DNA of 64,000 bases from positions 1,426,001 through 1,490,000 of the forward strand of contig NZ_CP094974.1 in the NCBI RefSeq assembly GCF_022869805.1. Reading direction: 5' to 3'. The position numbers and the translations under genes were made by a program. The stretch is from Halosolutus halophilus (GTDB lineage: Archaea > Halobacteriota > Halobacteria > Halobacteriales > Natrialbaceae). The notes beneath the pieces were generated by a model. That model saw nothing but the letters and a program-made list of their open reading frames with translations, was not told the origin of the DNA and searched no databases. Shown piece by piece: positions 1-64,000 of this stretch (positions within the stretch are counted from its first letter, which is position 1; each line of letters opens with the position of its first letter).

Positions 1-6
1 CCCGAA

Positions 7-759
7 TCAGGCGTCGGGCTGTGCCGCTTCGAAGACGGCCTCGTGGAGTCGGTCCGAGACGATCTCCATCAGCGGCTTCATGTTTACCGTGTCGGCCCGG
101 TTGTACTCGACGAGCGTCTCGAGTGCCGCATCGTCGCCCCGCTCGTACTCGTGCCAGAGCCGAACGGCGTCGCGGCCGCTCAGGTCCGGCACGTCCCGAT
201 CGATACCCAGGTCCCGCTCGATCGCCTTGAGGCCGCCGTCCAGTCCCAGCTTCTTGCACGGGTACATGAGATCGAGGTGAGGCACCGAGACGTCGACGTC
301 GAAACAGGTCTCGAGGAAGGGGACGTCGAACCGCTGGCCGTTGAAAGTGACCAGAAGCGACGCCGAATCGAGTTCGCTGGCGAGTCGGCGGCCCGTGAGA
401 TCGCGGTCCTTCACGAAGGTGGTCGTCTCGCCGTCGCGGTGGCACGTGACCGTCGTGACGTCCTCGCAACTGGCATCCAGTCCGGTCGTCTCGATGTCCA
501 GGAAGCAGGTGTCGTCCCTGACGTTCTCGTAGAGTCGCCATCGGCTCGCTGCCGGCAGTGCCTCCGCAAAGGGGGCGACGTCACCGCGCGCGAGGTGGTC
601 CCGGCCCTCGTCGATGAAGGCATCGATCCGATCGGCGATCGTCGGTCCGACGACGCTGCCGTCGAACTCGTCCCAGTGCGTAACCCCGTGTTCCCACAGT
701 CGCCGTTCGGTAACCTCGCCGACGCCCCGTACGGGAATGAAACTGTTCTCGATTCGCAC
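7..759 (-). CDS. RNase H-like (DEDD/YprB-type) 3'-5' exonuclease domain protein
   Basis: A protein of about 250 residues with a DEDD-type nuclease fold. The first acidic motif is visible as FLDIETTGLD, and a second as LVTFNGQRFDVPFL, which fits the YprB-type RNase H-like exonuclease group. The N-terminus (GVGEVTERRLWEHGVTHWDEF) resembles a helix-hairpin-helix DNA-binding segment. I chose the GTG at 759 (VRIENSF) because the upstream reading is arginine-rich and unlike the rest. The open frame could extend to 945. The substrate is unknown; a role in DNA or RNA trimming is inferred from the fold. It is transcribed alone, away from its upstream neighbour. Confidence 0.8.
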   Translation of the reverse strand: MRIENSFIPVRGVGEVTERRLWEHGVTHWDEFDGSVVGPTIADRIDAFIDEGRDHLARGDVAPFAEALPAASRWRLYENVRDDTCFLDIETTGLDASCEDVTTVTCHRDGETTTFVKDRDLTGRRLASELDSASLLVTFNGQRFDVPFLETCFDVDVSVPHLDLMYPCKKLGLDGGLKAIERDLGIDRDVPDLSGRDAVRLWHEYERGDDAALETLVEYNRADTVNMKPLMEIVSDRLHEAVFEAAQPDA

Positions 760-980
760 ACCAGTTCGGGGGTGCGGCGTCGATAAAAAACGATTGGATC
801 GTCGCCGCCGTGGCTGCCGGCCAGCGAGCACGACGACGCCGAGTACGAGGATCTCCCTCCGCACCCGTCGTTCGTTCCTCCCGTCGACGGGGACACGGCG
901 ACGATCGATATCGACTGATCCAGAGAAGCGATCCGGTCTCGACAACCCAGTTATCGCACCAACCGAAACGGATTACACGC

Positions 981-998
981 CGATCGCACAGCCGTCGT
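981..998. terminator. Terminator-like palindrome, copy 1 of a shared element
   Basis: The sequence CGATCGCACAGCCGTCGT starts 19 nt past the stop codon at 1017 of the minus-strand gene. Read in that gene's direction it contains GGCTGTGCGATCGG, the same core found just past the ends of the genes stopping at 29036 and 34365. The hairpin is weaker here than at the other two sites (CGCAC pairs with a distant GTGCG). A termination role is inferred from position only. Confidence 0.35.
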
Positions 999-1016
999 TC
1001 GGGTGTGCGCTGGCTG

Positions 1017-1682
1017 TCAGCGGCGGCCCTCGAGCGAGATCCAGTCCGTCGTCGTGTCCTGATCGCGCAGGTGCCAGCGCTGTTCGTATCCCTCGCTGCG
1101 CGATCGAACCTCGACGACCGCGTCGAACAGCGGTTCGAACAGATTGACGGCGTCGTGGTCACGATCGAGCGGCAAGTGATAGTGACCCATGCCGTTGACG
1201 TGATCGACGCGCGAGGTCGTCAGGTGCAGCAACCGGAACACGTGCTCGGTGGTGTGCTCCTGCAGGAGCGGCACGAGGGAATCGATACAGACCCGAAGTT
1301 CGGACGGATCGAGGCCGTCGGCGGTGTCGTCCAGTTCGTCGACCGTTTCGATAATCTCGATACCGAGCGTGTCGATGGGCGACGTCCTCGTGGTCGCCGG
1401 GTCGACCGCCGGCAGATCCAGCCTCGAGTAGTCGATCGTCCGGGCAGACTCGATGCTCCCGTCGCTCCCGTGAGACGTGCTGCGGATGTCGCTGTTCGTG
1501 ACGAACAACCGGTAGCGGGAATCGGAGTCGGTTTCGCCCAGTAGCCGGTGACAGACGGCGTCGTGAGCGTCCGCAGTATCGGCTCCGACGAGCAGCACGT
1601 TACTCCCCTCCCGCTTGAGCGTGGCAAGTGCTTGCACAAACGTCGCCCACTCCGGCGCGACGCCCCCTGGCTCGCGTTCCAT
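1017..1682 (-). CDS. Haloarchaeal RecA-like fold protein without Walker A (DUF7504-like)
   Basis: A 221-residue protein resembling the haloarchaeal family related to KaiC/RecA ATPases but degenerate. The region where a P-loop would sit reads NVLLVGADTADAHDAV, without the GKT/S of a Walker A motif. Later segments (ELRVCIDSLVPLLQEHTTEHVFRLLHLTTSRV) match the beta-alpha layout of the RecA core, including the position of the Walker B strand. ATP hydrolysis is therefore unlikely and a regulatory or scaffold role is possible. A TATA-like box near 1715 lies about 30 nt upstream of the ATG, giving a very short leader. The family assignment is from memory of the pattern. Confidence 0.65.
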   Translation of the reverse strand: MEREPGGVAPEWATFVQALATLKREGSNVLLVGADTADAHDAVCHRLLGETDSDSRYRLFVTNSDIRSTSHGSDGSIESARTIDYSRLDLPAVDPATTRTSPIDTLGIEIIETVDELDDTADGLDPSELRVCIDSLVPLLQEHTTEHVFRLLHLTTSRVDHVNGMGHYHLPLDRDHDAVNLFEPLFDAVVEVRSRSEGYEQRWHLRDQDTTTDWISLEGRR

Positions 1683-1709
1683 CCTTTAAAGGAAAACAGG
1701 CGGAACCGA

Positions 1710-1720
1710 AATAAATATTG
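1710..1720 (-). promoter_or_regulatory. TATA box for the gene at 1017-1682
   Basis: On the minus strand the sequence reads CAATATTTATTT about 30 nt before the ATG at 1682, which gives a transcript with almost no leader. This is an isolated AT tract in a GC-rich context. Confidence 0.45.
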
Positions 1721-1821
1721 TGGCCCTAGGGCGCTCTAACAAGGCGACCAGCCCGTGATATCAGGTGTCGATCGAGCATCCCGATCGGCCGGCTTTTGGC
1801 ACCGGGGGCCGTACGTGAGAT

Positions 1822-2631
1822 ATGGTCGACCAGGACGAGGACGAACTCGCCGAGGCGATTCGCGAGCTCGCGCGGACGATCGACGAACTCCGATCGGAGC
1901 TCGACGACTCGCGTCGGCGGTCGCCGATCCGGCCGCCGGCGCCCCGACTCCCGACGCCGGGGGACCTCCTGCGGCTGACGGACGAGGTCGCGGTGCCGGC
2001 CCTGCTCGCCGCGCTCGAGGCCAGCGTTCGCACACTCGAAGCGTTCCAGCGCGGGCTCAAGATCGTCCGCACGGAACGGGAGGTCCGCGATCGGGTACGG
2101 GACCGGACCGAGATCGATGACGCGAGCGATCGCGCGGGCGAACTCCGCCGAACCACGCTCTCGCAACTCGATACCGTGCTGGGGGAGCTCCAGCGTGCCG
2201 TCTCCGAGGGGGCACTCCCCGCGGACGAAGAGGCACGCGACCTCCTCTCGGAGGCACGCGAGTTGCGCGACGACGTCGACAGACGACTGCGGGGGGCAGG
2301 ATATTCCGGGACCGATCGGGGCGAATCGATCGAGATCGACATCGACTCGGCCGAGGACGACGGAGACGACGGGTCCATCGCGGACGACGACGCGAACTCG
2401 GCGGTAGACGTCGACGTGGACGCCGAACTCGAGACGCTGAAAGACCAGTACTCGCCGGCCGACGAGGATCCGGGAGCTTCAGACCCCGACACGACGGCTG
2501 CGGACGACGGGATCGACGCGGCTGCGGACGACGAACCCGGCGGCGACGAACCCGACGACGATGGCGTCTCGGACGGCGCCGATGGCGCAGCCGGCGAGGA
2601 GAGCGAAAACGACGGCGACGACGAGACCTAG
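1822..2631 (+). CDS. Conserved haloarchaeal coiled-coil protein with acidic tail
   Basis: A 269-residue protein whose first 25 residues (MVDQDEDELAEAIRELARTI and on) form a clear charged amphipathic helix. A proline-rich linker (PPAPRLPTPGDLL) and further helical heptads follow to about residue 165. The last 100 residues are a low-complexity acidic tail of D, E, G and A (for example ADDEPGGDEPDDDG). I see no catalytic motif, signal peptide or membrane segment. The helical core suggests a small structural or adaptor protein. Its stop codon shares a CTAG palindrome with the stop of the convergent gene downstream. Function unknown. Confidence 0.7.
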   Translation: MVDQDEDELAEAIRELARTIDELRSELDDSRRRSPIRPPAPRLPTPGDLLRLTDEVAVPALLAALEASVRTLEAFQRGLKIVRTEREVRDRVRDRTEIDDASDRAGELRRTTLSQLDTVLGELQRAVSEGALPADEEARDLLSEARELRDDVDRRLRGAGYSGTDRGESIEIDIDSAEDDGDDGSIADDDANSAVDVDVDAELETLKDQYSPADEDPGASDPDTTAADDGIDAAADDEPGGDEPDDDGVSDGADGAAGEESENDGDDET

Positions 2632-2987
2632 ACCGGTTCGAACCGGTACCCGTCCCAGTCCTGACTCTCGGGTTCTCTGATACCCGCGCCGGGCTCGCGA
2701 AGTTCCTCTTCGTAGACCGGGCCGACCTCGTCGCCCGTCTCGACGTCGCCGGTCGTGAGCTGGACGATCGCGCGGACCGCCTCGCCGTCGATGGTGAACT
2801 CCACGATCGCGAGGTGGTTCGGCTCGCGCACGCCGGGTGGCGTCGCGGTCGAGGTCGTCCACGTGACGACCTCGGCGGTGTGCTCGCTGAGATCGATCGT
2901 TTCCACCGGTTCCGCGCCGTCAGGACCGCGCGGGTGTCCGGGGTAGCTGATCGAACCGTCGTCGTAGCGCGTGGCTTCCATCGTCAT
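2628..2987 (-). CDS. OB-fold (DUF35-like) partner of thiolase
   Basis: A 119-residue protein. Its pattern SYPGHPRGPDGAEPVETIDLSEHTAEVVTWT...LAIVEFTIDG...VETGDEVGPVYE matches the OB-fold C-terminal half of DUF35 proteins. These partner thiolase-like enzymes in acetoacetyl-CoA and HMG-CoA synthesis or steroid side-chain cleavage. The usual N-terminal zinc ribbon with four cysteines is absent: there is no cysteine at all. Its ATG overlaps the stop of the thiolase gene by 4 bp (ATGA), so the two are translationally coupled and probably form a complex. The gene ends convergently with the coiled-coil gene. Confidence 0.75.
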   Translation of the reverse strand: MTMEATRYDDGSISYPGHPRGPDGAEPVETIDLSEHTAEVVTWTTSTATPPGVREPNHLAIVEFTIDGEAVRAIVQLTTGDVETGDEVGPVYEEELREPGAGIREPESQDWDGYRFEPV

Positions 2988-4141
2988 CGTGCTGCCTCCA
3001 TGATGGTCGTGATCACACAGTTCCCGAAGCCGCCGACGTTACAGCAGAGCCCGACGTCCGCCTCGACCTGCCGCGGGCCAGCCTCGCCGACGAGTTGTTC
3101 GTAGATCTCGACGCCCTGTGCGACGCCGCTCGCGCCGAGCGGGTGCCCCTTCGACTTGAGCCCGCCGGAGGTGTTGATCGGCAGTTCTCCGGTATCGCGC
3201 TCGGTGTATCCCTCCTCGACGAGTTGCCACGCCTCGCCCTGCTCGGCGAAGCCGAGCCCCTCCATCTGGAGGAATTCGAGGATCGTGAACATGTCGTGGA
3301 GTTCCGCCACGTCGACGTCGTCCGGCCCGCGGCCGCTCATCTCGTAGGCGCCCGCCCCGCTTTCGACGACGCCGCCCATGATCGTCGGATCCTCGCGCTC
3401 GTGGACGACGTGGGTGTCCGTCGCGCCGTCGATCCCCGTGATGACGGCGTAGTCGTCCGTGTACTCCTGGGCGACGTCTTCGGGGCAGAGCATCAGCGCG
3501 GCCGATCCGTCCGTGATCGGACAGAAGTCGTACAACCGGAGCGGGTCGGCGACGATCGGCGACTCGAGGACCGTCTCAAGGTCGACTTCCTTTCGGAACT
3601 GGGCCTTCGGGTTGTCGACGCCGTTCCTGTGGTTCTTGACGGCCACCTTCCCGAGGCTCTCCCGGGGCGCGTCGAACCGTTCGAGGTAATGGCGCGCGGT
3701 CAGGCCCGCGAACGACGGCAGCGTGACGCCGGTCTTGTACTCGACGGGGTGGGTCAGCGACGCGATGACGTCCGTCGCCTCCCCCGTCGTCTTGTGGGTC
3801 ATCTTCTCTCCGCCGACGAGCATCGTCATGTCGCTGGCTCCGCTCGCGACCGACTGCCAGGCGGCGTAGATCCCCGCCCCGCCGCTGGAACTCGTCTGGT
3901 CGATCCGCTGGGTATACGCCGGCACCGCGTCCAGATCGTGTGCCAGCGCGTTCATCACGCCGGTCTGTCCCTCGAACTCGCCGCTGGCCATGTTCGAGAC
4001 GTACAGGTGTTCGACGTCCGCCGCGTCGACACCCGCGTCCGCGAGGCACTCGATTCCGGCCTCCGCGAGGAGGTCCTGGATCCAGCTCTCGCGCTGCCCG
4101 AACTGGGTCATCGAAGCTCCGATAATTGCAACACGTTCCAT
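2984..4141 (-). CDS. Thiolase-family protein (SCP2/acetyl-CoA acetyltransferase type)
   Basis: A 385-residue thiolase starting MERVAIIGASMTQFG, as usual for archaeal SCP2-type thiolases. The catalytic His lies in NTSGGLKSKGHPLGASGVAQG and the C-terminal cysteine in GLCCNVGGFGNCV. The N-terminal nucleophile position reads QTSSSGGAGIY, so Ser appears to replace the usual Cys. That replacement is common in thiolase-like subunits of haloarchaea and could mean a condensing or scaffold role. It is coupled to the OB-fold partner downstream. The ATG at 4141 was chosen over an upstream, compositionally odd extension. Substrate unknown; CoA-thioester chemistry is inferred from the family. Confidence 0.85.
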   Translation of the reverse strand: MERVAIIGASMTQFGQRESWIQDLLAEAGIECLADAGVDAADVEHLYVSNMASGEFEGQTGVMNALAHDLDAVPAYTQRIDQTSSSGGAGIYAAWQSVASGASDMTMLVGGEKMTHKTTGEATDVIASLTHPVEYKTGVTLPSFAGLTARHYLERFDAPRESLGKVAVKNHRNGVDNPKAQFRKEVDLETVLESPIVADPLRLYDFCPITDGSAALMLCPEDVAQEYTDDYAVITGIDGATDTHVVHEREDPTIMGGVVESGAGAYEMSGRGPDDVDVAELHDMFTILEFLQMEGLGFAEQGEAWQLVEEGYTERDTGELPINTSGGLKSKGHPLGASGVAQGVEIYEQLVGEAGPRQVEADVGLCCNVGGFGNCVITTIMEAAR

Positions 4142-4248
4142 AGCTGACCGGACTCCGGTCAGCAGGTTAAAAGGAGGGGATCGACAGCGGTAGCGGTAGT
4201 CCGTACTGAGATTTTTCCCGCCGTCGTCAGCCCCCGGTCTCGACGCTC

Positions 4249-5550
4249 TCAGGCGGACTCCGCCGACGCCGTCTGCAACTCGCTCGCACGCGATCGGGCC
4301 TGCGAGATGACCGCCGGGCGGGCCTCGAACGAGACGAGGACGTCCTCGTCCCCGTAGGTGACGTCCTCGACGTTCGCGTTGTCGTGGATCCACGAGACGA
4401 GGCTCATCGTGTCGTCGGTCATCGGCAACACGAGACGCTCCTCCTCCCAGTCCGGCAGTTCCCTGTCGATCCGATCGAGGAGGGCGTCGACGTTCGTCCC
4501 TTCGCGGGCGCTGACGGCGACGGGGTTCGGGGCGAGCGCCGAGAGCGCCTCGCGCTTTTCGGCGAGTTCCTCCTCGTCGATCCTGTCGATCTTGTTCAGT
4601 ACAGTCACGATCGGGGCCTCGTTGCGCTCGTAGAGGGTGTCGTGACTGGTGACTAACTTCTCGTGGATCTCGTCGATCTCCTCGCTGACGTCGACCACGA
4701 GCAAGACGAGGTCCGCCCGGTAGACCGAATCGAGCGTCGACTTGAACGACTCGACGAGCCAGTGGGGGAGGTCGCTGATGAAGCCGACGGTGTCGGTCAC
4801 GAGGACGTTACGCGGTTCGATGTCGGCACGGCGCGTCGTCGTACCCAGCGTCGTGAACAGGTCGTCCTCCGACTCGGCCGTCGGGTCGAGGTCGGGGTGG
4901 AGATCCTCGTTCTCCTCGACCGCGAGGTCGTCGGCCAGTTGTCGCAACAGGGTGGACTTCCCCGCGTTCGTGTAGCCGGCCAGCGCGACGAGGTCGAACC
5001 CGGAGTCGCGACGGCGTTCCCGCCGCTGTTCTTCCGTCTGCTCGATCCGTTCGAGTTCGTCCCTGATCCGGCTGATCTGGCTCTTGATGTCCTGTTCGCG
5101 GCTCTCGTCGTACTCGCCCAGCCCCATGAACCCCGGGTGCTCCTCGCGTTTGGCCAGGCTCGTCTTGGCCTCCGCCCGCGGGAGTTCGTACCGGAGTTCG
5201 GCGAGTTCGACCTGCAACTGTGCCTTCCGGGTCTGGGCACGCTGGCCGAAGATCTCGAGGATCAGCGTGAACCGATCGATCACCTCGACGCCCTCGGGGA
5301 GCAGTTGGCCGAGGTTGTACGTCTGGTAGGGACCGAGCCGGTTGTCGAAGATGACGGTCGTCGCACCCGTCGCCGCGACCCGATCGGCGAGTTCCTCGGC
5401 TTTCCCTTCGCCCAGCTGGAGCGCGGGGTCCGCCTTCCGGGACTGCGTCACCTCGCCCACGACGGTGTAACCGGCCGCCTCGGCGAGGTCGTGGATCTCG
5501 CTCGTGTCCGGGTGGCCGGAGTCGACGCGCTTCGCGACGATCGCCTTCAC
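4249..5550 (-). CDS. hflX: Ribosome-associated GTPase HflX
   Basis: A 433-residue GTPase. An N-terminal HflX domain (EVTQSRKADPALQLGEGKAEEL, then TVIFDNRLGPYQTYNLG) is followed by a coiled region and a G domain. G1 reads GYTNAGKSTL, G3 DTVGF and G4 NKID. HflX proteins bind the large ribosomal subunit and help rescue or split stalled ribosomes. The start is the GTG at 5550, since MKAIVAKRVDSG aligns with family N-termini. It is transcribed alone; the 380 bp upstream hold no clear gene. Confidence 0.93.
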   Translation of the reverse strand: MKAIVAKRVDSGHPDTSEIHDLAEAAGYTVVGEVTQSRKADPALQLGEGKAEELADRVAATGATTVIFDNRLGPYQTYNLGQLLPEGVEVIDRFTLILEIFGQRAQTRKAQLQVELAELRYELPRAEAKTSLAKREEHPGFMGLGEYDESREQDIKSQISRIRDELERIEQTEEQRRERRRDSGFDLVALAGYTNAGKSTLLRQLADDLAVEENEDLHPDLDPTAESEDDLFTTLGTTTRRADIEPRNVLVTDTVGFISDLPHWLVESFKSTLDSVYRADLVLLVVDVSEEIDEIHEKLVTSHDTLYERNEAPIVTVLNKIDRIDEEELAEKREALSALAPNPVAVSAREGTNVDALLDRIDRELPDWEEERLVLPMTDDTMSLVSWIHDNANVEDVTYGDEDVLVSFEARPAVISQARSRASELQTASAESA

Positions 5551-5929
5551 GGGCGCTCACCGGCGGCTGACCGGGGTGGTCGGAGCGCGACGCGTCGCTG
5601 GTGGACCGGGTCTGTGCGGGGGTTCGTCTCTGCAGACACGGCGGCTGACACGCTAAGGATGCCTGTCAGTCACCTCCGTTAGGCTGCGATCGGACATAGC
5701 TAGCGGTACGCGACCGATCGTCTTGAATCCAGTGCACGGCCCACGTTGGTGGCGGACGCGAGCAGACGGGTGGCGCGAGCGGTCCGGGTTCCGCGTTCGA
5801 TCCCTCGAGTTCGAGTTCCGCGATCGATCTCACGCTATCGTCCCCGCCGTTCGGTCTCACGGAATCGTCACTCGTTCGAGAGAGTCAGCTGATCGAAACA
5901 GTCATTACTGCCGTCGATAATCCAGCGTC
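5551..5929. other. Intergenic spacer between hflX and the FUN14 gene
   Basis: This 379-bp divergent spacer must carry the promoters of hflX (leftward) and the FUN14 gene (rightward). I found no strong TATA box, tRNA or convincing small ORF. The only long reading (5666-5860, minus) has no family look. Confidence 0.5.
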
Positions 5930-5932
5930 GTG

Positions 5933-6247
5933 ATGGTAGAGGTCGATCCGACGACGCTCAGTGTCGAGTTCCTCGCCAGTGCGGTGATCGGCGGTTGCAT
6001 CGGGTACGCGACCAAGAAGCTCGCGAAAGTGCTCGCGATTATCGTCTGCGTCGAGTTGATGACCGTCCGGTACCTCGAGTCCCAGGGCATCGTGATGATC
6101 GACTGGAACCGGCTCTCGGCCGGACTCGTCGGGTCGGCCGACGTGACGCCGAACGTGGACACCCACTGGATCGAATCCGCGGTCTCGACGCTGACGATCG
6201 GGGCCGGGTTCACCAGCGGCTTCCTGATCGGCTACCACCGCGGATAG
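5933..6247 (+). CDS. FUN14 family membrane protein
   Basis: A small membrane protein of about 104 residues. It has a glycine-rich first hydrophobic segment (FLASAVIGGCIGYATKKLAKVLAIIVCVELM) and a C-terminal one (STLTIGAGFTSGFLIGYHRG). Both match the FUN14 family, which is widespread in haloarchaea and named after the mitophagy receptor; its archaeal role is unknown. ATG at 5933 or GTG at 5930 can serve as start, changing only one residue. It stands alone and is convergent with the SBDS gene. Confidence 0.8.
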   Translation: MVEVDPTTLSVEFLASAVIGGCIGYATKKLAKVLAIIVCVELMTVRYLESQGIVMIDWNRLSAGLVGSADVTPNVDTHWIESAVSTLTIGAGFTSGFLIGYHRG

Positions 6248-6334
6248 GGGCCGAGAGAGGGCGATCGGACCGTCACGAGCGAACCCGATCGAGGAGCGAA
6301 CCCGATCGGCTGTCCATCGCCTCCGCGTCCCGGC

Positions 6335-7060
6335 CTACCGCGTCTTCAGGTCGTCCTTGTCCTTGATGAGCTCCGTCTCGGCTTCGCCGCTCGTGTGCTC
6401 GTTGACGGTGTCGTAGAAGTCGTTTTGCATTCCAGCGGGGAAGGTGAGGACGCCGATCCACGACCCGTCAGGCTGCCACTCCTCGCGCTCGAGGTCGCCG
6501 AACTGGCGGATCTGTGCCTGCGCACTGCCGGCGTGCTCTGCGGGGATCTGGACCGCGATCGTCACCTCCTCGAACCGGATCGGGATCACCGGCCGCAACG
6601 CGTCGAGCGCGTCGTCGACCTGCCCTTCAACGGGTTCCATCGGATCGACCGTGAAGCCGGCCTCCTCGAGGGCGTTCTCGATCCGTTCGGGCGGATGCGG
6701 AGCGTTGTCCATCTGGGGATTGACCGCGTTGCGCGCGATCGTGTCGATCAGCTGTTTCCGCTTTTGCTCCTGCATCTCGCGACGCTGATCGGCCGTAATC
6801 TGGATCTCGCCCCGCTTGATCACCTCGGGGATGATCTCGAGCGGATCGGTCGTGTCGAAGACCGTCTCGAGGTCGGACTCTGCCGGTCGATCGCCGCGCG
6901 AGGCGTCCTCGAAGACGTCCTCGGCGGCGATCACGTCCTCGAGATCGCCCTCGAACTCGTCGCGTTTGATCGCCAGGGCTGCATCCGGGTCGACCAGCAC
7001 CTCGAAGCGCGCCCCGTGTGATTCGAGCCGCGCCGTCACCGCCTCGTCGAGCGATATCAT
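6335..7060 (-). CDS. Ribosome maturation protein SDO1/SBDS homologue
   Basis: A 241-residue homologue of the Shwachman-Bodian-Diamond protein. Domain I runs from [19 protein letters not shown] through the FYSH-like fold. Domain II contains [17 protein letters not shown] and IARNAVNPQ. Domain III is a ferredoxin-like fold ending at [12 protein letters not shown] proteins help release the anti-association factor aIF6 from the large subunit. In archaea the gene normally sits beside psmA, as here, suggesting co-regulation of ribosome and proteasome functions. A 325-bp gap separates it from psmA, so it probably has its own promoter. It ends with a short charged tail. Confidence 0.95.
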
Positions 7061-7385
7061 AACTGATGGTTTCGCCGCCAGTGAAAAGAGTGTTTCCCGA
7101 TATTCGAGGGTCGTGCGGCCCCCGAGGGAGCCACCTCAACTCCCGATCGCCGCCCGATCCTATACGTCGCTTCGAATCCGTCGCCGCACTCGGGCCGGAA
7201 TGCGACTCGTTCGTTCGGCAGCGAATTCCACACGTGGCTCTCGGCGCAACTCGTGAGTCGATCGACTGTGCGGAGTCGTGAGAACGGAGTCCCCTCGATC
7301 CGATCGAGGGTGCGTCTTCGATCGGGGGTCGTTCTGGCGCGGTCGGCAAACCGGAGACGTGGCGGTTCGCGATCGGTCGCGGCGA
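7061..7385. other. Spacer between psmA and the SBDS gene
   Basis: This 325-bp stretch lies between two co-directional genes. It probably holds the SBDS promoter: an AT-rich patch (GAAAAGAGTGTTTCCC on the plus strand) lies near 7082-7097. No RNA gene or convincing ORF is seen. Confidence 0.4.
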
Positions 7386-8141
7386 TTACTCCTCGGGTTC
7401 GTCCTCGCCCGTGTCGAGGAGGTCGTTCTCCTCGAGATGACTCTGGATACGGTCGCGATCGAACTGTTCGAAGGACTCGGACTCGATGTCGACGGTCGCG
7501 AGGCCGACCTCGCTGGGCAGGAGCGAGCCCTCGTTGACCGATGCGAGCGCGTCCAGCGCCAGCGCGATGCCGCCGTCGAGGTCGGCTTCGTCGTCGTAGT
7601 TCTCTTCGAGGTAGTCCTGGAGGTCGCCCCGATCCGCACCGACGGCGAGTGCCTTCCACTCGTAGGGCGTCCCCGAGGGGTCGGTCTCGAACAGGCGCGG
7701 TTCGCCGTTGTCGATCCCGCCGACGATCAGTGCCACGCCGAACGGGCGCGCGCCGCCGACCTGGGTGTACTGCTGGATGTGGTCGGTGACTTCCTTCGTC
7801 AGCGTCTCGACCCCGATCGGTTCGCCGTAGCGCAGATGGTTGACCTGTGCCTGGCGGCGCGCGAAGTCGATCAACTGGCGGGCGTCGGCCACGTGACCGG
7901 CGCTCGCGATGCCGATGTGGTCGTCGGCCTTGTGAATCTTTTCGACGCTCGAATCCTCGAGCAGCGGAGAGGGGACTCGCTTGTCGACCGCGAGAACGAC
8001 TCCGTCACTCGTTCGGACGCCGATACTTGCTGTTCCTCGTTTGACCGCCTCGCGGGCGTACTCGACCTGGTAGAGTCGGCCGTCCGGCGAGAAGATCGTA
8101 ATGCCACGGTCGTACGCCTGCTGTTGGGCTTGTCCCTGCAT
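7386..8141 (-). CDS. psmA: Proteasome alpha subunit
   Basis: A 251-residue 20S proteasome alpha subunit. The signature YDRGITIFSPDGRLYQVEYAREAVKRG at the N-terminus is diagnostic: the alpha-type H0 helix and the YD..T.FSPDGRL.QVEYA block. The C-terminus is acidic (DLLDTGEDEPEE), a normal haloarchaeal extension. Seven such subunits form the outer rings that gate substrate entry and dock the PAN ATPase. It precedes the SBDS gene. A TATA-like element near 8295 implies a leader of roughly 125 nt. Confidence 0.97.
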   Translation of the reverse strand: MQGQAQQQAYDRGITIFSPDGRLYQVEYAREAVKRGTASIGVRTSDGVVLAVDKRVPSPLLEDSSVEKIHKADDHIGIASAGHVADARQLIDFARRQAQVNHLRYGEPIGVETLTKEVTDHIQQYTQVGGARPFGVALIVGGIDNGEPRLFETDPSGTPYEWKALAVGADRGDLQDYLEENYDDEADLDGGIALALDALASVNEGSLLPSEVGLATVDIESESFEQFDRDRIQSHLEENDLLDTGEDEPEE

Positions 8142-8287
8142 AGTATCACGCTAAATCGTAATCGAGGTCTGTCGCGCCCGTGAACGCCTCATCGAGTCGC
8201 ACGTCTGCAGATCCTTTCGCAGGACGGCGACTCGCTCCTCGTTCCGGAACACGACGTTTCTCTCGTGGGAAAGTTGCCGGCGGCGTC

Positions 8288-8300
8288 CTAAATACTTTTC
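8288..8300 (-). promoter_or_regulatory. TATA-like element upstream of psmA, possibly bidirectional
   Basis: The plus strand reads CTAAATACTTTTC. The minus strand reads AAAAGTATTTAGG with a purine-rich BRE-like tract just upstream. It can drive psmA leftward. Read rightward it stands about 30 nt before the structured stretch at 8340-8543. Confidence 0.45.
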
Positions 8301-8339
8301 TTACCTTGTCGGCGGTGTCCGGTACACGAAGACTCAAGA

Positions 8340-8543
8340 TCCGTAAAACCGGGCCGATACAAAACCTCGGCTACGAGCCCCAGAGACGCCCGGTACCGAG
8401 TGTAGCCGCGGAGTCCTTAACTCGGGAGCGCCACAACGTCGTGGCGCCTCTCCCGGATGATCGAGGTGAAGCCACGGTTTTGGCCGCGGGTAGCTGACAC
8501 GCCGCCGCTGAGAGAGCGCATGGGAAAGCTGACACTCAGCTAC
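8340..8543. ncRNA. Candidate structured RNA between pop5 and psmA
   Basis: This non-coding stretch is packed with complementary arms. CCGAGT (8396-8401) pairs with ACTCGG (8420-8425). GGGAG/CTCCC flanks a perfect CGCCAC/GTGGCG stem at about 8424-8455. GTAGCTGA (8490-8497) pairs with TCAGCTAC (8536-8543), whose right arm overlaps the end of pop5. A UGAU...GA pattern near 8456-8470 could form a kink-turn, and ACA trinucleotides follow the stems, as in H/ACA guide RNAs. I could not match it to RNase P RNA or SRP RNA. Strand is uncertain; the class is a guess. Confidence 0.35.
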
Positions 8544-8886
8544 GGAGGTGCTTTTCTTCGGCGGCCCGGATCGTGCCACTGATACCGCGGACCCGCAGGC
8601 CGACCGCAGCACCGTCGATCTCGTCGATACAGGCCAGTGCCGCTCGCGCCGGCCCGGTCTCGCCGTGGCGGACCCTGACGATCGCCTCGCCGTCGCCGTC
8701 GGCGAAGTCGAACTGGACGACCGTCAGGTCGGCGGCCGCGCTGCCCGGATCGCCCAGGAGGTTCTGGCCGGCGTACCACAGCTCGCGCTGGAACGCCCGG
8801 CGATCGATCGCGGCGTCGGGCCAGGTCTCGATCCCGACGGCGAGATACCGCCAGCGCGGTCTGAGGTGCTTCGGGAGGTGTTTCAC
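8536..8886 (-). CDS. rnp2: RNase P protein component 2 (Pop5/Rpp14 family)
   Basis: A 116-residue Pop5-type subunit of archaeal RNase P, which removes 5' leaders from pre-tRNA. The N-terminus MKHLPKHLRPRWRYLAVGIE and the pattern DLTVVQFDFADGDGEAIVRVRHGE match the RRM-like Pop5 fold. Pop5 pairs with Rpp30, whose gene lies one gene upstream. It overlaps the methyltransferase gene by 4 bp (ATGA), so the three are probably one operon. The stop codon lies inside the right arm of the structured element that follows. Confidence 0.93.
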   Translation of the reverse strand: MKHLPKHLRPRWRYLAVGIETWPDAAIDRRAFQRELWYAGQNLLGDPGSAAADLTVVQFDFADGDGEAIVRVRHGETGPARAALACIDEIDGAAVGLRVRGISGTIRAAEEKHLRS

Positions 8887-9512
8887 GGGGTCTCACTCTC
8901 GACCGTCGCCGGGCCGCGTTCGGCGACCAGCACCCCCACCTGCTCGTGGACGCGCTCGACCGCGGTTAGCGAGAAGCCCGCGTCGGTGAAGGCGTCGGCG
9001 AGCACGCCGACGGTCGCCGGATCGTCGACCTCGGGCGAGTAGAACGGCTCGTCGGGATCCGGCTCGCCGAAGAACATCACGTCGCCGAGGACGAATCGGC
9101 GGGGCTCGAGGTCGGCGATCACCGCGATCGCCTCTCGCTTTTCGTCGTCCGAGAGGTGGTGCATGGCGAAGTTCGACGTGACGATGTCGACCTCGCCGTC
9201 GTAGTTGGGCTCGCGGAACGTCCCCCTGCCGAATTCGACAGTCTCGATTCCCCGTTCGTCGGCTTTCGCCCGCGCCTCGTCCATCATTCCCTCGCTGATG
9301 TCCCGTCCGACGACTCGCCCGGCGTCGGGCGCGAGTGCGAGCGCGATCGCGCCCGTCCCGGTACCGAGGTCGAGGACGACGTCGTCGGCCTCGGGAGCCG
9401 CGTGCTCGATCACGAGGTTCGCACAGGCGCGGTACTCCTCGGAGTTCGACTCGTCGTACTCGCCTGCTTTTCGATCGAACCGGGCGGCGTGCTCCTCAAT
9501 CTCTTTCTTCAT
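8883..9512 (-). CDS. Class I SAM-dependent methyltransferase
   Basis: A 209-residue Rossmann-fold methyltransferase. Motif I is VVLDLGTGTGAIAL, an acidic residue follows in GRDISEGMM, and the motif IV region is VDIVTSNFAMHHLSDDEKREAI. The C-terminal part (ADAFTDAGFSLTAVERVHEQVGVLVAERG) is typical of small-molecule methyltransferases of the UbiE/Methyltransf_11 type. Its place between the two RNase P protein genes is a haloarchaeal arrangement, and an RNA-related role is possible but unproven. The ATG at 9512 was chosen; the upstream extension is out of character. It overlaps the Rpp30 gene by 17 bp. Confidence 0.88.
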   Translation of the reverse strand: MKKEIEEHAARFDRKAGEYDESNSEEYRACANLVIEHAAPEADDVVLDLGTGTGAIALALAPDAGRVVGRDISEGMMDEARAKADERGIETVEFGRGTFREPNYDGEVDIVTSNFAMHHLSDDEKREAIAVIADLEPRRFVLGDVMFFGEPDPDEPFYSPEVDDPATVGVLADAFTDAGFSLTAVERVHEQVGVLVAERGPATVESETP

Positions 9513-10200
9513 ACCTGCCCCGTTCGACCCCCGGCTCAATGAACGACTCGGACGCGACGCGCCGATTTCGGTCGGCCAGCCGACCCCACTCCGCCAGTCC
9601 GGCCTCGACGAACTCGCCGGAAAGCCCGATCTGCTCGCCCAGCGCCTGCAGTTCCCGCGGCGCACGGAGTTCGAGGTGGGAGGTCGGCACTCCGCTGACG
9701 ACGTAGGGCGCGTCGTGGTACGCCACGATTTCGTGGAGTTTGCGAAGCGCCTGTATCGTCCGGACGCGGCGGCCGCCGCTCGTTCGGAGCACGCCCGACA
9801 GATCGAACTCGAACCGAACGCCGTTCTCGGCGGCAGCCTTCGCGAGGACGTGATTGACGTCCCCGTCGCGGGCCATCGGCCCGGCGAGCACGTCGACTTT
9901 CTCGTTTTCGACCGCGAACCGGTTCAGAGCGGTCGTGCCACCCTCGACCGCTACGATCGTCGTCGATGGACGGTGGTTCCCGACCGCGCCGCTTGCCTGC
10001 TGGGGATCGTCGGCCCGGATCTCGACGCCATCGACGACGTCGATCCCGTACTCGTCTCCGATCCGATCGGGCTCGTACTCCGCACGGGCGTCGGAGTGGT
10101 TGCGGACGACCACGCCCTCGAACCCGTAGTCGGCCGCCGTCTTCGCGAGTCTGGCGACCGTGCTCTCTCCGTCGGGTTCGGCGTGGACGGCCTCGTACAT
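9496..10200 (-). CDS. rnp3: RNase P protein component 3 (Rpp30 family)
   Basis: A 234-residue Rpp30-type subunit, a TIM-barrel protein that binds Pop5 in RNase P. The start MYEAVHAEPDGESTVARLAKTAADYGFEGVVVRN and the motif GVEIRADDPQQ are typical, as is VRFEFDLSGVLRTSGGRR in the second half. The ATG at 10200 was preferred to a GTG 12 nt upstream because it aligns with family starts. It is the first gene of the Rpp30-methyltransferase-Pop5 cluster. Confidence 0.93.
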   Translation of the reverse strand: MYEAVHAEPDGESTVARLAKTAADYGFEGVVVRNHSDARAEYEPDRIGDEYGIDVVDGVEIRADDPQQASGAVGNHRPSTTIVAVEGGTTALNRFAVENEKVDVLAGPMARDGDVNHVLAKAAAENGVRFEFDLSGVLRTSGGRRVRTIQALRKLHEIVAYHDAPYVVSGVPTSHLELRAPRELQALGEQIGLSGEFVEAGLAEWGRLADRNRRVASESFIEPGVERGRYEERD

Positions 10201-10212
10201 ACCAGAACTCAC

Positions 10213-10514
10213 TCGTGGGGCCGACTTGGGGTTTGCGCCACGGACCGACGGCGATCGAGGACGATCTAGTAGCCTGCCGGGAGCGCACCCTCACTGTTCG
10301 GGTGCTCCCCGGAGGAGGGCAGGCTACCTGAGCGACCACACCGCGAGCGAACGACGTGAGCGGGCCGACGACTGATGAGAACGAGCGACTGTGCGGCGCT
10401 TCGCGCCGACTGCAAGCGATTCCTTCGGAATCGCTCCGTCCAGATGAGCGCACGCGCTCTTTTGAAGATTTCACCGAGGGCGCGCCCCCGGCACGCCCGC
10501 AGAGCAAAAGTTCG
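10213..10514. other. Repeat-rich spacer with strong hairpins
   Basis: This is a 302-bp non-coding stretch between the promoter side of the Rpp30 gene and the end of tbsP. Besides the 59-nt hairpin listed separately, it holds CGGCGC-TTC-GCGCCG (about 10393-10408) and AGCGATTCC-TTC-GGAATCGCT (about 10419-10440). It also has GAGCGAACGACGTGAGCG-type sequences common in haloarchaeal spacers. No gene is seen. Confidence 0.55.
10269..10327. repeat. 59-nt near-perfect inverted repeat
   Basis: GTAGCCTGCC (10269-10278) pairs exactly with GGCAGGCTAC (10318-10327). Inside it CCGGGAGC-G-CACCC pairs with GGGTGCTCCCCGG around a short loop, with one or two bulges. The stem has more than 20 pairs. It could be a transcription terminator, a small stable RNA or a transposon-end relic. 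Confidence 0.6.
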
Positions 10515-11333
10515 TTAATTCAGAATAGACTGCGCGACCGTCGCGAGCTGGCCGTTGTTGGCCTCGCGAAGCCGATCGTCGCCGATCTTCAGGCGCAACC
10601 GCGGGCGTCCGACGTCGATCGGGACCTTTTCGGTATCGATCAGACCCATGTCCTCGAGTTTGGTCTTGGTCCGGCTAAAGGTCGCCTTGGAGGCGATCCC
10701 GACGTCCTCGCCCCACTTGCTGATGTCGTACAGCAGGGCCTCGTTCTTGGCGGCTACGAGCAGCGAGATCGTCACTTCGTCGAGACCGTCGCCGTCGCCG
10801 CGGGCGGTCTCGAGGGAGTCGAGAATTGCGGTGAAGTCGGCCTCGGCGTCGGGGCTGATCTCCTCGGAGAGGGTGTCGCGAACGTCCGTGATCGGCGGCG
10901 TTCGGAGATTGAACGTGTTGGCGTCCTCCCAGTGGGAGACGTACGTGTCGTACGTGTCGTCGACGAACCCCTCGTCGTCGGTCACGAGCCCACCGACGCG
11001 ATCACCCGCGTGGACGATGGCAACCACGCGGTCGTCGGTGACGAGGAGAGAGTTCTCGGGCGCTTCTTCGATGGTTCGCAGTTCGAGTGTCCCCTCCGAG
11101 ATGAGGTCGGCGGCGTTGGACGCGACGATGAAGTCGTCCATGACGTCTTTGAGCGTGCGCTCGTCGGCGAGCATGTGCACCGAGGGGAGGTCGCCGTCGA
11201 AATCCGTGGCTACCGAAACGAACTCTTCGATGGCGTCCCACGACGGGTTGACCATGTAGACGTCTCCGGTCGCGTCCTCGAGAACTGACCCGAGGATATC
11301 GTCAATCTGGTGGTTGAGTAAATTCGAGGTCAT
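10515..11333 (-). CDS. tbsP: Transcriptional regulator TbsP
   Basis: A 272-residue protein whose N-terminus MTSNLLNHQIDDILGSVLED and body match the haloarchaeal TbsP family (earlier DUF5821). In Haloferax, TbsP acts with TrmB in controlling gluconeogenic genes. A winged-helix segment is visible near the C-terminus: ALLYDISKWGEDVGIASKATFSRTKTKLEDMGLIDTEKVP. The upstream part probably senses or dimerises. It is transcribed alone, with an AT-rich promoter region of about 250 bp upstream. The name rests on my recall of the family. Confidence 0.8.
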   Translation of the reverse strand: MTSNLLNHQIDDILGSVLEDATGDVYMVNPSWDAIEEFVSVATDFDGDLPSVHMLADERTLKDVMDDFIVASNAADLISEGTLELRTIEEAPENSLLVTDDRVVAIVHAGDRVGGLVTDDEGFVDDTYDTYVSHWEDANTFNLRTPPITDVRDTLSEEISPDAEADFTAILDSLETARGDGDGLDEVTISLLVAAKNEALLYDISKWGEDVGIASKATFSRTKTKLEDMGLIDTEKVPIDVGRPRLRLKIGDDRLREANNGQLATVAQSILN

Positions 11334-11591
11334 GCCTGTACAGAAGTAAACGAACCCGTATTACTTAATTTTGGTGGCCGTTTGCACACGACAACTTCTC
11401 ATCTGACGCTCAAACCGGTGATTTTTGTCCCAAAAACCATCAGACTCCCAACCGTAGGTCCGGCCCTGTGAACACGCGGTCCGATCACGACGGAACGGAC
11501 GGCTGTCCCGGCGCCGTTTATTTCGATATCAGAATGGTATTTTAGATGAGAACAATATCTAAATATGGTCGATTTGTTAGTACAGGATCGT
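11334..11591. other. AT-rich divergent promoter region
   Basis: This region lies between tbsP (leftward) and a proposed micro-ORF (rightward). It is clearly more AT-rich than its surroundings, with several TATA-like tracts (ATTACTTAATTTTGG near 11360-11374 and ATATCTAAATATGG near 11555-11568). Confidence 0.5.
11556..11567 (+). promoter_or_regulatory. TATA box for the micro-ORF at 11592
   Basis: TATCTAAATATG lies about 25 nt before the ATG at 11592, the spacing expected for a leaderless haloarchaeal transcript. Confidence 0.45.
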
Positions 11592-11714
11592 ATGGGTGTT
11601 AGACACAACCGACTGTGGTGGGAACTGCGTGATACCGTCGACCGCCTCGGAACGGACCGATTACGATCGTCTCTGGTGCAGGCAAAGCGGGTCAGTACGT
11701 ACGGCGGGCCATAG
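11592..11714 (+). CDS. Proposed 40-residue micro-protein
   Basis: This short frame reads MGVRHNRLWWELRDTVDRLG and then TDRLRSSLVQAKRVSTYGGP before a TAG. It has an amphipathic helix with paired tryptophans and is basic, unlike most proteins here. Support is the TATA box 25 nt upstream, which fits leaderless expression, and a stop only 4 nt before the end of the convergent CHAT gene. There is no family match I know of. It could be a small regulator or a chance ORF. Confidence 0.35.
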   Translation: MGVRHNRLWWELRDTVDRLGTDRLRSSLVQAKRVSTYGGP

Positions 11715-11718
11715 CGTC

Positions 11719-13812
11719 TCAGCGTTCGAACGAGCCAGCGAGCTGTTTGGACCAGTAGACGTCGCCGTTGTAGATCACTGACGCTTCCGATTCTTTGAGC
11801 AGGGTCGCGAGTTCCGGTTCGGTGAGCGTGAAGTTCGACTCGGTGCCACAGAGGTAGGCGTACTCGTTGTCCTCGGTGTGGGGGTAGTAGTACGACCCGG
11901 TGACGCGCGTCGAGTAACAGTCGAACGTGACGAGATACTCCTCGTCGGCGGCCGTCTCGATGGGGTCGATCCGAACGGTGGTCGGCGTTCGCAGTTCGCC
12001 CTGCGTGAGCGAGTGCGTCCCGTCGCCGACGACCGCGTAATCCTTCCCCATCATGATGCGTCGGCGGGCGAGTCGCATCGCGCGTTCGATGCTGAACCCG
12101 TGGACGAGGAGTTTGGCGAACGTCGACCCGACCTTGATGGCGTGGTCGTTGAGCACTCTCGTGAACGTCACCGCGCCCGCGACGCTGCCGTTCTCGATCA
12201 GGCTCAGCCCTTCGTAGAAGGAACCACAGGCGTTCAGAAAGAACGTCTGGACGTTACACGTCGAGAGATTCGACGCCGAGAGGTAGCCGTCGGGACAGCG
12301 CAGGCCCTCGGTCTCACAGTGACCGATGTAGTGGACGAAATCGTGATCGGCCTCGAAGACCCGGGCGAGTGCGGCCGTCTCGAGGGACTCCGCGACGGTC
12401 ACGTCCATCGTCAACTCCTCGGAGCGACGGCGGTAGATTTCGGCGACGTGGTCGTGTTCGCCGGCCATCTCCGGATCGTTCAGCACGACGCAGATCGAGG
12501 TCGAGTCGCTCGATCGCTCCAGGTAGTCCAGCCGGTTGCGGTAGGCCTCGGGGGCAGACTTGAAGACGTCGATCGGGACGCCGTCCGCGAGCCAGCCGTG
12601 AACGCGACCGTGGCGGAGTTCGGGTTTGACGATGTCGACCGAGGCGACCTGCCCCGCGCTGGCGCGGTCCGCGGTGGTCAGTCCCTCACCGCCGCGGTAG
12701 AAGTCCTCGAGCGATCGCTCGACCAGTTCTTTCCCCTCCAGTTCGGAGGTTCGTGGCCGGTAGATGAGGCTCATCCGATCGAGCAAGAACGGGAGCGTCT
12801 CGATGCTGTCGGCGGTCGGCCTGACGTACGTCGAGCAGTGCCACTCCGGGAGTCGGTGTTCGATCGCCGCGAAGGGCACCTCGAGGTACGTCGCGAGCCG
12901 GTCCTGCGGCGACGCCTCGTACAGCGCGCTCGCGTCGAGTTCGAGGGCCTCGAGCAGGTGCAGCTCCGAGAGGGAGGTCCCGTACGGCCCTGCGTTCCGG
13001 ATCAGACAGTCGAGGAAGAACGCCTTCCGGAGCAGCCGTTCGACGTCGCGCTCGAGTTCCGGCATCGCGGCCAGTTCCGCTTCGACCGCGACGTCGGGGA
13101 GTCGGAGTCGCGGCCGCTCGCAGTCGTCAGCGACGCGCACCGCTGCCTGCAGGTAGTACGCGAGGGGTGCGGTGACGAACAGCGACTCGTACGCGGGCGG
13201 GACGACGAGTTCGATCCCGGTGTCGGGCGTGTCCGAACGGATGCAGTCGCTGATCTCGAGGTCGGGGCCCCGTTCGATCAGCGGCGGATGGCCTCGGAGC
13301 GTCGGATAGGTACGGTCCGGGCCGTCGGTCTTGTGCGAGGAGGCGAGGTGCGTGATGGCGGCGGCCATGCCCGCGGGCGAGTCGGGGACCGTCATCGTCC
13401 CGGCGGGGAACTCGTGTCGACTGCGAAAGCCGAGGATCGTCCGGCGTCGATCGGCGAACGAGACGACGGTCGACTCGAAGTCGTCGGTCTTCTCGATCGT
13501 CGCCGCGCCGGAGAACCGGAGGTACGTCTTGATCTCGGTGTCGACGTCGACCACGTACTCGCCGGGTGGCAGCGAGAGCGGTTCGCCGCTGGGATCGAGT
13601 TCGTACTGCGCCGACGACCCGAGCGAGAACGCGTAGACGACGGCGTGTGGGAAGCGGAGTTCGTCCGTCGTGGCGACGATCGTCTCGTCGACGGGGCGTG
13701 GAATGTCGGGGCTCCGTCCGTCGGCGACGAGGTCGGCACCGCGAACCGACAGTTCTGCGTTGTCCGCGTCCGTCACGCGAAGGACGTCGTCGCCGACCTC
13801 CCACTCTATCAT
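11719..13812 (-). CDS. CHAT-domain (caspase-like) protein
   Basis: A 697-residue protein whose C-terminal third is a CHAT (caspase HetF-associated) protease fold. The catalytic dyad is visible as His498 in VHYIGHCE and Cys529 in FFLNACGSFYEG, followed by VAGAVTFTRV. The first 100 residues look like a beta-rich domain (MIEWEVGDDVLRVTDADNAEL), with an uncharacterised helical middle. CHAT proteases act in bacterial defence and cell-death pathways by cleaving partner proteins; in haloarchaea the role is unknown. No obvious TPR or gasdermin partner is adjacent. ATG 13812 was chosen because the upstream extension is compositionally foreign. Confidence 0.85.
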   Translation of the reverse strand: MIEWEVGDDVLRVTDADNAELSVRGADLVADGRSPDIPRPVDETIVATTDELRFPHAVVYAFSLGSSAQYELDPSGEPLSLPPGEYVVDVDTEIKTYLRFSGAATIEKTDDFESTVVSFADRRRTILGFRSRHEFPAGTMTVPDSPAGMAAAITHLASSHKTDGPDRTYPTLRGHPPLIERGPDLEISDCIRSDTPDTGIELVVPPAYESLFVTAPLAYYLQAAVRVADDCERPRLRLPDVAVEAELAAMPELERDVERLLRKAFFLDCLIRNAGPYGTSLSELHLLEALELDASALYEASPQDRLATYLEVPFAAIEHRLPEWHCSTYVRPTADSIETLPFLLDRMSLIYRPRTSELEGKELVERSLEDFYRGGEGLTTADRASAGQVASVDIVKPELRHGRVHGWLADGVPIDVFKSAPEAYRNRLDYLERSSDSTSICVVLNDPEMAGEHDHVAEIYRRRSEELTMDVTVAESLETAALARVFEADHDFVHYIGHCETEGLRCPDGYLSASNLSTCNVQTFFLNACGSFYEGLSLIENGSVAGAVTFTRVLNDHAIKVGSTFAKLLVHGFSIERAMRLARRRIMMGKDYAVVGDGTHSLTQGELRTPTTVRIDPIETAADEEYLVTFDCYSTRVTGSYYYPHTEDNEYAYLCGTESNFTLTEPELATLLKESEASVIYNGDVYWSKQLAGSFER

Positions 13813-13953
13813 TCGGTACGCCGAATGTAACTCCGGCCAGTTAGATGTATCGGGTGGCAGCAAAAAAACAGCTTTCAACGCGTCGAGCGTGTCTCTCGAG
13901 GGATCGTCGTCGGAACAGAGCAAGTCGTGGCTCGACTTGCCGAAGACGGGTAC

Positions 13954-13960
13954 ACTTATA
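13954..13960 (+). promoter_or_regulatory. TATA box of glyA
   Basis: ACTTATA lies 25 nt before the ATG at 13985, so the glyA transcript is probably leaderless. Confidence 0.6.
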
Positions 13961-13984
13961 CAGCCGCCAGACCGCACATCGGAT

Positions 13985-15232
13985 ATGGAACACGAGCACG
14001 TCCGGGAGGTCGATCCCGCCGTCGCCGACGCTCTCGAGGGAGAGGTAGACCGCCAGCGGAACTCGTTGCAGATGATCGCCAGCGAGAACCACGCCAGCCG
14101 CGCGGTCATCGACGCCCAGGGGAGCGCCCTGACGAACAAGTACGCGGAGGGGTATCCGGGCTCGCGCTACTACGGCGGCTGCGAGTACGCCGACGAGGTC
14201 GAACAGTTAGCGATCGACCGCGCGAAAGAGCTGTTCGGTGCCGAGCACGTCAACGTCCAGCCCCACTCGGGCACGCAGGCCAACCAGGCCGTCTACTTCG
14301 CGACCCTCGAACCGGGCGACAAGATCCTCTCGCTGGACCTGACCCACGGCGGCCACCTCAGTCACGGCCATCCGGCGAACTTCGTGGGCCAACTGTACGA
14401 CGTCGAGCAGTACGAGGTCGACACCGAGACGGGGTATCTCGACTACGAGGGCCTCGCCGAACACGCCGAGGAGTTCGAACCCGACATCATCGTTTCGGGC
14501 TACTCCGCGTACCCGCGAGAAATCGAGTGGGACCGTATCCAGGAGGCCGCCGACAGCGTCGGTGCGCTGCACCTCGCGGACATCGCCCACATCACGGGCC
14601 TGGTCGCGGCCGGCGTCCATCCGTCGCCCGTGGGTATCGCCGACTTCGTCACCGGGTCGACCCACAAGACGATCCGGGCCGGCCGCGGCGGCATCGTGAT
14701 GACGAGCGAGGAGTACGCCGACGACGTCGACTCGGCGGTCTTCCCCGGCGGCCAGGGCGGCCCCCTCATGCACAACGTCGCCGGCAAGGCCGTCGGCTTC
14801 AAGGAAGCTCTCGAATCCGGATTCGAGGACTACGCCGAACAGACCGTCGCGAACGCGAGGGCGCTCGGCGACCGGCTCTCCGAGAACGGCTTCTCGCTGG
14901 TCTCTGACGGGACCGACAACCACCTCGTGCTCGTGGACCTGCGCGAGAGCCACCCCGACACGAGCGGCGGCGACGCCGAGGACGCGCTCGAGGACGCCGG
15001 CATCGTCCTCAACGGGAACACGGTGCCCGGCGAGACCCGATCGCCCTTCGATCCCAGCGGCATCCGGGCCGGCACGCCCGCTCTCACGACCCGCGGCTTC
15101 GGCGAGGACGACTGCCGAACCGTCGCCGACCTCATCACGCGGGTCATCGACGCTCCCGATGACGAGGCCGTCATCGAGGAGGTCCGCGAGGAGGTCCAGA
15201 CGCTGTGTAACGAGAACCCGCTGTACGAGTAA
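13985..15232 (+). CDS. glyA: Serine hydroxymethyltransferase
   Basis: A 415-residue PLP enzyme interconverting serine and glycine with transfer of a one-carbon unit to folate or pterin. Diagnostic segments are LQMIASENHASRAV, NKYAEGYPGSRYYGGCEYAD, and the PLP lysine motif TGSTHKTIRAGRGGIVM. The C-terminus ITRVIDAPDDEAVIEEV is normal. folD lies 1.25 kb downstream, so both halves of the folate one-carbon route are in the same neighbourhood. The start follows a leaderless promoter; the longer upstream frame is antisense to the CHAT gene. Confidence 0.97.
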   Translation: MEHEHVREVDPAVADALEGEVDRQRNSLQMIASENHASRAVIDAQGSALTNKYAEGYPGSRYYGGCEYADEVEQLAIDRAKELFGAEHVNVQPHSGTQANQAVYFATLEPGDKILSLDLTHGGHLSHGHPANFVGQLYDVEQYEVDTETGYLDYEGLAEHAEEFEPDIIVSGYSAYPREIEWDRIQEAADSVGALHLADIAHITGLVAAGVHPSPVGIADFVTGSTHKTIRAGRGGIVMTSEEYADDVDSAVFPGGQGGPLMHNVAGKAVGFKEALESGFEDYAEQTVANARALGDRLSENGFSLVSDGTDNHLVLVDLRESHPDTSGGDAEDALEDAGIVLNGNTVPGETRSPFDPSGIRAGTPALTTRGFGEDDCRTVADLITRVIDAPDDEAVIEEVREEVQTLCNENPLYE

Positions 15233-15572
15233 CGCCGTCGTTCGCTTTTCGCGACCCTGTCAGTCGCCAGCCCGCGGCTCATCCGGCGGCTGGCTGTACG
15301 ATCGGACGTGTCGAAACGACCGACAGGGGCGACGAGGGACGGCGATCGGCTCCGCGAACTCGGGGAACCGTCGGAGACGGCCGCGTCGACCCCCCGATCG
15401 ACGCCGTCGCCACCGACGAACGCGACACTGCCGAGTGAGAGGTCTCCGAGCCCGGAACGAGTCGGTAGATCTCGGCGGTGGCAGGTCACGACTCGATGTC
15501 CCAGGTGCCCCGACGCCCGCTCGTTGGTCGGAAATGATCAGATATTTGTTTTGTGGAGCGATACCGACACGC
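15233..15572. other. Spacer between glyA and the hydrolase gene
   Basis: This 340-bp spacer has no recognisable gene. An AT-rich tract (GATCAGATATTTGTTTTG, about 15536-15553) ends about 20 nt before the hydrolase ATG and is its likely TATA region. Confidence 0.5.
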
Positions 15573-16385
15573 ATGACTGGTAGTGCCACGTCCGACCTGT
15601 ACCGGGCCCGAACCGGCGCCGTCTCGACGACCGTCGGCGAGGGGCCGCCGATCGTCTTCGCACACGGCACGCTGATGGACCGGACGATGTTCGCGCCGCA
15701 ACTCGACGCACTCGCCGACGGCTACCGGGCGACGGCGTACGACCTGCGAGCGCGGACCGATCGGTACGCTCCGGGGTACGACCTCCAGGACCTCGCGGAT
15801 GACTGCGCCGCGGTGCTCGACGGGCTCGGACACGACAGTGCGGTCGTCGGCGGGATGTCGATGGGCGGGTTCATGGCCCTGCGGTTCGCGCTCGCGTATC
15901 CCGATCGCGTCGACGGCCTCGTCCTGATCGACTCGATGGCGGCCCCGCACGAACCCCAGGAGCAGGAAACCTACGGCGCGCTCGTCGATCCGCTCGAGGG
16001 GTCTCGCGAGGGCGTGCCGGAGTCACTCGCCGAAGGAGTCACGCAGTACCTGTTCGGCGAGACGACCCACGAGGAGAACCCCGACCTCGTCGCGGAGTGG
16101 GTCGACCGCTGGCAGACGTATCCCGGCGACGCGGTCTATCACGAACTCCACTCGTGGCTCGATCGGCCCGGTATCGGCGATCGACTCGCCGAAATCGACG
16201 TCCCGGTCCTGATCGTCCACGGCGAGGAGGATCCGTCGATCGATCCCTCGCGGGCCGAACCGATGCTCGAAGACCTACCCGACGCCGAGATGGAACTGAT
16301 CCCCGAGGCGGGCCACACGTCGAACCTCGAACGTCCGGTACCGGTTACCGAGGCGATCCGCTCGTTCCTCGACGAGCATCACTGA
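15573..16385 (+). CDS. Alpha/beta hydrolase
   Basis: A 270-residue alpha/beta-hydrolase. The oxyanion region is IVFAHGTLMD and the nucleophile elbow is GMSMGG. The acid is probably Asp in VHGEEDPSIDPS, and the catalytic His lies in EAGHTSNLERP. The fold order and spacing are complete, so the enzyme is probably active as an esterase, lipase or C-C hydrolase. Substrate unknown. The ATG at 15573 follows a TATA-like tract. It lies between glyA and folD but has no evident link to one-carbon metabolism. Confidence 0.88.
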   Translation: MTGSATSDLYRARTGAVSTTVGEGPPIVFAHGTLMDRTMFAPQLDALADGYRATAYDLRARTDRYAPGYDLQDLADDCAAVLDGLGHDSAVVGGMSMGGFMALRFALAYPDRVDGLVLIDSMAAPHEPQEQETYGALVDPLEGSREGVPESLAEGVTQYLFGETTHEENPDLVAEWVDRWQTYPGDAVYHELHSWLDRPGIGDRLAEIDVPVLIVHGEEDPSIDPSRAEPMLEDLPDAEMELIPEAGHTSNLERPVPVTEAIRSFLDEHH

Positions 16386-16481
16386 TTCGCTATCCACGTT
16401 CGTGCATACTATTCCCATTATATGCTCGAAAGTGAGCACGAACCCGAGGGTTGATTAGTCTCGCGGTCGGCAACTCGAGTG

Positions 16482-17375
16482 ATGACCGAGATCATCGACG
16501 GCAACGCCGTCGCGAGTGAGATCCGTGACGACCTGACCGACGCGATCGAGACGCTCGCGGACGCGGGCGCACGGCCGGGGCTGGCGACGGTGTTGATGGG
16601 TGACGACCCCGCCAGCCAGACCTACGTGAACATGAAACAGCGCGACTGCGAGGAGGTCGGCATCGAGGGACACCACGTCGACGTCGCCGGCGATGCGCCC
16701 GCCGAGGAACTGTACGAGACCATCGACGATCTGAACGACGACCCGAACGTCCACGGCTATCTCGTCCAGGATCCCGTCCCGGATCACATCGACTACCGGG
16801 AAGTGATCCGGCGGATCGATCCCGGCAAGGACGTCGACGGCTTCCACCCCGAGAACGTCGGCCGCCTCGTCGCCGGTGACGCCCGCTTCCGTCCCTGTAC
16901 GCCCCACGGCGTGCAGAAACTCCTCCAGGCCTACGACGTCGAAACCGAAGGTGCCGACGTGACGATCGTCGGCCGCTCCCGGATCGTCGGCAAGCCGCTC
17001 GCGAACCTGCTGCTCCAGAAAGCCGAGGACGGGAACGCGACCGTGACGGTCTGTCACTCGCGAACCGAGGATCTCGCAGCGAAGACCCGGAACGCGGACA
17101 TCGTGGTCGCAGCGGTCGGCGTCCCGGAACTGATCGATGGGTCGATGATCGGCGACGACGCCGTCGTGATCGACGTCGGCGTCAACCGCGTCGAAGCGGA
17201 TACCGAGAAGGGGTACGAACTCGTCGGCGACGTCGAGTTCGAGAGCGCGACGGCGAAGGCGAGCGCGATCACGCCCGTCCCCGGCGGCGTCGGCCCGATG
17301 ACCCGGGCGATGTTGCTCTACAACACGGTCAAGGCGGCGAGCCTGCAGGAAGACGTCGCCGTCGATCTCCCCTGA
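16482..17375 (+). CDS. folD: Bifunctional methylene-THF dehydrogenase/cyclohydrolase FolD
   Basis: A 297-residue FolD enzyme oxidising 5,10-methylene-tetrahydrofolate to methenyl and hydrolysing it to 10-formyl-THF. Visible features are ASQTYVNMKQRDCEEVGIE with the catalytic lysine, the NADP-binding motif TIVGRSRIVGKPLANLL, and the C-terminal signature TPVPGGVGPMTRAMLL. ATG 16482 is preferred to a GTG one codon earlier. Together with glyA it supplies one-carbon units for purine and formyl donors. Confidence 0.97.
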   Translation: MTEIIDGNAVASEIRDDLTDAIETLADAGARPGLATVLMGDDPASQTYVNMKQRDCEEVGIEGHHVDVAGDAPAEELYETIDDLNDDPNVHGYLVQDPVPDHIDYREVIRRIDPGKDVDGFHPENVGRLVAGDARFRPCTPHGVQKLLQAYDVETEGADVTIVGRSRIVGKPLANLLLQKAEDGNATVTVCHSRTEDLAAKTRNADIVVAAVGVPELIDGSMIGDDAVVIDVGVNRVEADTEKGYELVGDVEFESATAKASAITPVPGGVGPMTRAMLLYNTVKAASLQEDVAVDLP

Positions 17376-17452
17376 GTCCGGAGACCGTCGGTACCAGTTT
17401 CGATTCCGTCGCCGGCCGTCGTCGATCGTCGATCGCAGATTCGGTGGCCGTT

Positions 17453-18178
17453 TTACTCGACGTGACTGAACTCGAGGTCGTCCAGTCGATCCTGGGCCTG
17501 CGCGAACGCGAGTTCGTCTCCGCGGAGGCCGTTCGCGAGGTCCCGGGTCGTCTCGACGAGTCGCTCGGCCACCCGGGGATCGACGTCGCCGTCCAGCATC
17601 CGGATGCGCTTGGCGTGCTCGCCCAACGTCTCGAGCGCACCTCGCTCGGCGGTCGTGAGCGATCGATCCGCTGCCCACGTCCGAACGTCACGGCGATACT
17701 CGGACACTGCGTTCGCGTACGCGAGTCCGCGCGGCCCGCGGATCGTGGCCGGGACTTCCTCGTGAGGCGGTCGTTCGCCGTCGTCGGCGTCGCGCAACAG
17801 TGAGAGGAAGTACAGTTCCTCGCGCTCCTCGAGGCGGATATCGCGGGCCACGACGTCGGCCACGTGGAGCAGTTCGGACGCGGCGAGGTAGGTGTCGTCG
17901 AGGTCGCGAAGGTCGCCGGCGTTGACGAAGCCGCGGCGGCGAACGTAGTCGCGACACACCTCGCGGGCGCGCTCCGCGAGGTCGTCGGTGGGGACGTCGT
18001 CGATGCCGTTCCGGACCGGCGTGAGATCGAACTCGACCTGCAAGTCGGTGTGTTCGGTTCGGTCGTCGATGCCGACGCTTCGGAGGCTGCCACAGGCCGG
18101 ACAGCCGACGCTCCCGGTCTCGTAGTACGACCATCGCGTCCCACACTCCTTGCACTCGCGTTCCCCCCGAATCTTCAT
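17453..18178 (-). CDS. Haloarchaeal zinc-ribbon protein with helical C-terminus
   Basis: A 241-residue protein with an N-terminal zinc ribbon: two CxxC pairs in KIRGERECKECGTRW and GSVGCPACGSL. A long, mostly helical region rich in Arg, Glu and Leu follows. The pattern matches a conserved haloarchaeal family (DUF7117-like) of unknown role. The ribbon resembles TFIIB-type nucleic-acid binding modules. The ATG at 18178 follows from the ribbon start; the upstream frame is unlike coding sequence. It is convergent with folD. Confidence 0.75.
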   Translation of the reverse strand: MKIRGERECKECGTRWSYYETGSVGCPACGSLRSVGIDDRTEHTDLQVEFDLTPVRNGIDDVPTDDLAERAREVCRDYVRRRGFVNAGDLRDLDDTYLAASELLHVADVVARDIRLEEREELYFLSLLRDADDGERPPHEEVPATIRGPRGLAYANAVSEYRRDVRTWAADRSLTTAERGALETLGEHAKRIRMLDGDVDPRVAERLVETTRDLANGLRGDELAFAQAQDRLDDLEFSHVE

Positions 18179-18477
18179 GGACGGGACTACGCGCGGGACG
18201 GCAAAAGTCCCACCGGAGTCGACCGACGGGACGCGGGCGTCGGGCGACCGCACACCGGAGTGTGACAGCCGCGGTGACGGAGTCGGCGGGATGCAGGTCG
18301 TTCGGCGCAAGACTGCACCGGGAGTCGCCGATCGGCCGTCACGAGTCGGGGAACTCGATCCCGATGACTGTTCGGGACCGATGACGGTCACGGACGACCG
18401 AACGACGCTCAATGGGTGATTAACGGGTAGCAGTTGCAGGCCACACTCCAACCAGCGGGAACGTACAATTCGCGTAT

Positions 18478-19098
18478 ATGTCCCATCGAAGACTCGATCG
18501 ACGGACGTTCGTCGCTGCGGCAGGTACAGCAAGTGCGCTCGTTCTCGCCGGGTGTGCAAACGACACGGAAGGGGAAGGCGGTCCCGGCGAAGGTGAAAAC
18601 GGAGGTGACGGTAACGACACCGGCACGGAAGACGGGAACGAAACCGAAGACGGTGCAGCTGGCGGCGAGGCGATCAGCCCGGACGACGAGATCGAACTCG
18701 GCGCCGAGGTCCAGGCCTGGCAGGGCCAGGCACCCGACCAGATCGCCGACCAGGAGAACCCGACGCTCGTCCTCCAGGAGGGCGAAGCCTACAGCTTCAC
18801 GTGGGAGAACCTCGACGGCCAGACGCACAACCTCGAAATCGTCGACGAGAACGACGAGGTCGTCGACGACTACTCGACCGACACGATGGGCGAGCAAGGC
18901 GAGACCCAGACCCTCGAGGTCGACGAGATCACCAGCGAGATGGCCGAGTACGTCTGTCGACCACACGAAAGCACGATGCGCGGTACGATCGAAGTCGAAA
19001 GCGGCGGCGGCATGGGCGAAGACGGTAACGAAACCGAGGACGGCAACGAAACCATGGACGGAAACGAGAGCGAAGACGGTAACGAGTCCGAGGACTGA
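18478..19098 (+). CDS. Halocyanin-like cupredoxin lipoprotein
   Basis: A 206-residue exported blue-copper protein. The Tat signal is RRLDRRTFVAAAG followed by the lipobox LAGC. A D/G/E-rich linker leads to a single plastocyanin-type domain. The copper ligands are His in GQTHNLEI and Cys, His and Met in YVCRPHESTMRG. Halocyanins are membrane-anchored electron carriers replacing cytochrome c in haloarchaeal respiration, so this is a possible donor for the CuA protein at 37.1 kb. The C-terminus ends in EDGNET-type hexapeptide repeats encoded by an 18-bp tandem repeat. Confidence 0.88.
   Translation: MSHRRLDRRTFVAAAGTASALVLAGCANDTEGEGGPGEGENGGDGNDTGTEDGNETEDGAAGGEAISPDDEIELGAEVQAWQGQAPDQIADQENPTLVLQEGEAYSFTWENLDGQTHNLEIVDENDEVVDDYSTDTMGEQGETQTLEVDEITSEMAEYVCRPHESTMRGTIEVESGGGMGEDGNETEDGNETMDGNESEDGNESED
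19018..19095 (+). repeat. 18-bp tandem repeat encoding EDGNET units
   Basis: There are four units plus a partial one, encoding EDGNET-EDGNET-MDGNES-EDGNES-ED, at the end of the halocyanin-like gene. Units differ mainly at silent positions. The tail is acidic and probably unstructured. Confidence 0.7.
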
Positions 19099-19395
19099 AC
19101 TGTTACGGCTCCGGCCGCTCGATCGGGCAGATTCGTCACGATCGGGAACCGTTCGACGTCGTCGAGGTGTCCCATTCCGACATACGCGCTGTTCCGTTCC
19201 GATACACAGCCGTCCCGTCACGAGTGTTCTGGCGTCGAGACGTTTCAGCACGGATAACTGTTGTGACGTCGAAAACGTTCACTTACGGCTGAAACGGACC
19301 TCGCCGGTGACCGATGTCTCGCTGGACACAGTCCAATGAGCGACTACCGATTCGCCCCGGCGACCTTTTTTGGCTCGCGAGCGATACGAACGAGT

Positions 19396-19542
19396 ATGCG
19401 CGACGAAGAAGAGATCCGTGAGCAGTACGAGTTTCTCAAGGAACACCTCGAGAGCGACGAGATGCGCCACGACGGCGTCGAACAGATGTTCACTTACTAC
19501 AAGCGGGCGATCGGCTGGGTGCTCGAAGAGGAGCACATCTGA
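19396..19542 (+). CDS. Small acidic haloarchaeal protein (48 residues)
   Basis: A short protein reading MRDEEEIREQYEFLKEHLES and on to ...GVLEEEHI-type ends (WVLEEEHI). It is helical and acidic with conserved-looking aromatic residues (MFTYYKRAIGWVL). A T-rich TATA-like tract (CTTTTTTGG, about 19362-19370) lies 25-30 nt upstream, matching leaderless expression from ATG 19396 rather than the longer frame from 19336. Function unknown. Confidence 0.6.
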   Translation: MRDEEEIREQYEFLKEHLESDEMRHDGVEQMFTYYKRAIGWVLEEEHI

Positions 19543-19581
19543 CGGTTCAGTTGGCAGGACCTGTCGATCCTCGTGTCGATA

Positions 19582-19590
19582 CATTTAAGT
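19582..19590 (+). promoter_or_regulatory. TATA-like box before the tandem hairpins
   Basis: CATTTAAGT lies about 25-30 nt before the first hairpin arm at 19613. This is the spacing expected for a transcript starting at the hairpin. Confidence 0.4.
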
Positions 19591-19612
19591 ACTGGCAGCA
19601 AAATCTATCACG

Positions 19613-19698
19613 TGACGCTTCGCTTGGAGGGCCGAAGCGTCAGCGGGGACCAATTCAGGGCGGCAAGCGATCGCGTGACATTTTTCCGTCACGCGATC
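19613..19698 (+). ncRNA. Candidate small RNA of two tandem perfect hairpins
   Basis: TGACGCTTCG (19613-19622) pairs exactly with CGAAGCGTCA (19633-19642) around a 10-nt loop. GATCGCGTGAC (19669-19679) pairs exactly with GTCACGCGATC (19688-19698) around an 8-nt loop containing five T. A TATA-like box sits just upstream. It could be a small RNA, a double terminator of the 48-residue gene, or the relic of a transposable element. Strand is inferred from the TATA box. Confidence 0.4.
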
Positions 19699-19993
19699 TG
19701 CTTTCCTGTTTACTGTACTGACGCGTTGCTGAGCTATCGCACCCTGATCGTGACGCTCACGTCCCAGCGAGGGCACCGCATACACGGACTGATAATTAAA
19801 TATACCGGAACGAAATTCACGCACTGTAAACATGACCACAGTGTTATGTGTACGCGCGTGGGTGATTCGTCACGGTTGTTATCATTTGCACTCGGCCGAA
19901 ACGACCCTTATCGATAGTAATAACGCAGTTTCGATCGAAACAACCCGATAGCCTTATTAAAATTCGACAGTAAGTACGATTGGTACTTTCCCA

Positions 19994-20269
19994 ATGTACG
20001 ACCTGACAGGATTCCAGCGGGACTTGCTCTACGTCATCGCTGGCGAGGAGGAACCCCACGGACTGGCGATCAAGGAGGAACTCGAACAGTACTACGAGAA
20101 AGAGATCCACCACGGGCGTCTCTACCCCAACCTCGACACGCTCGTCGACAAGGGGCTCGTCGAGAAGGGACGACGCGATCGCCGAACGAACTTCTACACG
20201 CTCACCCGTCGCGGTCGACGGGAACTCGAGGCGCGTCGCGAGTGGGAGTCACAGTACGTAGACCTGTAA
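19994..20269 (+). CDS. PadR-family transcriptional regulator
   Basis: A 91-residue winged-helix protein: LTGFQRDLLYVIAGEEEPHGLAIKEELEQYY, then HHGRLYPNLDTLVDKGLVEKG and DRRTNFYTLTRRG. This matches the PadR core with the wing, and as often in haloarchaea there is no long C-terminal dimerisation helix. It probably binds DNA as a dimer; the ligand and target are unknown. An AT-rich promoter precedes the ATG. The next gene encodes a membrane protein. Confidence 0.88.
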   Translation: MYDLTGFQRDLLYVIAGEEEPHGLAIKEELEQYYEKEIHHGRLYPNLDTLVDKGLVEKGRRDRRTNFYTLTRRGRRELEARREWESQYVDL

Positions 20270-20494
20270 GGCGTGGTCGCGTCACGGACGCGTATCGCCC
20301 TCGTGGATCGAGTAGTGGACCCCTCGTGAGCGTAGCGGTCCGGGTGGTCTTCGATACGCTCCTGCCGGCGCTCCCGTTCGTTTCGGTTCCGATCGGGTGG
20401 ATGACGAGTTCGGATCCCGATCGAGAGCGGCCGTCGACTCGAAGTGGAACGTGCAAGCCAGTCCGCTATCGGTCCCCCGCCACTTCGACCCGAC

Positions 20495-21628
20495 ATGTCG
20501 CCCGAGATTCGCGGCGCAGTTCCGTTCGTCAAAGGGGTCGTGACCGGAATCCAGGAGAAGAACGTCCCGTTCATGGCCGCCAGTATCGCCTACCAGGCGT
20601 TCATCTCGCTGATCCCGTTGCTCGTGCTCGTGTTCTTTCTCGTCTCGATCGTCGGCGACGAGCAGTTCGCGACCGAAGTCGGGGCCGCGACCGAGGGCTT
20701 CCTCCCGGAGAGCGGGCAACTCCTGCTCGAGAACGCGATCGAAGATTCCCCTGCGACGGCCGGTTCGTCGATCATCGGGCTGGTCGTGGTGCTGTGGGGG
20801 TCGCTGAAGATCTTCCGCGGACTCGACACCGCGTTCTCGGAGATCTACGGGTCCGCGACCGAGAACTCGTTCGTGGATCAGCTGACGGACGCACTGGTCG
20901 CCTTCGGTGCGATCGGCCTCGCAGCGGTCGCTGCCGGCGTAGCGAGCATCGTGTTCGCGTTCTTCCCCGACAGTCTCTTCGTCGGACTCCTGAATCCGGC
21001 CCTGCTCGTCGTCGGCCTCACGCTCGCGTTCCTGCCGATGTACTACCGCTTCCCCGACGTGGAGGTCTCGATTCGTGACGTGCTCCCCGGCGTCGTGGTC
21101 GCTGCCGTCGGCTGGACGGTCCTCCAGTCGCTGTTCCAGGTGTACGTGTCGTTCGCCAGCGACTCGGAGTCGGCGGGCCCGGTCGGTGCGATCCTGCTGG
21201 TGCTGACGTGGCTGTACTTCGGGGGCCTGATTCTGCTCTCGGGAGCGGTCGTCAACGCGACGTACACCGGCCGAATCGACCTCGACGACGCCGGAACCGG
21301 GTCCGACGCGACCGGGTCGACCGGAGACGAGTCTTCGGCCACGTCGATCGCACGAGAGCGCGATCGACTCGCCGAGCGAACCGAGGAACTCGCTCGGGAA
21401 CGGGACAAACTGCGACAGGACCTGGCGGTTCAGCGGGATCGTCGATACGAACTCGAGGATCGCGTCGATCGGCTCGAAGGGACGACACGCGACCTCGAAC
21501 GGGAGAACGAGCAGTTGCGCCAGCGACTCGCGACTCGCCGCGATCCACGGTGGAAGCGATCGATCCGTACGGTGTTAACGCGGGTCGGAACCCTCCGCGT
21601 CGGAACAGTGAAAGACCGGTTCGAATAG
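20495..21628 (+). CDS. YihY/BrkB-family membrane protein with coiled-coil tail
   Basis: A 377-residue protein. The first 270 residues hold about six hydrophobic segments of the YihY/virulence factor BrkB family, starting NVPFMAASIAYQAFISLIPLLVLVFF and including MYYRFPDVEVSIRDVLPG and LLVLTWLYFGGLILLSGAVVNA. The last 90 residues form a charged coiled coil (RERDRLAERTEELARERDKL and on) in the cytoplasm. The transport function of the family is not settled. ATG 20495 follows the family N-terminus. Confidence 0.88.
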   Translation: MSPEIRGAVPFVKGVVTGIQEKNVPFMAASIAYQAFISLIPLLVLVFFLVSIVGDEQFATEVGAATEGFLPESGQLLLENAIEDSPATAGSSIIGLVVVLWGSLKIFRGLDTAFSEIYGSATENSFVDQLTDALVAFGAIGLAAVAAGVASIVFAFFPDSLFVGLLNPALLVVGLTLAFLPMYYRFPDVEVSIRDVLPGVVVAAVGWTVLQSLFQVYVSFASDSESAGPVGAILLVLTWLYFGGLILLSGAVVNATYTGRIDLDDAGTGSDATGSTGDESSATSIARERDRLAERTEELARERDKLRQDLAVQRDRRYELEDRVDRLEGTTRDLERENEQLRQRLATRRDPRWKRSIRTVLTRVGTLRVGTVKDRFE

Positions 21629-21735
21629 CACACGGCATCGCTCTCGGCGAGAGGGGGCCGACGCGTGGACGGTGCTTCGGCCCGGCAGGAACGGGAGTCG
21701 GGACACCTTAGTAACTCGCCGACACAGCCTGTACC

Positions 21736-22146
21736 GTGTCGTATCCGGTACGGGCCGTCCGCCGGCGGATTCAGGACGAGCACGCGGCGATCGTCGCGGG
21801 GATCGACCGCTGTGCGGAGCAGGTCGCCGCCCCGTGGGATACTGCCCGAACGACCGACCCGGACCGGGTCGGCGACTCGTTGAGCAGTGCCCTCGAGTCG
21901 TCCGGACTGCTCGAGCGACTGCCGCACGTGCTCGCCGACGCGATCGACGAAACTGGCCACGAACTCCAGGCACGGCCCGTCCCGAAGCCGCCGTACGTCG
22001 TCGTGACGAGTCGCGGGCCAGTGCTCCGGGCCACGATCGAGCCCGGCCGGCTGGTGATCCGGTTCGACGTCTTCGAGGTCGTTCGCGACCCGGGTCCGGC
22101 CTATCGGCGACTCGACGGGGTTTCACTCGAAGTCGCACTCGAGTGA
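21736..22146 (+). CDS. Conserved haloarchaeal protein, unknown function
   Basis: A 136-residue protein from a GTG start. The first half is helical (VRAVRRRIQDEHAAIVAGIDRCAEQVA). The second half is beta-rich (PPYVVVTSRGPVLRATIEPGRLVIRFDVFEV). I see no signal peptide, membrane segment or metal motif. It resembles a family restricted to haloarchaea. It is co-directional with YbaK downstream (82-bp gap), so the two may share a transcript. Confidence 0.65.
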   Translation: MSYPVRAVRRRIQDEHAAIVAGIDRCAEQVAAPWDTARTTDPDRVGDSLSSALESSGLLERLPHVLADAIDETGHELQARPVPKPPYVVVTSRGPVLRATIEPGRLVIRFDVFEVVRDPGPAYRRLDGVSLEVALE

Positions 22147-22228
22147 GTCGTGGACGCTGGCAGCCGATTCGAGACGCCGATCCACCGATCGATACCGTTT
22201 TTTGTCGCGGCGCAGTCACTGGGAGCCG

Positions 22229-22705
22229 ATGCATCCGCGCGCAGCAAGCTTCGCCGAGCGGGCACGCGAAGCGTACGGGTTCGATCCCGCAGTCGAGGAG
22301 TTTCCGGAGGGGACCAGAACGGCGGCGGACGCGGCCGACGCGATCGGCTGTGCGGTCGGCCAGATCGCCAGTTCGCTCGCGTTCGAGGTCGACGATTCGC
22401 TCGTCGTCTCGGTGACCAGCGGCGCGAACCGGGTCAGCGAGGCCGCACTCGCCGACCACTTCGGGACGTCGGCGGATGCCGTCTCGATGGCCGATCCAGA
22501 TCGGATCACGGACACGCTCGGCTGGTCGATCGGCGGCGTCCCCCCGTTCTGCCACGCGGAGTCGGTCCCGGTCGTGATGGACGAGACGCTGCTCGCGTAC
22601 GAGACGGTCTGGGCGGCCGCCGGGACGCCGGAAGCGGTCTTCCCGATCGCTCCCGAGGAACTGCGGCGATACGCCGACGCGGATCCGGTAGCCGTCACCG
22701 AGTGA
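22229..22705 (+). CDS. YbaK/EbsC-type aminoacyl-tRNA deacylase domain protein
   Basis: A 158-residue protein of the YbaK/ProX fold. The conserved lysine position sits in the region CAVGQIASSLAFEVDD, where it is not obvious. The glycine-rich active-site motif GWSIGGVPPFCH is clear. Such proteins hydrolyse mischarged tRNAs such as Cys-tRNA(Pro). The family lysine normally reads QIVKSL; here it reads QIASSL, so the usual catalytic Lys is replaced, as in several free-standing YbaK-like proteins. Substrate unknown. ATG 22229 was chosen. Confidence 0.85.
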   Translation: MHPRAASFAERAREAYGFDPAVEEFPEGTRTAADAADAIGCAVGQIASSLAFEVDDSLVVSVTSGANRVSEAALADHFGTSADAVSMADPDRITDTLGWSIGGVPPFCHAESVPVVMDETLLAYETVWAAAGTPEAVFPIAPEELRRYADADPVAVTE

Positions 22706-22927
22706 TCGCGAGGCTCGCGGTCCGAACCACCCTGTGACGACCCCGCGATGACCGACTGGTCCGGTCGGCCTGTTGCGCGACCGCCGATCGGCCCGCGTCG
22801 GCGGTCCCGGTCGGGCATCTCGTTCCGGTCGCTCTCGGGGAACTAGTAACTGCCCACCGCTATTCGGCCGCCTGTTGTTAACCTGGGTGACCTCTACGAC
22901 CACGATTTAATAAAACCAGAAGGGGGG

Positions 22928-22944
22928 ATAATAATACTTTTAGC
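22928..22944 (+). promoter_or_regulatory. Promoter of the zinc-type ABC operon
   Basis: The AT-rich tract ATAATAATACTTTTAG, preceded by a purine run (AGAAGGGGGG) that fits a BRE, lies about 25-30 nt before the ATG at 22966, giving a leaderless mRNA. Metal control is expected for this operon type, but I could not define an operator. Confidence 0.5.
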
Positions 22945-22965
22945 CGATCGGCCGTAGGTACGAGT

Positions 22966-23982
22966 ATGAAGCTAACACGGCGATCGGTGCTCCAGGGTAG
23001 CGCCGGAGCGCTCGCTGCGGGTGGACTCGCCGGCTGTCTCGACGACGTCCCGCGGGGCAACGACGGCGTCGAGACGGGGTACGCCGCCTTCTACACGCTC
23101 TGGGACTGGACGCAGCAGGTGAGCGGTGACGTGGCCGACTTCGAGAATCCGGTCCCGGTGGGGAGTATGGGCCACGGCTGGGAGCCGGAGGGAGACCTCG
23201 TCACGGATATCGCCTCGACCGACGCGTTCGTATACCCGGACACGCCGGAGTTCTCGTGGACGCAGGACGCGGCGGCGACCCTCGAAGCCGATTACGACAC
23301 CGTCGCGGTGATCGACGTACTCGACGGACTCGAGGACGAGTTGCTCGAGTGGAATCACGATCCGGCGCACGACGAGCAGGAAGGGGACGACGGACACGAC
23401 GAAGAGGACGACCACGAGGAGGGCGGTAACTACGATCCCCACGTCTGGGTCGATCCGGTCCTCGCCCAGGACCTCGTGGCGAACATCGCGGACGGACTGG
23501 CCGAGGCCGATCCCGACAATGCCGACACGTTCGAGAACAACGCGGCCGCCTACACCGATCGGCTCGCGGAGATCGACCGGCAGTTCCGGACCCTCGTCGA
23601 CGACGCCGAACGGGACGTCGCCGTCCTCGCGGGTCACGACTCCTACACGTATCTCGAGGACCGCTACGGGTTCGAACAGCACTCGCCGAAAGGCGTCTCG
23701 CCGCAGGACGAACCGACGCCCGCCGAGATTTCCGAGACGATCGATCTCATCGACGAGGAGGGGATCGAAACCGTTCTTTACGATCCCTTCGAGTCATCCG
23801 GCGCGGACGATCTTCCGACCCTCGCGGCGACCATCCTCGAGGACAGCGAGGCGACCGATGCGATGCCGGTCTCGCCCGCCGCGGGGACCCTCGCGGAGTG
23901 GGCCGACGAGGACTGGGGGTACGTCGAACAAATGCAAGAAATAAACGTCCCGGCGTTCAGAGAAGCACTTGGAGCACAGTGA
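22966..23982 (+). CDS. Zinc/manganese-type ABC transporter solute-binding lipoprotein
   Basis: A 338-residue cluster 9 (ZnuA-like) binding protein. The Tat-like signal KLTRRSVLQGSAGALAAGGLAGC ends in a lipobox. A His/Asp/Glu-rich loop lies around residues 125-150 (HDPAHDEQEGDDGHDEEDDHEE), typical of zinc-binding members. Metal ligands probably include His in GSMGHGWE, NYDPHVWVDP and LAGHDSYTY. Its stop overlaps the GTG of the ATPase gene by 4 bp. Zinc is more likely than manganese because of the His-rich loop. Confidence 0.92.
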   Translation: MKLTRRSVLQGSAGALAAGGLAGCLDDVPRGNDGVETGYAAFYTLWDWTQQVSGDVADFENPVPVGSMGHGWEPEGDLVTDIASTDAFVYPDTPEFSWTQDAAATLEADYDTVAVIDVLDGLEDELLEWNHDPAHDEQEGDDGHDEEDDHEEGGNYDPHVWVDPVLAQDLVANIADGLAEADPDNADTFENNAAAYTDRLAEIDRQFRTLVDDAERDVAVLAGHDSYTYLEDRYGFEQHSPKGVSPQDEPTPAEISETIDLIDEEGIETVLYDPFESSGADDLPTLAATILEDSEATDAMPVSPAAGTLAEWADEDWGYVEQMQEINVPAFREALGAQ

Positions 23983-24719
23983 CCGCAGTCATCGACGTCG
24001 ACGAGGTGACGTTCGCTTACGGTGACCAACCCGCGGTCCGCGACGTCTCGCTGACCGTGGAAGAGGGCGACTTCCTCGGGCTGATCGGCCCCAACGGGTC
24101 TGGCAAGACGACCCTCCTGCACCTCATGCTCGGACTGCAACGCCCCGACAGCGGCTCGATCGAACTGTTCGGCGAGCCGGTCTCCGAGTTCGACGAGGGA
24201 GAGCGGATCGGCTACGTCTCCCAGCAGGCGACCAGCCGCGGCGGGACGATGCCGGTCACCGTCCGCGAGGTCGTCACCATGGGCCGGTTCGCGCATGCCG
24301 GCCACGGGCGACTGACCGACGAGGACCGCGCGATCGTCGACGACGCGCTCGAGACCGTCGGAATCACGGATCTGGCCGATCGCCGGGTCAACCAGCTTTC
24401 GGGTGGCCAGCGCCAGCGGGCGTACATCGCCCGTGCGCTCGCCTCCGAAGCGGACCTGCTCGCGCTCGACGAGCCGACCGTCGGGGTCGACGCCGAGTCG
24501 CGGGACGCCTTCTACCAGTTGCTGGAGTCGCTCAACGAGTCCGGGATCACGATCATCCTGATCGAACACGACATCGGCGTCGTCACCGATCGGGCCAACC
24601 GGATCGCCTGTATCAACACCGAACTGTACCACCACGGCGACACCGAATCGTTCGTCGAGAGCGACGCGCTGGCCGAGGCCTACGGTTCGACCGGGCAGGT
24701 CGTCCATCACCACCACTGA
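23979..24719 (+). CDS. Zinc-type ABC transporter ATP-binding protein
   Basis: A 246-residue ATPase of the ZnuC type. Walker A is GPNGSGKTT, the Q-loop region is VSQQAT, the signature is LSGGQRQR, Walker B is LLALDEPT and the switch His is in LIEHDIGVV. The GTG start at 23979 gives a GTGA overlap with the binding-protein gene, a sign of translational coupling. The C-terminus ends in HHHH, possibly a metal-binding tail. It energises the permease downstream. Confidence 0.93.
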   Translation: MTAVIDVDEVTFAYGDQPAVRDVSLTVEEGDFLGLIGPNGSGKTTLLHLMLGLQRPDSGSIELFGEPVSEFDEGERIGYVSQQATSRGGTMPVTVREVVTMGRFAHAGHGRLTDEDRAIVDDALETVGITDLADRRVNQLSGGQRQRAYIARALASEADLLALDEPTVGVDAESRDAFYQLLESLNESGITIILIEHDIGVVTDRANRIACINTELYHHGDTESFVESDALAEAYGSTGQVVHHHH

Positions 24720-24720
24720 C

Positions 24721-25734
24721 ATGCGCCGGAACACGAAACGCCGGATCGAACTCGTCGGAATCGGCCTGACCGGGCTGCTGGCGGCCCTGATGCTCGCCTT
24801 CCTCGTCCTCGACTACCTGCGGGCGTATCCGTACGCGTCGGCGCTGTACGAACAGTTCCGCCTCGCCGGCCTGATGCTGGATTCGGCCCTCGGAACGAAC
24901 GTCTTCTACCATCCGTACCTGTGGCGATCGATGGCGACCGGGGTGCTGGTCGGCATCGTCGCGCCGCTCGTCGGCACCTACCTGGTTCACCGCGAGATGG
25001 CGCTCATCGGGGAGACGCTCGCCCACACGGCCTTCGCCGGCGTCGCCATCGGCCTCCTGTTCAGTTCGACGACCGGCTGGGGCGGCTCCCTGCTGCTTTC
25101 CGCGCTCGTAGTCGGGATTCTCGGCGCGCTCGGCGTCCAGTGGCTCGCCGAGCGGACCGACACCTACGGCGACGTGCCGATCGCGATCATGCTCACAGGG
25201 AGCTTCGCCGTCGGGACGCTCATCATCAGCTACGGCCGCGGGCTGACGGGGATCAACATCAGGGGCTTCCTCTTCGGGAATCTCGCCGTCGTCACGCCGG
25301 CCGGCGCGCGCATGATGGCCGTTCTCAGCGTCCTGGTCGTCGCCGTCGTCCTCGCGACCTACAAGCAACTCCTGTTCATCACGTTCGACGAGCAGGCGGC
25401 CCGCGTCGCCCGACTCGACGTCACCTGGTACAACACGCTGTTGATCGTCATGACGGCCGTCGTCGTCGTCGGCGCGATGCAGATCCTCGGCGTCATCCTC
25501 GTCGCCGCGATGCTCGTCGTACCCGTCGCGGCCGCGACCCAGGTCGCCGGAAGCTTCCGCGAGACGCTGTTCCTCTCGATCCTGTTCGGCCAGCTGTCGA
25601 TCGTCGGCGGCTTCGCGTTCGCGATCTCACAGAGTCTCCCCACGGGCGGTTCGATCGTCGTGGTCGCGATCGGCCTCTACCTGCTCGCGATCCTCGCCTC
25701 GAACCGGGCGACGACGGCGATCTCGACCCACTAG
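24721..25734 (+). CDS. Zinc-type ABC transporter permease
   Basis: A 337-residue integral membrane protein of the ABC-3 (ZnuB) family with about eight hydrophobic segments. Characteristic stretches are HREMALIGETLAHTAFAGVAIG, ISYGRGLTGINIRGFLFGNL, and TFDEQAARVARLDVTWYNTLL, which is the ATPase-coupling loop region. It starts 1 nt after the ATPase stop, so the three genes form one operon. The transporter imports divalent metal into the cytoplasm. Confidence 0.93.
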   Translation: MRRNTKRRIELVGIGLTGLLAALMLAFLVLDYLRAYPYASALYEQFRLAGLMLDSALGTNVFYHPYLWRSMATGVLVGIVAPLVGTYLVHREMALIGETLAHTAFAGVAIGLLFSSTTGWGGSLLLSALVVGILGALGVQWLAERTDTYGDVPIAIMLTGSFAVGTLIISYGRGLTGINIRGFLFGNLAVVTPAGARMMAVLSVLVVAVVLATYKQLLFITFDEQAARVARLDVTWYNTLLIVMTAVVVVGAMQILGVILVAAMLVVPVAAATQVAGSFRETLFLSILFGQLSIVGGFAFAISQSLPTGGSIVVVAIGLYLLAILASNRATTAISTH

Positions 25735-25770
25735 ATCGGTCGCATCGTCCCCAGCCAGTAGGAACACGCC

Positions 25771-25780
25771 ACATACTTAA
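25771..25780 (+). promoter_or_regulatory. TATA box of the acd gene
   Basis: ACATACTTAA lies about 27 nt before the ATG at 25807, giving a leaderless transcript. Confidence 0.55.
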
Positions 25781-25806
25781 CCCGCTACTCGGCCAACTCC
25801 CAGGCG

Positions 25807-27903
25807 ATGGGACGGTTATCAGAACTCTTTGCACCCGAGACCGTCGCCGTGATCGGGGCGACCGACCGCGAAGGCGCCGTCGGTCGGGCGATCCTGGAGA
25901 ACCTGCAGGACGACTTCGACGGCGAGGTCGTCCCGGTCAACCCCTCTCGCGACGAGGTGCTCGGACTCGAGTGCTACTCCGACGTGACGAGTGCGCCACC
26001 GATCGATCTCGCGGTGGTCGTGGTACCACCCGCCGTCGTGATCGAGACGCTCCGGGAACTCGGCGAGGTCGGGACCGAGAACGTCGTCGTGATCACCGCC
26101 GGCTTCTCGGAAACCGGCGGCGAAGGGGCCGAACGCGAGCGTCAACTCCGCGAGGTCGCCGACGAGTACGACCTGAACGTCGTCGGGCCCAACAGCCTGG
26201 GGATCATGTCGACCCCCGCCGACATGAACGCGACGTTCGGCCCCGAGAACGCCCTCGACGGCTCGATCTCCTTTATGAGCCAGTCGGGCGCGTTCATCAC
26301 GGCCGTCCTCGACTGGGCCAACGAACAGGGGATCGGCTTTCAGGACGTCGTCTCGCTCGGCAACAAGACGGTCCTCGACGAGACGGACTTCGTCCGCGAG
26401 TGGGGCGAGGACCCCGAAACCGACGTCATAATCGGCTACCTCGAGGGGATCGACGACGGCCACGAGTTCGTGAAAACGGCTCGCGAGGTCACCGACGACA
26501 CGCCGATCGTCCTCGTCAAGTCCGGTCGGACCGACGCAGGGGCACAGGCGGCCTCTTCACACACGGGCGCGATCGCCGGCAGCGAGCGCGCCTACGAGAC
26601 CGGCCTCGAACAGGCCGGCGTGATCCGGGCCCACTCCGTCCAGGAACTGTTCGACTACGCGCGGGCGCTCTCGGGGCTCCCCCAACCCGACTCCGACGGG
26701 GTCGCCGTCGTCACGAACGCGGGTGGCCCGGGCGTCCTGACCACCGACGCCATCGGCGACTCCTCGCTTTCGATGGCCGACTTCACCGACGAGACGATCG
26801 ACGAACTGATCGAGTCGATGCCCGACGAGGCCAACGTCTACAACCCGATCGACGCGATCGGGGATGCCGACGTCGACCGGTTCGGCGAGGCGCTGGACGT
26901 CGCGCTCGCCGATCCCAACGTCGGCAGCGCGGTCGTCGTCAGCGCGCCGACCGCAGTGCTCGAGTACGACGACCTCGCCGAGACCGTCATCGAGAAACGC
27001 GAAGCCCACGGGAAACCCGTCGTCACCTGCCTGATGGGCGGCGAGCGTGCCCGCGCCGCCGAGGAGGTGCTGCGAAGCGGTGGCATCCCGAACTACTTCG
27101 ATCCCGCGCGTGCGGTGGCCGGACTGGACGCGCTGGCTCGCTACCGCGACGTGCGCGAGCGGACGATCGACGATCCCACGCAGTTCGACGTCGATCGGGA
27201 ACGGGCCCGCGAGATCCTCGGCCGGGCGAACCGGCGCGACAGCAACCGCCTCGGCGTGGAATCGATGGATCTCCTCGAGGCCTACGGCATCCCGACGCCG
27301 GAGGGCGAGATCGTCGACGATCCCGACCGCGCCCGCGAGGTGGCCACGGGGATCGACGGCGACGTCGTCATGAAGATCGTCAGCCCCGACATTTCACACA
27401 AATCTGACATCGGCGGCGTGAAAGTCGGCGTCGCGAACGAGGACGTCTACGACGCCTACGAGGATCTCGTCGCGCGGGCGCGAAACTACCAGCCCGACGC
27501 GACGATCCTCGGCGTGCAGGTCCAGGAGATGCTCGATCTCGACGCATCGACCGAGACGATCGTCGGCATGAACCGCGATCCGCAGTTCGGCCCCCTGTTG
27601 CTGTTCGGACTCGGTGGAATCTTCGTCGAAATCCTCGAGGACACGTCGGTTCGCGTCGCCCCGATCGGCGAGGACGAGGCCCGGGCGATGATCGACGAGA
27701 TCAAGTCGGCCCCGCTGTTGCGCGGTGCCCGGGGCCGCGAACCGGCCGACGTCGATGCGATCGTCGAGACGATCCAGCGGCTCTCGCAACTGGTGACGGA
27801 CTTCCCCGCGATCCTCGAACTCGACGTCAATCCGCTCGTCGCGGGCCCCGACGGCGTAGCGGCGATCGACCTCAGACTCACGGTTGACACGGAGGAACTA
27901 TGA
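25807..27903 (+). CDS. acd: ADP-forming acetate-CoA ligase (fused alpha-beta)
   Basis: A 698-residue fused ADP-forming acyl-CoA synthetase, which makes ATP from acetyl-CoA, ADP and phosphate and releases acetate. The N-terminal CoA-binding domain starts LFAPETVAVIGATDREGAVG. The phosphorylatable histidine is His252 in AASSHTGAIAGS. The C-terminal ATP-grasp half contains VMKIVSPDISHKSDIGGV. The alpha and beta parts are separate genes in hyperthermophiles but fused in haloarchaea. Its stop overlaps the ATG of the next gene by 4 bp. Related acids may also be substrates. Confidence 0.93.
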   Translation: MGRLSELFAPETVAVIGATDREGAVGRAILENLQDDFDGEVVPVNPSRDEVLGLECYSDVTSAPPIDLAVVVVPPAVVIETLRELGEVGTENVVVITAGFSETGGEGAERERQLREVADEYDLNVVGPNSLGIMSTPADMNATFGPENALDGSISFMSQSGAFITAVLDWANEQGIGFQDVVSLGNKTVLDETDFVREWGEDPETDVIIGYLEGIDDGHEFVKTAREVTDDTPIVLVKSGRTDAGAQAASSHTGAIAGSERAYETGLEQAGVIRAHSVQELFDYARALSGLPQPDSDGVAVVTNAGGPGVLTTDAIGDSSLSMADFTDETIDELIESMPDEANVYNPIDAIGDADVDRFGEALDVALADPNVGSAVVVSAPTAVLEYDDLAETVIEKREAHGKPVVTCLMGGERARAAEEVLRSGGIPNYFDPARAVAGLDALARYRDVRERTIDDPTQFDVDRERAREILGRANRRDSNRLGVESMDLLEAYGIPTPEGEIVDDPDRAREVATGIDGDVVMKIVSPDISHKSDIGGVKVGVANEDVYDAYEDLVARARNYQPDATILGVQVQEMLDLDASTETIVGMNRDPQFGPLLLFGLGGIFVEILEDTSVRVAPIGEDEARAMIDEIKSAPLLRGARGREPADVDAIVETIQRLSQLVTDFPAILELDVNPLVAGPDGVAAIDLRLTVDTEEL

Positions 27904-29036
27904 CCGACCCAGACACCACGGACGAATCCCAGATCGACGAACAGAGCACCGATAGCGCGACCGACGGACCCGACACCATCCTGGTGAGTTCACTCGAGGA
28001 AAGTACCGGCAAGACGGCGATCACGCTGGCACTCGCCCGCCTCGCCGAGGCCGACGGCGACAGCGTCGGCTACATGAAACCGAAGGGGACGCGACTGGAG
28101 AGCAACGTCGGCAAGACGCTGGACGAGGACCCGCTGCTCGCCCGCGAACTCCTGGATCTCGACGCCGAGATGCACGACCTCGAACCGGTCGTCTACTCGC
28201 CGACGTTCGTCGAACAGGCGATCCGCGGCCGCGAGGATCCCGCCGAACTGCGCGATCGGGTCCGAGAGGCCTTCGAGACGGTCTCCGCGAACCACGATCG
28301 CCTCTTCGTCGAGGGTGGCGGCCGGTACGATATCGGCGGCATCGTCGAACTCACCGACGCGGACCTCGCGGACGTGCTCGACGCCCGCGTCCTGCTCGTC
28401 GCACCCTACGAGGTCCCGGGTGACGTCGACGACGTCCTCGCCGCCGTTCGAACCTTCGGCGATCGACTCGACGGCGTGATCTTCAACGACGTCCCCGACG
28501 CGGCCTACGATCAACTCGAGACCGACATCGTTCCCTTCCTCGAAGGACGCGGCGTCTCGGTGTACGGCGTACTCCCGAACGAGCGGGCGCTGTCGGGCGT
28601 CACGGTGGCCGAACTCGCTGACGAACTCGGAGCCAAACGGCTCGTCGAGGCCGGTGACGACGCCTACGTCGAGCGGTTCTCCGTCGGTGCGATGGGCGCG
28701 GACAGCGCCCTGCGTCACTTCCGCCGGACGAAAGACGCGGCGGTCATCACCGGGGGCGATCGAGCGGAGATACACGCGGCCGCGCTCGAAGCGCCCGGCG
28801 TCCGCTGTCTCATCCTGACCGGCGGCCACCGACCGTCCGGCGCGATCCTCGGACAGGCGACCGAAAAGGGCGTCCCGATCCTCTCCGTCCAGACGGACAC
28901 GCTCACGACCGTTGAACGGGCCGAAGACGTCGTTCGCAGCGGTCGGACCCGAGACGCCGAGACGATCGATCGGATGGAACGGCTGTTGACCGATCACGCA
29001 GCAATCGACTCGATCCTCGACCGCGACCGCGAGTAG
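27900..29036 (+). CDS. Phosphotransacetylase N-terminal/DRTGG domain protein
   Basis: A 378-residue protein with a BioD-like P-loop ATPase region after an acidic leader. The P-loop reads SSLEESTGKTAITLAL. Then come GYMKPKG and EGGGRYDIGG, and a DRTGG domain in the second half (FSVGAMGADSALRHF, VITGGDRAEIHAAAL, LILTGGHRPSG). This is the architecture of the regulatory N-terminus of bacterial Pta without its catalytic acetyltransferase. The 4-bp overlap with acd strongly suggests it regulates, or forms a complex with, acetyl-CoA/acetate interconversion. The mechanism is inferred. Confidence 0.85.
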   Translation: MTDPDTTDESQIDEQSTDSATDGPDTILVSSLEESTGKTAITLALARLAEADGDSVGYMKPKGTRLESNVGKTLDEDPLLARELLDLDAEMHDLEPVVYSPTFVEQAIRGREDPAELRDRVREAFETVSANHDRLFVEGGGRYDIGGIVELTDADLADVLDARVLLVAPYEVPGDVDDVLAAVRTFGDRLDGVIFNDVPDAAYDQLETDIVPFLEGRGVSVYGVLPNERALSGVTVAELADELGAKRLVEAGDDAYVERFSVGAMGADSALRHFRRTKDAAVITGGDRAEIHAAALEAPGVRCLILTGGHRPSGAILGQATEKGVPILSVQTDTLTTVERAEDVVRSGRTRDAETIDRMERLLTDHAAIDSILDRDRE

Positions 29037-29531
29037 CCACTGCCAGGCAGTGCACACCTGATCGCACGGCGGCTGTGCGATCGGTGTGGAAACCGATTCG
29101 GCTGGTACTTCGCACCCGGAATCGCCGCGACGACCGATCGACGGGCATCGACTCGGGGCTGTGGAGAGACGACTGGCGGACGGACCAGCTGGACGCGATG
29201 GATCTCGCTCGGCAGGAAATTGCAGCCCCGGAACGGCCGATCCGGGCAAATCGTCCGCCCGGGGTCGCGCCGGTTGTCAGAGGCACCCCGGCACCTGACA
29301 CGTTCGCACTCCAGTCGTATACCCTCATCCGTCGGAACGCCTCCCACCGGATGAGTACGAGTACATAACTGTTTCCCTCGTTTAAGTATCCGACACCGAA
29401 TTCGGGCGGTCGCCGGAATCTGCAGCGGATCGCGCTGACCCGTCGCACGGTCACACCGAGTCAGCACGCGTCGATTCCGGTCGGCATTCTGGCCGAGAGC
29501 TATTTGCATCCTCGTTACATGAGTGCCGACA
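29037..29531. other. 495-bp spacer after the acd operon
   Basis: This spacer contains the terminator-like hairpin at 29053-29088. A weak TATA-like tract (AGCTATTTGCATCC, about 29499-29512) precedes the next gene. A 97-residue open frame at 29075-29368 is arginine-rich and starts inside the hairpin, so I do not accept it as a gene. Confidence 0.5.
29053..29088 (+). terminator. Terminator-like hairpin, copy 2 of the shared element
   Basis: CACACC-T-GATCGCAC pairs with GTGCGATC-GGTGTG around a 7-nt loop, 17 nt past the stop at 29036. The core GGCTGTGCGATCGG is shared with the sites at 981 and 34302 in the same orientation relative to the upstream gene. Confidence 0.5.
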
Positions 29532-30404
29532 ATGGGCGGGGAGGGGGACGAAACGGCAGTGCTCGAGGCGCTGCATCGGCGGCAGACGCTGCTTCAGCGA
29601 CTCGCCTCGGAACCGGCGCGACCGCCCGCACTCGCCGATGACTTGGAGTCCGCACGATCGACGGTCGAGCGGGGGCTATCGGAACTCGAGGCGGTCGACC
29701 TGATCGAACGCGTCGACGGCCAGTATCGGACGACGCTGGCCGGTGAACTCGCTCTCGCGGAGTTCGACCGTCTCGTCGATCGGGTCGCGGACGTCGCTGG
29801 TGCGTGGCCGCTCCTTGGATCCCTGCCGGCCGACGCGGCGATCGATCCCCGGTTCCTCGACGGTGCGAGCCTCGTGCTCGCCGATCGGGACGACGACGAT
29901 TCAGCCCTCGACGGGGCCGCGCGCGTCGCCGACGACGCGATCGATCCAGTGGCGGCCCTCGAGGGGGTCCTCGAAACTGCGTCGCACCATCGCATCTACG
30001 TGCCGTCGTTCGACCACCGTATCGCTCGGACGTACGTCGAGGCGATCCGTACGGGGACGTCGGTCGAGGTCACGTTACCCAGCGACGCCGTCGAGAGCGT
30101 ACTCGCGACCGTTCGACGGGAGACCGCCGACGCGATCGCGAGCGGGCGGCTGGCGCTCTACGAAACCACGATGGAACTACCCTACGCGCTCGTCGTCGTC
30201 GAGTTCGAGGATGGCGCTGTGGCCGAGGTTCCGTTCGATCGGGACCGCGATACCGACGCGCTCGCGATGCTCGTCGTCTGCGAGAACGGGTCGCCGGGTG
30301 GGGTCATCACGAACGACGACGCGGCCGCGCTCGAGTGGGCCACCAGGAAACTCGCGTCCGTCAGGGCGACAGCACAGGAACTGACGCTCGACCGTTCCCG
30401 ATGA
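29532..30404 (+). CDS. Winged-helix transcriptional regulator (FilR1/DUF1724-like)
   Basis: A protein of about 290 residues. An N-terminal helix-turn-helix (LQRLASEPARPPALADDLESARSTVERGLSELEAVDLIERVDGQY) is followed by a larger sensor-like domain with HHRIYVPSFDHRIARTYVEAI and VVVEFEDG. This matches the haloarchaeal regulators with the methanogenesis-regulator (FilR1) C-terminal domain. The effector is unknown. ATG 29532 fits a leaderless start; a GTG three codons earlier is possible. It stands alone. Confidence 0.8.
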   Translation: MGGEGDETAVLEALHRRQTLLQRLASEPARPPALADDLESARSTVERGLSELEAVDLIERVDGQYRTTLAGELALAEFDRLVDRVADVAGAWPLLGSLPADAAIDPRFLDGASLVLADRDDDDSALDGAARVADDAIDPVAALEGVLETASHHRIYVPSFDHRIARTYVEAIRTGTSVEVTLPSDAVESVLATVRRETADAIASGRLALYETTMELPYALVVVEFEDGAVAEVPFDRDRDTDALAMLVVCENGSPGGVITNDDAAALEWATRKLASVRATAQELTLDRSR

Positions 30405-30483
30405 GTCCGGGACGATACCGTTCGGGTTCAGTGACTGTCGCGTCTGACCAAGAACTAAGAGTCAGGCGCGCATGGACCCTGAC

Positions 30484-30777
30484 ATGGACGGCATACCCCA
30501 GGAAATTACCTCCCTCGTCGGTCGTGAGGTCTACTCGAACAACGGCGTCTTCGTCGGCGAAGTCGAGGACCTTCGCCTGAACATCGACGGCCAGGCGGTC
30601 ACGGGACTGGCCCTCGGCAATCTCAACACGGAACTGTTCTCGGACGAAGCGCGGAGCGGGCAGGGCGTCATCGTGCCCTACCGCTGGGTTCGCTCCGTCG
30701 GCGACGTCATCCTGATCAACGACGTCGTCGAACGCGTTCGCGAACCGGACGAAGAAGAGAGCGAACTCGTCGCGTAG
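30484..30777 (+). CDS. PRC-barrel domain protein
   Basis: A 97-residue PRC-barrel protein: ITSLVGREVYSNNGVFVGEVEDLRLNIDGQAVTGLALG, then VIVPYRWVRSVGDVILINDVVERV and an acidic end. Short haloarchaeal PRC-barrel proteins include CdpB1/CdpB2, partners of SepF in cell division. This one could belong to that group, but I cannot decide without alignment. An ATG 12 nt upstream (30472) is an alternative start. It is convergent with the DHH gene. Confidence 0.8.
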   Translation: MDGIPQEITSLVGREVYSNNGVFVGEVEDLRLNIDGQAVTGLALGNLNTELFSDEARSGQGVIVPYRWVRSVGDVILINDVVERVREPDEEESELVA

Positions 30778-30857
30778 TCCCCTTCCGAGCGTCGACTGCG
30801 TGGTCGAACCGACAACCGCAATCCGGGTCGACCTACCCGTGCAGGCTCGGGACGCCA

Positions 30858-32306
30858 CTAACCCCCGTTCGATCCTTCCGCACCGTCGACGCCCATCGCG
30901 TCGAACAGCGTTCGCTTGACGGCTTCCTCGGTCAACTCGAGCAACGTATCTCGCGTGTCCTCCGAAATCTCGATCCCGGTGAAGATCCCCAGCGGGATCT
31001 CCGCGCTGGCCTGGGTCGAGTGGCCCGCGGTCTCGCCGATCTCGCCGTAAGCGTCGTCGAGCACCTTCCCGATATTGATGCGGATGTCCTTCGATCGGCC
31101 GGCGAGGAAGATCGTCTCGTCGGCGATGCCGAAGACCGCCGTCGTCGTCACGCCCTCGAGATTGAGCAGGTGGCTCGCGGCCTGAGTTAGCGCCTCTCGA
31201 TCGCGGACGAAGCCGGCGTTGGAGACGAGGTGGCTCCCCTGAACGTCGCGGTTGGCGATCGCTTCGGCGAGGACGTCCAGCGTCTCGGGGGACATCGACG
31301 GCGACTCGACCTGCTCTAACGTGTCGTGGTTCGCGAACGGGTAGAGATAGGCAGCGGCGGTGAGATCGGCGGGGGTCGTGTCGCGTTTGAAATCCAGCGT
31401 CTCCGCCCGGATGCCGTACAGCAGCGCCGTGGCGACCTCCTCGGAGACGTTCATGTCGTACTCCTGGATGTACTTCGTCATGATCGTCGACGTCGAGGAC
31501 ATGTTCGGGCGGATGTCGACGAACTCGGGTTCGTACGCCTCGTCGGGTTCGTGGTGGTCGATGACGATGTCGATGGGGAGGTCCATCTCGCTCGAGGTCG
31601 CGTGATCGACGAGTGCGACGGTGTCGTAGATCGATCGGTCCTCGATCTCGTCCCACTGGACGAGGTCGATCCCCAGGAGGTTGACGAACGCGCGGTTCTC
31701 CTGGTGGCCGACGTCACCGAGGTAGATGATGTCCGACTCGATCCCGAGGTGGTCGGCGATCGCCTGCAGCGCCGCGGCGCTGGCGATCGAGTCGGGGTCG
31801 GGACTGTCCTGGGTGACGATCGCCAGCCGCGTCCCCGTCTCCTCTAACAACTGGGCGAGTTTCCCGGCGTTGTACTCGAGTTCTCCCGACTCGAGTGCCC
31901 GCAGGGCCGACTCGGCGATGACCGACGACGGGTTGATGACGATGTCCGCGCCGAGTTCCTCGAGTTCGTCCCCGGAGACGGGATCGCTCGCACGCGCGAC
32001 GACGAACTGGGTTCCGTTTTGCGTCCGAATGTTCTCGACGGCGCGTTTGTTGGCCTCGACGTCGGACGCGAGGATCAGGACGACGTCGCGGTCGGCGACG
32101 AGATCGGCGGCTTCCGGCTGCCGAATGTCGGCGGTGCGGGCGTCCAGGTCCTGATCCCGCAGCGATTCGACGCGACTCTCGTCCCGATCGACGATCAGGA
32201 CGTCTTTCCCCTGTTCGACGAGTTCCTCCGCGACGGCGTACCCGACGCTCCCACAGCCCAGAATAGCGTAATCAGAGATCGACGAGATCGTAACCCCCGT
32301 ACTCAT
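30858..32306 (-). CDS. TrkA-N/DHH phosphoesterase fusion protein
   Basis: A 482-residue protein. The first 130 residues form a Rossmann TrkA-N (RCK) domain (YAILGCGSVGYAVAEELVEQGKDVLIVDRDESRV). A DHH-DHHA1 phosphoesterase follows, with QDSPDPDSIASAAAL, VDHATSSEM and the DHH motif VIDHHEPDEAYEP, and a C-terminal FLAGRSKDIRINIGKVL. The family links nucleotide sensing to cleavage of small phosphodiesters such as cyclic dinucleotides or nanoRNA. The exact substrate in haloarchaea is unknown. The start MSTGVTISS at 32306 follows the RCK fold; the longer frame is foreign. Confidence 0.9.
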   Translation of the reverse strand: MSTGVTISSISDYAILGCGSVGYAVAEELVEQGKDVLIVDRDESRVESLRDQDLDARTADIRQPEAADLVADRDVVLILASDVEANKRAVENIRTQNGTQFVVARASDPVSGDELEELGADIVINPSSVIAESALRALESGELEYNAGKLAQLLEETGTRLAIVTQDSPDPDSIASAAALQAIADHLGIESDIIYLGDVGHQENRAFVNLLGIDLVQWDEIEDRSIYDTVALVDHATSSEMDLPIDIVIDHHEPDEAYEPEFVDIRPNMSSTSTIMTKYIQEYDMNVSEEVATALLYGIRAETLDFKRDTTPADLTAAAYLYPFANHDTLEQVESPSMSPETLDVLAEAIANRDVQGSHLVSNAGFVRDREALTQAASHLLNLEGVTTTAVFGIADETIFLAGRSKDIRINIGKVLDDAYGEIGETAGHSTQASAEIPLGIFTGIEISEDTRDTLLELTEEAVKRTLFDAMGVDGAEGSNGG

Positions 32307-32420
32307 TGACAGAGTGGTCGGACCGGTCGCACTTAACGCTCCCGAAGATTGGTACGTTTCGAGACCGATCGGCGGTCGTGGGGGTTTGTTCCGCCCTGTC
32401 ACGCCGTCTGCCAAGGGAAA

Positions 32421-32430
32421 CGTATTTCAA
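32421..32430 (+). promoter_or_regulatory. TATA box of tRNA-Lys
   Basis: CGTATTTCAA lies about 27-30 nt upstream of the mature 5' end of the tRNA. Confidence 0.55.
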
Positions 32431-32455
32431 TCCACATCCGAAAGTCGGAGGTACA

Positions 32456-32529
32456 GGGCCGGTAGCTCAGTCCGGCAGAGCGTCTGACTCTTAATCAGAC
32501 GGTCGCGTGTTCAAATCGCGCCCGGCCCG
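32456..32529 (+). tRNA. tRNA-Lys (anticodon CTT)
   Basis: A 74-nt cloverleaf. The acceptor GGGCCGG pairs with CCGGCCC and the discriminator is G. The D-arm contains AGCTCAG...GGCAGAGC. The anticodon stem-loop is TCTGA-CTCTTAA-TCAGA, giving anticodon CTT (Lys). The T-arm contains GTTCAAATC. CCA is not encoded and there is no intron. Confidence 0.96.
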
Positions 32530-33113
32530 CTTCTGCTCCGAGCAATTACGCGAGGAGCGAAGCGGCTAGCGGGATTCGAACTAGACCAGAAAGGCGCAGC
32601 GAAGCGAGCATTTCTGGGCGTGATCGTCTCCTAGGCGCCTGTCCCGGAACGATACCGACACGTCGTCCCCGATCGTGAACCGACACCATCTCACACAGTC
32701 CAACGTGTGTTGGGTTCAGGATTATCTACCAGTGGCTGGTAGCGTCGAGATGGAGGGCCCCTCCTCTCACTGACAGCCTCCCGCCCCCCACAGGGAGCCT
32801 GTCTTTCTCACTTCGATCCGACTCTCTGTCCGCGAGCGGCGGCGCTCGTGGCAGTCACGATCGAAAGTACCGGCACGCCGATATCTCCCGGCCAGCGAGA
32901 GAAGCCACCGAAAGGCTCTGCTGAAATCAGTACTCAGTGCTGGTCTGTTATCCGACGCGGTAAGTGTCGATCGAGCAGGTAACGGAGTCGGTATCGATCG
33001 CCTCGATACCCGTCAGAAACAGCGTGCCGAATACGGAGGCTGCATTCCGCGACTCTGGATCCCTCGACTGCGAATCATCCGTCGATGGTCGCCATCGGGG
33101 AGCACGAATTAGA
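32530..33113. other. 584-bp spacer after tRNA-Lys
   Basis: No gene is recognised. The first 100 bp hold haloarchaeal spacer sequences (GAGGAGCGAAGCGG, GCGAAGCGAGC) and an inverted CCAGAAA...TTTCTGG pair. Further on are a polypurine/polypyrimidine stretch (CTCCCGCCCCCCACAGGGAG) and an AAAGGCTCTGCTGAAATCAG segment that could be a transposon-end relic. I found no repeat of the tRNA 3' end that would mark an attachment site. Confidence 0.45.
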
Positions 33114-34154
33114 TCACTCTGCTGCCAGCCACCGGATCCACTCGCCGTACGATTTGTACTCCGCGAGGTGCGTCTCTTCGGAAACACCGTCACGGAGGGT
33201 GACCATCCGGTAATTCGGGTATTCGGATTCCGAAGACGAGGTATCTGAGAACCAGTAGAGTGGCCGTTCGCGGCTGAATTCACGGAGAACGTTTTCGAAT
33301 TCGGCAACTGCACTCTCCTCGAACTGGTAAAGCGTATGCGTGCTAAAAATACAGAGTTCGAGTTCGACCGGTACCTCGGGAAGCAAATCGGGAAGGACAC
33401 TCGGCACATCACCCTCGACGAGTCGTGGAGGGTCATCCGCAACCAGTTCGATCGCAGCCGCGAGTCGATCGTATCGCCACTGCTGATCCGGAATGGCGAG
33501 CGCCCGGAGCCATCGTTTGTCCGACGGATCGGTCACATCGAGCGGCTGAAGATCGATGCCGGCCCGGTATTCAACGTCGGGAATCGACGCGGAAAGCGGC
33601 GGATCGATCGCTCCTTTCACGGCGGATTCGATCCGTACCGGGGAACTCGACTCGCCGTGCGTGCCGTACTCGTCGTAGGCATACTGGAAGCGATCCCAAT
33701 ACAGATTGAGTCCGGCGCTGGTGCCGACCTCTACGAGCGCGAGTGGCCGTCGAACGCCAGTTCTGGCTGCGTGTGCGAACGCTGGAAAGAGAACCGCCGA
33801 TCGACCGACGTCATTCGTCTGAACGCGTCGTGTGGCGACGATTTCGCGGACGCGGCCTTCGTGGGTAAGACAGAACTCGCGAAACGCCGGAAACGGGTCG
33901 GCATCGGACGGGTCGAGAGGATCGTCGGTACAACTCGGGTAGAACTCGGCGATCCGATGGTCGGGTTCTTCCAGCACCAGTGCGTGGACAGCCGCAAGGA
34001 GAAGTTGTGGTGGTGGTTGGCCGTCACGAGCCTCGGCAGCGATATCGACGAGATTCGGGCACTGAGCGGCTTTTCGTGCCAAGGATGCATAGAGTGGAGA
34101 AACCTCCTCTGCCCAGTCTCCATACCAGATGAACGCCTCCGAAATTTCGCCCAT
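33114..34154 (-). CDS. DUF2332 family protein
   Basis: A 346-residue protein matching DUF2332. It starts SEAFIWYGDWAEEVSPLYASLARKAAQCPNLVDI, and the central ALVEVGTSAGLNLYWDRFQYAYD has a methyltransferase-like glycine loop. Function is unknown. The gene looks less GC-rich than its neighbours (codons such as GAA, TAC and AAA are more frequent, and the promoter side has TTTTAATGATT). It sits just past tRNA-Lys, so a transferred gene is possible. ATG 34154 is the natural start. Confidence 0.82.
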   Translation of the reverse strand: MGEISEAFIWYGDWAEEVSPLYASLARKAAQCPNLVDIAAEARDGQPPPQLLLAAVHALVLEEPDHRIAEFYPSCTDDPLDPSDADPFPAFREFCLTHEGRVREIVATRRVQTNDVGRSAVLFPAFAHAARTGVRRPLALVEVGTSAGLNLYWDRFQYAYDEYGTHGESSSPVRIESAVKGAIDPPLSASIPDVEYRAGIDLQPLDVTDPSDKRWLRALAIPDQQWRYDRLAAAIELVADDPPRLVEGDVPSVLPDLLPEVPVELELCIFSTHTLYQFEESAVAEFENVLREFSRERPLYWFSDTSSSESEYPNYRMVTLRDGVSEETHLAEYKSYGEWIRWLAAE

Positions 34155-34301
34155 GCGTACCTTTCAGTGCGCTGTCTTTTAATGATTCACCCCGAGATCT
34201 CGAAGGGGAAACTCACGCCCTTCTCGAACGTGGTAGTGGTGTCCGTTAGATACGCGCGTTCGTATCCAACACGACTCTGGTTGGACAACATCCGCACGTA
34301 C

Positions 34302-34328
34302 CCGATCGCACAGCCATCGTGCGATCGG
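34302..34328 (-). terminator. Terminator-like hairpin, copy 3 of the shared element
   Basis: CCGATCGCAC (34302-34311) pairs exactly with GTGCGATCGG (34319-34328) around a 7-nt loop, 37 nt past the stop of the beta-helix gene. The transcribed strand again carries GGCTGTGCGATCGG. Confidence 0.5.
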
Positions 34329-34364
34329 CACGGGAATCGTGTCAGCGTCTCGCGAGCGATCCCG

Positions 34365-35984
34365 TCACCGATCGTCGCGCACGCCCGCGGGGAAGTCGTT
34401 GTTCGAGAGCGACACGGACCCGGAGTCGCTGGTGATGCGCAGGGAGTGGGGTCCCTCGTCGGTTCCGGCGTAGCAGTTCTCGATCCGGACGCCGTCCCCG
34501 CCGTTGACGACGATCGGGACGTGGGTCGTCTGGAACTCGCTTTCCCTGACGAGGTAGGTCTCACCCCGGAGTTCGAGACCACGCCGTTTGTCGTCCCCCG
34601 GTTGATCGACGGCGAGTCCGGCGAACCGACACTCGTTTCGCTCGCAGTAGATCGCGTGGCGAAGCCGGGTGCCGGGCGCATCGCCGGTGATCCGGACGTC
34701 GGCCAGTTCGACTGCTCCGGCGTCCCGGCCGAGAATGCGGACCGCGTTGGCGCTCCCGTTGACCTCGATGTCGACGTCCTCGATGAGTGTCTGTCCTGCC
34801 TCGGGGTCGATCTTGATCCCGTTGTTCGGGGCGACGCCGACGGTGATCTCCGTGTTCGTGATCGCGGTCGCGTCGACGTCGTTCATGATCCTGATCGCGT
34901 CGCCGTTCGGCCGCGGTACGTCGACGGTGACGCCGTCGATCTCGAACCGATCGCCGCCGTCGAGTCGAATCGGATGCTGGCCCGCCGAATCGTGCGGATC
35001 CGTGTCGACGACGGCGACCGCGTCCGTGATCGTCCCGCGACGGCCGCTGAGACGGATCGAGGCGGTGCCGCTGTTCTGGTACCAGCCTCCCTCGACGTCG
35101 ACTCGGCCGGTCTCGCTCGATACGTACAACCCGTTGTCGGGGAAGCCGCCCAGACTGCAGTTCTTGAAGACGAGCGTTCCGCGGTGGTGCTGATTGACGC
35201 TGATGCCGGTCGCGCCGCGCCACATGTTCCCCGCGTTGGGCGTCTCGTCGACGTGGACGGCGCCGCCGGTCGCGTGGAAGCGAGAGACGACGCCCTCCCC
35301 GTCCGGGTCGGTGATGTTGAACAGCCCCGGCCCCCAGGTCCCGCTGTCGTGGACGCCGCGGACGGTGACGTTCCTGACGGTGAGGCCGTCCTCGACTTCG
35401 GCGTTGATGACGCGGATTCCCGTGTCGTCGGCGCTCTGATCGACGTCGAAGTTCTCGAACCGGAGGTCGCGGCCGGGGTTGTCGCTGGTTCCCAGTCGGA
35501 ACAGACGATACTGCGGGCCGTCGAACGCGTGGTAGTTCGCCGGAACCAGCGTCGCGTTCTCACCGACGAACCCGACGTTCTCGAACCCGGTGAGTCGCAA
35601 CTGTTCGTCCACGTAGTATTCCCCCGCCGGAAACTCGAGGAGCGTGTCGTCGCCGACGTTGTCTCGTAACACGGGCGTGATAGACTCGTTCCCCTCGGGA
35701 TCCGCGCCGGCTTCGACCACGTCGACGACGGTCTCGTACTGTTCGTCGGTCGCTTCGTCAGGTTGGTCGTCGGTCTCTTCGTCAGGTTGGTCATCGATCC
35801 CTTCGTCGGGTTGGTCGTCGATTTCCTCGTCCCGCCGTGGTGCGGTGCACACGTTTTCGGACTGGTCGCCGCTCCCGTCTGCTGTCCCCATTCCGACGAT
35901 CGAAAGCGTTCCGAGTCCACCGAGACCGCCTGCCAGATACGATCTCCGCCCAATCCGCGAATCGGATGAATCGTTCGAAGTCAC
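34365..35984 (-). CDS. Exported right-handed beta-helix protein
   Basis: A 539-residue protein from a GTG start. A Tat signal (IGRRSYLAGGLGGLGTLSIVGMG) is followed by an acidic linker of DDQPDE repeats. About 430 residues of right-handed parallel beta-helix follow, with repeats of the type LRLTGFENVGFVGENATLV, LTVRNVTVRGVHDSG and DGVTVDVPRPNGDAIRIMND. Such proteins are often polysaccharide lyases or hydrolases, or cell-surface adhesins. No catalytic residues can be assigned by eye. A TATA-like tract (CTATACGTAATAG on the minus strand) lies near 36010-36022. Confidence 0.85.
   Translation of the reverse strand: MTSNDSSDSRIGRRSYLAGGLGGLGTLSIVGMGTADGSGDQSENVCTAPRRDEEIDDQPDEGIDDQPDEETDDQPDEATDEQYETVVDVVEAGADPEGNESITPVLRDNVGDDTLLEFPAGEYYVDEQLRLTGFENVGFVGENATLVPANYHAFDGPQYRLFRLGTSDNPGRDLRFENFDVDQSADDTGIRVINAEVEDGLTVRNVTVRGVHDSGTWGPGLFNITDPDGEGVVSRFHATGGAVHVDETPNAGNMWRGATGISVNQHHRGTLVFKNCSLGGFPDNGLYVSSETGRVDVEGGWYQNSGTASIRLSGRRGTITDAVAVVDTDPHDSAGQHPIRLDGGDRFEIDGVTVDVPRPNGDAIRIMNDVDATAITNTEITVGVAPNNGIKIDPEAGQTLIEDVDIEVNGSANAVRILGRDAGAVELADVRITGDAPGTRLRHAIYCERNECRFAGLAVDQPGDDKRRGLELRGETYLVRESEFQTTHVPIVVNGGDGVRIENCYAGTDEGPHSLRITSDSGSVSLSNNDFPAGVRDDR
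35753..35824 (-). repeat. 24-bp tandem repeat encoding DDQPDE units
   Basis: Three 24-bp units, with partial units on both sides, encode the 8-residue acidic units EGIDDQPD/EETDDQPD in the linker after the Tat signal. Units differ by one to four bases, so copy number may vary between strains. Confidence 0.75.
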
Positions 35985-36273
35985 GTGCCCTTTTCGACAG
36001 TGGGGTCTATTACGTATAGTCGACGTAAGTCCGCTCGAAACAGTCGCAGTATTCGAACGGCCGGATCGAACTGTTTCCGACTGGAGAACGATCGTCTCCG
36101 AGAGACGCGCCGCCGCCGACGATTCTATCGCGTCGCGGAGAAATACTGCGAGAGAGAGGTATCGACGAGCGAAACAGTTGTGCTGACACGGAATACTACG
36201 CGCGGTGTCAGGTTCTCCGCATAGCCGGCGGGTAAAGGAGTGAAACGAATTCTAGGACACCGTCTGGGACGTC

Positions 36274-36717
36274 CTATCGATCCTCGATCGCGTCACCCCC
36301 GATCTGGTCGGTCGGGTCACGTGATTCGTCGACCATTGCGCGGAGGTGTTCGAGCAGGAGTCCGACGCCGTCGGGCTTGAACCAGGTCGTGACTGCGCCC
36401 TCCGCTTCGACCTCATCGTGGACGCGCTCCTCGTCGCGAACCGGAATCGACAGCTCGACCGGTTGATCGAAGCGGTCCTCGTTTTCCTCGACCAGGTAGG
36501 TCACCTCCTCGAGTTCGCGGCGGACGTACTCGAACGGATCCATCGACTCGGTGTCGTCCGAGATGACGAACCGGCGAGTTCGCCCGTCGTCCAGTGTCAC
36601 TCTGACGACGCCCTCCTCGATACGATCCTCTTCGAGATACTCGGTCAGAACGGTCTCGAAGAAGTCGGTCGTCATCCGGTCCCCTCGCGGTTTCGACTCC
36701 GAGTGATCCGGCGCCAT
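36274..36717 (-). CDS. Conserved hypothetical acidic protein
   Basis: A 147-residue cytoplasmic protein: MTTDFFETVLTEYLEEDRIEEGVVRVTLDDGRTRRFVISDD, then VELSIPVRDEERVHDEVEAEGAVTTWF. No known domain. The TATA box at about 36737-36744 lies roughly 23 nt before ATG 36717, favouring that start over the internal ATG at 36675. It is divergent from the CuA-d1 operon, but with 400 bp between them. Confidence 0.6.
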   Translation of the reverse strand: MAPDHSESKPRGDRMTTDFFETVLTEYLEEDRIEEGVVRVTLDDGRTRRFVISDDTESMDPFEYVRRELEEVTYLVEENEDRFDQPVELSIPVRDEERVHDEVEAEGAVTTWFKPDGVGLLLEHLRAMVDESRDPTDQIGGDAIEDR

Positions 36718-36734
36718 CGGTTGTATCGTCGGCG

Positions 36735-36745
36735 GGTTTATAGAT
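36735..36745. promoter_or_regulatory. TATA element upstream of 36717
   Basis: TTTATAGATG (plus) / CATCTATAAA (minus) lies about 23 nt before the ATG at 36717 of the leftward gene. The tract is nearly symmetrical and could also be read rightward, where a 47-codon frame begins at 36765. Confidence 0.5.
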
Positions 36746-37121
36746 GACTGTACCGGCGAATCCTATGCACTGGGAAGCGCCCCGGACTGCCGCGCCGAGC
36801 GGGGACTTCGGTGGCGTGGCCCGCCACTGCCACCAACGTGGAACCGCCGACCGGACCGATCGCTGGACGTCCCGGTCGTTGGAAGTCGGTGACCGAACGC
36901 GCTGGTGACGTCGCGGCTATCGGTGAGGCGATCAGCGTCGGTGTCCGTGGTGGCCGCGGCAGTCGCCCCGACCCGCATCCGTTTCCCCTCGAAATCGTCG
37001 CTGGATCTCCGAGGTAAAAATCCTCATGCGAACATCTTCCACCCATTTCTCGCAAACTCGAAACGTCCGTCTCCCGTTTTGGAGGGGGGTTCGGTATTAC
37101 CACGTGCCGAGGGGGCCGAAA
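36746..37121. other. Upstream region of the CuA-d1 operon
   Basis: About 375 bp without an accepted gene. The last 65 bp carry the operon promoter and an inverted repeat (separate entry). An AT tract AGGTAAAAATCCTC lies near 37013-37026. Confidence 0.5.
37059..37098 (+). promoter_or_regulatory. Inverted repeat plus TATA box of the CuA-d1 operon
   Basis: CGAAACG (37059-37065) and CGTTTTG (37075-37081) form a 6-of-7 inverted repeat spaced by 9 bp. It ends about 11 bp upstream of the TATA-like GTATTAC (37094-37100 region). The TATA box lies about 25 nt before ATG 37122, so the operon is probably leaderless. A palindrome just upstream of TATA/BRE is the usual place for an archaeal activator site. 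The regulator is unknown. Confidence 0.4.
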
Positions 37122-38942
37122 ATGACACAACCCAAGTCCGCGGCTACGTCGATGGAGGACCACGAGGAACGGATCAAGCGCCACTTGAGCGCTTCGAGAG
37201 AGATCGCGAAGAACCTGGATTTCGACGACGAGTTGAGCTTCGAGATGGGATTGCCGAGTCCGGGTCGTCGGACGTTTCTGAAGACCAGCGGCGTTGTGGC
37301 TGCGTCGGCGGCGCTTGCCGGCTGTGGGGATCAAACGGGGCAGAGTACGCCGTCGGATGACGACGAAGACTCGGGAACGCCGGAGGCGGAGCAGAGCGAG
37401 ACGGTTCAACTGGAGGCCCATCAGTACGAGTTCCAGCCCCAGGAGATCCGGGTCCCGCCGAACACGGAGCTGACGATCGAGTTCACGAAGTCGACCTTCG
37501 AGAAGGCCTCGGACTTCGCGCTCCACTCGTTCTACCTCGAGGACCCGTACGATATTGGCCCCATCGAGTTGCCCGAAAGCACCGACGACGAGGCGTTCGA
37601 CTCGGTCACGTTCGTCACCGATGAAGAGGGGACCTTCGACTTCGAGTGTTCGGTCTACTGTGGCGACGGACACGCCCAGATGAACGGTCAGCTGTACGTC
37701 GTTCCCGAGGGCGAATCCGTCGACGAGGTGGACTTCACGGACATGGAGACGCTGAAAGAGCGTCACGAGATCCTCAAAGAAGAGAGCGAGTTGGCCCAGG
37801 AGCCACAGCACGACCTCGACCTGCGGGATATCATGGTCGTCACCGAACGCAACAACGGGTCGGTGGCGATGATCGACACGGTCAACGACGAGTTCCTGGA
37901 GCGGGTCGAGAACGTGGGGAAGGCGATCCACGTTCACGACTTCCATCCCGAACTGCCCGAGCAGACGCGCGAAGGCGCGTACGTGTACACGCAGTCGCGG
38001 CAGGGAGAGATGTACAAGATCGACCTGTTCGACTTCGAACGGGTCGCCGTGGCCGACGCCGGGACGGACGCCCGGGACATCGCGGTCTCCCGGGACGGTG
38101 ACTACGTGATCGGCGGGTTCTACAACCCAAACCACCTGGTCATCTGTGACGCCGACACGATGGAGCCGCTCAAGCGGATCCCGACCCATACCGTCAATCC
38201 CGACGGCGAGAGCCTCGGTAGCCGCGTCTGCTCGCTGTACGACGTCCCGGAGGAAGGGCTCTTCCTCGCCGGCCTCAAGGAGGGCGGCGAGGTGTGGCTC
38301 ATCGACTACACCCAGGACGACTTCCCGGTCGTGGCGACCATCGAGTGTGGTCGAACCCTTCACGACGGGTTCTTCACGGAGGACGGACGCTACTTCATGA
38401 TCGCCTCCCAGACGGACAACCAGATGGACATCGTCGACACCCAGAAGCGGGAACACGCCGCCGCGATCCCGATGGATGCGGTTCCACACCCGGGGCCGGG
38501 CGCGCTGTACCCGGACGAGGACCTCGCGTTCACGACGCACGCCGGTGCACCGAGCGTCGGCGTCTGGGACACGAACACGTGGGAGGCCGAGGAGATGATC
38601 GACGTCAGAGGCTCCGGCCTGTTCATCCGAAAACACGAGAACAGCGACTACGTCTGGGCCGATGTCATCCTCACCGACACCGAGGACGACGCGTACGTCT
38701 ACACGATCGATCCAAACACCCTCGAGGTCGACCAGGAGATCGACTGCAGCCAGTGGGGTGCTGACGCCGCGATTCATCCGGAGTTCAGCCGTGACGGCGA
38801 GAAAGTGTACATCAGCGTCTGGCAGGGTGACAACGAATCGATCCTCGTGTTCGATCCGAACACGGGCGAACTGCTGACCCAGATCGAGGATCTGCTGGCA
38901 CCGACCGGGAAATTCCTCGGCGTCCGCGCGGAGGGACACTAA
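37122..38942 (+). CDS. CuA-cupredoxin / cytochrome d1 fusion protein, putative nitrite reductase
   Basis: A 606-residue lipoprotein. A 48-residue cytoplasmic lead precedes a Tat signal (GRRTFLKTSG, Arg49-Arg50) and lipobox LAGC (Cys68). Residues about 92-195 form a cupredoxin with a full CuA site: His135 in ALHSFYL, then Cys176, Cys180, His184 and Met187 in CSVYCGDGHAQM. Residues about 230-605 form a d1-heme propeller of the NirS type. His414 (TLHDG) and His456 (VPHPG) match the two distal catalytic histidines, with His270 or a neighbour as the likely axial ligand; LLAPTGKF near the end also matches NirS. Classical NirS has a cytochrome c domain where CuA stands here. Nitrite reduction to NO outside the membrane is inferred. 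Confidence 0.85.
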   Translation: MTQPKSAATSMEDHEERIKRHLSASREIAKNLDFDDELSFEMGLPSPGRRTFLKTSGVVAASAALAGCGDQTGQSTPSDDDEDSGTPEAEQSETVQLEAHQYEFQPQEIRVPPNTELTIEFTKSTFEKASDFALHSFYLEDPYDIGPIELPESTDDEAFDSVTFVTDEEGTFDFECSVYCGDGHAQMNGQLYVVPEGESVDEVDFTDMETLKERHEILKEESELAQEPQHDLDLRDIMVVTERNNGSVAMIDTVNDEFLERVENVGKAIHVHDFHPELPEQTREGAYVYTQSRQGEMYKIDLFDFERVAVADAGTDARDIAVSRDGDYVIGGFYNPNHLVICDADTMEPLKRIPTHTVNPDGESLGSRVCSLYDVPEEGLFLAGLKEGGEVWLIDYTQDDFPVVATIECGRTLHDGFFTEDGRYFMIASQTDNQMDIVDTQKREHAAAIPMDAVPHPGPGALYPDEDLAFTTHAGAPSVGVWDTNTWEAEEMIDVRGSGLFIRKHENSDYVWADVILTDTEDDAYVYTIDPNTLEVDQEIDCSQWGADAAIHPEFSRDGEKVYISVWQGDNESILVFDPNTGELLTQIEDLLAPTGKFLGVRAEGH

Positions 38943-38973
38943 CCGTACCGATCGATACCGTGCCCACAGGCTC

Positions 38974-40128
38974 ATGTCAAACACCCATTCCGACGCGATC
39001 GGGGCCGAAACCCGACGAGCCCCGCGTCCGCTCGCCCTCGTCAAGCACCTCCGCGGAGAGGGGTTCACGGCGATCGACGCGGGGAGACACGAGCCGCTCA
39101 GCCGAGTCGGGGAGGGGCGTCAGCCTCACGCGCTCGCAGTCCATCCCGGCGGACGCTGGGCGTACGTCCCCTACATGGCGTCGAACGCGCTGGAGGTCGT
39201 CGATCTCCGGACGCTCACCGTCGCGGATCGCGTCGAGGGGGTCGCCACTGCGCCGGTGGGAGCGGTCCTGACCCGAACCGGACGGTATCTGTTCGTCAGC
39301 ACCTACGGCGGCCTTCCGGGGAACGATCGACCAGGACTGGCCGTCTTCCGGACGGACGACGAGCGAGTCACGCCCGTCGCGGAAGTCCCGATCGGAAAGG
39401 CAGCCGGCCTCACGGTCGACGCCCGGAACGACCTCTGGGTCGCACTGAAGGACGCCGACGAGGTTATCCGCGTCTCCGGGACGCCACCGTTCGAGGAACG
39501 CGGTCGGTTCGAGGTCGCCGGCGGTCCACAGGATCTGGTGTACGAACCGGCCTACGGGCTGTTGGGCGTGAACAACGTCGACGCGGGGAGCGTGACGTTC
39601 GTGGACGTACTCGAAGCGTCGGTTCTCGGATCGGTTCCGGCTCCGAATCCGCGAGGGGGAACGGCCGTTCCGGCCAGCGACCGGTGGTTCGTCGGGAACA
39701 CCGACGGTGACGGCGTCACGGCGGTCGACGTGGACGCGGTTCGACGCGGCGACACCGATTCGACGGCGATCGAGCACGTCCCGCTCGGAACGGCCACCGC
39801 GTTCACCGACGCGACGCCCGACGGGGCGCTGGTCGCCGTCGACGCGTACGACGACGACCGCGTCACGTTCCTCGAGCCGGCGGCCCTCGAGATACTCGCG
39901 AGAGTCGAGACCGGCCCGACGCCGCGTCATCCGCGGTTCAGCGCGGACGGTCGGGTCTGTTACGTCCCCAGCGTCGACGACGACGCGGTGACCGTCGTCG
40001 ACGTCGACGCGATCCGCTCGAACGCCGACGCGCCCCGATTCGATCCCGACCACGACCCGATCGTAACCAGCATCGACGTGCCCGACGGGGCCGGGCCCGC
40101 TGGCTGTTTCCGTACCGACAGAGGGTGA
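38974..40128 (+). CDS. YncE/NirF-like beta-propeller protein, copy 1
   Basis: A 384-residue seven-bladed propeller-type protein with repeated VEVVDLRTL/TFVDVLEA/VTVVDVDA blade edges. There is no signal peptide, so it is probably cytoplasmic. It is 31 nt downstream of the CuA-d1 gene and overlaps the next gene by 4 bp. NirF, the d1-like propeller required for heme d1 synthesis, is the closest functional analogue by context. Residues that would bind the tetrapyrrole are not obvious beyond several His (PHALAVHPGG, TPRHPRF). It is clearly paralogous to copy 2. Confidence 0.75.
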   Translation: MSNTHSDAIGAETRRAPRPLALVKHLRGEGFTAIDAGRHEPLSRVGEGRQPHALAVHPGGRWAYVPYMASNALEVVDLRTLTVADRVEGVATAPVGAVLTRTGRYLFVSTYGGLPGNDRPGLAVFRTDDERVTPVAEVPIGKAAGLTVDARNDLWVALKDADEVIRVSGTPPFEERGRFEVAGGPQDLVYEPAYGLLGVNNVDAGSVTFVDVLEASVLGSVPAPNPRGGTAVPASDRWFVGNTDGDGVTAVDVDAVRRGDTDSTAIEHVPLGTATAFTDATPDGALVAVDAYDDDRVTFLEPAALEILARVETGPTPRHPRFSADGRVCYVPSVDDDAVTVVDVDAIRSNADAPRFDPDHDPIVTSIDVPDGAGPAGCFRTDRG

Positions 40129-41276
40129 TACCCATGACTTTCGATACCAACACCGTATCCGCCGAAACCGACCGCTCGTCCCGGACACCGACGATCGTAA
40201 AGAACGCTGCAAGCAGCCACTTCAGTGCGGTCGACCTCGACGGCGGCGAAGTCCTCGCACGGGTCGGCGAGGGGCGGTACCCGCACGCGGTGCTGTTCCA
40301 CCCGGACGCGCCCGTCGCGTATCTCCTGTACATCTCGAGTGCCCACGTAGAGGTGCTCGATCTCGAGCGGCTGGAAACGGTTCAACGCGTCGACGGACTC
40401 GGAACGATGCCCGTCGGGAGCGCACTCGGTTCCGACGGCGACTTGCTCTTCGTCGGCACCGCCGTGGACCTGCCGGAGGCGTCCGACCCCGGCGTCCTGG
40501 CGTTCGCGATCGGCGACGACGGCCGACTCGAGCCGGTGGGCACACGACCGCTCTCCCGAAGTTCCGGTATGCGAATCGGGCCGGACGATCGGCTGTACGT
40601 AGGCCAGAAGACCGAGAACGAGGTCCTCGCGCTCGGGGCCGACGTCGAGATGGGGGTCGACGCCCGGATCCCCGTCGGCGCGGAGCCACACGACCTCTAC
40701 GTGCTCGCGGACGACGGGCTGGTGGTCGTCAACCACGCTGGCGGATCGTCCGCCTCGTTCGTCGATTCGGACGCGGATCGGATCCGCTGTACCGCCGAGA
40801 CGGGGACGAACCCGCACGGCTTCGCCGTCGCGGACGGCCCCGGCTATCGGTACGGACTCTTCCCGGCCCGCGAGGACGAACGGGTCGCCGTCGTCGATCT
40901 CGAGGCGGTCGCGGCCGGCGAGGAGTCGCCGACGGAAGCGTTGATCGACGTCGGAACGGCGACCGGCTTCGCCGCGGTGACGCCGGACGGCCGCTACGCG
41001 ATCGTCGACTCCTACGAGGAACCGTTCGTGACGATCCTGGACCTGGCTGACCTGTCGGTCGCCGGTCGCGTCGAGGTCGGTGGGGAACCGCTCCACGTCG
41101 TCTTCGGACCGAGGGGGGAGGAGTGTTACGTCGGGAACATGGAGCGAACCGACCTCGCGGTGCTCGACACCCGGCCGCTCGCCGACGATCGGCCGGCGGA
41201 CGTGACGGTCGGCCGGCGAATCGACGGACTCGGTGAGAAGCCAAGCGGTATCTTCCGCCCGGAGGTGGACCAATGA
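40125..41276 (+). CDS. YncE/NirF-like beta-propeller protein, copy 2
   Basis: A 380-383-residue propeller protein starting at GTG 40125 (GTGA overlap with copy 1) or ATG 40134. Blade motifs parallel those of copy 1: VGEGRYPHAVLFHPDAP, HVEVLDLERLETVQRVDGL, MPVGSALGSDGDLLFVGT. This shows tandem duplication followed by divergence. There is no signal peptide. Its stop overlaps the NirJ-type gene by 4 bp. I infer a role in heme d1 assembly or in holding a d1 intermediate; a lactonase-like or chaperone role is an alternative. Confidence 0.75.
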   Translation: MIPMTFDTNTVSAETDRSSRTPTIVKNAASSHFSAVDLDGGEVLARVGEGRYPHAVLFHPDAPVAYLLYISSAHVEVLDLERLETVQRVDGLGTMPVGSALGSDGDLLFVGTAVDLPEASDPGVLAFAIGDDGRLEPVGTRPLSRSSGMRIGPDDRLYVGQKTENEVLALGADVEMGVDARIPVGAEPHDLYVLADDGLVVVNHAGGSSASFVDSDADRIRCTAETGTNPHGFAVADGPGYRYGLFPAREDERVAVVDLEAVAAGEESPTEALIDVGTATGFAAVTPDGRYAIVDSYEEPFVTILDLADLSVAGRVEVGGEPLHVVFGPRGEECYVGNMERTDLAVLDTRPLADDRPADVTVGRRIDGLGEKPSGIFRPEVDQ

Positions 41277-42493
41277 TCGACCTGACACGCCTTATCAGAG
41301 GACTCGACAATCGCCCGGAACAGATCCGCTACGAAAAGCGTCACACGAGGGATGCGCTCGTCCCGCTGGTCGTCTGGAACACGACGCCTGCGTGCAATCT
41401 GCGGTGCAAGCACTGCTACTTCGGGGCCTGTGACGAGCGCGACAGCGAGGAGCTGTCGACGGCCGAAGCCAGGGCGTTCATCGACTCCCTGGCCGAAATG
41501 GACGTGCCGGTACTCGTGTTCAGCGGCGGTGAGCCGTTCTTCCGCGACGACCTCGCCGAACTCACCCGGTACGCGGCGGAGCAGGGCCTGCGTCCGATCG
41601 CCTCGAGCAACGGCACGTTCCTGACCGAGGAGCGCGCCCGGGCAGCGGCCGACGCCGGGATGCAGTACGTCGGCGTCTCGCTGGACGGCATCGGGGCGAC
41701 CAACGACGAGTTCCGCGGCGTCGAAGGAGCGTTCGAACGGGCTCGCGACGGGCTCCGAAACGCCCGCGACGCCGGAATGGGGACGGGGATCCGGTGTACG
41801 ATGACCGAGGGAACCGTCGACGACGTCCCTGCGGTGATCGACCTCGCCGTCGAGGAGGGGATCGACCGCGTCAACGTCTTCCACCTCATTTACTCCGGCC
41901 GCGGCGGCGACATCACCGACGCCGACCTCGAGTTCGAACGCACTCGAGAGATGCTCGAGTACCTCTACGAGCGCACCAAAGAACTCGCCGAGACCAATCC
42001 CGACATGCAGATCCTGACCGCCGGCAATTATGCCGACGCGGTCTATCTCTACCACCGCATTCGGGAGGACACGCCGGAGCACGCCGATCGGGCCCGGGAC
42101 CTCCTGTTCGACGACGGGCCCGGTCGCGTCGTAAAGAACGGCGACGCCGGCCCGAAGGTGGTCAACGTCGACCATCGCGGCGACGTCCACCCGAGCATGT
42201 TCCTCTCACAGTACACCCTCGGGAACGTTCGAAACCGGCGGCTCGACGAGATCCTCGCCGAAAGCGATCTCTGGGACCAGCTGGCCGAACCGTCCGGACG
42301 GCTGACCGGTCGATGCGGACGGTGTCCGTGGAAGGAGGTCTGTGGCGGGAACTCCCGTGCCCGCGCCGCTGCAGTGCACGACGACCTCTGGGCCGAGGAT
42401 CCGCGGTGTTACCTCACCGACGCCGAGCTGGGTATGGACGAACGGCGAACCGACCACGCGCCCACGATCGACGTTCCAGTCACGATCGACTAG
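41273..42493 (+). CDS. nirJ: NirJ-type radical SAM/SPASM protein
   Basis: A 406-residue radical SAM enzyme. The AdoMet cluster motif is Cys41-x3-Cys45-x2-Cys48 in PACNLRCKHCYF, followed by FSGGEPFFRDDL. The C-terminal auxiliary-cluster motif has Cys348, Cys351, Cys357 and Cys379 (CGRCPWKEVCGGNSRARA and DPRCYL). This matches NirJ/AhbC more closely than peptide-modifying SPASM enzymes. NirJ removes propionate side chains during heme d1 synthesis, while AhbC acts in the alternative heme pathway. The d1-type gene in the same operon favours NirJ. It overlaps the upstream gene by 4 bp and ends 4 nt before the hemA-like gene. Confidence 0.85.
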   Translation: MIDLTRLIRGLDNRPEQIRYEKRHTRDALVPLVVWNTTPACNLRCKHCYFGACDERDSEELSTAEARAFIDSLAEMDVPVLVFSGGEPFFRDDLAELTRYAAEQGLRPIASSNGTFLTEERARAAADAGMQYVGVSLDGIGATNDEFRGVEGAFERARDGLRNARDAGMGTGIRCTMTEGTVDDVPAVIDLAVEEGIDRVNVFHLIYSGRGGDITDADLEFERTREMLEYLYERTKELAETNPDMQILTAGNYADAVYLYHRIREDTPEHADRARDLLFDDGPGRVVKNGDAGPKVVNVDHRGDVHPSMFLSQYTLGNVRNRRLDEILAESDLWDQLAEPSGRLTGRCGRCPWKEVCGGNSRARAAAVHDDLWAEDPRCYLTDAELGMDERRTDHAPTIDVPVTID

Positions 42494-42497
42494 ACCG

Positions 42498-43796
42498 ATG
42501 CACGCTCCCAACTCGGCGCCAACCGACCTGCAAGCCGACCCCGTCCCGGCGAGGGCGGTCCCGAAGAGCGTTCGGCGACTCGCGTGTTGCCGAATTAGCC
42601 ACGGAACTCACTCGACGGACGAACTGGGGGCGATCGCGCCGGACGACACACTCGCGCTCGCCCGTCGGATCAAGCGGCACGATCGCGTCACCGAGGCGGT
42701 CGTCCTTGCGACGTGTAACCGGGTCGAGGTGTATTTCAGTACTCGCACTCCGGCCGATCGGGACGCGGCGCTCCGCGTCGCGCGTGAGGCGCTCGGCACT
42801 TGCGAGACCGTCAAGACGGAGACGGGGCTCGACGTCGTCGAACACCTGACGCGCGTCGCCTGCGGTCTCGACAGCAAGGTGCTCGGTGAGGATCACGTCC
42901 TGGGGCAGGTCCGTCGAACGTTCGAGGCGGCGCTCGAGGAGGGGCTCGCCGGCGGCGTGTTGACGCGCGCAGCGGATACGGCGGTCTCGGTGGGTCGGAC
43001 CTGCCGCGACGAGACCGAAATCAACGAGGGACGCGTCAGCTACGGGAGCGCGACCTGCGAGATCATCGCGGACCACGTCGGTTCTCCGTCCCGTCTCGTC
43101 GTCGTCGGCGCGGGAGAGATGGCGACCTCGGTCGCGAACGCGGCCGCTCATCGATGGGACGGCCGCGTCGACGTCGTCAATCGGACGACTGCGCCAGGGC
43201 TTCCCACCGGGGACGGTCGGTACTGGCCGCTCGACGACCTCGAGTCCGCGCTGGTCGAGGCCGACGCGGTCGTGACGGCGACGGGCGCAGCGGACCCGGT
43301 ACTGACCCCCGAGACGGCGGCGGGCGTCGGGAGTGACACGCTGATCGTGGATCTGGCGACCCCTCCGGACGTCGCCGGCACCGTTCGCGAGTCGGCCATT
43401 CCGGTGGTGGATCTCGACGCGGTGCAAGACCGGATCGACGATGCCGTCGCGGGCCGGAAGGAGGCGGTACCGGCGGTCGAGGACGCGGTTGCCGATGCCG
43501 TCGAGACCTTCGTCGACCGGGAGCGCGAGAACCGCGCGGAGGATACGCTCCGTGCGTTACATCGCACCGCGGCAGCGATTCGAGAGACGGAACTCGAACG
43601 GGCGCGAGCGCGCCTCGAAAACGGGGAGGACGACCCCGAGACCGTGCTGGAGGACTTCGCCAGCGGGCTGACTGCCGCGCTGCTCGGGTCGCCCACCGAA
43701 CGACTTCGGACGGCCGCACGCAACGGTGACGATGCGGTCATCGAAGCCACACACCGGCTGTTCGAACTCGACGCGTCCCTCGAGGAACCGGAGTAA
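42498..43796 (+). CDS. hemA: Glutamyl-tRNA reductase (divergent, operon-specific copy)
   Basis: A 432-residue GluTR, which makes glutamate-1-semialdehyde, the first step of tetrapyrrole synthesis. The nucleophile is Cys73 in VLATCNRVEVYF. GLDSKVLGEDHVLGQVRRTFEAA is the conserved substrate-binding segment, VVVGAGEMATSVA the NADPH site, and the C-terminal part is a helical dimerisation domain. Its position in the d1 operon suggests a dedicated or extra copy boosting precursor supply; whether the genome has another hemA cannot be seen here. The region KSVRRLACCRISHGTHSTDEL replaces the more usual N-terminus. Confidence 0.88.
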   Translation: MHAPNSAPTDLQADPVPARAVPKSVRRLACCRISHGTHSTDELGAIAPDDTLALARRIKRHDRVTEAVVLATCNRVEVYFSTRTPADRDAALRVAREALGTCETVKTETGLDVVEHLTRVACGLDSKVLGEDHVLGQVRRTFEAALEEGLAGGVLTRAADTAVSVGRTCRDETEINEGRVSYGSATCEIIADHVGSPSRLVVVGAGEMATSVANAAAHRWDGRVDVVNRTTAPGLPTGDGRYWPLDDLESALVEADAVVTATGAADPVLTPETAAGVGSDTLIVDLATPPDVAGTVRESAIPVVDLDAVQDRIDDAVAGRKEAVPAVEDAVADAVETFVDRERENRAEDTLRALHRTAAAIRETELERARARLENGEDDPETVLEDFASGLTAALLGSPTERLRTAARNGDDAVIEATHRLFELDASLEEPE

Positions 43797-44169
43797 CTCG
43801 GCGTACGAGTCGAGTCCCCCGGCTCCGGCCCCGTTGGGCCGTCGTACCCTTCGCGTTACAACCGCGTTCGAGACGGGACGCGGTGACCGACGACGCGATC
43901 CGGGGCCGACGCTGCCAGCGCGACCGGCGGTCGATTAAGGGATCGTTCCGCTTCCATATCGATCCGTCGCCCGATCTGGACGGCTACCCGGCATCGGTCG
44001 GCGGCGACGTCTGCGACCGACCGATCGGCCGAAACGGGATCCCGTTACGCCGTGGGTACGCTCCCGAGATGGGACGGCAGACGCAGGGGCAGGTAAGCAC
44101 TTGTGGTTATGTTCCTGGGGAATAAGGATCGAAAGTAGTTATATTTGTGTCCCCGTTCGAACTGCGAGC
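43797..44169. other. Spacer between hemA-like gene and the Mo/W transporter
   Basis: A 373-bp spacer. An 80-codon frame starting GTG 43883 has no family look and is not accepted. A GC hairpin (CGGCCCCGTTGGGCCG, near 43827-43842) could terminate the operon. The promoter of the next gene occupies the last 35 bp. Confidence 0.5.
44138..44146 (+). promoter_or_regulatory. TATA box of the Mo/W transporter genes
   Basis: GTTATATTT lies about 25 nt before ATG 44170, giving a leaderless transcript. This also decides the start against the longer frame from 44101. Confidence 0.6.
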
Positions 44170-45114
44170 ATGGACACAGACGCCGGCCCGGCGACCCGCC
44201 ACGGCCGTCGGGCCGTACTGGCCACCGTGGGAAGCGCGACGACGGGGCTCGTCGGCGGGTGTCTCGGGGCCGAAGACGATCGCGTCCGAGTGCTCGCCGC
44301 GGGCAGCCTCGCCGTCGTCCTCGAGGAACACGTGGGACCAGCCTTCGAGGACGACACCGGGATCCGGTACGAGGGCGAGTACCACGGCTCGAACGCCGTC
44401 GTGCGAATGATCGAGGAACCGACCAAACATCCCGACGTCGTGATCAGTGCGGACGTCGACCTCCTCCGGGAGCGACTCTATCCCGATCACGCCGACTGGG
44501 ACGTCGAGTTCGCCGCCAACGCCGTCGGCATCGCCTACGACCCGCGGACTGACGTCGGCGACCGATTGGCCGACGGGGAGCCGTGGTACGAGGTGCTCGC
44601 GGACGCGGATCCCGGCGAGGTGGCGATCAGCGATCCGGACCTGGACCCACTCGGGTATCGCGCGGTTCTGCTCTTCGAACTCGCCGAGCGCGAGCACGAC
44701 CTCGAGGGGTTCCGCGCGTCGATGGTCGATCGGGTCTATCGCGAGCCGAGCGAATCCGCGTTGCTCGCGGGCATCGAGGCCGGAGACCGGGCCTGTGCAG
44801 TGTGTTACCGGAACATGGCCGTCGACCACGACCTGCCGTTTCTCGCGTTGCCCGACGCGTACAACTTCTCGAATCCCGTGTACGCAGACCGGTACGAACA
44901 GGTGACGTATACGACCGCGGACGGCTACACCGCGACCGGGTCGCCGATCGTTTACAACGCGACGGTCCGGACCGATGCCGACCGGCCGGAGGCCGGCCGG
45001 ACGTTCGTCGACTATCTCCTGGAGGACGCCGACGTGCTCGCCGAACACGGATTACAAGTGCCGGACGCGCTTCCCCGCCGTCACGGTGAGCCACCGGAGG
45101 GACTCGGCGGATGA
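44170..45114 (+). CDS. Molybdate/tungstate-type ABC solute-binding lipoprotein
   Basis: A 314-residue binding protein of the WtpA/ModA type. The signal has an Arg pair (HGRRAVLATVG) and a lipobox VGGC. The mature part starts VRVLAAGSLAVVLEEHVGPAFEDDTGI and has GEYHGSNAVVRMI, KHPDVVISADV, and VAISDPDLDPLGYRA, where the oxyanion-binding loops lie. Molybdate and tungstate feed molybdopterin enzymes such as nitrate reductase. It overlaps the permease gene by 4 bp. No ATPase gene follows. Confidence 0.88.
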   Translation: MDTDAGPATRHGRRAVLATVGSATTGLVGGCLGAEDDRVRVLAAGSLAVVLEEHVGPAFEDDTGIRYEGEYHGSNAVVRMIEEPTKHPDVVISADVDLLRERLYPDHADWDVEFAANAVGIAYDPRTDVGDRLADGEPWYEVLADADPGEVAISDPDLDPLGYRAVLLFELAEREHDLEGFRASMVDRVYREPSESALLAGIEAGDRACAVCYRNMAVDHDLPFLALPDAYNFSNPVYADRYEQVTYTTADGYTATGSPIVYNATVRTDADRPEAGRTFVDYLLEDADVLAEHGLQVPDALPRRHGEPPEGLGG

Positions 45115-46055
45115 CCGGTAGAACCCCATCCGGCGACGGCGATCGCGATCCCGGTCTGTCGCGCTCCCGTGACTCGACCGGTGGTGCCACTGGGTCTCGT
45201 AACGTGACCAGCAGGCGCCCTCGGTCCCGTGGCACTCCCAGCGGCGAGAGCGGCCACACGAGTCGGGTCGGGGCCGCGCTCGATCGCGTCACGAGCCCAC
45301 GCGCCGTGCCCGTGCTGCTCGGGACGGTCCTGCTCGCGTACTTCGTGGTCCCGTTCGTCGCCTTCTTCGGCCAGGTGCGATCGGTCGACGTCGTCGGCGG
45401 ACTCGCGGAGCCGTCGACACAGGAGGCCATCAGGACCTCGCTCGTGACCGCACCGATCGCGACGGTCATCTCGACGGTCTTCGGCGTCCCGCTCGCCTAC
45501 GTCCTCTCGCGTGGCACCTTTCGGGGCAAACGGCTGGTCGAAGCCGCCGTCCTGTTGCCGCTCGTGGTCCCGCCGATCGTCGGTGGGGTCATGTTGCTGA
45601 CCGTCCTCGGCCGGTACGCGCCGATCGGGGCGGCGGCCGCCGCGTTCGGGATCCCACTGACCGGGAGCCGGGCCGGCGTGATACTCGCCCAGACCTTCGT
45701 CGCCGCGCCGTTTCTCGTGGTCAGCGCGCGGGCTGGCTTCGACGGCGTCGACGAACGTCTCGAGGAGGCCGCCCGGACGCTGGGCTACGGCCCGGTCGAG
45801 ACGGCGTGGTCCGTCTCGTTGCCGCTCGCTCGAAACGCCATCGCTGCCGGGATGGTCCTGACGTTCGTCCGCGCCATCGGCGAGTTCGGGGCGACGATGA
45901 TGGTCGCCTACAACCCGCGAACGATGCCGACGCGGATCGAAGTGTTGCGGATCTCGCAGGGCCTCGACGCGATCGTGCCGATCGCGCTGGCGTTGCTCGC
46001 GATTGCGCTGGTCGTCGGCTGCCTCGTCCAGTTCCTCGGAACGCCCAGCCGGTAG
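45111..46055 (+). CDS. Molybdate/tungstate-type ABC permease
   Basis: A 314-residue permease. The first 60 residues are hydrophilic, rich in Arg, Ser and Gly, and unusual for ModB/WtpB. About six membrane segments follow. The EAA coupling loop is visible as VDERLEEAARTLGYGPVETAWSVSLPLA. Segments such as LPLVVPPIVGGVMLLTVLGRYAPIG match the family. It overlaps the binding-protein gene (ATGA). The ATP-binding subunit expected next is absent; the following gene is a regulator. Confidence 0.88.
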   Translation: MTGRTPSGDGDRDPGLSRSRDSTGGATGSRNVTSRRPRSRGTPSGESGHTSRVGAALDRVTSPRAVPVLLGTVLLAYFVVPFVAFFGQVRSVDVVGGLAEPSTQEAIRTSLVTAPIATVISTVFGVPLAYVLSRGTFRGKRLVEAAVLLPLVVPPIVGGVMLLTVLGRYAPIGAAAAAFGIPLTGSRAGVILAQTFVAAPFLVVSARAGFDGVDERLEEAARTLGYGPVETAWSVSLPLARNAIAAGMVLTFVRAIGEFGATMMVAYNPRTMPTRIEVLRISQGLDAIVPIALALLAIALVVGCLVQFLGTPSR

Positions 46056-46193
46056 TGGCTGGCGCGACGTGTTCGATCTGTCGTTCTACGACCGTCAAAA
46101 TGGTCACACGGTCCTGAAAGTCTTCTTGGCCCCTACTAATCCTTTTGGAATCGGGGTTATTGCGTTCCCTGTTGTATCCGTGGACGAGACACC

Positions 46194-46862
46194 ATGACCT
46201 CAATCGCAGACATCGAGATTCCGGCCGACGGAACGGGTATGGGCGAGCTGTTCGAGTCCATCCCATCGCTCACGTGCGAGATGGAACGAGTCATCGCATC
46301 GAAAGGCCACGGCCTGTGGCTGGCTGGCGCATCGCAGTCGGAGATCGAGGACGGTCTCGACGAGGCGTCGGCGATCGGCGACTTCGCGCTGATCAGCGAG
46401 GACGAGGATCGCTGGTTGTACGACATCGAGTTCGATCCCGAGACACTCGACATCTTCGAGGTCGTCCTCGAGGAAGACGGAACGGTACTGAGCGCCTCGG
46501 CCTCGAACGGGACGTGGCTGCTGAGCATCCGGTTCACCGACCGCGAGGGCGTGAGTTCGCTCTACGATCGACTCGTCGACCAGGACGTCACGCCGACGAT
46601 CGTTCGCCTGTTCGACATGACGGAGGAGAGCCACTCCCAGTGTGGGCTCACCTCCCGCCAGTACGAGACGCTGGTCGCGGCGATCGATCACGGCTACTTC
46701 GAGATCCCGCGCGAGGTCTCGATGCAGGAACTCTCGGAGGAACTCGACATCTCCCACCAGGCGCTCTCGGAACGGCTCCGCCGCGCCTACCGGGCGCTCG
46801 TGACCTCCGAACTCAACGTCTCCGAAGAGGAAACGACTGCACCACCGATCCCGTCGAACTGA
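46194..46862 (+). CDS. Bat-type (HTH_10) transcriptional regulator
   Basis: A 222-residue regulator with the bacterioopsin-activator helix-turn-helix at the C-terminus (LTSRQYETLVAAIDHGYFEIPREVSMQELSEELDISHQALSERLRRAYRAL). The N-terminal region (TCEMERVIASKGHGLWLAGAS and on) is a sensor-like module without the multi-cysteine cluster of NarO-type regulators. It lies just past the Mo/W transporter and 2.4 kb from the d1 operon, so control of either is plausible but unproven. The upstream spacer has an AT-rich tract with CTACTAATCC near 46134-46143. Confidence 0.85.
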   Translation: MTSIADIEIPADGTGMGELFESIPSLTCEMERVIASKGHGLWLAGASQSEIEDGLDEASAIGDFALISEDEDRWLYDIEFDPETLDIFEVVLEEDGTVLSASASNGTWLLSIRFTDREGVSSLYDRLVDQDVTPTIVRLFDMTEESHSQCGLTSRQYETLVAAIDHGYFEIPREVSMQELSEELDISHQALSERLRRAYRALVTSELNVSEEETTAPPIPSN

Positions 46863-46990
46863 TGGGAGCCCCGGCCGTCACACGGAATCACGTGTATACG
46901 AGCGGTCCGTCGTAATTCGCTATTTTGCCCGATCGTCGCCCCCTGGCCAGACGGATCACCCGCTTTCACTCGGATCTGTCCCGAAAGACC

Positions 46991-47000
46991 ACCATTATTA
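46991..47000 (+). promoter_or_regulatory. TATA-like box of the enoyl-CoA hydratase gene
   Basis: ACCATTATTA lies about 25-30 nt before ATG 47024, fitting leaderless expression and supporting this start over the longer frame. Confidence 0.45.
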
Positions 47001-47023
47001 CCGCCGCCCCGCACTCTCGTGAC

Positions 47024-47791
47024 ATGAACGTCGACAGCGACGACGGAGTGCTACGAATCACGTTCGATCGCCCTGGCGTCCTCAACGCGCTCACGACCGA
47101 CACGGCGGCGACGCTCGCCGATACGATCGAGGACGCTTCGCCCGAGGCGTATCACGCGATCGTCGTGACGGGCGAAGGCGACGCGTTCAGCGCCGGCGGC
47201 GACATCGAGGCGATGGCGGAGGAACCCGCACCCCCCATGGAGTCGTACGACGAGGTCACCGAGACCTTCGGCCGCGTGGTCGAGGCGATGCTCGAGTGTC
47301 CAGTCCCGATCGTCGCGAAAGTAAACGGTGACGCCGTCGGCGCCGGACTGGCGATCGTCGCCCTCTCGGACGTCGCCTACGCCGCCGCGGACGCCACGTT
47401 CTCCTGTGCGTTCGTTCGCGTCGGCCTCATTCCGGACACCGGCGGGACCTTCATGCTCCCCCACATCGTCGGGCTCCGGGCCGCGAAGAAACTCGCGTTC
47501 ACCGGCGAGTTCTTCGACGCCGATCGGGCGGCCGACCTCGACCTGATCAACGAGTCGGTCCCGGCCGACGAACTCGACGACCGGGTCGCGGACACCGTCG
47601 ATCGGCTCGGCCGTCGTCCCACAGATGTCATCGGGCTGATGAAACAGGCGATGCACGAGAACATGAGTCGCCACTGGGACGAAGCGCTCGATTACGAGAA
47701 CCTGTTGCAGGTCCAGGCGCGCAGTTCCGATTCCCACGAGGAGGGCGTCAGCGCCTTCCTCGAGGGGCGCGATCCGGAGTTCAACCAGTGA
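47024..47791 (+). CDS. Enoyl-CoA hydratase/isomerase family protein
   Basis: A 255-residue crotonase-fold protein. The oxyanion-hole segments are FSAGGDIEAMAEE and VNGDAVGAGLAIVALSDVAYAAADA. The catalytic region VGLIPDTGGTFMLPHIVG contains Asp where classical hydratases have the second Glu, and the first Glu position reads GLAIVAL, so true hydratase activity is uncertain. Beta-oxidation or another CoA-ester reaction is likely. It stands alone. Confidence 0.88.
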   Translation: MNVDSDDGVLRITFDRPGVLNALTTDTAATLADTIEDASPEAYHAIVVTGEGDAFSAGGDIEAMAEEPAPPMESYDEVTETFGRVVEAMLECPVPIVAKVNGDAVGAGLAIVALSDVAYAAADATFSCAFVRVGLIPDTGGTFMLPHIVGLRAAKKLAFTGEFFDADRAADLDLINESVPADELDDRVADTVDRLGRRPTDVIGLMKQAMHENMSRHWDEALDYENLLQVQARSSDSHEEGVSAFLEGRDPEFNQ

Positions 47792-47929
47792 GGACGCCGA
47801 AGCGATCGAGTAAGTCACCGTTGAGGCGCGTTTGCACTGGCTAATGGCCGGTTACGGTGGCCACGGCTCCCGCCGCAGGCCACCGCAAGCACCACCATCT
47901 TGCACCTGTCTGGCGTCCGTCATACCGCA

Positions 47930-48346
47930 ATGTCCCCACAGTTTACCGACGACGACATCGGCAAGACCGTCGTCAACGAACACGGCGAGGACGTCGGCAT
48001 CATCGCCGACGTCGAACACGGAACGGCCCACGTCGAACCGGACCCGGGAATTACCGACACGATCAAGGCGAAACTCGGGTGGGGCGGGACCGACGAAGAC
48101 ACGTACCCGCTCCAGGAGGAAGCGATCGCATCCGTCACGACAGACAAGGTGCACCTCGAGAGCGACATGGCCGATACTGGCAGTTCTGGTGCCGGATCGA
48201 CAGGTGTCGCTGGCACCGACACCGGTACGGGTCGCGATCGAGGAACTGACACCGGCCGTGACGACGACGAACTGATCGGTGACGACGATGACAGCATGAT
48301 GAGCGACGACGATGACGACCTCATCGTCGACGACGACAGGCGATAA
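47930..48346 (+). CDS. PRC-barrel protein with acidic tail
   Basis: A 138-residue protein. The first 75 residues form a PRC-barrel-like fold (DDDIGKTVVNEHGEDVGIIADVEHGTAHVEPDPG, then YPLQEEAIASVTTDKVHLE). A Gly/Thr/Asp-rich tail ends in long runs of Asp (DDELIGDDDDSMMSDDDDD). The family is common in haloarchaea and of unknown role. ATG 47930 was chosen at the start of the domain. Confidence 0.75.
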   Translation: MSPQFTDDDIGKTVVNEHGEDVGIIADVEHGTAHVEPDPGITDTIKAKLGWGGTDEDTYPLQEEAIASVTTDKVHLESDMADTGSSGAGSTGVAGTDTGTGRDRGTDTGRDDDELIGDDDDSMMSDDDDDLIVDDDRR

Positions 48347-48895
48347 CAGCGACATCGGTTTCCCGAGCGACGCTCGCCAACTCGTCGGATGCCCGCTGAC
48401 ACTGGCTTTTTCGACCCTGTCGCGATCGGTACCCGACCGTCGCGTTCTGTACGTGTCGATCCGCCGTAGCGGTCGTTTTATCAAGCGGTATAGGAGAATA
48501 CCTCGAGGCCTGACCTCGGTGATGAATCCGATAGGCAGGATACAAATCATTGAGTAAACTGATTTTATAACCAATAGATTGCGACGGAAAACAGCCGCCG
48601 TTACCGACCTCATCCAAGCGACGAGGTAACCAGTCGGGCTTCGACCTCGATGAAAAGAGGGGTCGAGACGGATATGCCTACGTGCGCTTCAGCAAAGTCG
48701 GTTGGACGAAAATCCGCTACCACCGCCCGCTTCCGGAACTGGCTCCACCGCAACGATGACTACGAACGACGACGTCGCGAGCAACGCACTCTCGCGGAAA
48801 GAACACGGGAGTCAGAACACCGAGAAACAGCGCGTCGAGGTTGCCGAGGTCAAACGGAAGATCCGTCGGACGGTACCGCCCTCAAGGGGGGTGAT
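48347..48895. other. 549-bp spacer before the Q-rich pseudogene
   Basis: No accepted gene. An AT-rich tract (GTAAACTGATTTTATAACC, about 48554-48572) could be a promoter for either strand. A frame starting ATG 48757 (MTTNDDVASNALSRKEH) looks coding for about 40 residues and then runs antisense through the pseudogene; it may be a relic. Confidence 0.4.
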
Positions 48896-49969
48896 TCACC
48901 GTTCGTTCTGGGGCTGCTCGTCGGTGTCCTCCCGTGGTCGATCGGACCGAGCGTCGGCGTCTTCGGCTTCCCGCTCCTCGCGAGCGCGATCGACCGCCGA
49001 TTCGGGCTGCCGCGAATCCGTCCGTTCGCCCTGCCCCTGCTGGTCCTGCGCGATCGACTGCCCCCGGCGCTCCCGGCCGCGCTCGCGCCGATCGGTGTCG
49101 ATCCGCTGTGAGTACTGGTCACGCGGCTCGCCGCGTTCGGAGCGAGACTGGGACGACTGTCGCCGCTGTGTCGGCTGATCGATCTCGGAGCCCCGACTGG
49201 GTTGTTCCTGGTATCGTCCGCCCGCAGGTCGATCGCCCCCCTGCTGTCGCTGTTCGTGTGGTCGTTCCTGGGGTCCCGACTGCTGCGGTTGTGGCTGTGA
49301 GGGGGCTGGTAGCCCTGCCGCTCCTCACGGTCGAACTGGCCTTCCTGGGGTGGCGTCCCGTGCTGGGGCTGTGGCTGCGACTGAGGTCCGGACTGACCGC
49401 CCGGAGCCATCTGCTGGGGCGGTCGCCGTCCGGTCGACTCGCCGCCGTACGACGTTCCCTCTGGGACCTACTCACCGGTCTGTGGATACTCCTGGGCCGG
49501 TGGCTGGGATCGGTCACCCATCCCCTGGGGCGATCGGTGCTGCGGTCCCATCTGCTGACCGCCCATCCGCTCCCGTTCCATCTGACCGGTCCCCTGCCCA
49601 CTCGGCTGTCCGGCCATCTGTCGTCCACCCGTCATCTCCCGGCCCTGCCCCGACTGGGGCTGGGCCGCGGCGGACATCCCCTTCTGGATCGCGCGTTCCA
49701 TCTCCGGCGCGACGGCCTCGAGTCCCTGCAGGTAGCTCTCCATCATCGACTCCGTGAACTGCTGGCCCCGGAAAACCTCGCAGCATCGACGTCGTCATCT
49801 CGATCCCCTGTCTCTGGGTCGTCTCCTGCCACTTCATCGCACTCAGAGCCATCCGTACCACGTTCCGCTGGGGATCGATCGCCTGCTCCATCGCCTCCTG
49901 TCCCTGGGTCATCGTCGTCCGTTGAACCTGTGCGGTCGGATCGTACTGCGATTGCTGTTGGTCTGTCAT
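48896..49969 (-). pseudogene. Q-rich amphipathic-helix protein gene broken by two frameshifts and an amber codon
   Basis: Reading from ATG 49969, MTDQQQSQYDPTAQVQRTTM continues as helical sequence to ...MTTSMLRGF. The reading must then shift by one base at a TTTTCC run near 49788 to continue as GQQFTESMMESYLQGLEAVAPEMERAIQKG. A TAG at 49468-49470 interrupts it (TGE-stop-VPEGTSYGG). A second shift at a CCCCC run near 49301 restores the first frame, which runs Q/R-rich to a TGA at 48896. The repaired protein would have about 357 residues. The N-terminal helices resemble phasin-like granule proteins, but this is only a resemblance. It is either a real pseudogene or carries homopolymer sequencing errors. 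Confidence 0.6.
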
Positions 49970-50191
49970 CGGTCTCACTCGACGAGGAGAACTCCTCGCT
50001 CGTCCCGGACGGCGCGAGAGAGTACAATAAAGGCCGCCGTCGGTTCCAGTGGGAAGCACGAGACCACCCGACGAAACGGCTCGATCGATCGGCCCGGCGG
50101 AAGTACGGGGAAAGCGGTACCTCGCTTCCGGAAATCGGAGCCGCAATCGGGATGTACTGGGACGTAATCGCCGCTTGGGAGGTGGTCCGAA

Positions 50192-51043
50192 TCAGGAGCC
50201 GGAATCGGATTCGGATTCGGGGTCACCGTGGGTCACGCCGTCACGCTCGTCCGCCCGCCGCCGCCGAAGCGCCGCTCGGGCGTTGCTCGCGTCGTAGCCG
50301 AAGAAGACGTCGTTCCCGTACGCCTCGGCGACCTCGGTGGCGTGGATCAGGTTGTCTACGTCGACATCGACTGCGTAGAGTTCGATATCGAACGGCGTCT
50401 CGAGCGCACTCTCGAACCCCCGCGCGATCGTCTCCAGCCAGTAGGTCGTCTCGTAGGCCGTGTCGTACAGGGGAACGACGAACTCGTCGACGTACTCCTC
50501 GAGCGCCGCGAGGTCGATGCCGGCGCGTTCGTAGAGGTGGCCGGGGTAGGGGTCCGGATAGAGCGTCATGTACACCGTTCCGGGGATGCGATCGACCGCG
50601 TCTGCGACGAACTCGGTGATGACGCTCGCCCGCCACTCGAACCGATCGTCGTAGTCGCTACCGTCGAAGCGCTGTTCGCAGACGCCACACCGGCAGTACT
50701 CGGCTCGCGGGAACCCGATATCGTCGAGGCGGACGTCGTCGTTGGCGTCGACGCAGTCGTCGATGATCTCGAACAGCCCCTCGCGGTAATCTTCTCGGGA
50801 CGGGCAGATGTACGCCCAGTCGAAGTACTGCCGGTCGCGCGTGGCCGGACGGCCCATGTCGTCGACCGTGACGAGCGACGGGTCGGCGTCCGCGGCGGCG
50901 TTGTCGCCGAAACAGGAGACCATGTTCACGCCGTCCGCGATCGGTTCGGCTGACCGGCCGGTGACGTCTTTGACCTCGTAAAAGCCGCGGTCGAACTCCG
51001 GCCACCGTACTTCTTCAGCGTTCCGCGTGACGACGCCGTACAT
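50192..51043 (-). CDS. Putative TIM-barrel glycosidase-like protein
   Basis: A 283-residue protein. Segments VRLDDIGFPRAEYCRCGVCEQRFDG, IPGTVYMTLYPDPYPGH and VYGNDVFFGYDAS-like ends (AYGNDVFFGYDASNARAAL) suggest a TIM barrel of the GH-like kind in which a Cys cluster follows a conserved Asp-rich strand (compare YCxCxxC motifs in some glycoside hydrolase families). No signal peptide. The short acidic C-terminus (DPESESDSGS) is dispensable-looking. Substrate and activity unknown; the fold is a judgement by eye. Confidence 0.6.
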   Translation of the reverse strand: MYGVVTRNAEEVRWPEFDRGFYEVKDVTGRSAEPIADGVNMVSCFGDNAAADADPSLVTVDDMGRPATRDRQYFDWAYICPSREDYREGLFEIIDDCVDANDDVRLDDIGFPRAEYCRCGVCEQRFDGSDYDDRFEWRASVITEFVADAVDRIPGTVYMTLYPDPYPGHLYERAGIDLAALEEYVDEFVVPLYDTAYETTYWLETIARGFESALETPFDIELYAVDVDVDNLIHATEVAEAYGNDVFFGYDASNARAALRRRRADERDGVTHGDPESESDSGS

Positions 51044-51092
51044 ACAGGGCCGTACGACGCCGCGCGGGTAAGCCGTTCGGAATCGAGCGGTG

Positions 51093-51203
51093 TTATTCGG
51101 TCGGTTCGTACTCGACGTCGACCTCCGACGAACCGCCAGCAGCGACTTTGTAGAGGGCGGCGACGACGAACAGGGCGATCAGGATCTTGATTGTCCGGGA
51201 CAT
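51093..51203 (-). CDS. 36-residue single-span membrane micro-protein
   Basis: The frame encodes MSRTIKILIALFVVAALYKV followed by AAGGSSEVDVEYEPTE and a TAA. A short basic N-terminus, one hydrophobic span and an acidic C-terminus give a clear positive-inside topology. AT-rich sequence (GTTCGCCTGCTAACTATC and CTCTAAGTG on the minus strand) precedes it at promoter distance. It lies between two accepted genes on the same strand. Function unknown. Confidence 0.55.
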   Translation of the reverse strand: MSRTIKILIALFVVAALYKVAAGGSSEVDVEYEPTE

Positions 51204-51311
51204 GTGCGACTAGATAGTTAGCAGGCGAACACTTAGAGATTCTGGATATTTTCTCACAGCGGAACGTGATTGCCCCGATCAGGTGTCGACCGGGTTCTGA
51301 TCAGCTACCGA

Positions 51312-51800
51312 TCAGGTGTCGATCAGCGATGCGATCTCCTCCCGGACGATCGTCTCGCAGTAGGAACACCTGACGGCGTCGTCCAGCACCTCGAAGCGGG
51401 AGGTGACCGGTTCGCCGGCAGTGGTGATACAGCTCGGGTTCGGACAGGAGAGGACCCCTGTGACGACGTCCGGTCGTTCGACGCGATGTTTCTCGATCAC
51501 TTCGTAGTCGCGAACGATGTTGATCGTCGCGTCCGGCGCGATCAACGAGAGGACGTCGACCTCGTCCTGGCTCAGTTCCCGTCCCTCGACTTTGACGATG
51601 TCCTTGCGCGCGAGCCGATCGGACGGGACGTTCATCCCGACGGATACCTCCTCGCCCTCGCTGCCGTCGATGCCGAGAATCGCGAGGACGTTCAGGGCCT
51701 GGCCACCCCGCACGTGATCGATGACGGTCCCGTTGCGGATCTTGCTGACCCGGAGTTCGTGATCGTCGGTGCCGTCGTGGTGGTCGTGGTCGTCACTCAT
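51312..51800 (-). CDS. pyrI: Aspartate carbamoyltransferase regulatory chain
   Basis: A 162-residue PyrI. A His/Asp-rich lead ([14 protein letters not shown]) is followed by [29 protein letters not shown], the nucleotide-binding domain, and a zinc domain with Cys pairs in [10 protein letters not shown] and VRCSYCE. PyrI binds CTP/ATP and controls the catalytic trimer made by pyrB, which overlaps it by 8 bp. ATG 51800 was chosen over 51809. Confidence 0.96.
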
Positions 51801-52722
51801 CGCCGTCACCCCCTTCGCTGAGGAGCCGATCGAGCAGCGCCATCCGGACCGGGACGCCGTTGTGCGCCTGTTCGAAGTAAGCCGCGTGGTCGGTCTCGTC
51901 GACGTCGGGCGCGATTTCGTCGACGCGGGGCAGCGGGTGCATCACCGTCAGGTCGTCGCTCGCGGCGTCGAGCGTATCCATATCGATCTGATACTCGCCC
52001 GCGACTTTCTGGTACTCGTTCTCGTCCGGGAACCGCTCGCGCTGAATTCGGGTGACGTAGAGCACGTCCAGCGACGGTAGCACGTCGTCGATCGACTCGT
52101 GTTCGCGTACCTGGGCACCCTCCTGCTGGTGGAGGTCGTAGACGACCTCCCGCGGGAGTTGCAGGCTCTCCGGACTGACGAAGTGCTGGCGCGCGTCGAA
52201 GTTCGACAGCGCGTAGGCCAGCGAGTGGACGGTTCGCCCGTACTTCAGATCGCCCATGATTCCGATCGTCAGGTCGTCCAGGCCCGCGTTCTCCCGGATC
52301 GTGTAGAGATCCAGCATCGTCTGAGTCGGGTGGTGACCGGCCCCGTCGCCGGCGTTGAGCAAGGGCACGTCGACGAACTCGCTGGCCATCGCCGCGGCAC
52401 CCTGTTTCGGGTGACGCAGGACGAGCGCGTCGGTGTACCCCTCGATGACCCGCACCGTGTCGGCGAGCGTTTCCCCCTTCTTGACGCTCGAGGACTCCAC
52501 CGAGCCCATGTCGACCACGTCGCCACCGAGGCGTTTCATCGCGGTCTCGAAGCTCATCTTCGTCCGCGTGCTGGGCTCGAAAAAGAGCAATCCGAGCAGT
52601 TTGTCCGCGTGGCGGTCGGCGACGGCCGACGGATCGGCGTCGATCTCGGCCGCGTGATCGAGGATCGCCTCGATGTCCGCCCGCGAGAGTTGTTTGCTCG
52701 TGATGAGGTGATCGTGGCGCAT
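51793..52722 (-). CDS. pyrB: Aspartate carbamoyltransferase catalytic chain
   Basis: A 308-residue ATCase catalytic chain joining carbamoyl phosphate and aspartate in pyrimidine synthesis. Motifs are [30 protein letters not shown] with the mobile SVKK loop, [20 protein letters not shown], and the C-terminal [14 protein letters not shown] 52722 was chosen; the leader is about 35 nt from the TATA box at 52782-52793. It overlaps pyrI downstream. Confidence 0.97.
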
Positions 52723-52781
52723 TCGTTCGTGTAGGCACCTGCCGCCCCCTTCAATCTCTCCATTCACGGTCGGGTTCCCGC

Positions 52782-52793
52782 GTATTTATACGG
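52782..52793 (-). promoter_or_regulatory. TATA box of pyrBI
   Basis: CGTATTTATACG is a symmetrical AT-centred element about 60 nt before the pyrB ATG. It fits a short-leader transcript leftward. Read rightward it has no gene at promoter distance. Confidence 0.55.
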
Positions 52794-52902
52794 GAAGCCG
52801 GGACCAACTACCAGCGCGAAGATCGAACCCAGTCGAACGGGTTCGGGCCGTCGGCCGGATCGAACGAGGGTCGGCGGACTGGCGGCTACACTCAAGGCAA
52901 AG

Positions 52903-52910
52903 AGTTATAC
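52903..52910 (+). promoter_or_regulatory. TATA box of the RecA-like gene at 52939
   Basis: AGTTATAC lies about 28 nt before ATG 52939, giving a leaderless transcript. Confidence 0.55.
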
Positions 52911-52938
52911 AGACACTACAGCAATTGGTCACAATCGT

Positions 52939-53565
52939 ATGGTGGGTCGGCTGGAAACCGGAATCGACGTGTTGGATCGGAAACTCGACGGGGGGTTGCC
53001 ACCGGGTTGCATCGTCGCCTATACCGCCGACGCAAACAGCCAGTCGGAGCTTCTCCTGTACGAACTGACCGCCGCACGCGGGACCCTGTATCTCACGACC
53101 GAACGCTCGGACGACGCCGTCCGGCACGCGATCGAAACCTCGCCGTCGGAGATCGGTAGCCCGACGGTCAGACACGTCACCAGTGACACGCCCCTCGAGG
53201 AGGCGACCAGACTCATCGGTGCGCTCCCGGACGGAGCGAACCTCATCATCGACACGATGGACGTGCTCGAGCGAACCGACACCGACGAGTACGTCGCCTT
53301 TCTCAACGATCTCAAGACCCAGATGCTCGAGACGAACAGCATCGCGGTGTTACACTGCCTGAAAGGGAACGCCGAACCCGACAACCGGGCGCGGACCCAC
53401 CACGCAGCCGACGCCGTCTTCGATCTCCGGACCAAAATCACCGGCACCGAACTCGAAAACCACCTCTCGGTCCCCAAGTTCCGCTGCGGCGGCCAGCCCG
53501 TCGAGGCGATCAAACTCGAACTCGTGGAGGAAGTGGCGATCGACACGAGTCGGGACATCGCGTAA
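52939..53565 (+). CDS. KaiC/RecA-like protein lacking Walker A
   Basis: A 208-residue RecA-superfamily protein: GRLETGIDVLDRKLDGGLPPGCIVAY is the KaiC/RadA lead-in, but the next residues read TADANSQSELLL where GKT/S is expected. The Walker B strand survives as NLIIDTMDVLERT. A cysteine-containing end (SVPKFRCGGQPVEAIKL) follows. ATP hydrolysis is unlikely. Haloarchaea have many such degenerate copies, often in signalling. Function unknown. Confidence 0.78.
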   Translation: MVGRLETGIDVLDRKLDGGLPPGCIVAYTADANSQSELLLYELTAARGTLYLTTERSDDAVRHAIETSPSEIGSPTVRHVTSDTPLEEATRLIGALPDGANLIIDTMDVLERTDTDEYVAFLNDLKTQMLETNSIAVLHCLKGNAEPDNRARTHHAADAVFDLRTKITGTELENHLSVPKFRCGGQPVEAIKLELVEEVAIDTSRDIA

Positions 53566-53587
53566 CCCTCGTCGCCTGCGTTCGGCG

Positions 53588-54249
53588 CTATAACGCGAGC
53601 GGGACGGTCCCGGCAGCGACGGCGACCGGGAAGACGATCGAACGGGCGGTACGGTCGAACGGCGGACCCGACCCGACGGTGAGAACGAACAGCGCGGCGA
53701 ACGAAATCCCGACGGCGGGGGCGCCAGCGTGGAACAGGACCCGCGACAGCCGAGAGAGTTCGACCTGGAGGGACACCGACTCGAAGTACTGGCGGGCAAT
53801 GTCCGTCTCTCGTAGCCTGTCGAGCAGGTCGTCGATCCCCGCCTCTGTCTCCGCCGTCAGGTCCGCACTGTATGCCGACGTACCGCCTCGAGCCGACGAA
53901 CCTGAGAGGCGAAGTTCGTCTCGAGCGTCGTCGAGAGAGTGTTGAAGACGCCCGCGTCGGACTCGGCGGCTGGAGTTCGCGGGAGAGCAGCACCTGGTTG
54001 TTCGTGACGACTGTGATCAGCGCCATGTTCCCCGCGATCAGCCCGCTGAACGCGTAGAATAGCTGCGTGTCCGCAACCAGTGCGGTACCGCCGATCGTGA
54101 GGGCGAGATACGCCGCTCCGAACGCGATCGCGAGGAGCGCGGCGATCACGACGCACGACGCGGTTGCCGTCGAGCAGGAGCCGCTGTGTGATCCGGCGAG
54201 TCTCCGGGTTCGACGGCGGACTCGTCTCCTCACCCGTCGAATCGACCAT
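53588..54249 (-). pseudogene. Four-span membrane protein gene with three frameshifts
   Basis: From ATG 54249, MVDSTGEETSPPSNPETRRI continues to RLLLDGN. The reading then shifts to a frame with two membrane spans (CVVIAALLAIAFGAAYLALTI, FYAFSGLIAGNMALITVV) and NNQVLLSRELQ. It then returns to the first frame (ESDAGVFNTLSTTLETNFASQVRRLEAV). Near 53873 it shifts again to YSADLTAETEAGIDDLLDRL, ending with two more spans (VGISFAALFVLTV, IVFPVAVAAGTVPLAL) and a TAG. The repaired protein would have about 220 residues. Family unknown. Real decay or sequencing error. Confidence 0.6.
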
Positions 54250-54333
54250 CGTGACCGTCCAGTCCTCCGTTCTCGCCGGCGAAAATCGGATCCGCGCAGC
54301 TTCGTGGTCCAGTGACCGACGGCGGTGGGCGAC

Positions 54334-55296
54334 TTACTCCTCCGCGCCTTCGAGTTCTTCGACGATCTCGTCCGCGTCGACGTCGGCGTCTTCGAGGGCG
54401 TCCTCGATGTCGCCGCCGCCCATGCCGCCCATACCGCCCATCATGCCACCCATTCCCATACCGCCCATACCGTCGATGATCTCCTGGACGATGACGCGAT
54501 CGACGCCGACCTTGTCGATGACGTCCTGGCCGATCTGCTGTTTGCCCATCATCCACTGCTGGTTCATCGTCATCTGGGGCGTGGCCTCGAGGTAGAGCGT
54601 CTCCTTCTCGACGACCTCGGTCTCGAATTCGGGTTCGGCGGGCTCGTCGTCTTCGTCCTCGTCCTCGTCCGGTTCGACGGGGACTTCCTCCTCGACTTCG
54701 TCCGTCTCGATCCAGAGTTCGGGCTCCATCCCGAGGTACATCTCGAACAGGCCGGCGGCCTGCTGCTCGCGGTCGTCGACCTCTTCGACGATCGTGTACG
54801 TGTACTCGACGTCCTCGCCGGCCAGCGGGTGGTTGAAGTCGACGCGCGCGCGGCCGCCGATGATCGTGCTGATGTAGCCCTGCTGGCCGTCGATCTGCAC
54901 GTTCGCACCGGGGTAGCGATCGTCTTCGTCGATCTTCTCGGCGCTGACGGTCTGGACGTCGTCGGGGTCGTACTCGCCGAAGGCGTCCTCGGCGTCGATC
55001 GTCACGGTGCCGGAGTCGCCGGCCCCGCTCCCGATGACGGCTTCTTCGACGTCCTCGAAGATGTGGCCCTCTCCGAGCACGATGGTTCGGGGCTTGAACT
55101 CCTGGCCCTGGTCGTCGACGCCCTCCTCCTCGGCGACCTCCGGGTCGGTCGTGTCGACCAGCTGGTCGCCGTCCGCGGTGTAGGCGGTGTACTCGATCTT
55201 GACGAAGTCGCCTTCCTGAAGCCCCTCGGCTCCCGCTTCGTCCGCTTCAACGTCATCGGCCTGCTCCTCGAGCTCGGCCTCCTGATCCTCGGTCAT
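54334..55296 (-). CDS. FKBP-type (SlyD-like) peptidyl-prolyl isomerase with GGM tail
   Basis: A 320-residue protein. The FKBP domain (DFVKIEYTAYTADGDQLVDTT, then PRTIVLGEGHIFEDVEEAVIG) has an insert-in-flap domain as in SlyD (DDVQTVSAEKI, GGRARVDFNHPLAGEDVEYTYTI). A very acidic linker and a C-terminal domain follow, ending in a Gly/Met-rich run (GMGGMGMGGMMGGMGGMGGG) and an acidic helix. It catalyses proline isomerisation and probably chaperones new proteins. ATG 55296 follows a TATA-like box (CCTTAAATG on the minus strand) about 22 nt upstream. Confidence 0.93.
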   Translation of the reverse strand: MTEDQEAELEEQADDVEADEAGAEGLQEGDFVKIEYTAYTADGDQLVDTTDPEVAEEEGVDDQGQEFKPRTIVLGEGHIFEDVEEAVIGSGAGDSGTVTIDAEDAFGEYDPDDVQTVSAEKIDEDDRYPGANVQIDGQQGYISTIIGGRARVDFNHPLAGEDVEYTYTIVEEVDDREQQAAGLFEMYLGMEPELWIETDEVEEEVPVEPDEDEDEDDEPAEPEFETEVVEKETLYLEATPQMTMNQQWMMGKQQIGQDVIDKVGVDRVIVQEIIDGMGGMGMGGMMGGMGGMGGGDIEDALEDADVDADEIVEELEGAEE

Positions 55297-55316
55297 ACGT
55301 TGTACGTCCCGCCGTC

Positions 55317-55326
55317 TACATTTAAG
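55317..55326 (-). promoter_or_regulatory. TATA-like box of the FKBP gene
   Basis: The minus strand reads CCTTAAATG about 22-28 nt before ATG 55296. This decides the start against the longer upstream frame. Confidence 0.45.
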
Positions 55327-55384
55327 GAACACGTTTTCCCCCGGGAACGACCGATACTTACGATCGGTGACCGTGGGACCGGGT

Positions 55385-55927
55385 ATGTACGAGGTGGAAG
55401 TGAAGGTCCCGGCCGATCTGGAGCGCGTTCGGGCCCGGCTGGACGACGTCGGGGCGACGCCGACGGGGTCCGTCGTGCAGGAAGACACCTACTACGACGC
55501 CCCCCATCGATCGTTCTCAGCGACCGACGAGGCGCTGCGGATTCGGACCGAACGCTCCGAGACGGGCGACGGCGGAACCCACATCACCTACAAGGGGCCC
55601 CTCGTCGACGACGAGTCCAAAACTCGCGAGGAAGTCGAGACCGCCGTCGGGGACGCCGAGAAGATGGACGCGGTGCTGACGAATCTCGGCTTCGAGGCGG
55701 CCGCGACGGTCCGGAAGGAACGCGAGCGATTCGCGCTCGACGAGTACACGATCACGCTGGACTCGGTCGACGACGTCGGCGAGTACGTCGAGGTCGAGAC
55801 GGAGGTGGCGGACGAACGCGCCCTCGAATCGGCCCGTGAGGGTGCCTACGACGTCCTCGAACGGTTGGGCCTCGACCCCGACGATCAGCTTCGCACCTCG
55901 TACCTGGAACTCCTTCTCGAGGCCTGA
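55385..55927 (+). CDS. cyaB: CYTH-domain protein (class IV adenylate cyclase/triphosphatase type)
   Basis: A 180-residue triphosphate tunnel protein. The ExExK signature is MYEVEVKV at the N-terminus. Further charged tunnel strands are visible (ALRIRTERSE, HITYKGPLVDDESKTREEVE, EYVEVETEV). Members are adenylate cyclases, thiamine triphosphatases or polyphosphatases; the substrate cannot be told from sequence by eye. A TATA-like box (CGATACTTACGA, about 55347-55358) lies roughly 28 nt upstream, giving a leaderless start at 55385. Confidence 0.88.
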   Translation: MYEVEVKVPADLERVRARLDDVGATPTGSVVQEDTYYDAPHRSFSATDEALRIRTERSETGDGGTHITYKGPLVDDESKTREEVETAVGDAEKMDAVLTNLGFEAAATVRKERERFALDEYTITLDSVDDVGEYVEVETEVADERALESAREGAYDVLERLGLDPDDQLRTSYLELLLEA

Positions 55928-55985
55928 CTCGCCACTTCGGGGGCATAACCCCCACTCATGTTCCGTGCGCGCGCTGTTTCCGCAA

Positions 55986-55992
55986 GTTATAG
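55986..55992 (+). promoter_or_regulatory. TATA box of metK
   Basis: GTTATAG lies about 27 nt before ATG 56018. The transcript is probably leaderless. Confidence 0.5.
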
Positions 55993-56017
55993 AACGACGA
56001 CGGGTCTACGACCAGCA

Positions 56018-57280
56018 ATGAGCGAGCGGAACATCCGGGTCGAACCGATCGACCGGCAGGCAGTAGAGGACCAGGAGGTCGAAATCGTCGAGCGAAAGGG
56101 GATCGGTCACCCCGACTCCATCTGCGACGGGGTCGCCGAGAGCGTCGCCAGGGCGCTCGCGAGCGAGTACCTCGATCGCGTCGGCGAGGTGTTGCACTTC
56201 AACACCGACGAGACCCAGCTCGTCGCGGGAGAGGCGGCACCCGCGTTCGGCGGCGGCGAGGTCGTCGATCCGATCTACCTGCTGATCGTCGGCCGCGCGA
56301 CCAAACACTACGAGGGCCACACGATTCCGACGGAGACGATCGCGCTCCGGGCCGCACGCGAATATCTCGAGGAGACGATTCCCCAGCTCGAGGTCGGCGA
56401 GGACATCGTCGTCGACGTCAAGCTCGGCGAGGGAAGCGGAGATCTGCAGGAGGTCTTCGGGGAAGACGGGGAGGCGTCCGACGCGGACGCCTCGGAATCG
56501 GCGGGCGGCGACGAGCCGTCCGGCCCGGTCAGCGTCCCGATGGCCAACGACACGAGTTTCGGCGTCGGCCACGCGCCGCTGACCGAGACCGAACAGATCG
56601 TTCTCGAGGCCGAGCGGCGGCTGAACGGCGAATTTGCCGGCGAAAACCCCTATCTCGGCCCGGACGTGAAGATCATGGGGAAACGCGAGGGAGACCGGAT
56701 CGACGTCACCGTCGCGGCCGCGATGATCGACGAGTACGTCGCCGACCTCGACGCGTACGCCGACGCCGTCGAGTCCGTCCGGGAGTTCGTCGCGAACGTC
56801 GCGAGCGAGCACACCGATCGCGAGGTCGAGGTCCACGTCAACACCGCCGACGACTACGAGGAGGGCTCGATCTACCTCACCGTCACCGGCACCTCCGCCG
56901 AGCAGGGCGACGACGGCTCAGTCGGCCGCGGCAATCGCGCGAACGGGCTCATCACGCCCAACCGATCGATGTCGATGGAGGCCACCAGCGGCAAGAACCC
57001 GGTCAACCACATCGGGAAGATCTACAACCTCCTCTCGACCCAGATCGCCGAGGAGGTCGTCGCCGACGTCGACGGGATCCGCGATCTCCGCGTCCGCCTG
57101 CTCTCGCAGATCGGCCGCCCGATCGACCGGCCACACGTCGCCGACGTCCACGTCGTGACCGACGACGACGTCGCCCTCTCGGACGTCGAGAGCGAGATCG
57201 AGGCGATCGTCGATCGCGAACTGGCGGACGTCACGGGGATCACTCGCCGCGTGATCGACGACGAACTCTCGACGTTCTGA
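56018..57280 (+). CDS. metK: S-adenosylmethionine synthetase (archaeal type)
   Basis: A 420-residue archaeal AdoMet synthetase making SAM from methionine and ATP. Motifs are [75 protein letters not shown], and [10 protein letters not shown] near the end. An acidic insertion ([20 protein letters not shown], about residues 148-167) expands a surface loop, as haloarchaeal enzymes often do. SAM supplies the radical SAM and methyltransferase genes elsewhere in the window. Confidence 0.97.
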
Positions 57281-57418
57281 GCTACCGAGCCGAGGTCCGG
57301 TCGGCCCTGGCTGTCTGTTCCTCACGCGATCGATCGAATGGAGTCATCGATATCCGGCCACTTGCCACGTAATGCTACAGACTCAACGAGTTCGGAGCGG
57401 TAGCGAAACCGATGATCG

Positions 57419-57748
57419 ATGATCAACGACATGCTTACCATCATCGCGAACGACTATCGTCGCTGCACGTTGATCGCTCTCCTGGACCGGGCCTCCGAGA
57501 CGGAGGAGACGACTCACCTCCCGGAAGATGTCGCGATCGCCGGAGCGAATCACGACGCCCGACTCGTCGAGTTACGTCACTGCCACCTCCCCATGCTGGT
57601 CGAGAGCGACCTGATCGAGTGGGATCGAAAACGCAACGAAATCGCCACGGGGGACAGATTCGCCGACGTCGAACCGTTGCTCGAACTGTTGCTCGACCAT
57701 CGCGAGGGGTTGCCCGACGAGTGGACCGTCGTTCCACCGCTCAGATAA
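57419..57748 (+). CDS. Small winged-helix protein (DUF7344-like)
   Basis: A 109-residue protein with a helical pattern of the small haloarchaeal winged-helix group: IIANDYRRCTLIALLDRASETEETTHLPEDVA, then LVELRHCHLPMLVESDLIEWDRKRNEI as recognition helix and wing. Probably a transcription factor of unknown target. ATG 57419 or 57431 could be the start. Confidence 0.65.
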   Translation: MINDMLTIIANDYRRCTLIALLDRASETEETTHLPEDVAIAGANHDARLVELRHCHLPMLVESDLIEWDRKRNEIATGDRFADVEPLLELLLDHREGLPDEWTVVPPLR

Positions 57749-57883
57749 TCGCGCGCTGACGCTCGGATTCGAGACGACGATCGGACCCGTTCGGGCGACC
57801 GCTTTCGACAGAGCCATTAGCGTGGTCGGTGTGTTAGTCGGGTAGCGGGTTGCGATTCGAAACATCCTCGAGAGCGATCGCCA

Positions 57884-59113
57884 GTGTCACGTCCCTCTGC
57901 CAGTTCGAACCGGACCGTTCTCGCCGTCGTCGCCAGCACCTTCTTCGTCGGCTTCGGCGGCGGCGTGATCTTCCCGATCCTGCCGAACCTCGGCGAAGTG
58001 CTCGGCATCTCGGCGTTCATGGTCGGACTCATCCTGAGCGCGAACCGGTTCACGAGACTGGTGAGCAACGCGCCGGCCGGGGCGCTGGTCGATCGCGTCG
58101 GGACCCGGAAACCGTTCATCGCGGGGCTGGCGATCGAGGGCGCCGCGACGTTCGGCTACGTGGTCGCGATCCTCTCTTCGGTCCCCGCGTTCTGGTTCAT
58201 GCTCGCCCGGATCCTCTGGGGACTCGGGAGCGCACTCGTCTTCGCGACCGCGTACACGATCACCGCCGACGTGAGCGAGGCGGACTCGCGGGGAACGAGC
58301 ATGGGTATCGTCCGGGCGGGAATTACGTTCGGCTTCCCCGCCGGTCTCGTCCTCGGCGGGATCGTCAGCGACGTCTGGGGGAACGTCCAGGCGTTCGTCC
58401 TCGCGGCCGCCTTCGCCGCGCTCGCGAGCGTCGTCGCGTACCTGATCGTCCCGGAGACCCACGTCGAGGGCGAGCAAGAGTCGGTCAAGCCGTGGGACGT
58501 CGAACGCAGCGTCCCGGCCCTGACGATCGGACTGGTCAACTTCGGGCTCTACTTCGCCTACATCGGGGTCCTGTTCTCGACGCTCGTCCTCTTGCTCGGC
58601 GAGCGGGGAATCTCGATCTTCGGCCTCGACGCGCAGGGGTCCTCGGGCATGCTGATGGCCGTGACGGTGCTCGCCGGCGCGGTGTTCACCCTCGGCGGCG
58701 GCGTCCTGAGCGATTCGGTCGGTGCACGCGTCCCCGTGATGCTCGGCTTCCTGGCGACGGCCTGTCTCGGATTCGCGGTGCTGGCCGTCGGGTCCCGGTT
58801 CGAGATCCTCGTGGTCGCGTGCGTCCTGATCGGTGCCGGCCAGGGCGGCGTCGGCGGGCCGCTGACGGCCCTGCTCGCCGATCTCACGCCCGAGGACCGG
58901 ATGGGGCGTGCGATGGGGACGAACAACGTCCTCGGCGACGTCGGCGGCGGGCTCGGTCCGCTGGTGGCACTCCCGTTCGCCGAGACGTTCTCGTTCGAGG
59001 TGCTGTACGGACTCAGCGCGATCGTTCCGCTCGTCGCCGGCGGGGTTCTCCTGGCGGGCGTCTACAGCCACACCGGACGGCTGAGTCCGACCGTCGAGGA
59101 GTCCGCCACCTGA
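57884..59113 (+). CDS. MFS transporter
   Basis: A 409-residue major facilitator with about 12 hydrophobic segments. The loop 2-3 motif is visible as SNAPAGALVDRVGTRKPFIAG and the matching later one as LSDSVGARVPVMLG. It starts at GTG 57884. The substrate is unknown; drug or metabolite export is common for this type. It stands alone, with the aldolase gene 82 bp downstream. Confidence 0.9.
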   Translation: MSRPSASSNRTVLAVVASTFFVGFGGGVIFPILPNLGEVLGISAFMVGLILSANRFTRLVSNAPAGALVDRVGTRKPFIAGLAIEGAATFGYVVAILSSVPAFWFMLARILWGLGSALVFATAYTITADVSEADSRGTSMGIVRAGITFGFPAGLVLGGIVSDVWGNVQAFVLAAAFAALASVVAYLIVPETHVEGEQESVKPWDVERSVPALTIGLVNFGLYFAYIGVLFSTLVLLLGERGISIFGLDAQGSSGMLMAVTVLAGAVFTLGGGVLSDSVGARVPVMLGFLATACLGFAVLAVGSRFEILVVACVLIGAGQGGVGGPLTALLADLTPEDRMGRAMGTNNVLGDVGGGLGPLVALPFAETFSFEVLYGLSAIVPLVAGGVLLAGVYSHTGRLSPTVEESAT

Positions 59114-59195
59114 TCCTCCGCTGACCCCTGACTCTCGATCCCTACCCCCGGCTCCCGACGACAACGCCTTTGTCAAAACGGCGTGAGGTGTCAGT

Positions 59196-60080
59196 ATGGA
59201 CGTCCACACCGCGCTGCACGGAATTACTTGCCCGCTGGTCACGCCGTTCGACGACGGCTCGATCGACGACGAGGCGCTGGCGGGCCTCGTCGACCACCTC
59301 GAGACGGGCGGGATCGACGCCGTCTTTCCCTGCGGGACGACCGGGGAGTTCCCGAGTCTCGCCCCGGCGGAACGACTGGACGTGATCGAACGGACCGTCG
59401 AGCACGCGGACGTCCCCGTCGTCGCGGGAGCCGAAGCCACCAGCGTTGCGGAGACGATCGACGCCGTCGAGAACGCTGCCACTGCCGGTGCCGACGCCGC
59501 CGCGATCGTCGCGCCGTACTTCACGACGGCGAACGATCCGGCGGGGAACCGGCGGTTCTTCGAGGCCGTTCTCGCGGAGGCCTCGCTCCCCGTCCTGCTC
59601 TACAACATCCCGCAGTGTACGGGCCAGCGGATCGAACCCGAGACGGTCGCCGCCGTCGCGGACCACGAACGGGCGATCGGGATCAAGGACTCGAGCGGCG
59701 ACCTCGCGTACTTCCTGTCCGTACTCGAACGAACGCCCGACGAGTTCCTGTGCCTGCAGGGGTACGACGCGATCCTGGTCCCGTCGCTGCGGATGGGCGC
59801 CGACGGTGGAGTCAACGCGCTGTCGAACGTCGTTCCGGAGGTCTTCCGCGAGGTCGCCGACGATTCACACGGCGATCGCGCCCGAGAACTGCAGGCCGAG
59901 GCCATCGCCCCGCTGTTCGAGGCGTGTACGACGCACGACTTCGCCCCGGCGACGAAGGCTGCACTCGTGGAACGGGGTGTCCTCCCGTCCGACGACGTCC
60001 GTCCGCCGCTAGTTCCCGTCGACGACACCGGTCCGATCGCCGAGGCACTCGATCGTGCGCTGGCGGTCGGCGATCGGTGA
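59196..60080 (+). CDS. DapA/KDG aldolase family protein
   Basis: A 294-residue class I aldolase-type TIM barrel. FPCGTTGEFPSLAPAERLDVIE, YNIPQCTGQRIEPETV and the Schiff-base lysine in AIGIKDSSGDLAYF are typical of the dihydrodipicolinate synthase/N-acetylneuraminate lyase family. In haloarchaea such enzymes act in 2-keto-3-deoxygluconate cleavage or in lysine synthesis. Context does not decide. Confidence 0.9.
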   Translation: MDVHTALHGITCPLVTPFDDGSIDDEALAGLVDHLETGGIDAVFPCGTTGEFPSLAPAERLDVIERTVEHADVPVVAGAEATSVAETIDAVENAATAGADAAAIVAPYFTTANDPAGNRRFFEAVLAEASLPVLLYNIPQCTGQRIEPETVAAVADHERAIGIKDSSGDLAYFLSVLERTPDEFLCLQGYDAILVPSLRMGADGGVNALSNVVPEVFREVADDSHGDRARELQAEAIAPLFEACTTHDFAPATKAALVERGVLPSDDVRPPLVPVDDTGPIAEALDRALAVGDR

Positions 60081-60169
60081 CCGGGCGGCAGCGATCGTCA
60101 CCCCACGGCTGCGATCGTGCGAACGACCGCTCGTAATCCCCTTATACCTCCGATCGTCTATGCCACCGT

Positions 60170-61348
60170 ATGCACCCTCCGGGAGCCGATACGGTCCTCC
60201 TCCGTCACGGCGACGTCAACACCAAGAGCAAGACCGTCAAGCGGCACATGGAGGGACTGCTCGTCGAAAATCTCGAGGCTATGCTCTCGGATCGGTCGGT
60301 TCCCGGCGAGGTCGAGAATCGCTGGAGCCGACCGCTGATCCACGCCACGGAAGGGACCGTCGAGGCCGCGACGGATGCCGCCACGGACACCTTCGGCGTC
60401 GTCTCCGCGAGCCCCGCGCGCACAGTCAGTACCGAGAAGGCGGCGATTCTCGACGCGCTCGCGGAGACGGCCCGCGCGTGCTACGACGGCGGTACGTTCG
60501 CAGTCGACGCGCGCCGGGCGGACAAACGACTCCCCTACGACAGCGAGGATCTGGCTCGCGAGGGCGGCGCAGTGATCTGGGAGGCCGTCGAGGAGGAGTT
60601 CGACCCCGAAGTCGACCTCGACGACCCGGATCTCACGTTCGGCGTCGAGGTCCGCGACGACGTCGCGTTCGTCTACCTCGAGACGCGACCCGGGCCCGGT
60701 GGCCTCCCGCTCGGCGCACAGGAGAGCGTCATCGCGATGATCAGCGGCGGCATCGACTCGCCCGTCGCGGCCTACGAGATGATGAAACGCGGCAGCCCGA
60801 TCGTCCCGGTGTACGTCGACCTCGGCCCCTACGGCGGAATCGACCACGAGGCACGGGCGATGGAGACCGTCCGCACCCTCTCGCGGTACGCGCCCAACTT
60901 CGACATGCAAGTGTACAGGATTCCGGGCGGCGAGACGGTGGACCTGTTGGTTCGTGAGATGGAGCAGGGCCGGATGCTCTCCTTGCGCCGGTTCTTCTAT
61001 CGCGCTGCCGAGACGCTGGCCGAGCGCATCGACGCGAACGGCATCGTCACCGGCGAGGCCGTCGGCCAGAAGTCCAGCCAGACCGTCCAGAACCTCGGCG
61101 TCACGAGTCGCGTCACCGATCTACCGATCCACCGGCCGCTGCTCACCTGGGACAAAGCGGATATCGTCGCGAAAGCACGCGAGATCGGCACGTTCACCGA
61201 TTCGACGATCGACGCCGGCTGTAACCGGGTGGCCCCCGATCGGGTCGAGACGGACGCCCGTCTCGGACCGCTTCTCGAACGCGAACCCGACGATTTGCTC
61301 GAGCGTGCCGAGGAAGCTGCGAGGAACGCGGAACTGGTAGAACTCTGA
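60170..61348 (+). CDS. thiI: tRNA 4-thiouridine synthase ThiI
   Basis: A 392-residue ThiI. A ferredoxin-like/THUMP N-terminal half starts TVLLRHGDVNTKSKTVKRHMEGLL. The PP-loop ATPase half has ISGGIDSPVAAYEMMKRG (about residue 190) and ITGEAVGQKSSQTVQNLG-type sequence. The rhodanese domain of bacterial ThiI is absent, as usual in archaea, so sulfur delivery must differ. It makes s4U8 in tRNA. A TATA-like CTTATACC (about 60142-60149) lies near 25 nt upstream. Confidence 0.95.
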   Translation: MHPPGADTVLLRHGDVNTKSKTVKRHMEGLLVENLEAMLSDRSVPGEVENRWSRPLIHATEGTVEAATDAATDTFGVVSASPARTVSTEKAAILDALAETARACYDGGTFAVDARRADKRLPYDSEDLAREGGAVIWEAVEEEFDPEVDLDDPDLTFGVEVRDDVAFVYLETRPGPGGLPLGAQESVIAMISGGIDSPVAAYEMMKRGSPIVPVYVDLGPYGGIDHEARAMETVRTLSRYAPNFDMQVYRIPGGETVDLLVREMEQGRMLSLRRFFYRAAETLAERIDANGIVTGEAVGQKSSQTVQNLGVTSRVTDLPIHRPLLTWDKADIVAKAREIGTFTDSTIDAGCNRVAPDRVETDARLGPLLEREPDDLLERAEEAARNAELVEL

Positions 61349-61451
61349 GCTGTCAGGGGACTTCTGGCAGCCCAACCCGCGATTCCGACGCGGATCGACG
61401 ATCGACCGGAAGCCGAAACCGACATTACACAGCCGCACGCACCACATACCA

Positions 61452-62078
61452 GTGACTCGCGTCTGTCTCATCGGGAACGCCGACGTGAATCTCCAGTACG
61501 AGCTCCTCTCCCGCGAAACCTCCCGTGAGGCACTCGTGACCTACGATCTGGAGCGGCCGTTCGAAAACTCGCTGGCGGTCCGAACCGTCAGCATCGGGGC
61601 CGCGGTCTCGCTGCTGAACGACCTGAACTGGTACCTGATCCGCTTCGTCGACGAGGCACTCGTTCAGGAACCGAGCGTCAGCGACGAGGAGTGGCTCTCG
61701 CGCCCGCTAGCACGACAGCTCCGAAACGGCGACGTCGAGGCGACCGAAACCGGGGAGTTCTGCAAGGTCTACGGGCTCGAACCCGTCTCTCCCGAAGGCA
61801 TCGATTCGGAGCGGGACGGTTCGGGAGACGCCGATTCAGAGCGGAGCGATTCGGAGAGTGTCGAGGCGGCGGAGAACGCCGACTCGACGTCCGCCGACGG
61901 TGAGAACGACGCCGACTCGAGCACCGACAGCAACCGATCGGACACCGGCCCGTCCAGATACCGACTCGTGGAACCGCTGTACGTCCGCCGGACCGACGGG
62001 GACCTCCCGGCGTACGACCTCCGGGACGTCGAGGAGACGCTCGTCGTTCGCCTGACGGAAGCCGAGTACTCGCCGTGA
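61452..62078 (+). CDS. DUF5804 family haloarchaeal protein
   Basis: A 208-residue protein from a GTG start. The first 115 residues (VCLIGNADVNLQYELLSRETSREALVTYDL, then VSLLNDLNWYLIRFVDEAL) and the last 45 (YRLVEPLYVRRTDGDLPAYDLRDVEETLVVRL) form the conserved core. An acidic Ser/Asp/Glu-rich insert of about 50 residues separates them. Function unknown. It follows thiI by 103 bp on the same strand. Confidence 0.75.
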   Translation: MTRVCLIGNADVNLQYELLSRETSREALVTYDLERPFENSLAVRTVSIGAAVSLLNDLNWYLIRFVDEALVQEPSVSDEEWLSRPLARQLRNGDVEATETGEFCKVYGLEPVSPEGIDSERDGSGDADSERSDSESVEAAENADSTSADGENDADSSTDSNRSDTGPSRYRLVEPLYVRRTDGDLPAYDLRDVEETLVVRLTEAEYSP

Positions 62079-62105
62079 TCGGCGACGAGAGCCGGATCGG
62101 TCGCG

Positions 62106-62846
62106 CTACGTCGAGGAGTCGCTATCGCTGTCCGATCCGTCGTCGTCGGAATCTCGCTCGGTGTCCGATTCCGACGCCGATCCCTCGCTACTGTCGAACC
62201 CCATTCCGAACCCGTGCTCGGTACCGTCCCGGTCGACGATCGTCGCCGAGAGTTCGGATCCGCCATCGCCGGTCGGCGTCGCCCGCACGAGTTGTCCGAC
62301 CGCCGTCTCCTGCTGTGCACAGAACTCGTCCGAAGCGGATTCGTCGCTCACCCTCGCGGTGACGTCGATCGACTCCTCGCCGACTGTGACTTCGTCGAGG
62401 ACCAGTTCGTGGCAGAGATCGGGTGCGCTGGCCTCCAGCGAGACCAGGACCGACTCCTCGAACGACGTTTCGTCGACGAACTCGGTGACCGCTTCGTCGG
62501 CGGTCAGGTCCCGGTCGGCGAGCCACTGCTCGGCGGCGTCCCGGTCGAAGTGGGTGTCGACGTCGGGGTCCGCCGGGAGTTCGGTGTGAGTCAGCGACTG
62601 CGTCTCGTACACGGTCTGTTCGGACTCTTCGTCGCCGTCATCACCGTCGTCGCCGTTGCCATCGTCGTCGGTCTCGTCCTCGCCGCCAGCGCCCGGCTCG
62701 TCGTCGGTTCCGTCGGTATCGTCACCACCGGTGTCGGACCGGGAACCCTCGTCGGCGATACAGCCGGCAGTGAGCGCGAACAGAGCAGTCGTCGTACAGA
62801 GAACCGATCGGCGCGACCGGCCGGATCGATCGGAGGAACGCGTCAT
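62106..62846 (-). CDS. Acidic haloarchaeal lipoprotein
   Basis: A 246-residue protein with an Arg-rich signal (RSGRSRRSVLCTTTALFALTAGC) ending in a lipobox. A Gly/Asp/Glu linker of about 45 residues follows. A folded domain from about residue 78 contains VYETQSLTHTELPADPDVDT and two cysteines (DLCHELVL, DEFCAQQE) that may pair. The C-terminal tail is Ser/Asp-rich. Anchored outside the membrane; function unknown. Confidence 0.7.
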   Translation of the reverse strand: MTRSSDRSGRSRRSVLCTTTALFALTAGCIADEGSRSDTGGDDTDGTDDEPGAGGEDETDDDGNGDDGDDGDEESEQTVYETQSLTHTELPADPDVDTHFDRDAAEQWLADRDLTADEAVTEFVDETSFEESVLVSLEASAPDLCHELVLDEVTVGEESIDVTARVSDESASDEFCAQQETAVGQLVRATPTGDGGSELSATIVDRDGTEHGFGMGFDSSEGSASESDTERDSDDDGSDSDSDSST

Positions 62847-62970
62847 CGTGCCCGGACGTACACAGCAGCGGGTAAAAGGAGTTGTTCAAGGTGAAAGAAC
62901 GATTTTGGTCTTCGGCTCGCGGGATCACCGCTCGCCCGTTCGGAGATTGTTACACTCCTCGACTCTCCCG

Positions 62971-63948
62971 TCAGTCGAAGAGTCCGGTCGAGAGATACCG
63001 TTCGCCGCTGTCCCAGAAGACGGTGACGACCAGCGGGCAGTCCTCGGCCGGCCGGCCACCGTCCGGTTCGGACGTGACCGCCCGTCCGTCGAACGCGCCC
63101 GGCACGTCGGGACAGTCCTGCCTCGGATCCGCGATTTCGTCGGCGATCCGCTGGGAGACGAGGCTCGTCGCCCCGCTGGATTGCCCGACGAGGATCCCCT
63201 CCTCGCGAGCGAGGCGGCGGCACTCGTCTTCCGCATCCTCGAGCGCCACCGTCTCGACGCGATCGATCAGATCCCGATCGAGGTTCTCGCTGACGAAGCC
63301 GGGGCCCATCCCCTGGAAGTCGTCGTCGCCCGACTCGCCGGTCGAGAGGACGGCGTTGCGTGCCGGTTCTACGGCGATGATATCCATCTCGGGGAACTCC
63401 TCGCGGAGCCGTCGCCCGGTCCCGGAGAGGGTGCCGCCGGTGCCGACGCCGGCCACGAAGGCGTCGATCTCCCGATCGCCGACCTGTTCGACGATCTCCT
63501 CGCCGGTCGTGCGATAGTGGGCCGTCGGGTTGGCGGGGTTCTCGAACTGGCCGAGCTGGATCGCGCCCGCCGCTTCAAGGTCGTCGGCGCGGGCACGGGC
63601 GTCGTCCATCTCGCCCTCGACGAGTTCGAGTTCTGCACCGTAGGCGGCCATGATCCGTCGGCGCTCCTCGGACTTCGAGGCGGGCATAACGATCGTGAGG
63701 TCGTATCCGCGGGCGGCGGCGACGAGCGCGAGCCCGATACCGGTGTTCCCGCTCGTCGGTTCGACCAGCCAGTCGCCGGGTTCGATCAGGCCCTCCCGCT
63801 CGGCCGTCCGGACCATCTCGAGGGCCGGGCGGTCCTTGGCCGAGCCGCCGGGGTTGAAGGATTCGACCTTGGCGGCGACGGTCGCCCCCTCCGGCGAGTC
63901 GACCCGGACGAGCGGCGAACCGATCGTGTCCAGGATGCTTCCCTTCAT
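62971..63948 (-). CDS. cysK: Cysteine synthase A-type PLP enzyme
   Basis: A 325-residue O-acetylserine sulfhydrylase-type enzyme. The PLP lysine is in NPGGSAKDRPALEMV, the substrate loop is EPTSGNTGIGLALVAAARGY, and the phosphate-cradle glycine loop is VAGVGTGGTLSGTGR. The C-terminal motif is LVGQSSGA. It uses O-acetylserine and sulfide to make cysteine; a cystathionine beta-synthase-like use is possible. An insertion near residue 290 (CPDVPGAFDGRAVTSEPDGG) is unusual in length. The upstream promoter lies in the last 50 bp of the window. Confidence 0.93.
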   Translation of the reverse strand: MKGSILDTIGSPLVRVDSPEGATVAAKVESFNPGGSAKDRPALEMVRTAEREGLIEPGDWLVEPTSGNTGIGLALVAAARGYDLTIVMPASKSEERRRIMAAYGAELELVEGEMDDARARADDLEAAGAIQLGQFENPANPTAHYRTTGEEIVEQVGDREIDAFVAGVGTGGTLSGTGRRLREEFPEMDIIAVEPARNAVLSTGESGDDDFQGMGPGFVSENLDRDLIDRVETVALEDAEDECRRLAREEGILVGQSSGATSLVSQRIADEIADPRQDCPDVPGAFDGRAVTSEPDGGRPAEDCPLVVTVFWDSGERYLSTGLFD

Positions 63949-64000
63949 TGCCCGGCCGTAAGGAGTCGAGACGTAAACCCGTAGTGGGCCGAGGCAGGTC

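Follow-up and report, generated by a model that had tools for sequence, protein, structure and literature searches.

Halosolutus halophilus probably encodes a NirS-type, NO-forming nitrite reductase in which a CuA cupredoxin domain stands in place of the heme c entry domain, and which is carried in addition to NirK. The gene, here called CuA-d1, was found in a stretch of 64,000 nt (the window; contig NZ_CP094974.1, positions 1,426,001–1,490,000 of the forward strand), within which all coordinates are given. It occupies 37122..38942 on the plus strand and encodes a Tat lipoprotein of 606 aa. The coordinates, frame and residue numbers of the original prediction were correct. An in-frame ATG was present upstream at 37026, but in an alignment of haloarchaeal proteins the similarity of homologues started only at 37122. 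Since heme c is absent and the clade was not placed inside NirS, the label cytochrome cd1 was withheld; CuA-d1 is probably a new variant that works like cytochrome cd1.

The protein begins with a conserved region of approximately 48 residues ahead of the Tat motif (37122..37265, plus strand; …EERIKRHLSASREIA…FEMG…P.P), in which several residues were invariant in the alignment. This region is unusually long and well kept for a signal n-region and contains invariant charged residues, where a cofactor-insertion chaperone may dock. The twin-arginine signal (37266..37325, plus strand; RRTFLKTSG; PF10518 TAT_signal, 5e-5; TIGR01409) follows and ends in the lipobox Cys68. Downstream on the same strand lie the CuA cupredoxin module (residues 89–206; 37386..37739), a linker homologous to the NirS segment after the heme c domain (residues 208–232; 37743..37817) and an eight-bladed heme d1 propeller (37818..38921).

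The propeller matched the Pfam profile PF02239 (Cytochrom_D1) over residues 233–600 with an E-value of 1.2e-76 (258 bits, cut-off 25.5). In a PDB sequence search, the d1 part matched NirS (1e-39, 140 bits), NirN (1e-38, 136 bits) and NirF (1e-28). Alignment to NirS of Pseudomonas aeruginosa (1bl9) placed the proximal His270 on His182, the distal His414 and His456 on His327 and His369, and Arg243 on Arg156; the C-terminal PTGKF was common to both proteins. The profile match and the alignment, both proposed as checks in the original prediction, thus bear out a d1 domain with both distal histidines and the PTGKF end, and add the proximal histidine that had been left out. The position of the distal His327 was occupied by His in all NirS and all haloarchaeal d1 proteins examined, by Asp in bacterial NirN and by Tyr in bacterial NirF. 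Judged by this residue, CuA-d1 is of the NirS type. The full-length model matched the folds of NirS (Z 45.5), NirN (Z 44.7) and NirF (Z 38.8), so the fold alone does not tell NirS from NirN.

The N-terminal domain has a complete CuA ligand set and is a predicted two-copper electron entry site. Searched alone against PDB sequences, it matched the CuA domain of the Thermus thermophilus ba3 oxidase (E 5.8e-5), and the His, both Cys, the second His and the Met were in register with T. thermophilus CuA domains; with the full-length query, the N-terminal part matched CuA subunits of ba3-type oxidase. The ligand spacing (His135, C176-x3-C180-x3-H184-x2-M187) was invariant in the haloarchaeal homologues, and C-x3-C-x3-H-x2-M occurred only once among all stop-to-stop frames of at least 80 aa in the window. 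The register, the single motif and its conservation all agree with the ligand set first read from the gene. NCBIfam profiles of the CoxB and NosZ CuA domains gave weak matches to residues ~90–197. The structural model of the module was all-beta but of too low a quality (pLDDT 70) to bear out a cupredoxin fold: NosZ and NirK cupredoxins (Z 7–8) were mixed with unrelated folds among the matches (Z 7–9 overall), and a Foldseek search with this model alone gave no match under 1e-3.

No CxxCH heme c site was present in any of nine haloarchaeal CuA-d1 proteins. Conversely, every bacterial NirS and NirN examined had one N-terminal CxxCH and lacked the CuA motif. Matches to NirS set in at residue 208, within the linker that follows the c domain; an exchange of the entry domain at one boundary would produce this pattern. 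The match to NirN started at residue 224, and the segment 208–223 was common to CuA-d1 and NirS. Together with the three retained histidines, the distribution of CxxCH and CuA motifs corroborates the proposal of a CuA module instead of a cytochrome c domain on a NirS-type propeller.

A survey of 392 haloarchaeal genomes identified full-length CuA-d1 in 15, from six genera. One scan returned nine related loci, eight of them haloarchaeal (Natrinema, Halorubrum, Natronomonas) and one bacterial NirS-like. The CuA motif and the three d1 histidines were kept in nine haloarchaeal proteins from two clades, down to approximately 48% identity; the second clade (loci L037–L040, ~48% identity) retained all ligands. 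The same architecture and gene order in eight independent contigs excluded a chance motif or an assembly artefact. No further CuA-d1 was found in the same phylum outside the haloarchaea; other phyla were covered by plasmid records and a single scan of genome contigs. One genome assigned to the same phylum (G683) contained a canonical bacterial-type cytochrome c NirS (L087; G683:C1:3132892-3133851), and the adjoining frames look bacterial, so its assignment may be in question or the genome contaminated.

In the phylogeny, the haloarchaeal d1 proteins formed a clade of their own (support 99/100) beside NirS, NirN and NirF. Placement of this clade as sister to NirS received a support of only 54/49, and topology tests gave p-AU values of 0.097 for union with NirN and 0.489 for union with NirF; nesting with the Ruegeria-type NirS clade was rejected (p 0.03). 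By phylogeny, CuA-d1 is a fourth d1 lineage that does not fall demonstrably inside NirS. A d1 paralogue of approximately 420 aa, with the three histidines but lacking both CuA module and signal, was encoded at a separate locus in eight of the 15 carriers and never in genomes without CuA-d1. Copies include L041 (9037-10368), L042 (9022-10347), L043 (9454-10737), L044 (9469-10794), L048 (9541-10923) and L078; the last lies on plasmid CP031304.1, where it is unannotated. Because the paralogue branched within the CuA-d1 clade (96/95), its lack of the CuA module is probably due to loss; it is possibly a d1 maturation enzyme.

CuA-d1 heads a conserved operon apparently devoted to heme d1 synthesis. 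It is followed on the plus strand by two small propeller proteins, both without a signal peptide, with weak PF02239 matches and regarded as candidate d1 maturation factors: propeller 1 (38974..40128) has an invariant His52 in GRxPH, and propeller 2 (40125..41276; ATG at 40137) an invariant His54 in YPH. Next come a NirJ/AhbC-like radical SAM/SPASM enzyme with CxxxCxxC (41273..42493), distinct from the canonical AhbC-like and AhbD-like copies of the genome, and a second glutamyl-tRNA reductase, a hemA paralogue (42498..43796), whose frame is open from 42342 with a likely start at ATG 42498. All eight related haloarchaeal loci kept this sequence of five genes, and divergent loci largely did so. 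On the minus strand, CuA-d1 is adjoined by a divergently oriented gene (36274..36717) for an acidic protein of 147 aa without a Pfam match; Natrinema and Halorubrum retain it at this site, and it was not seen in Natronomonas. Downstream of the operon, a molybdate/tungstate-type substrate-binding protein and an ABC permease (44101-46055) were also present in L010 and not seen in the other related loci. A BAT/HTH_10 regulator of the bacterio-opsin activator type (46194-46862) is located close to the operon.

The radical SAM protein scored between the NirJ and AhbC models and under every cut-off (NirJ, 338 bits; cut-off 515); neither scores nor a tree decided its assignment to one of them. The canonical AhbC-like gene (above the cut-off of the haloarchaeal TIGR04347) and the AhbD-like gene are located elsewhere, as is a better-scoring hemA near an AhbA/B-type gene. 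AhbA/B-type siroheme decarboxylases were limited to the usual two proteins, encoded outside the operon. No NirF or NirD/L/G/H was recognised in the operon at family cut-offs. The small propellers resembled YncE or S-layer YVTN propellers as much as d1 proteins, and their assignment to NirF failed in a PDB sequence search, where the best match was an S-layer YVTN protein and NirF reached only 0.0035. In both, the sequence around the invariant His (G-x-x-PH) recalls that at the proximal His of d1 proteins. We infer that the two small propellers are counterparts of NirF and NirN. CuA-d1 is the only strong d1 protein in this genome and would therefore be the user of heme d1 if the operon makes it.

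In three genomes of one genus group (L038–L040), the other side of CuA-d1 is occupied by SCO1/SenC (6.6e-16 in L039), a CuA subunit II and a heme-copper subunit I. A TlpA-like redoxin is also present in L038, and a heavy-metal P-type ATPase in L039. The loop of subunit I reads HGTQQ, and Gln at the Tyr position is reported to mark archaeal eNOR (PMC8756737, Table A4), a CuA-type NO reductase that also occurs in Chloroflexi. A Natrinema genome (G214, L050) encoded an eNOR-type pair, a redoxin and a heavy-metal ATPase approximately 6 kb from CuA-d1, so that eNOR-type genes and copper or thiol maturation genes occurred near CuA-d1 in four genomes. In H. halophilus, two eNOR-type gene pairs are located at distant sites, one of them 110 kb away. 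A second eNOR-like subunit I of this genome (L064; G000:C1:3436297-3438018) has GHSTQQ rather than GHGTQQ and is 66% identical to the L039 copy. Across the 392 genomes, an eNOR-like subunit was found in 14/15 CuA-d1 carriers and 55/377 others (Fisher p 1e-10, which ignores kinship); within one genus, the counts were 7/8 carriers and 4/11 others (p 0.04).

A role of CuA-d1 as a stand-in for NirK was ruled out, since this genome and nearly all other carriers (13–14 of 15) have NirK too. The CuA-d1 protein itself gave no match to the NCBIfam model of NirK (TIGR02376); NirK is encoded separately in this genome, as is a NosZ homologue (541 bits). A halocyanin-like blue copper protein with signal peptide and lipobox (18478-19098; PF00127, 9e-9) lies 18 kb upstream of CuA-d1; although its gene is unlinked, it is a candidate electron donor.

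Several other functions have to be weighed against a CuA-fed nitrite reductase. As a heme d1 maturation enzyme, CuA-d1 would be a counterpart of the dihydro-heme d1 dehydrogenase NirN, with CuA as the electron acceptor. Its match to NirN nearly equals that to NirS in bits and fold Z, grouping with NirN was retained in the topology tests, and CuA-d1 heads the d1-synthesis-like operon. We nevertheless consider this role quite unlikely: the distal His of NirS and CuA-d1 is replaced by Asp in bacterial NirN, CuA-d1 lacks CxxCH, the linker segment shared with NirS precedes the start of the NirN match, and neither this genome nor six other carriers had another strong d1 protein, leaving nothing to mature. 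Identity with NirF was disfavoured as well, since bacterial NirF has Tyr at the His327 position, where CuA-d1 has His414, and CuA-d1 has a CuA domain. The combination of CuA and a beta-propeller is also the architecture of nitrous oxide reductases (NosZ, L-NosZ). Profiles of NosZ and of clade III L-NosZ matched the CuA module (that of L037 at 8e-18 to L-NosZ 375-479) and, weakly, the propeller. However, the scores were far below the curated cut-offs (48 bits against 700 for L-NosZ), the propeller is a PF02239 domain at 1e-76 with d1 histidines, CuA is N-terminal in CuA-d1 and C-terminal in NosZ, and the genome has its separate NosZ homologue. On scores, domain order and d1 histidines, an N2O reductase was rejected, and a relationship of this kind is exceedingly improbable.

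The N-terminal domain could also hold a degenerate CuA site without binuclear copper and be merely structural, in line with its modest sequence match to CuA domains (5.8e-5) and the poor fold model. This is very unlikely, as all five side-chain ligands were conserved across two clades that share ~48% identity and differ in much else, and SCO1/SenC adjoins CuA-d1 in three loci. Bacterial cytochrome cd1 also reduces oxygen and hydroxylamine, and a d1 enzyme might accordingly act on another substrate or in another role, handling oxygen, hydroxylamine or NO, or detoxifying nitrite or NO rather than respiring. The presence of NirK in nearly all carriers leaves room for such a role. We regard it as rather unlikely, given that all NirS active-site histidines were kept, that NO reductase and copper maturation genes adjoin CuA-d1 in four genomes and that nirK and nirS are carried together by bacteria as well (PMC6167111). 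With NirK in most carriers, a second nitrite reductase would not be strictly needed, which counts against our preferred assignment of CuA-d1 as a NirS-type nitrite reductase.

If CuA-d1 is such a nitrite reductase, the folded protein would be exported by Tat and lipid-anchored on the outer face of the membrane. A small blue copper protein (halocyanin) or a different membrane donor would give single electrons to CuA, which would pass them to heme d1, where nitrite would be bound under His414 and His456 and reduced to NO. The NO would go to the eNOR-type NO reductase, itself fed through a CuA subunit. For cofactor supply, the second HemA would raise the tetrapyrrole flow, the shared AhbA/AhbB proteins would provide didecarboxysiroheme, the operon radical SAM enzyme would act as NirJ, and the two cytoplasmic propellers would do the work of NirF and NirN before export. 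Chances are about even that these parts form a c-heme-free chain from nitrite to N2O, in which blue copper carriers deliver electrons through CuA both to a d1 nitrite reductase and to eNOR, and in which heme d1 is made with two cytoplasmic propellers and Tat export in place of the periplasmic NirF, NirN and NirD/L/G/H.

NirS serves as a marker gene for denitrification. In the original prediction, haloarchaeal denitrification was said to be described through NirK; this agrees with one study that found only NirK in haloarchaea (PMC8400030), but not with the NirS-like genes already catalogued in two others (PMC10999283, PMC11052009). As described in the main text of PMC10999283, a NirS-like clade of Halobacteriota lacks the cytochrome c domain and was for that reason left out of nirS counts, while Table 6 of PMC11052009 includes 21 haloarchaeal genomes in which nirK and nirS occur together. 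That table shares Natrinema, Halorubrum salipaludis WN019, H. amylolyticum ZC67 and Natronomonas sp. LN261 with the CuA-d1 carriers, and the NirS-like genes of the two studies are almost certainly the same genes as CuA-d1. The main texts of PMC10999283 and PMC11052009 do not mention the CuA domain, the operon or a link to NO reductase, and CuA-d1 probably represents a kind of denitrification enzyme that had not been described before. If confirmed, it would mean that the entry module is swappable and would offer a natural test of how heme d1 is supplied with electrons when heme c is missing. Accounts of haloarchaeal denitrification would need correcting too, both for the finding of NirK only (PMC8400030) and for the exclusion from nirS counts (PMC10999283). 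The operon would represent a small, apparently cytoplasmic archaeal route to heme d1 and would allow the roles of its two unassigned propellers to be tested directly.

Compared with known systems, CuA-d1 shares the eight-bladed propeller, His182/His327/His369, the post-entry linker and PTGKF with NirS of P. aeruginosa and Paracoccus pantotrophus. In contrast to their N-terminal cytochrome c with CxxCH, it has CuA, is a Tat lipoprotein and belongs to a separate d1 lineage. The closest bacterial relatives found were NirS of Aliiroseovarius, Ruegeria sp. B32 and Thiodiazotropha (37–39% identity over residues 208–598), which keep His at 270, 338, 414, 456, 473, 505 and 552 (CuA-d1 numbering). Unlike CuA-d1, these proteins have cytochrome c and are encoded in a full nir operon with NirF, NirD/L/G/H, NirJ and NirN, together with NirT and a blue copper protein. 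The nirS on a Thermus thermophilus plasmid (L077, 7656-10475) has just a cytochrome and a single radical SAM gene of the TIGR04053 family beside it, and NirF, NirN and NirD/L/G/H are absent from the stretch shown. The C1-C2-NirS of Chloroflexi bears an extra N-terminal cupredoxin/plastocyanin domain and keeps its heme c domains (PMC8756737); a copper domain and NirS are thus joined in one ORF in both cases, whereas CuA-d1 lacks heme c and its copper site is CuA. The eNOR, with CuA subunit II and an HGTQQ subunit I, corresponds to the gene pair near CuA-d1 and is a separate enzyme and proposed partner. The CuA domains of ba3 cytochrome oxidase subunit II and NosZ have the same His … Cys-x3-Cys-x3-His-x2-Met set in a cupredoxin-like sequence, but in CuA-d1 this domain is joined N-terminally to a d1 propeller.
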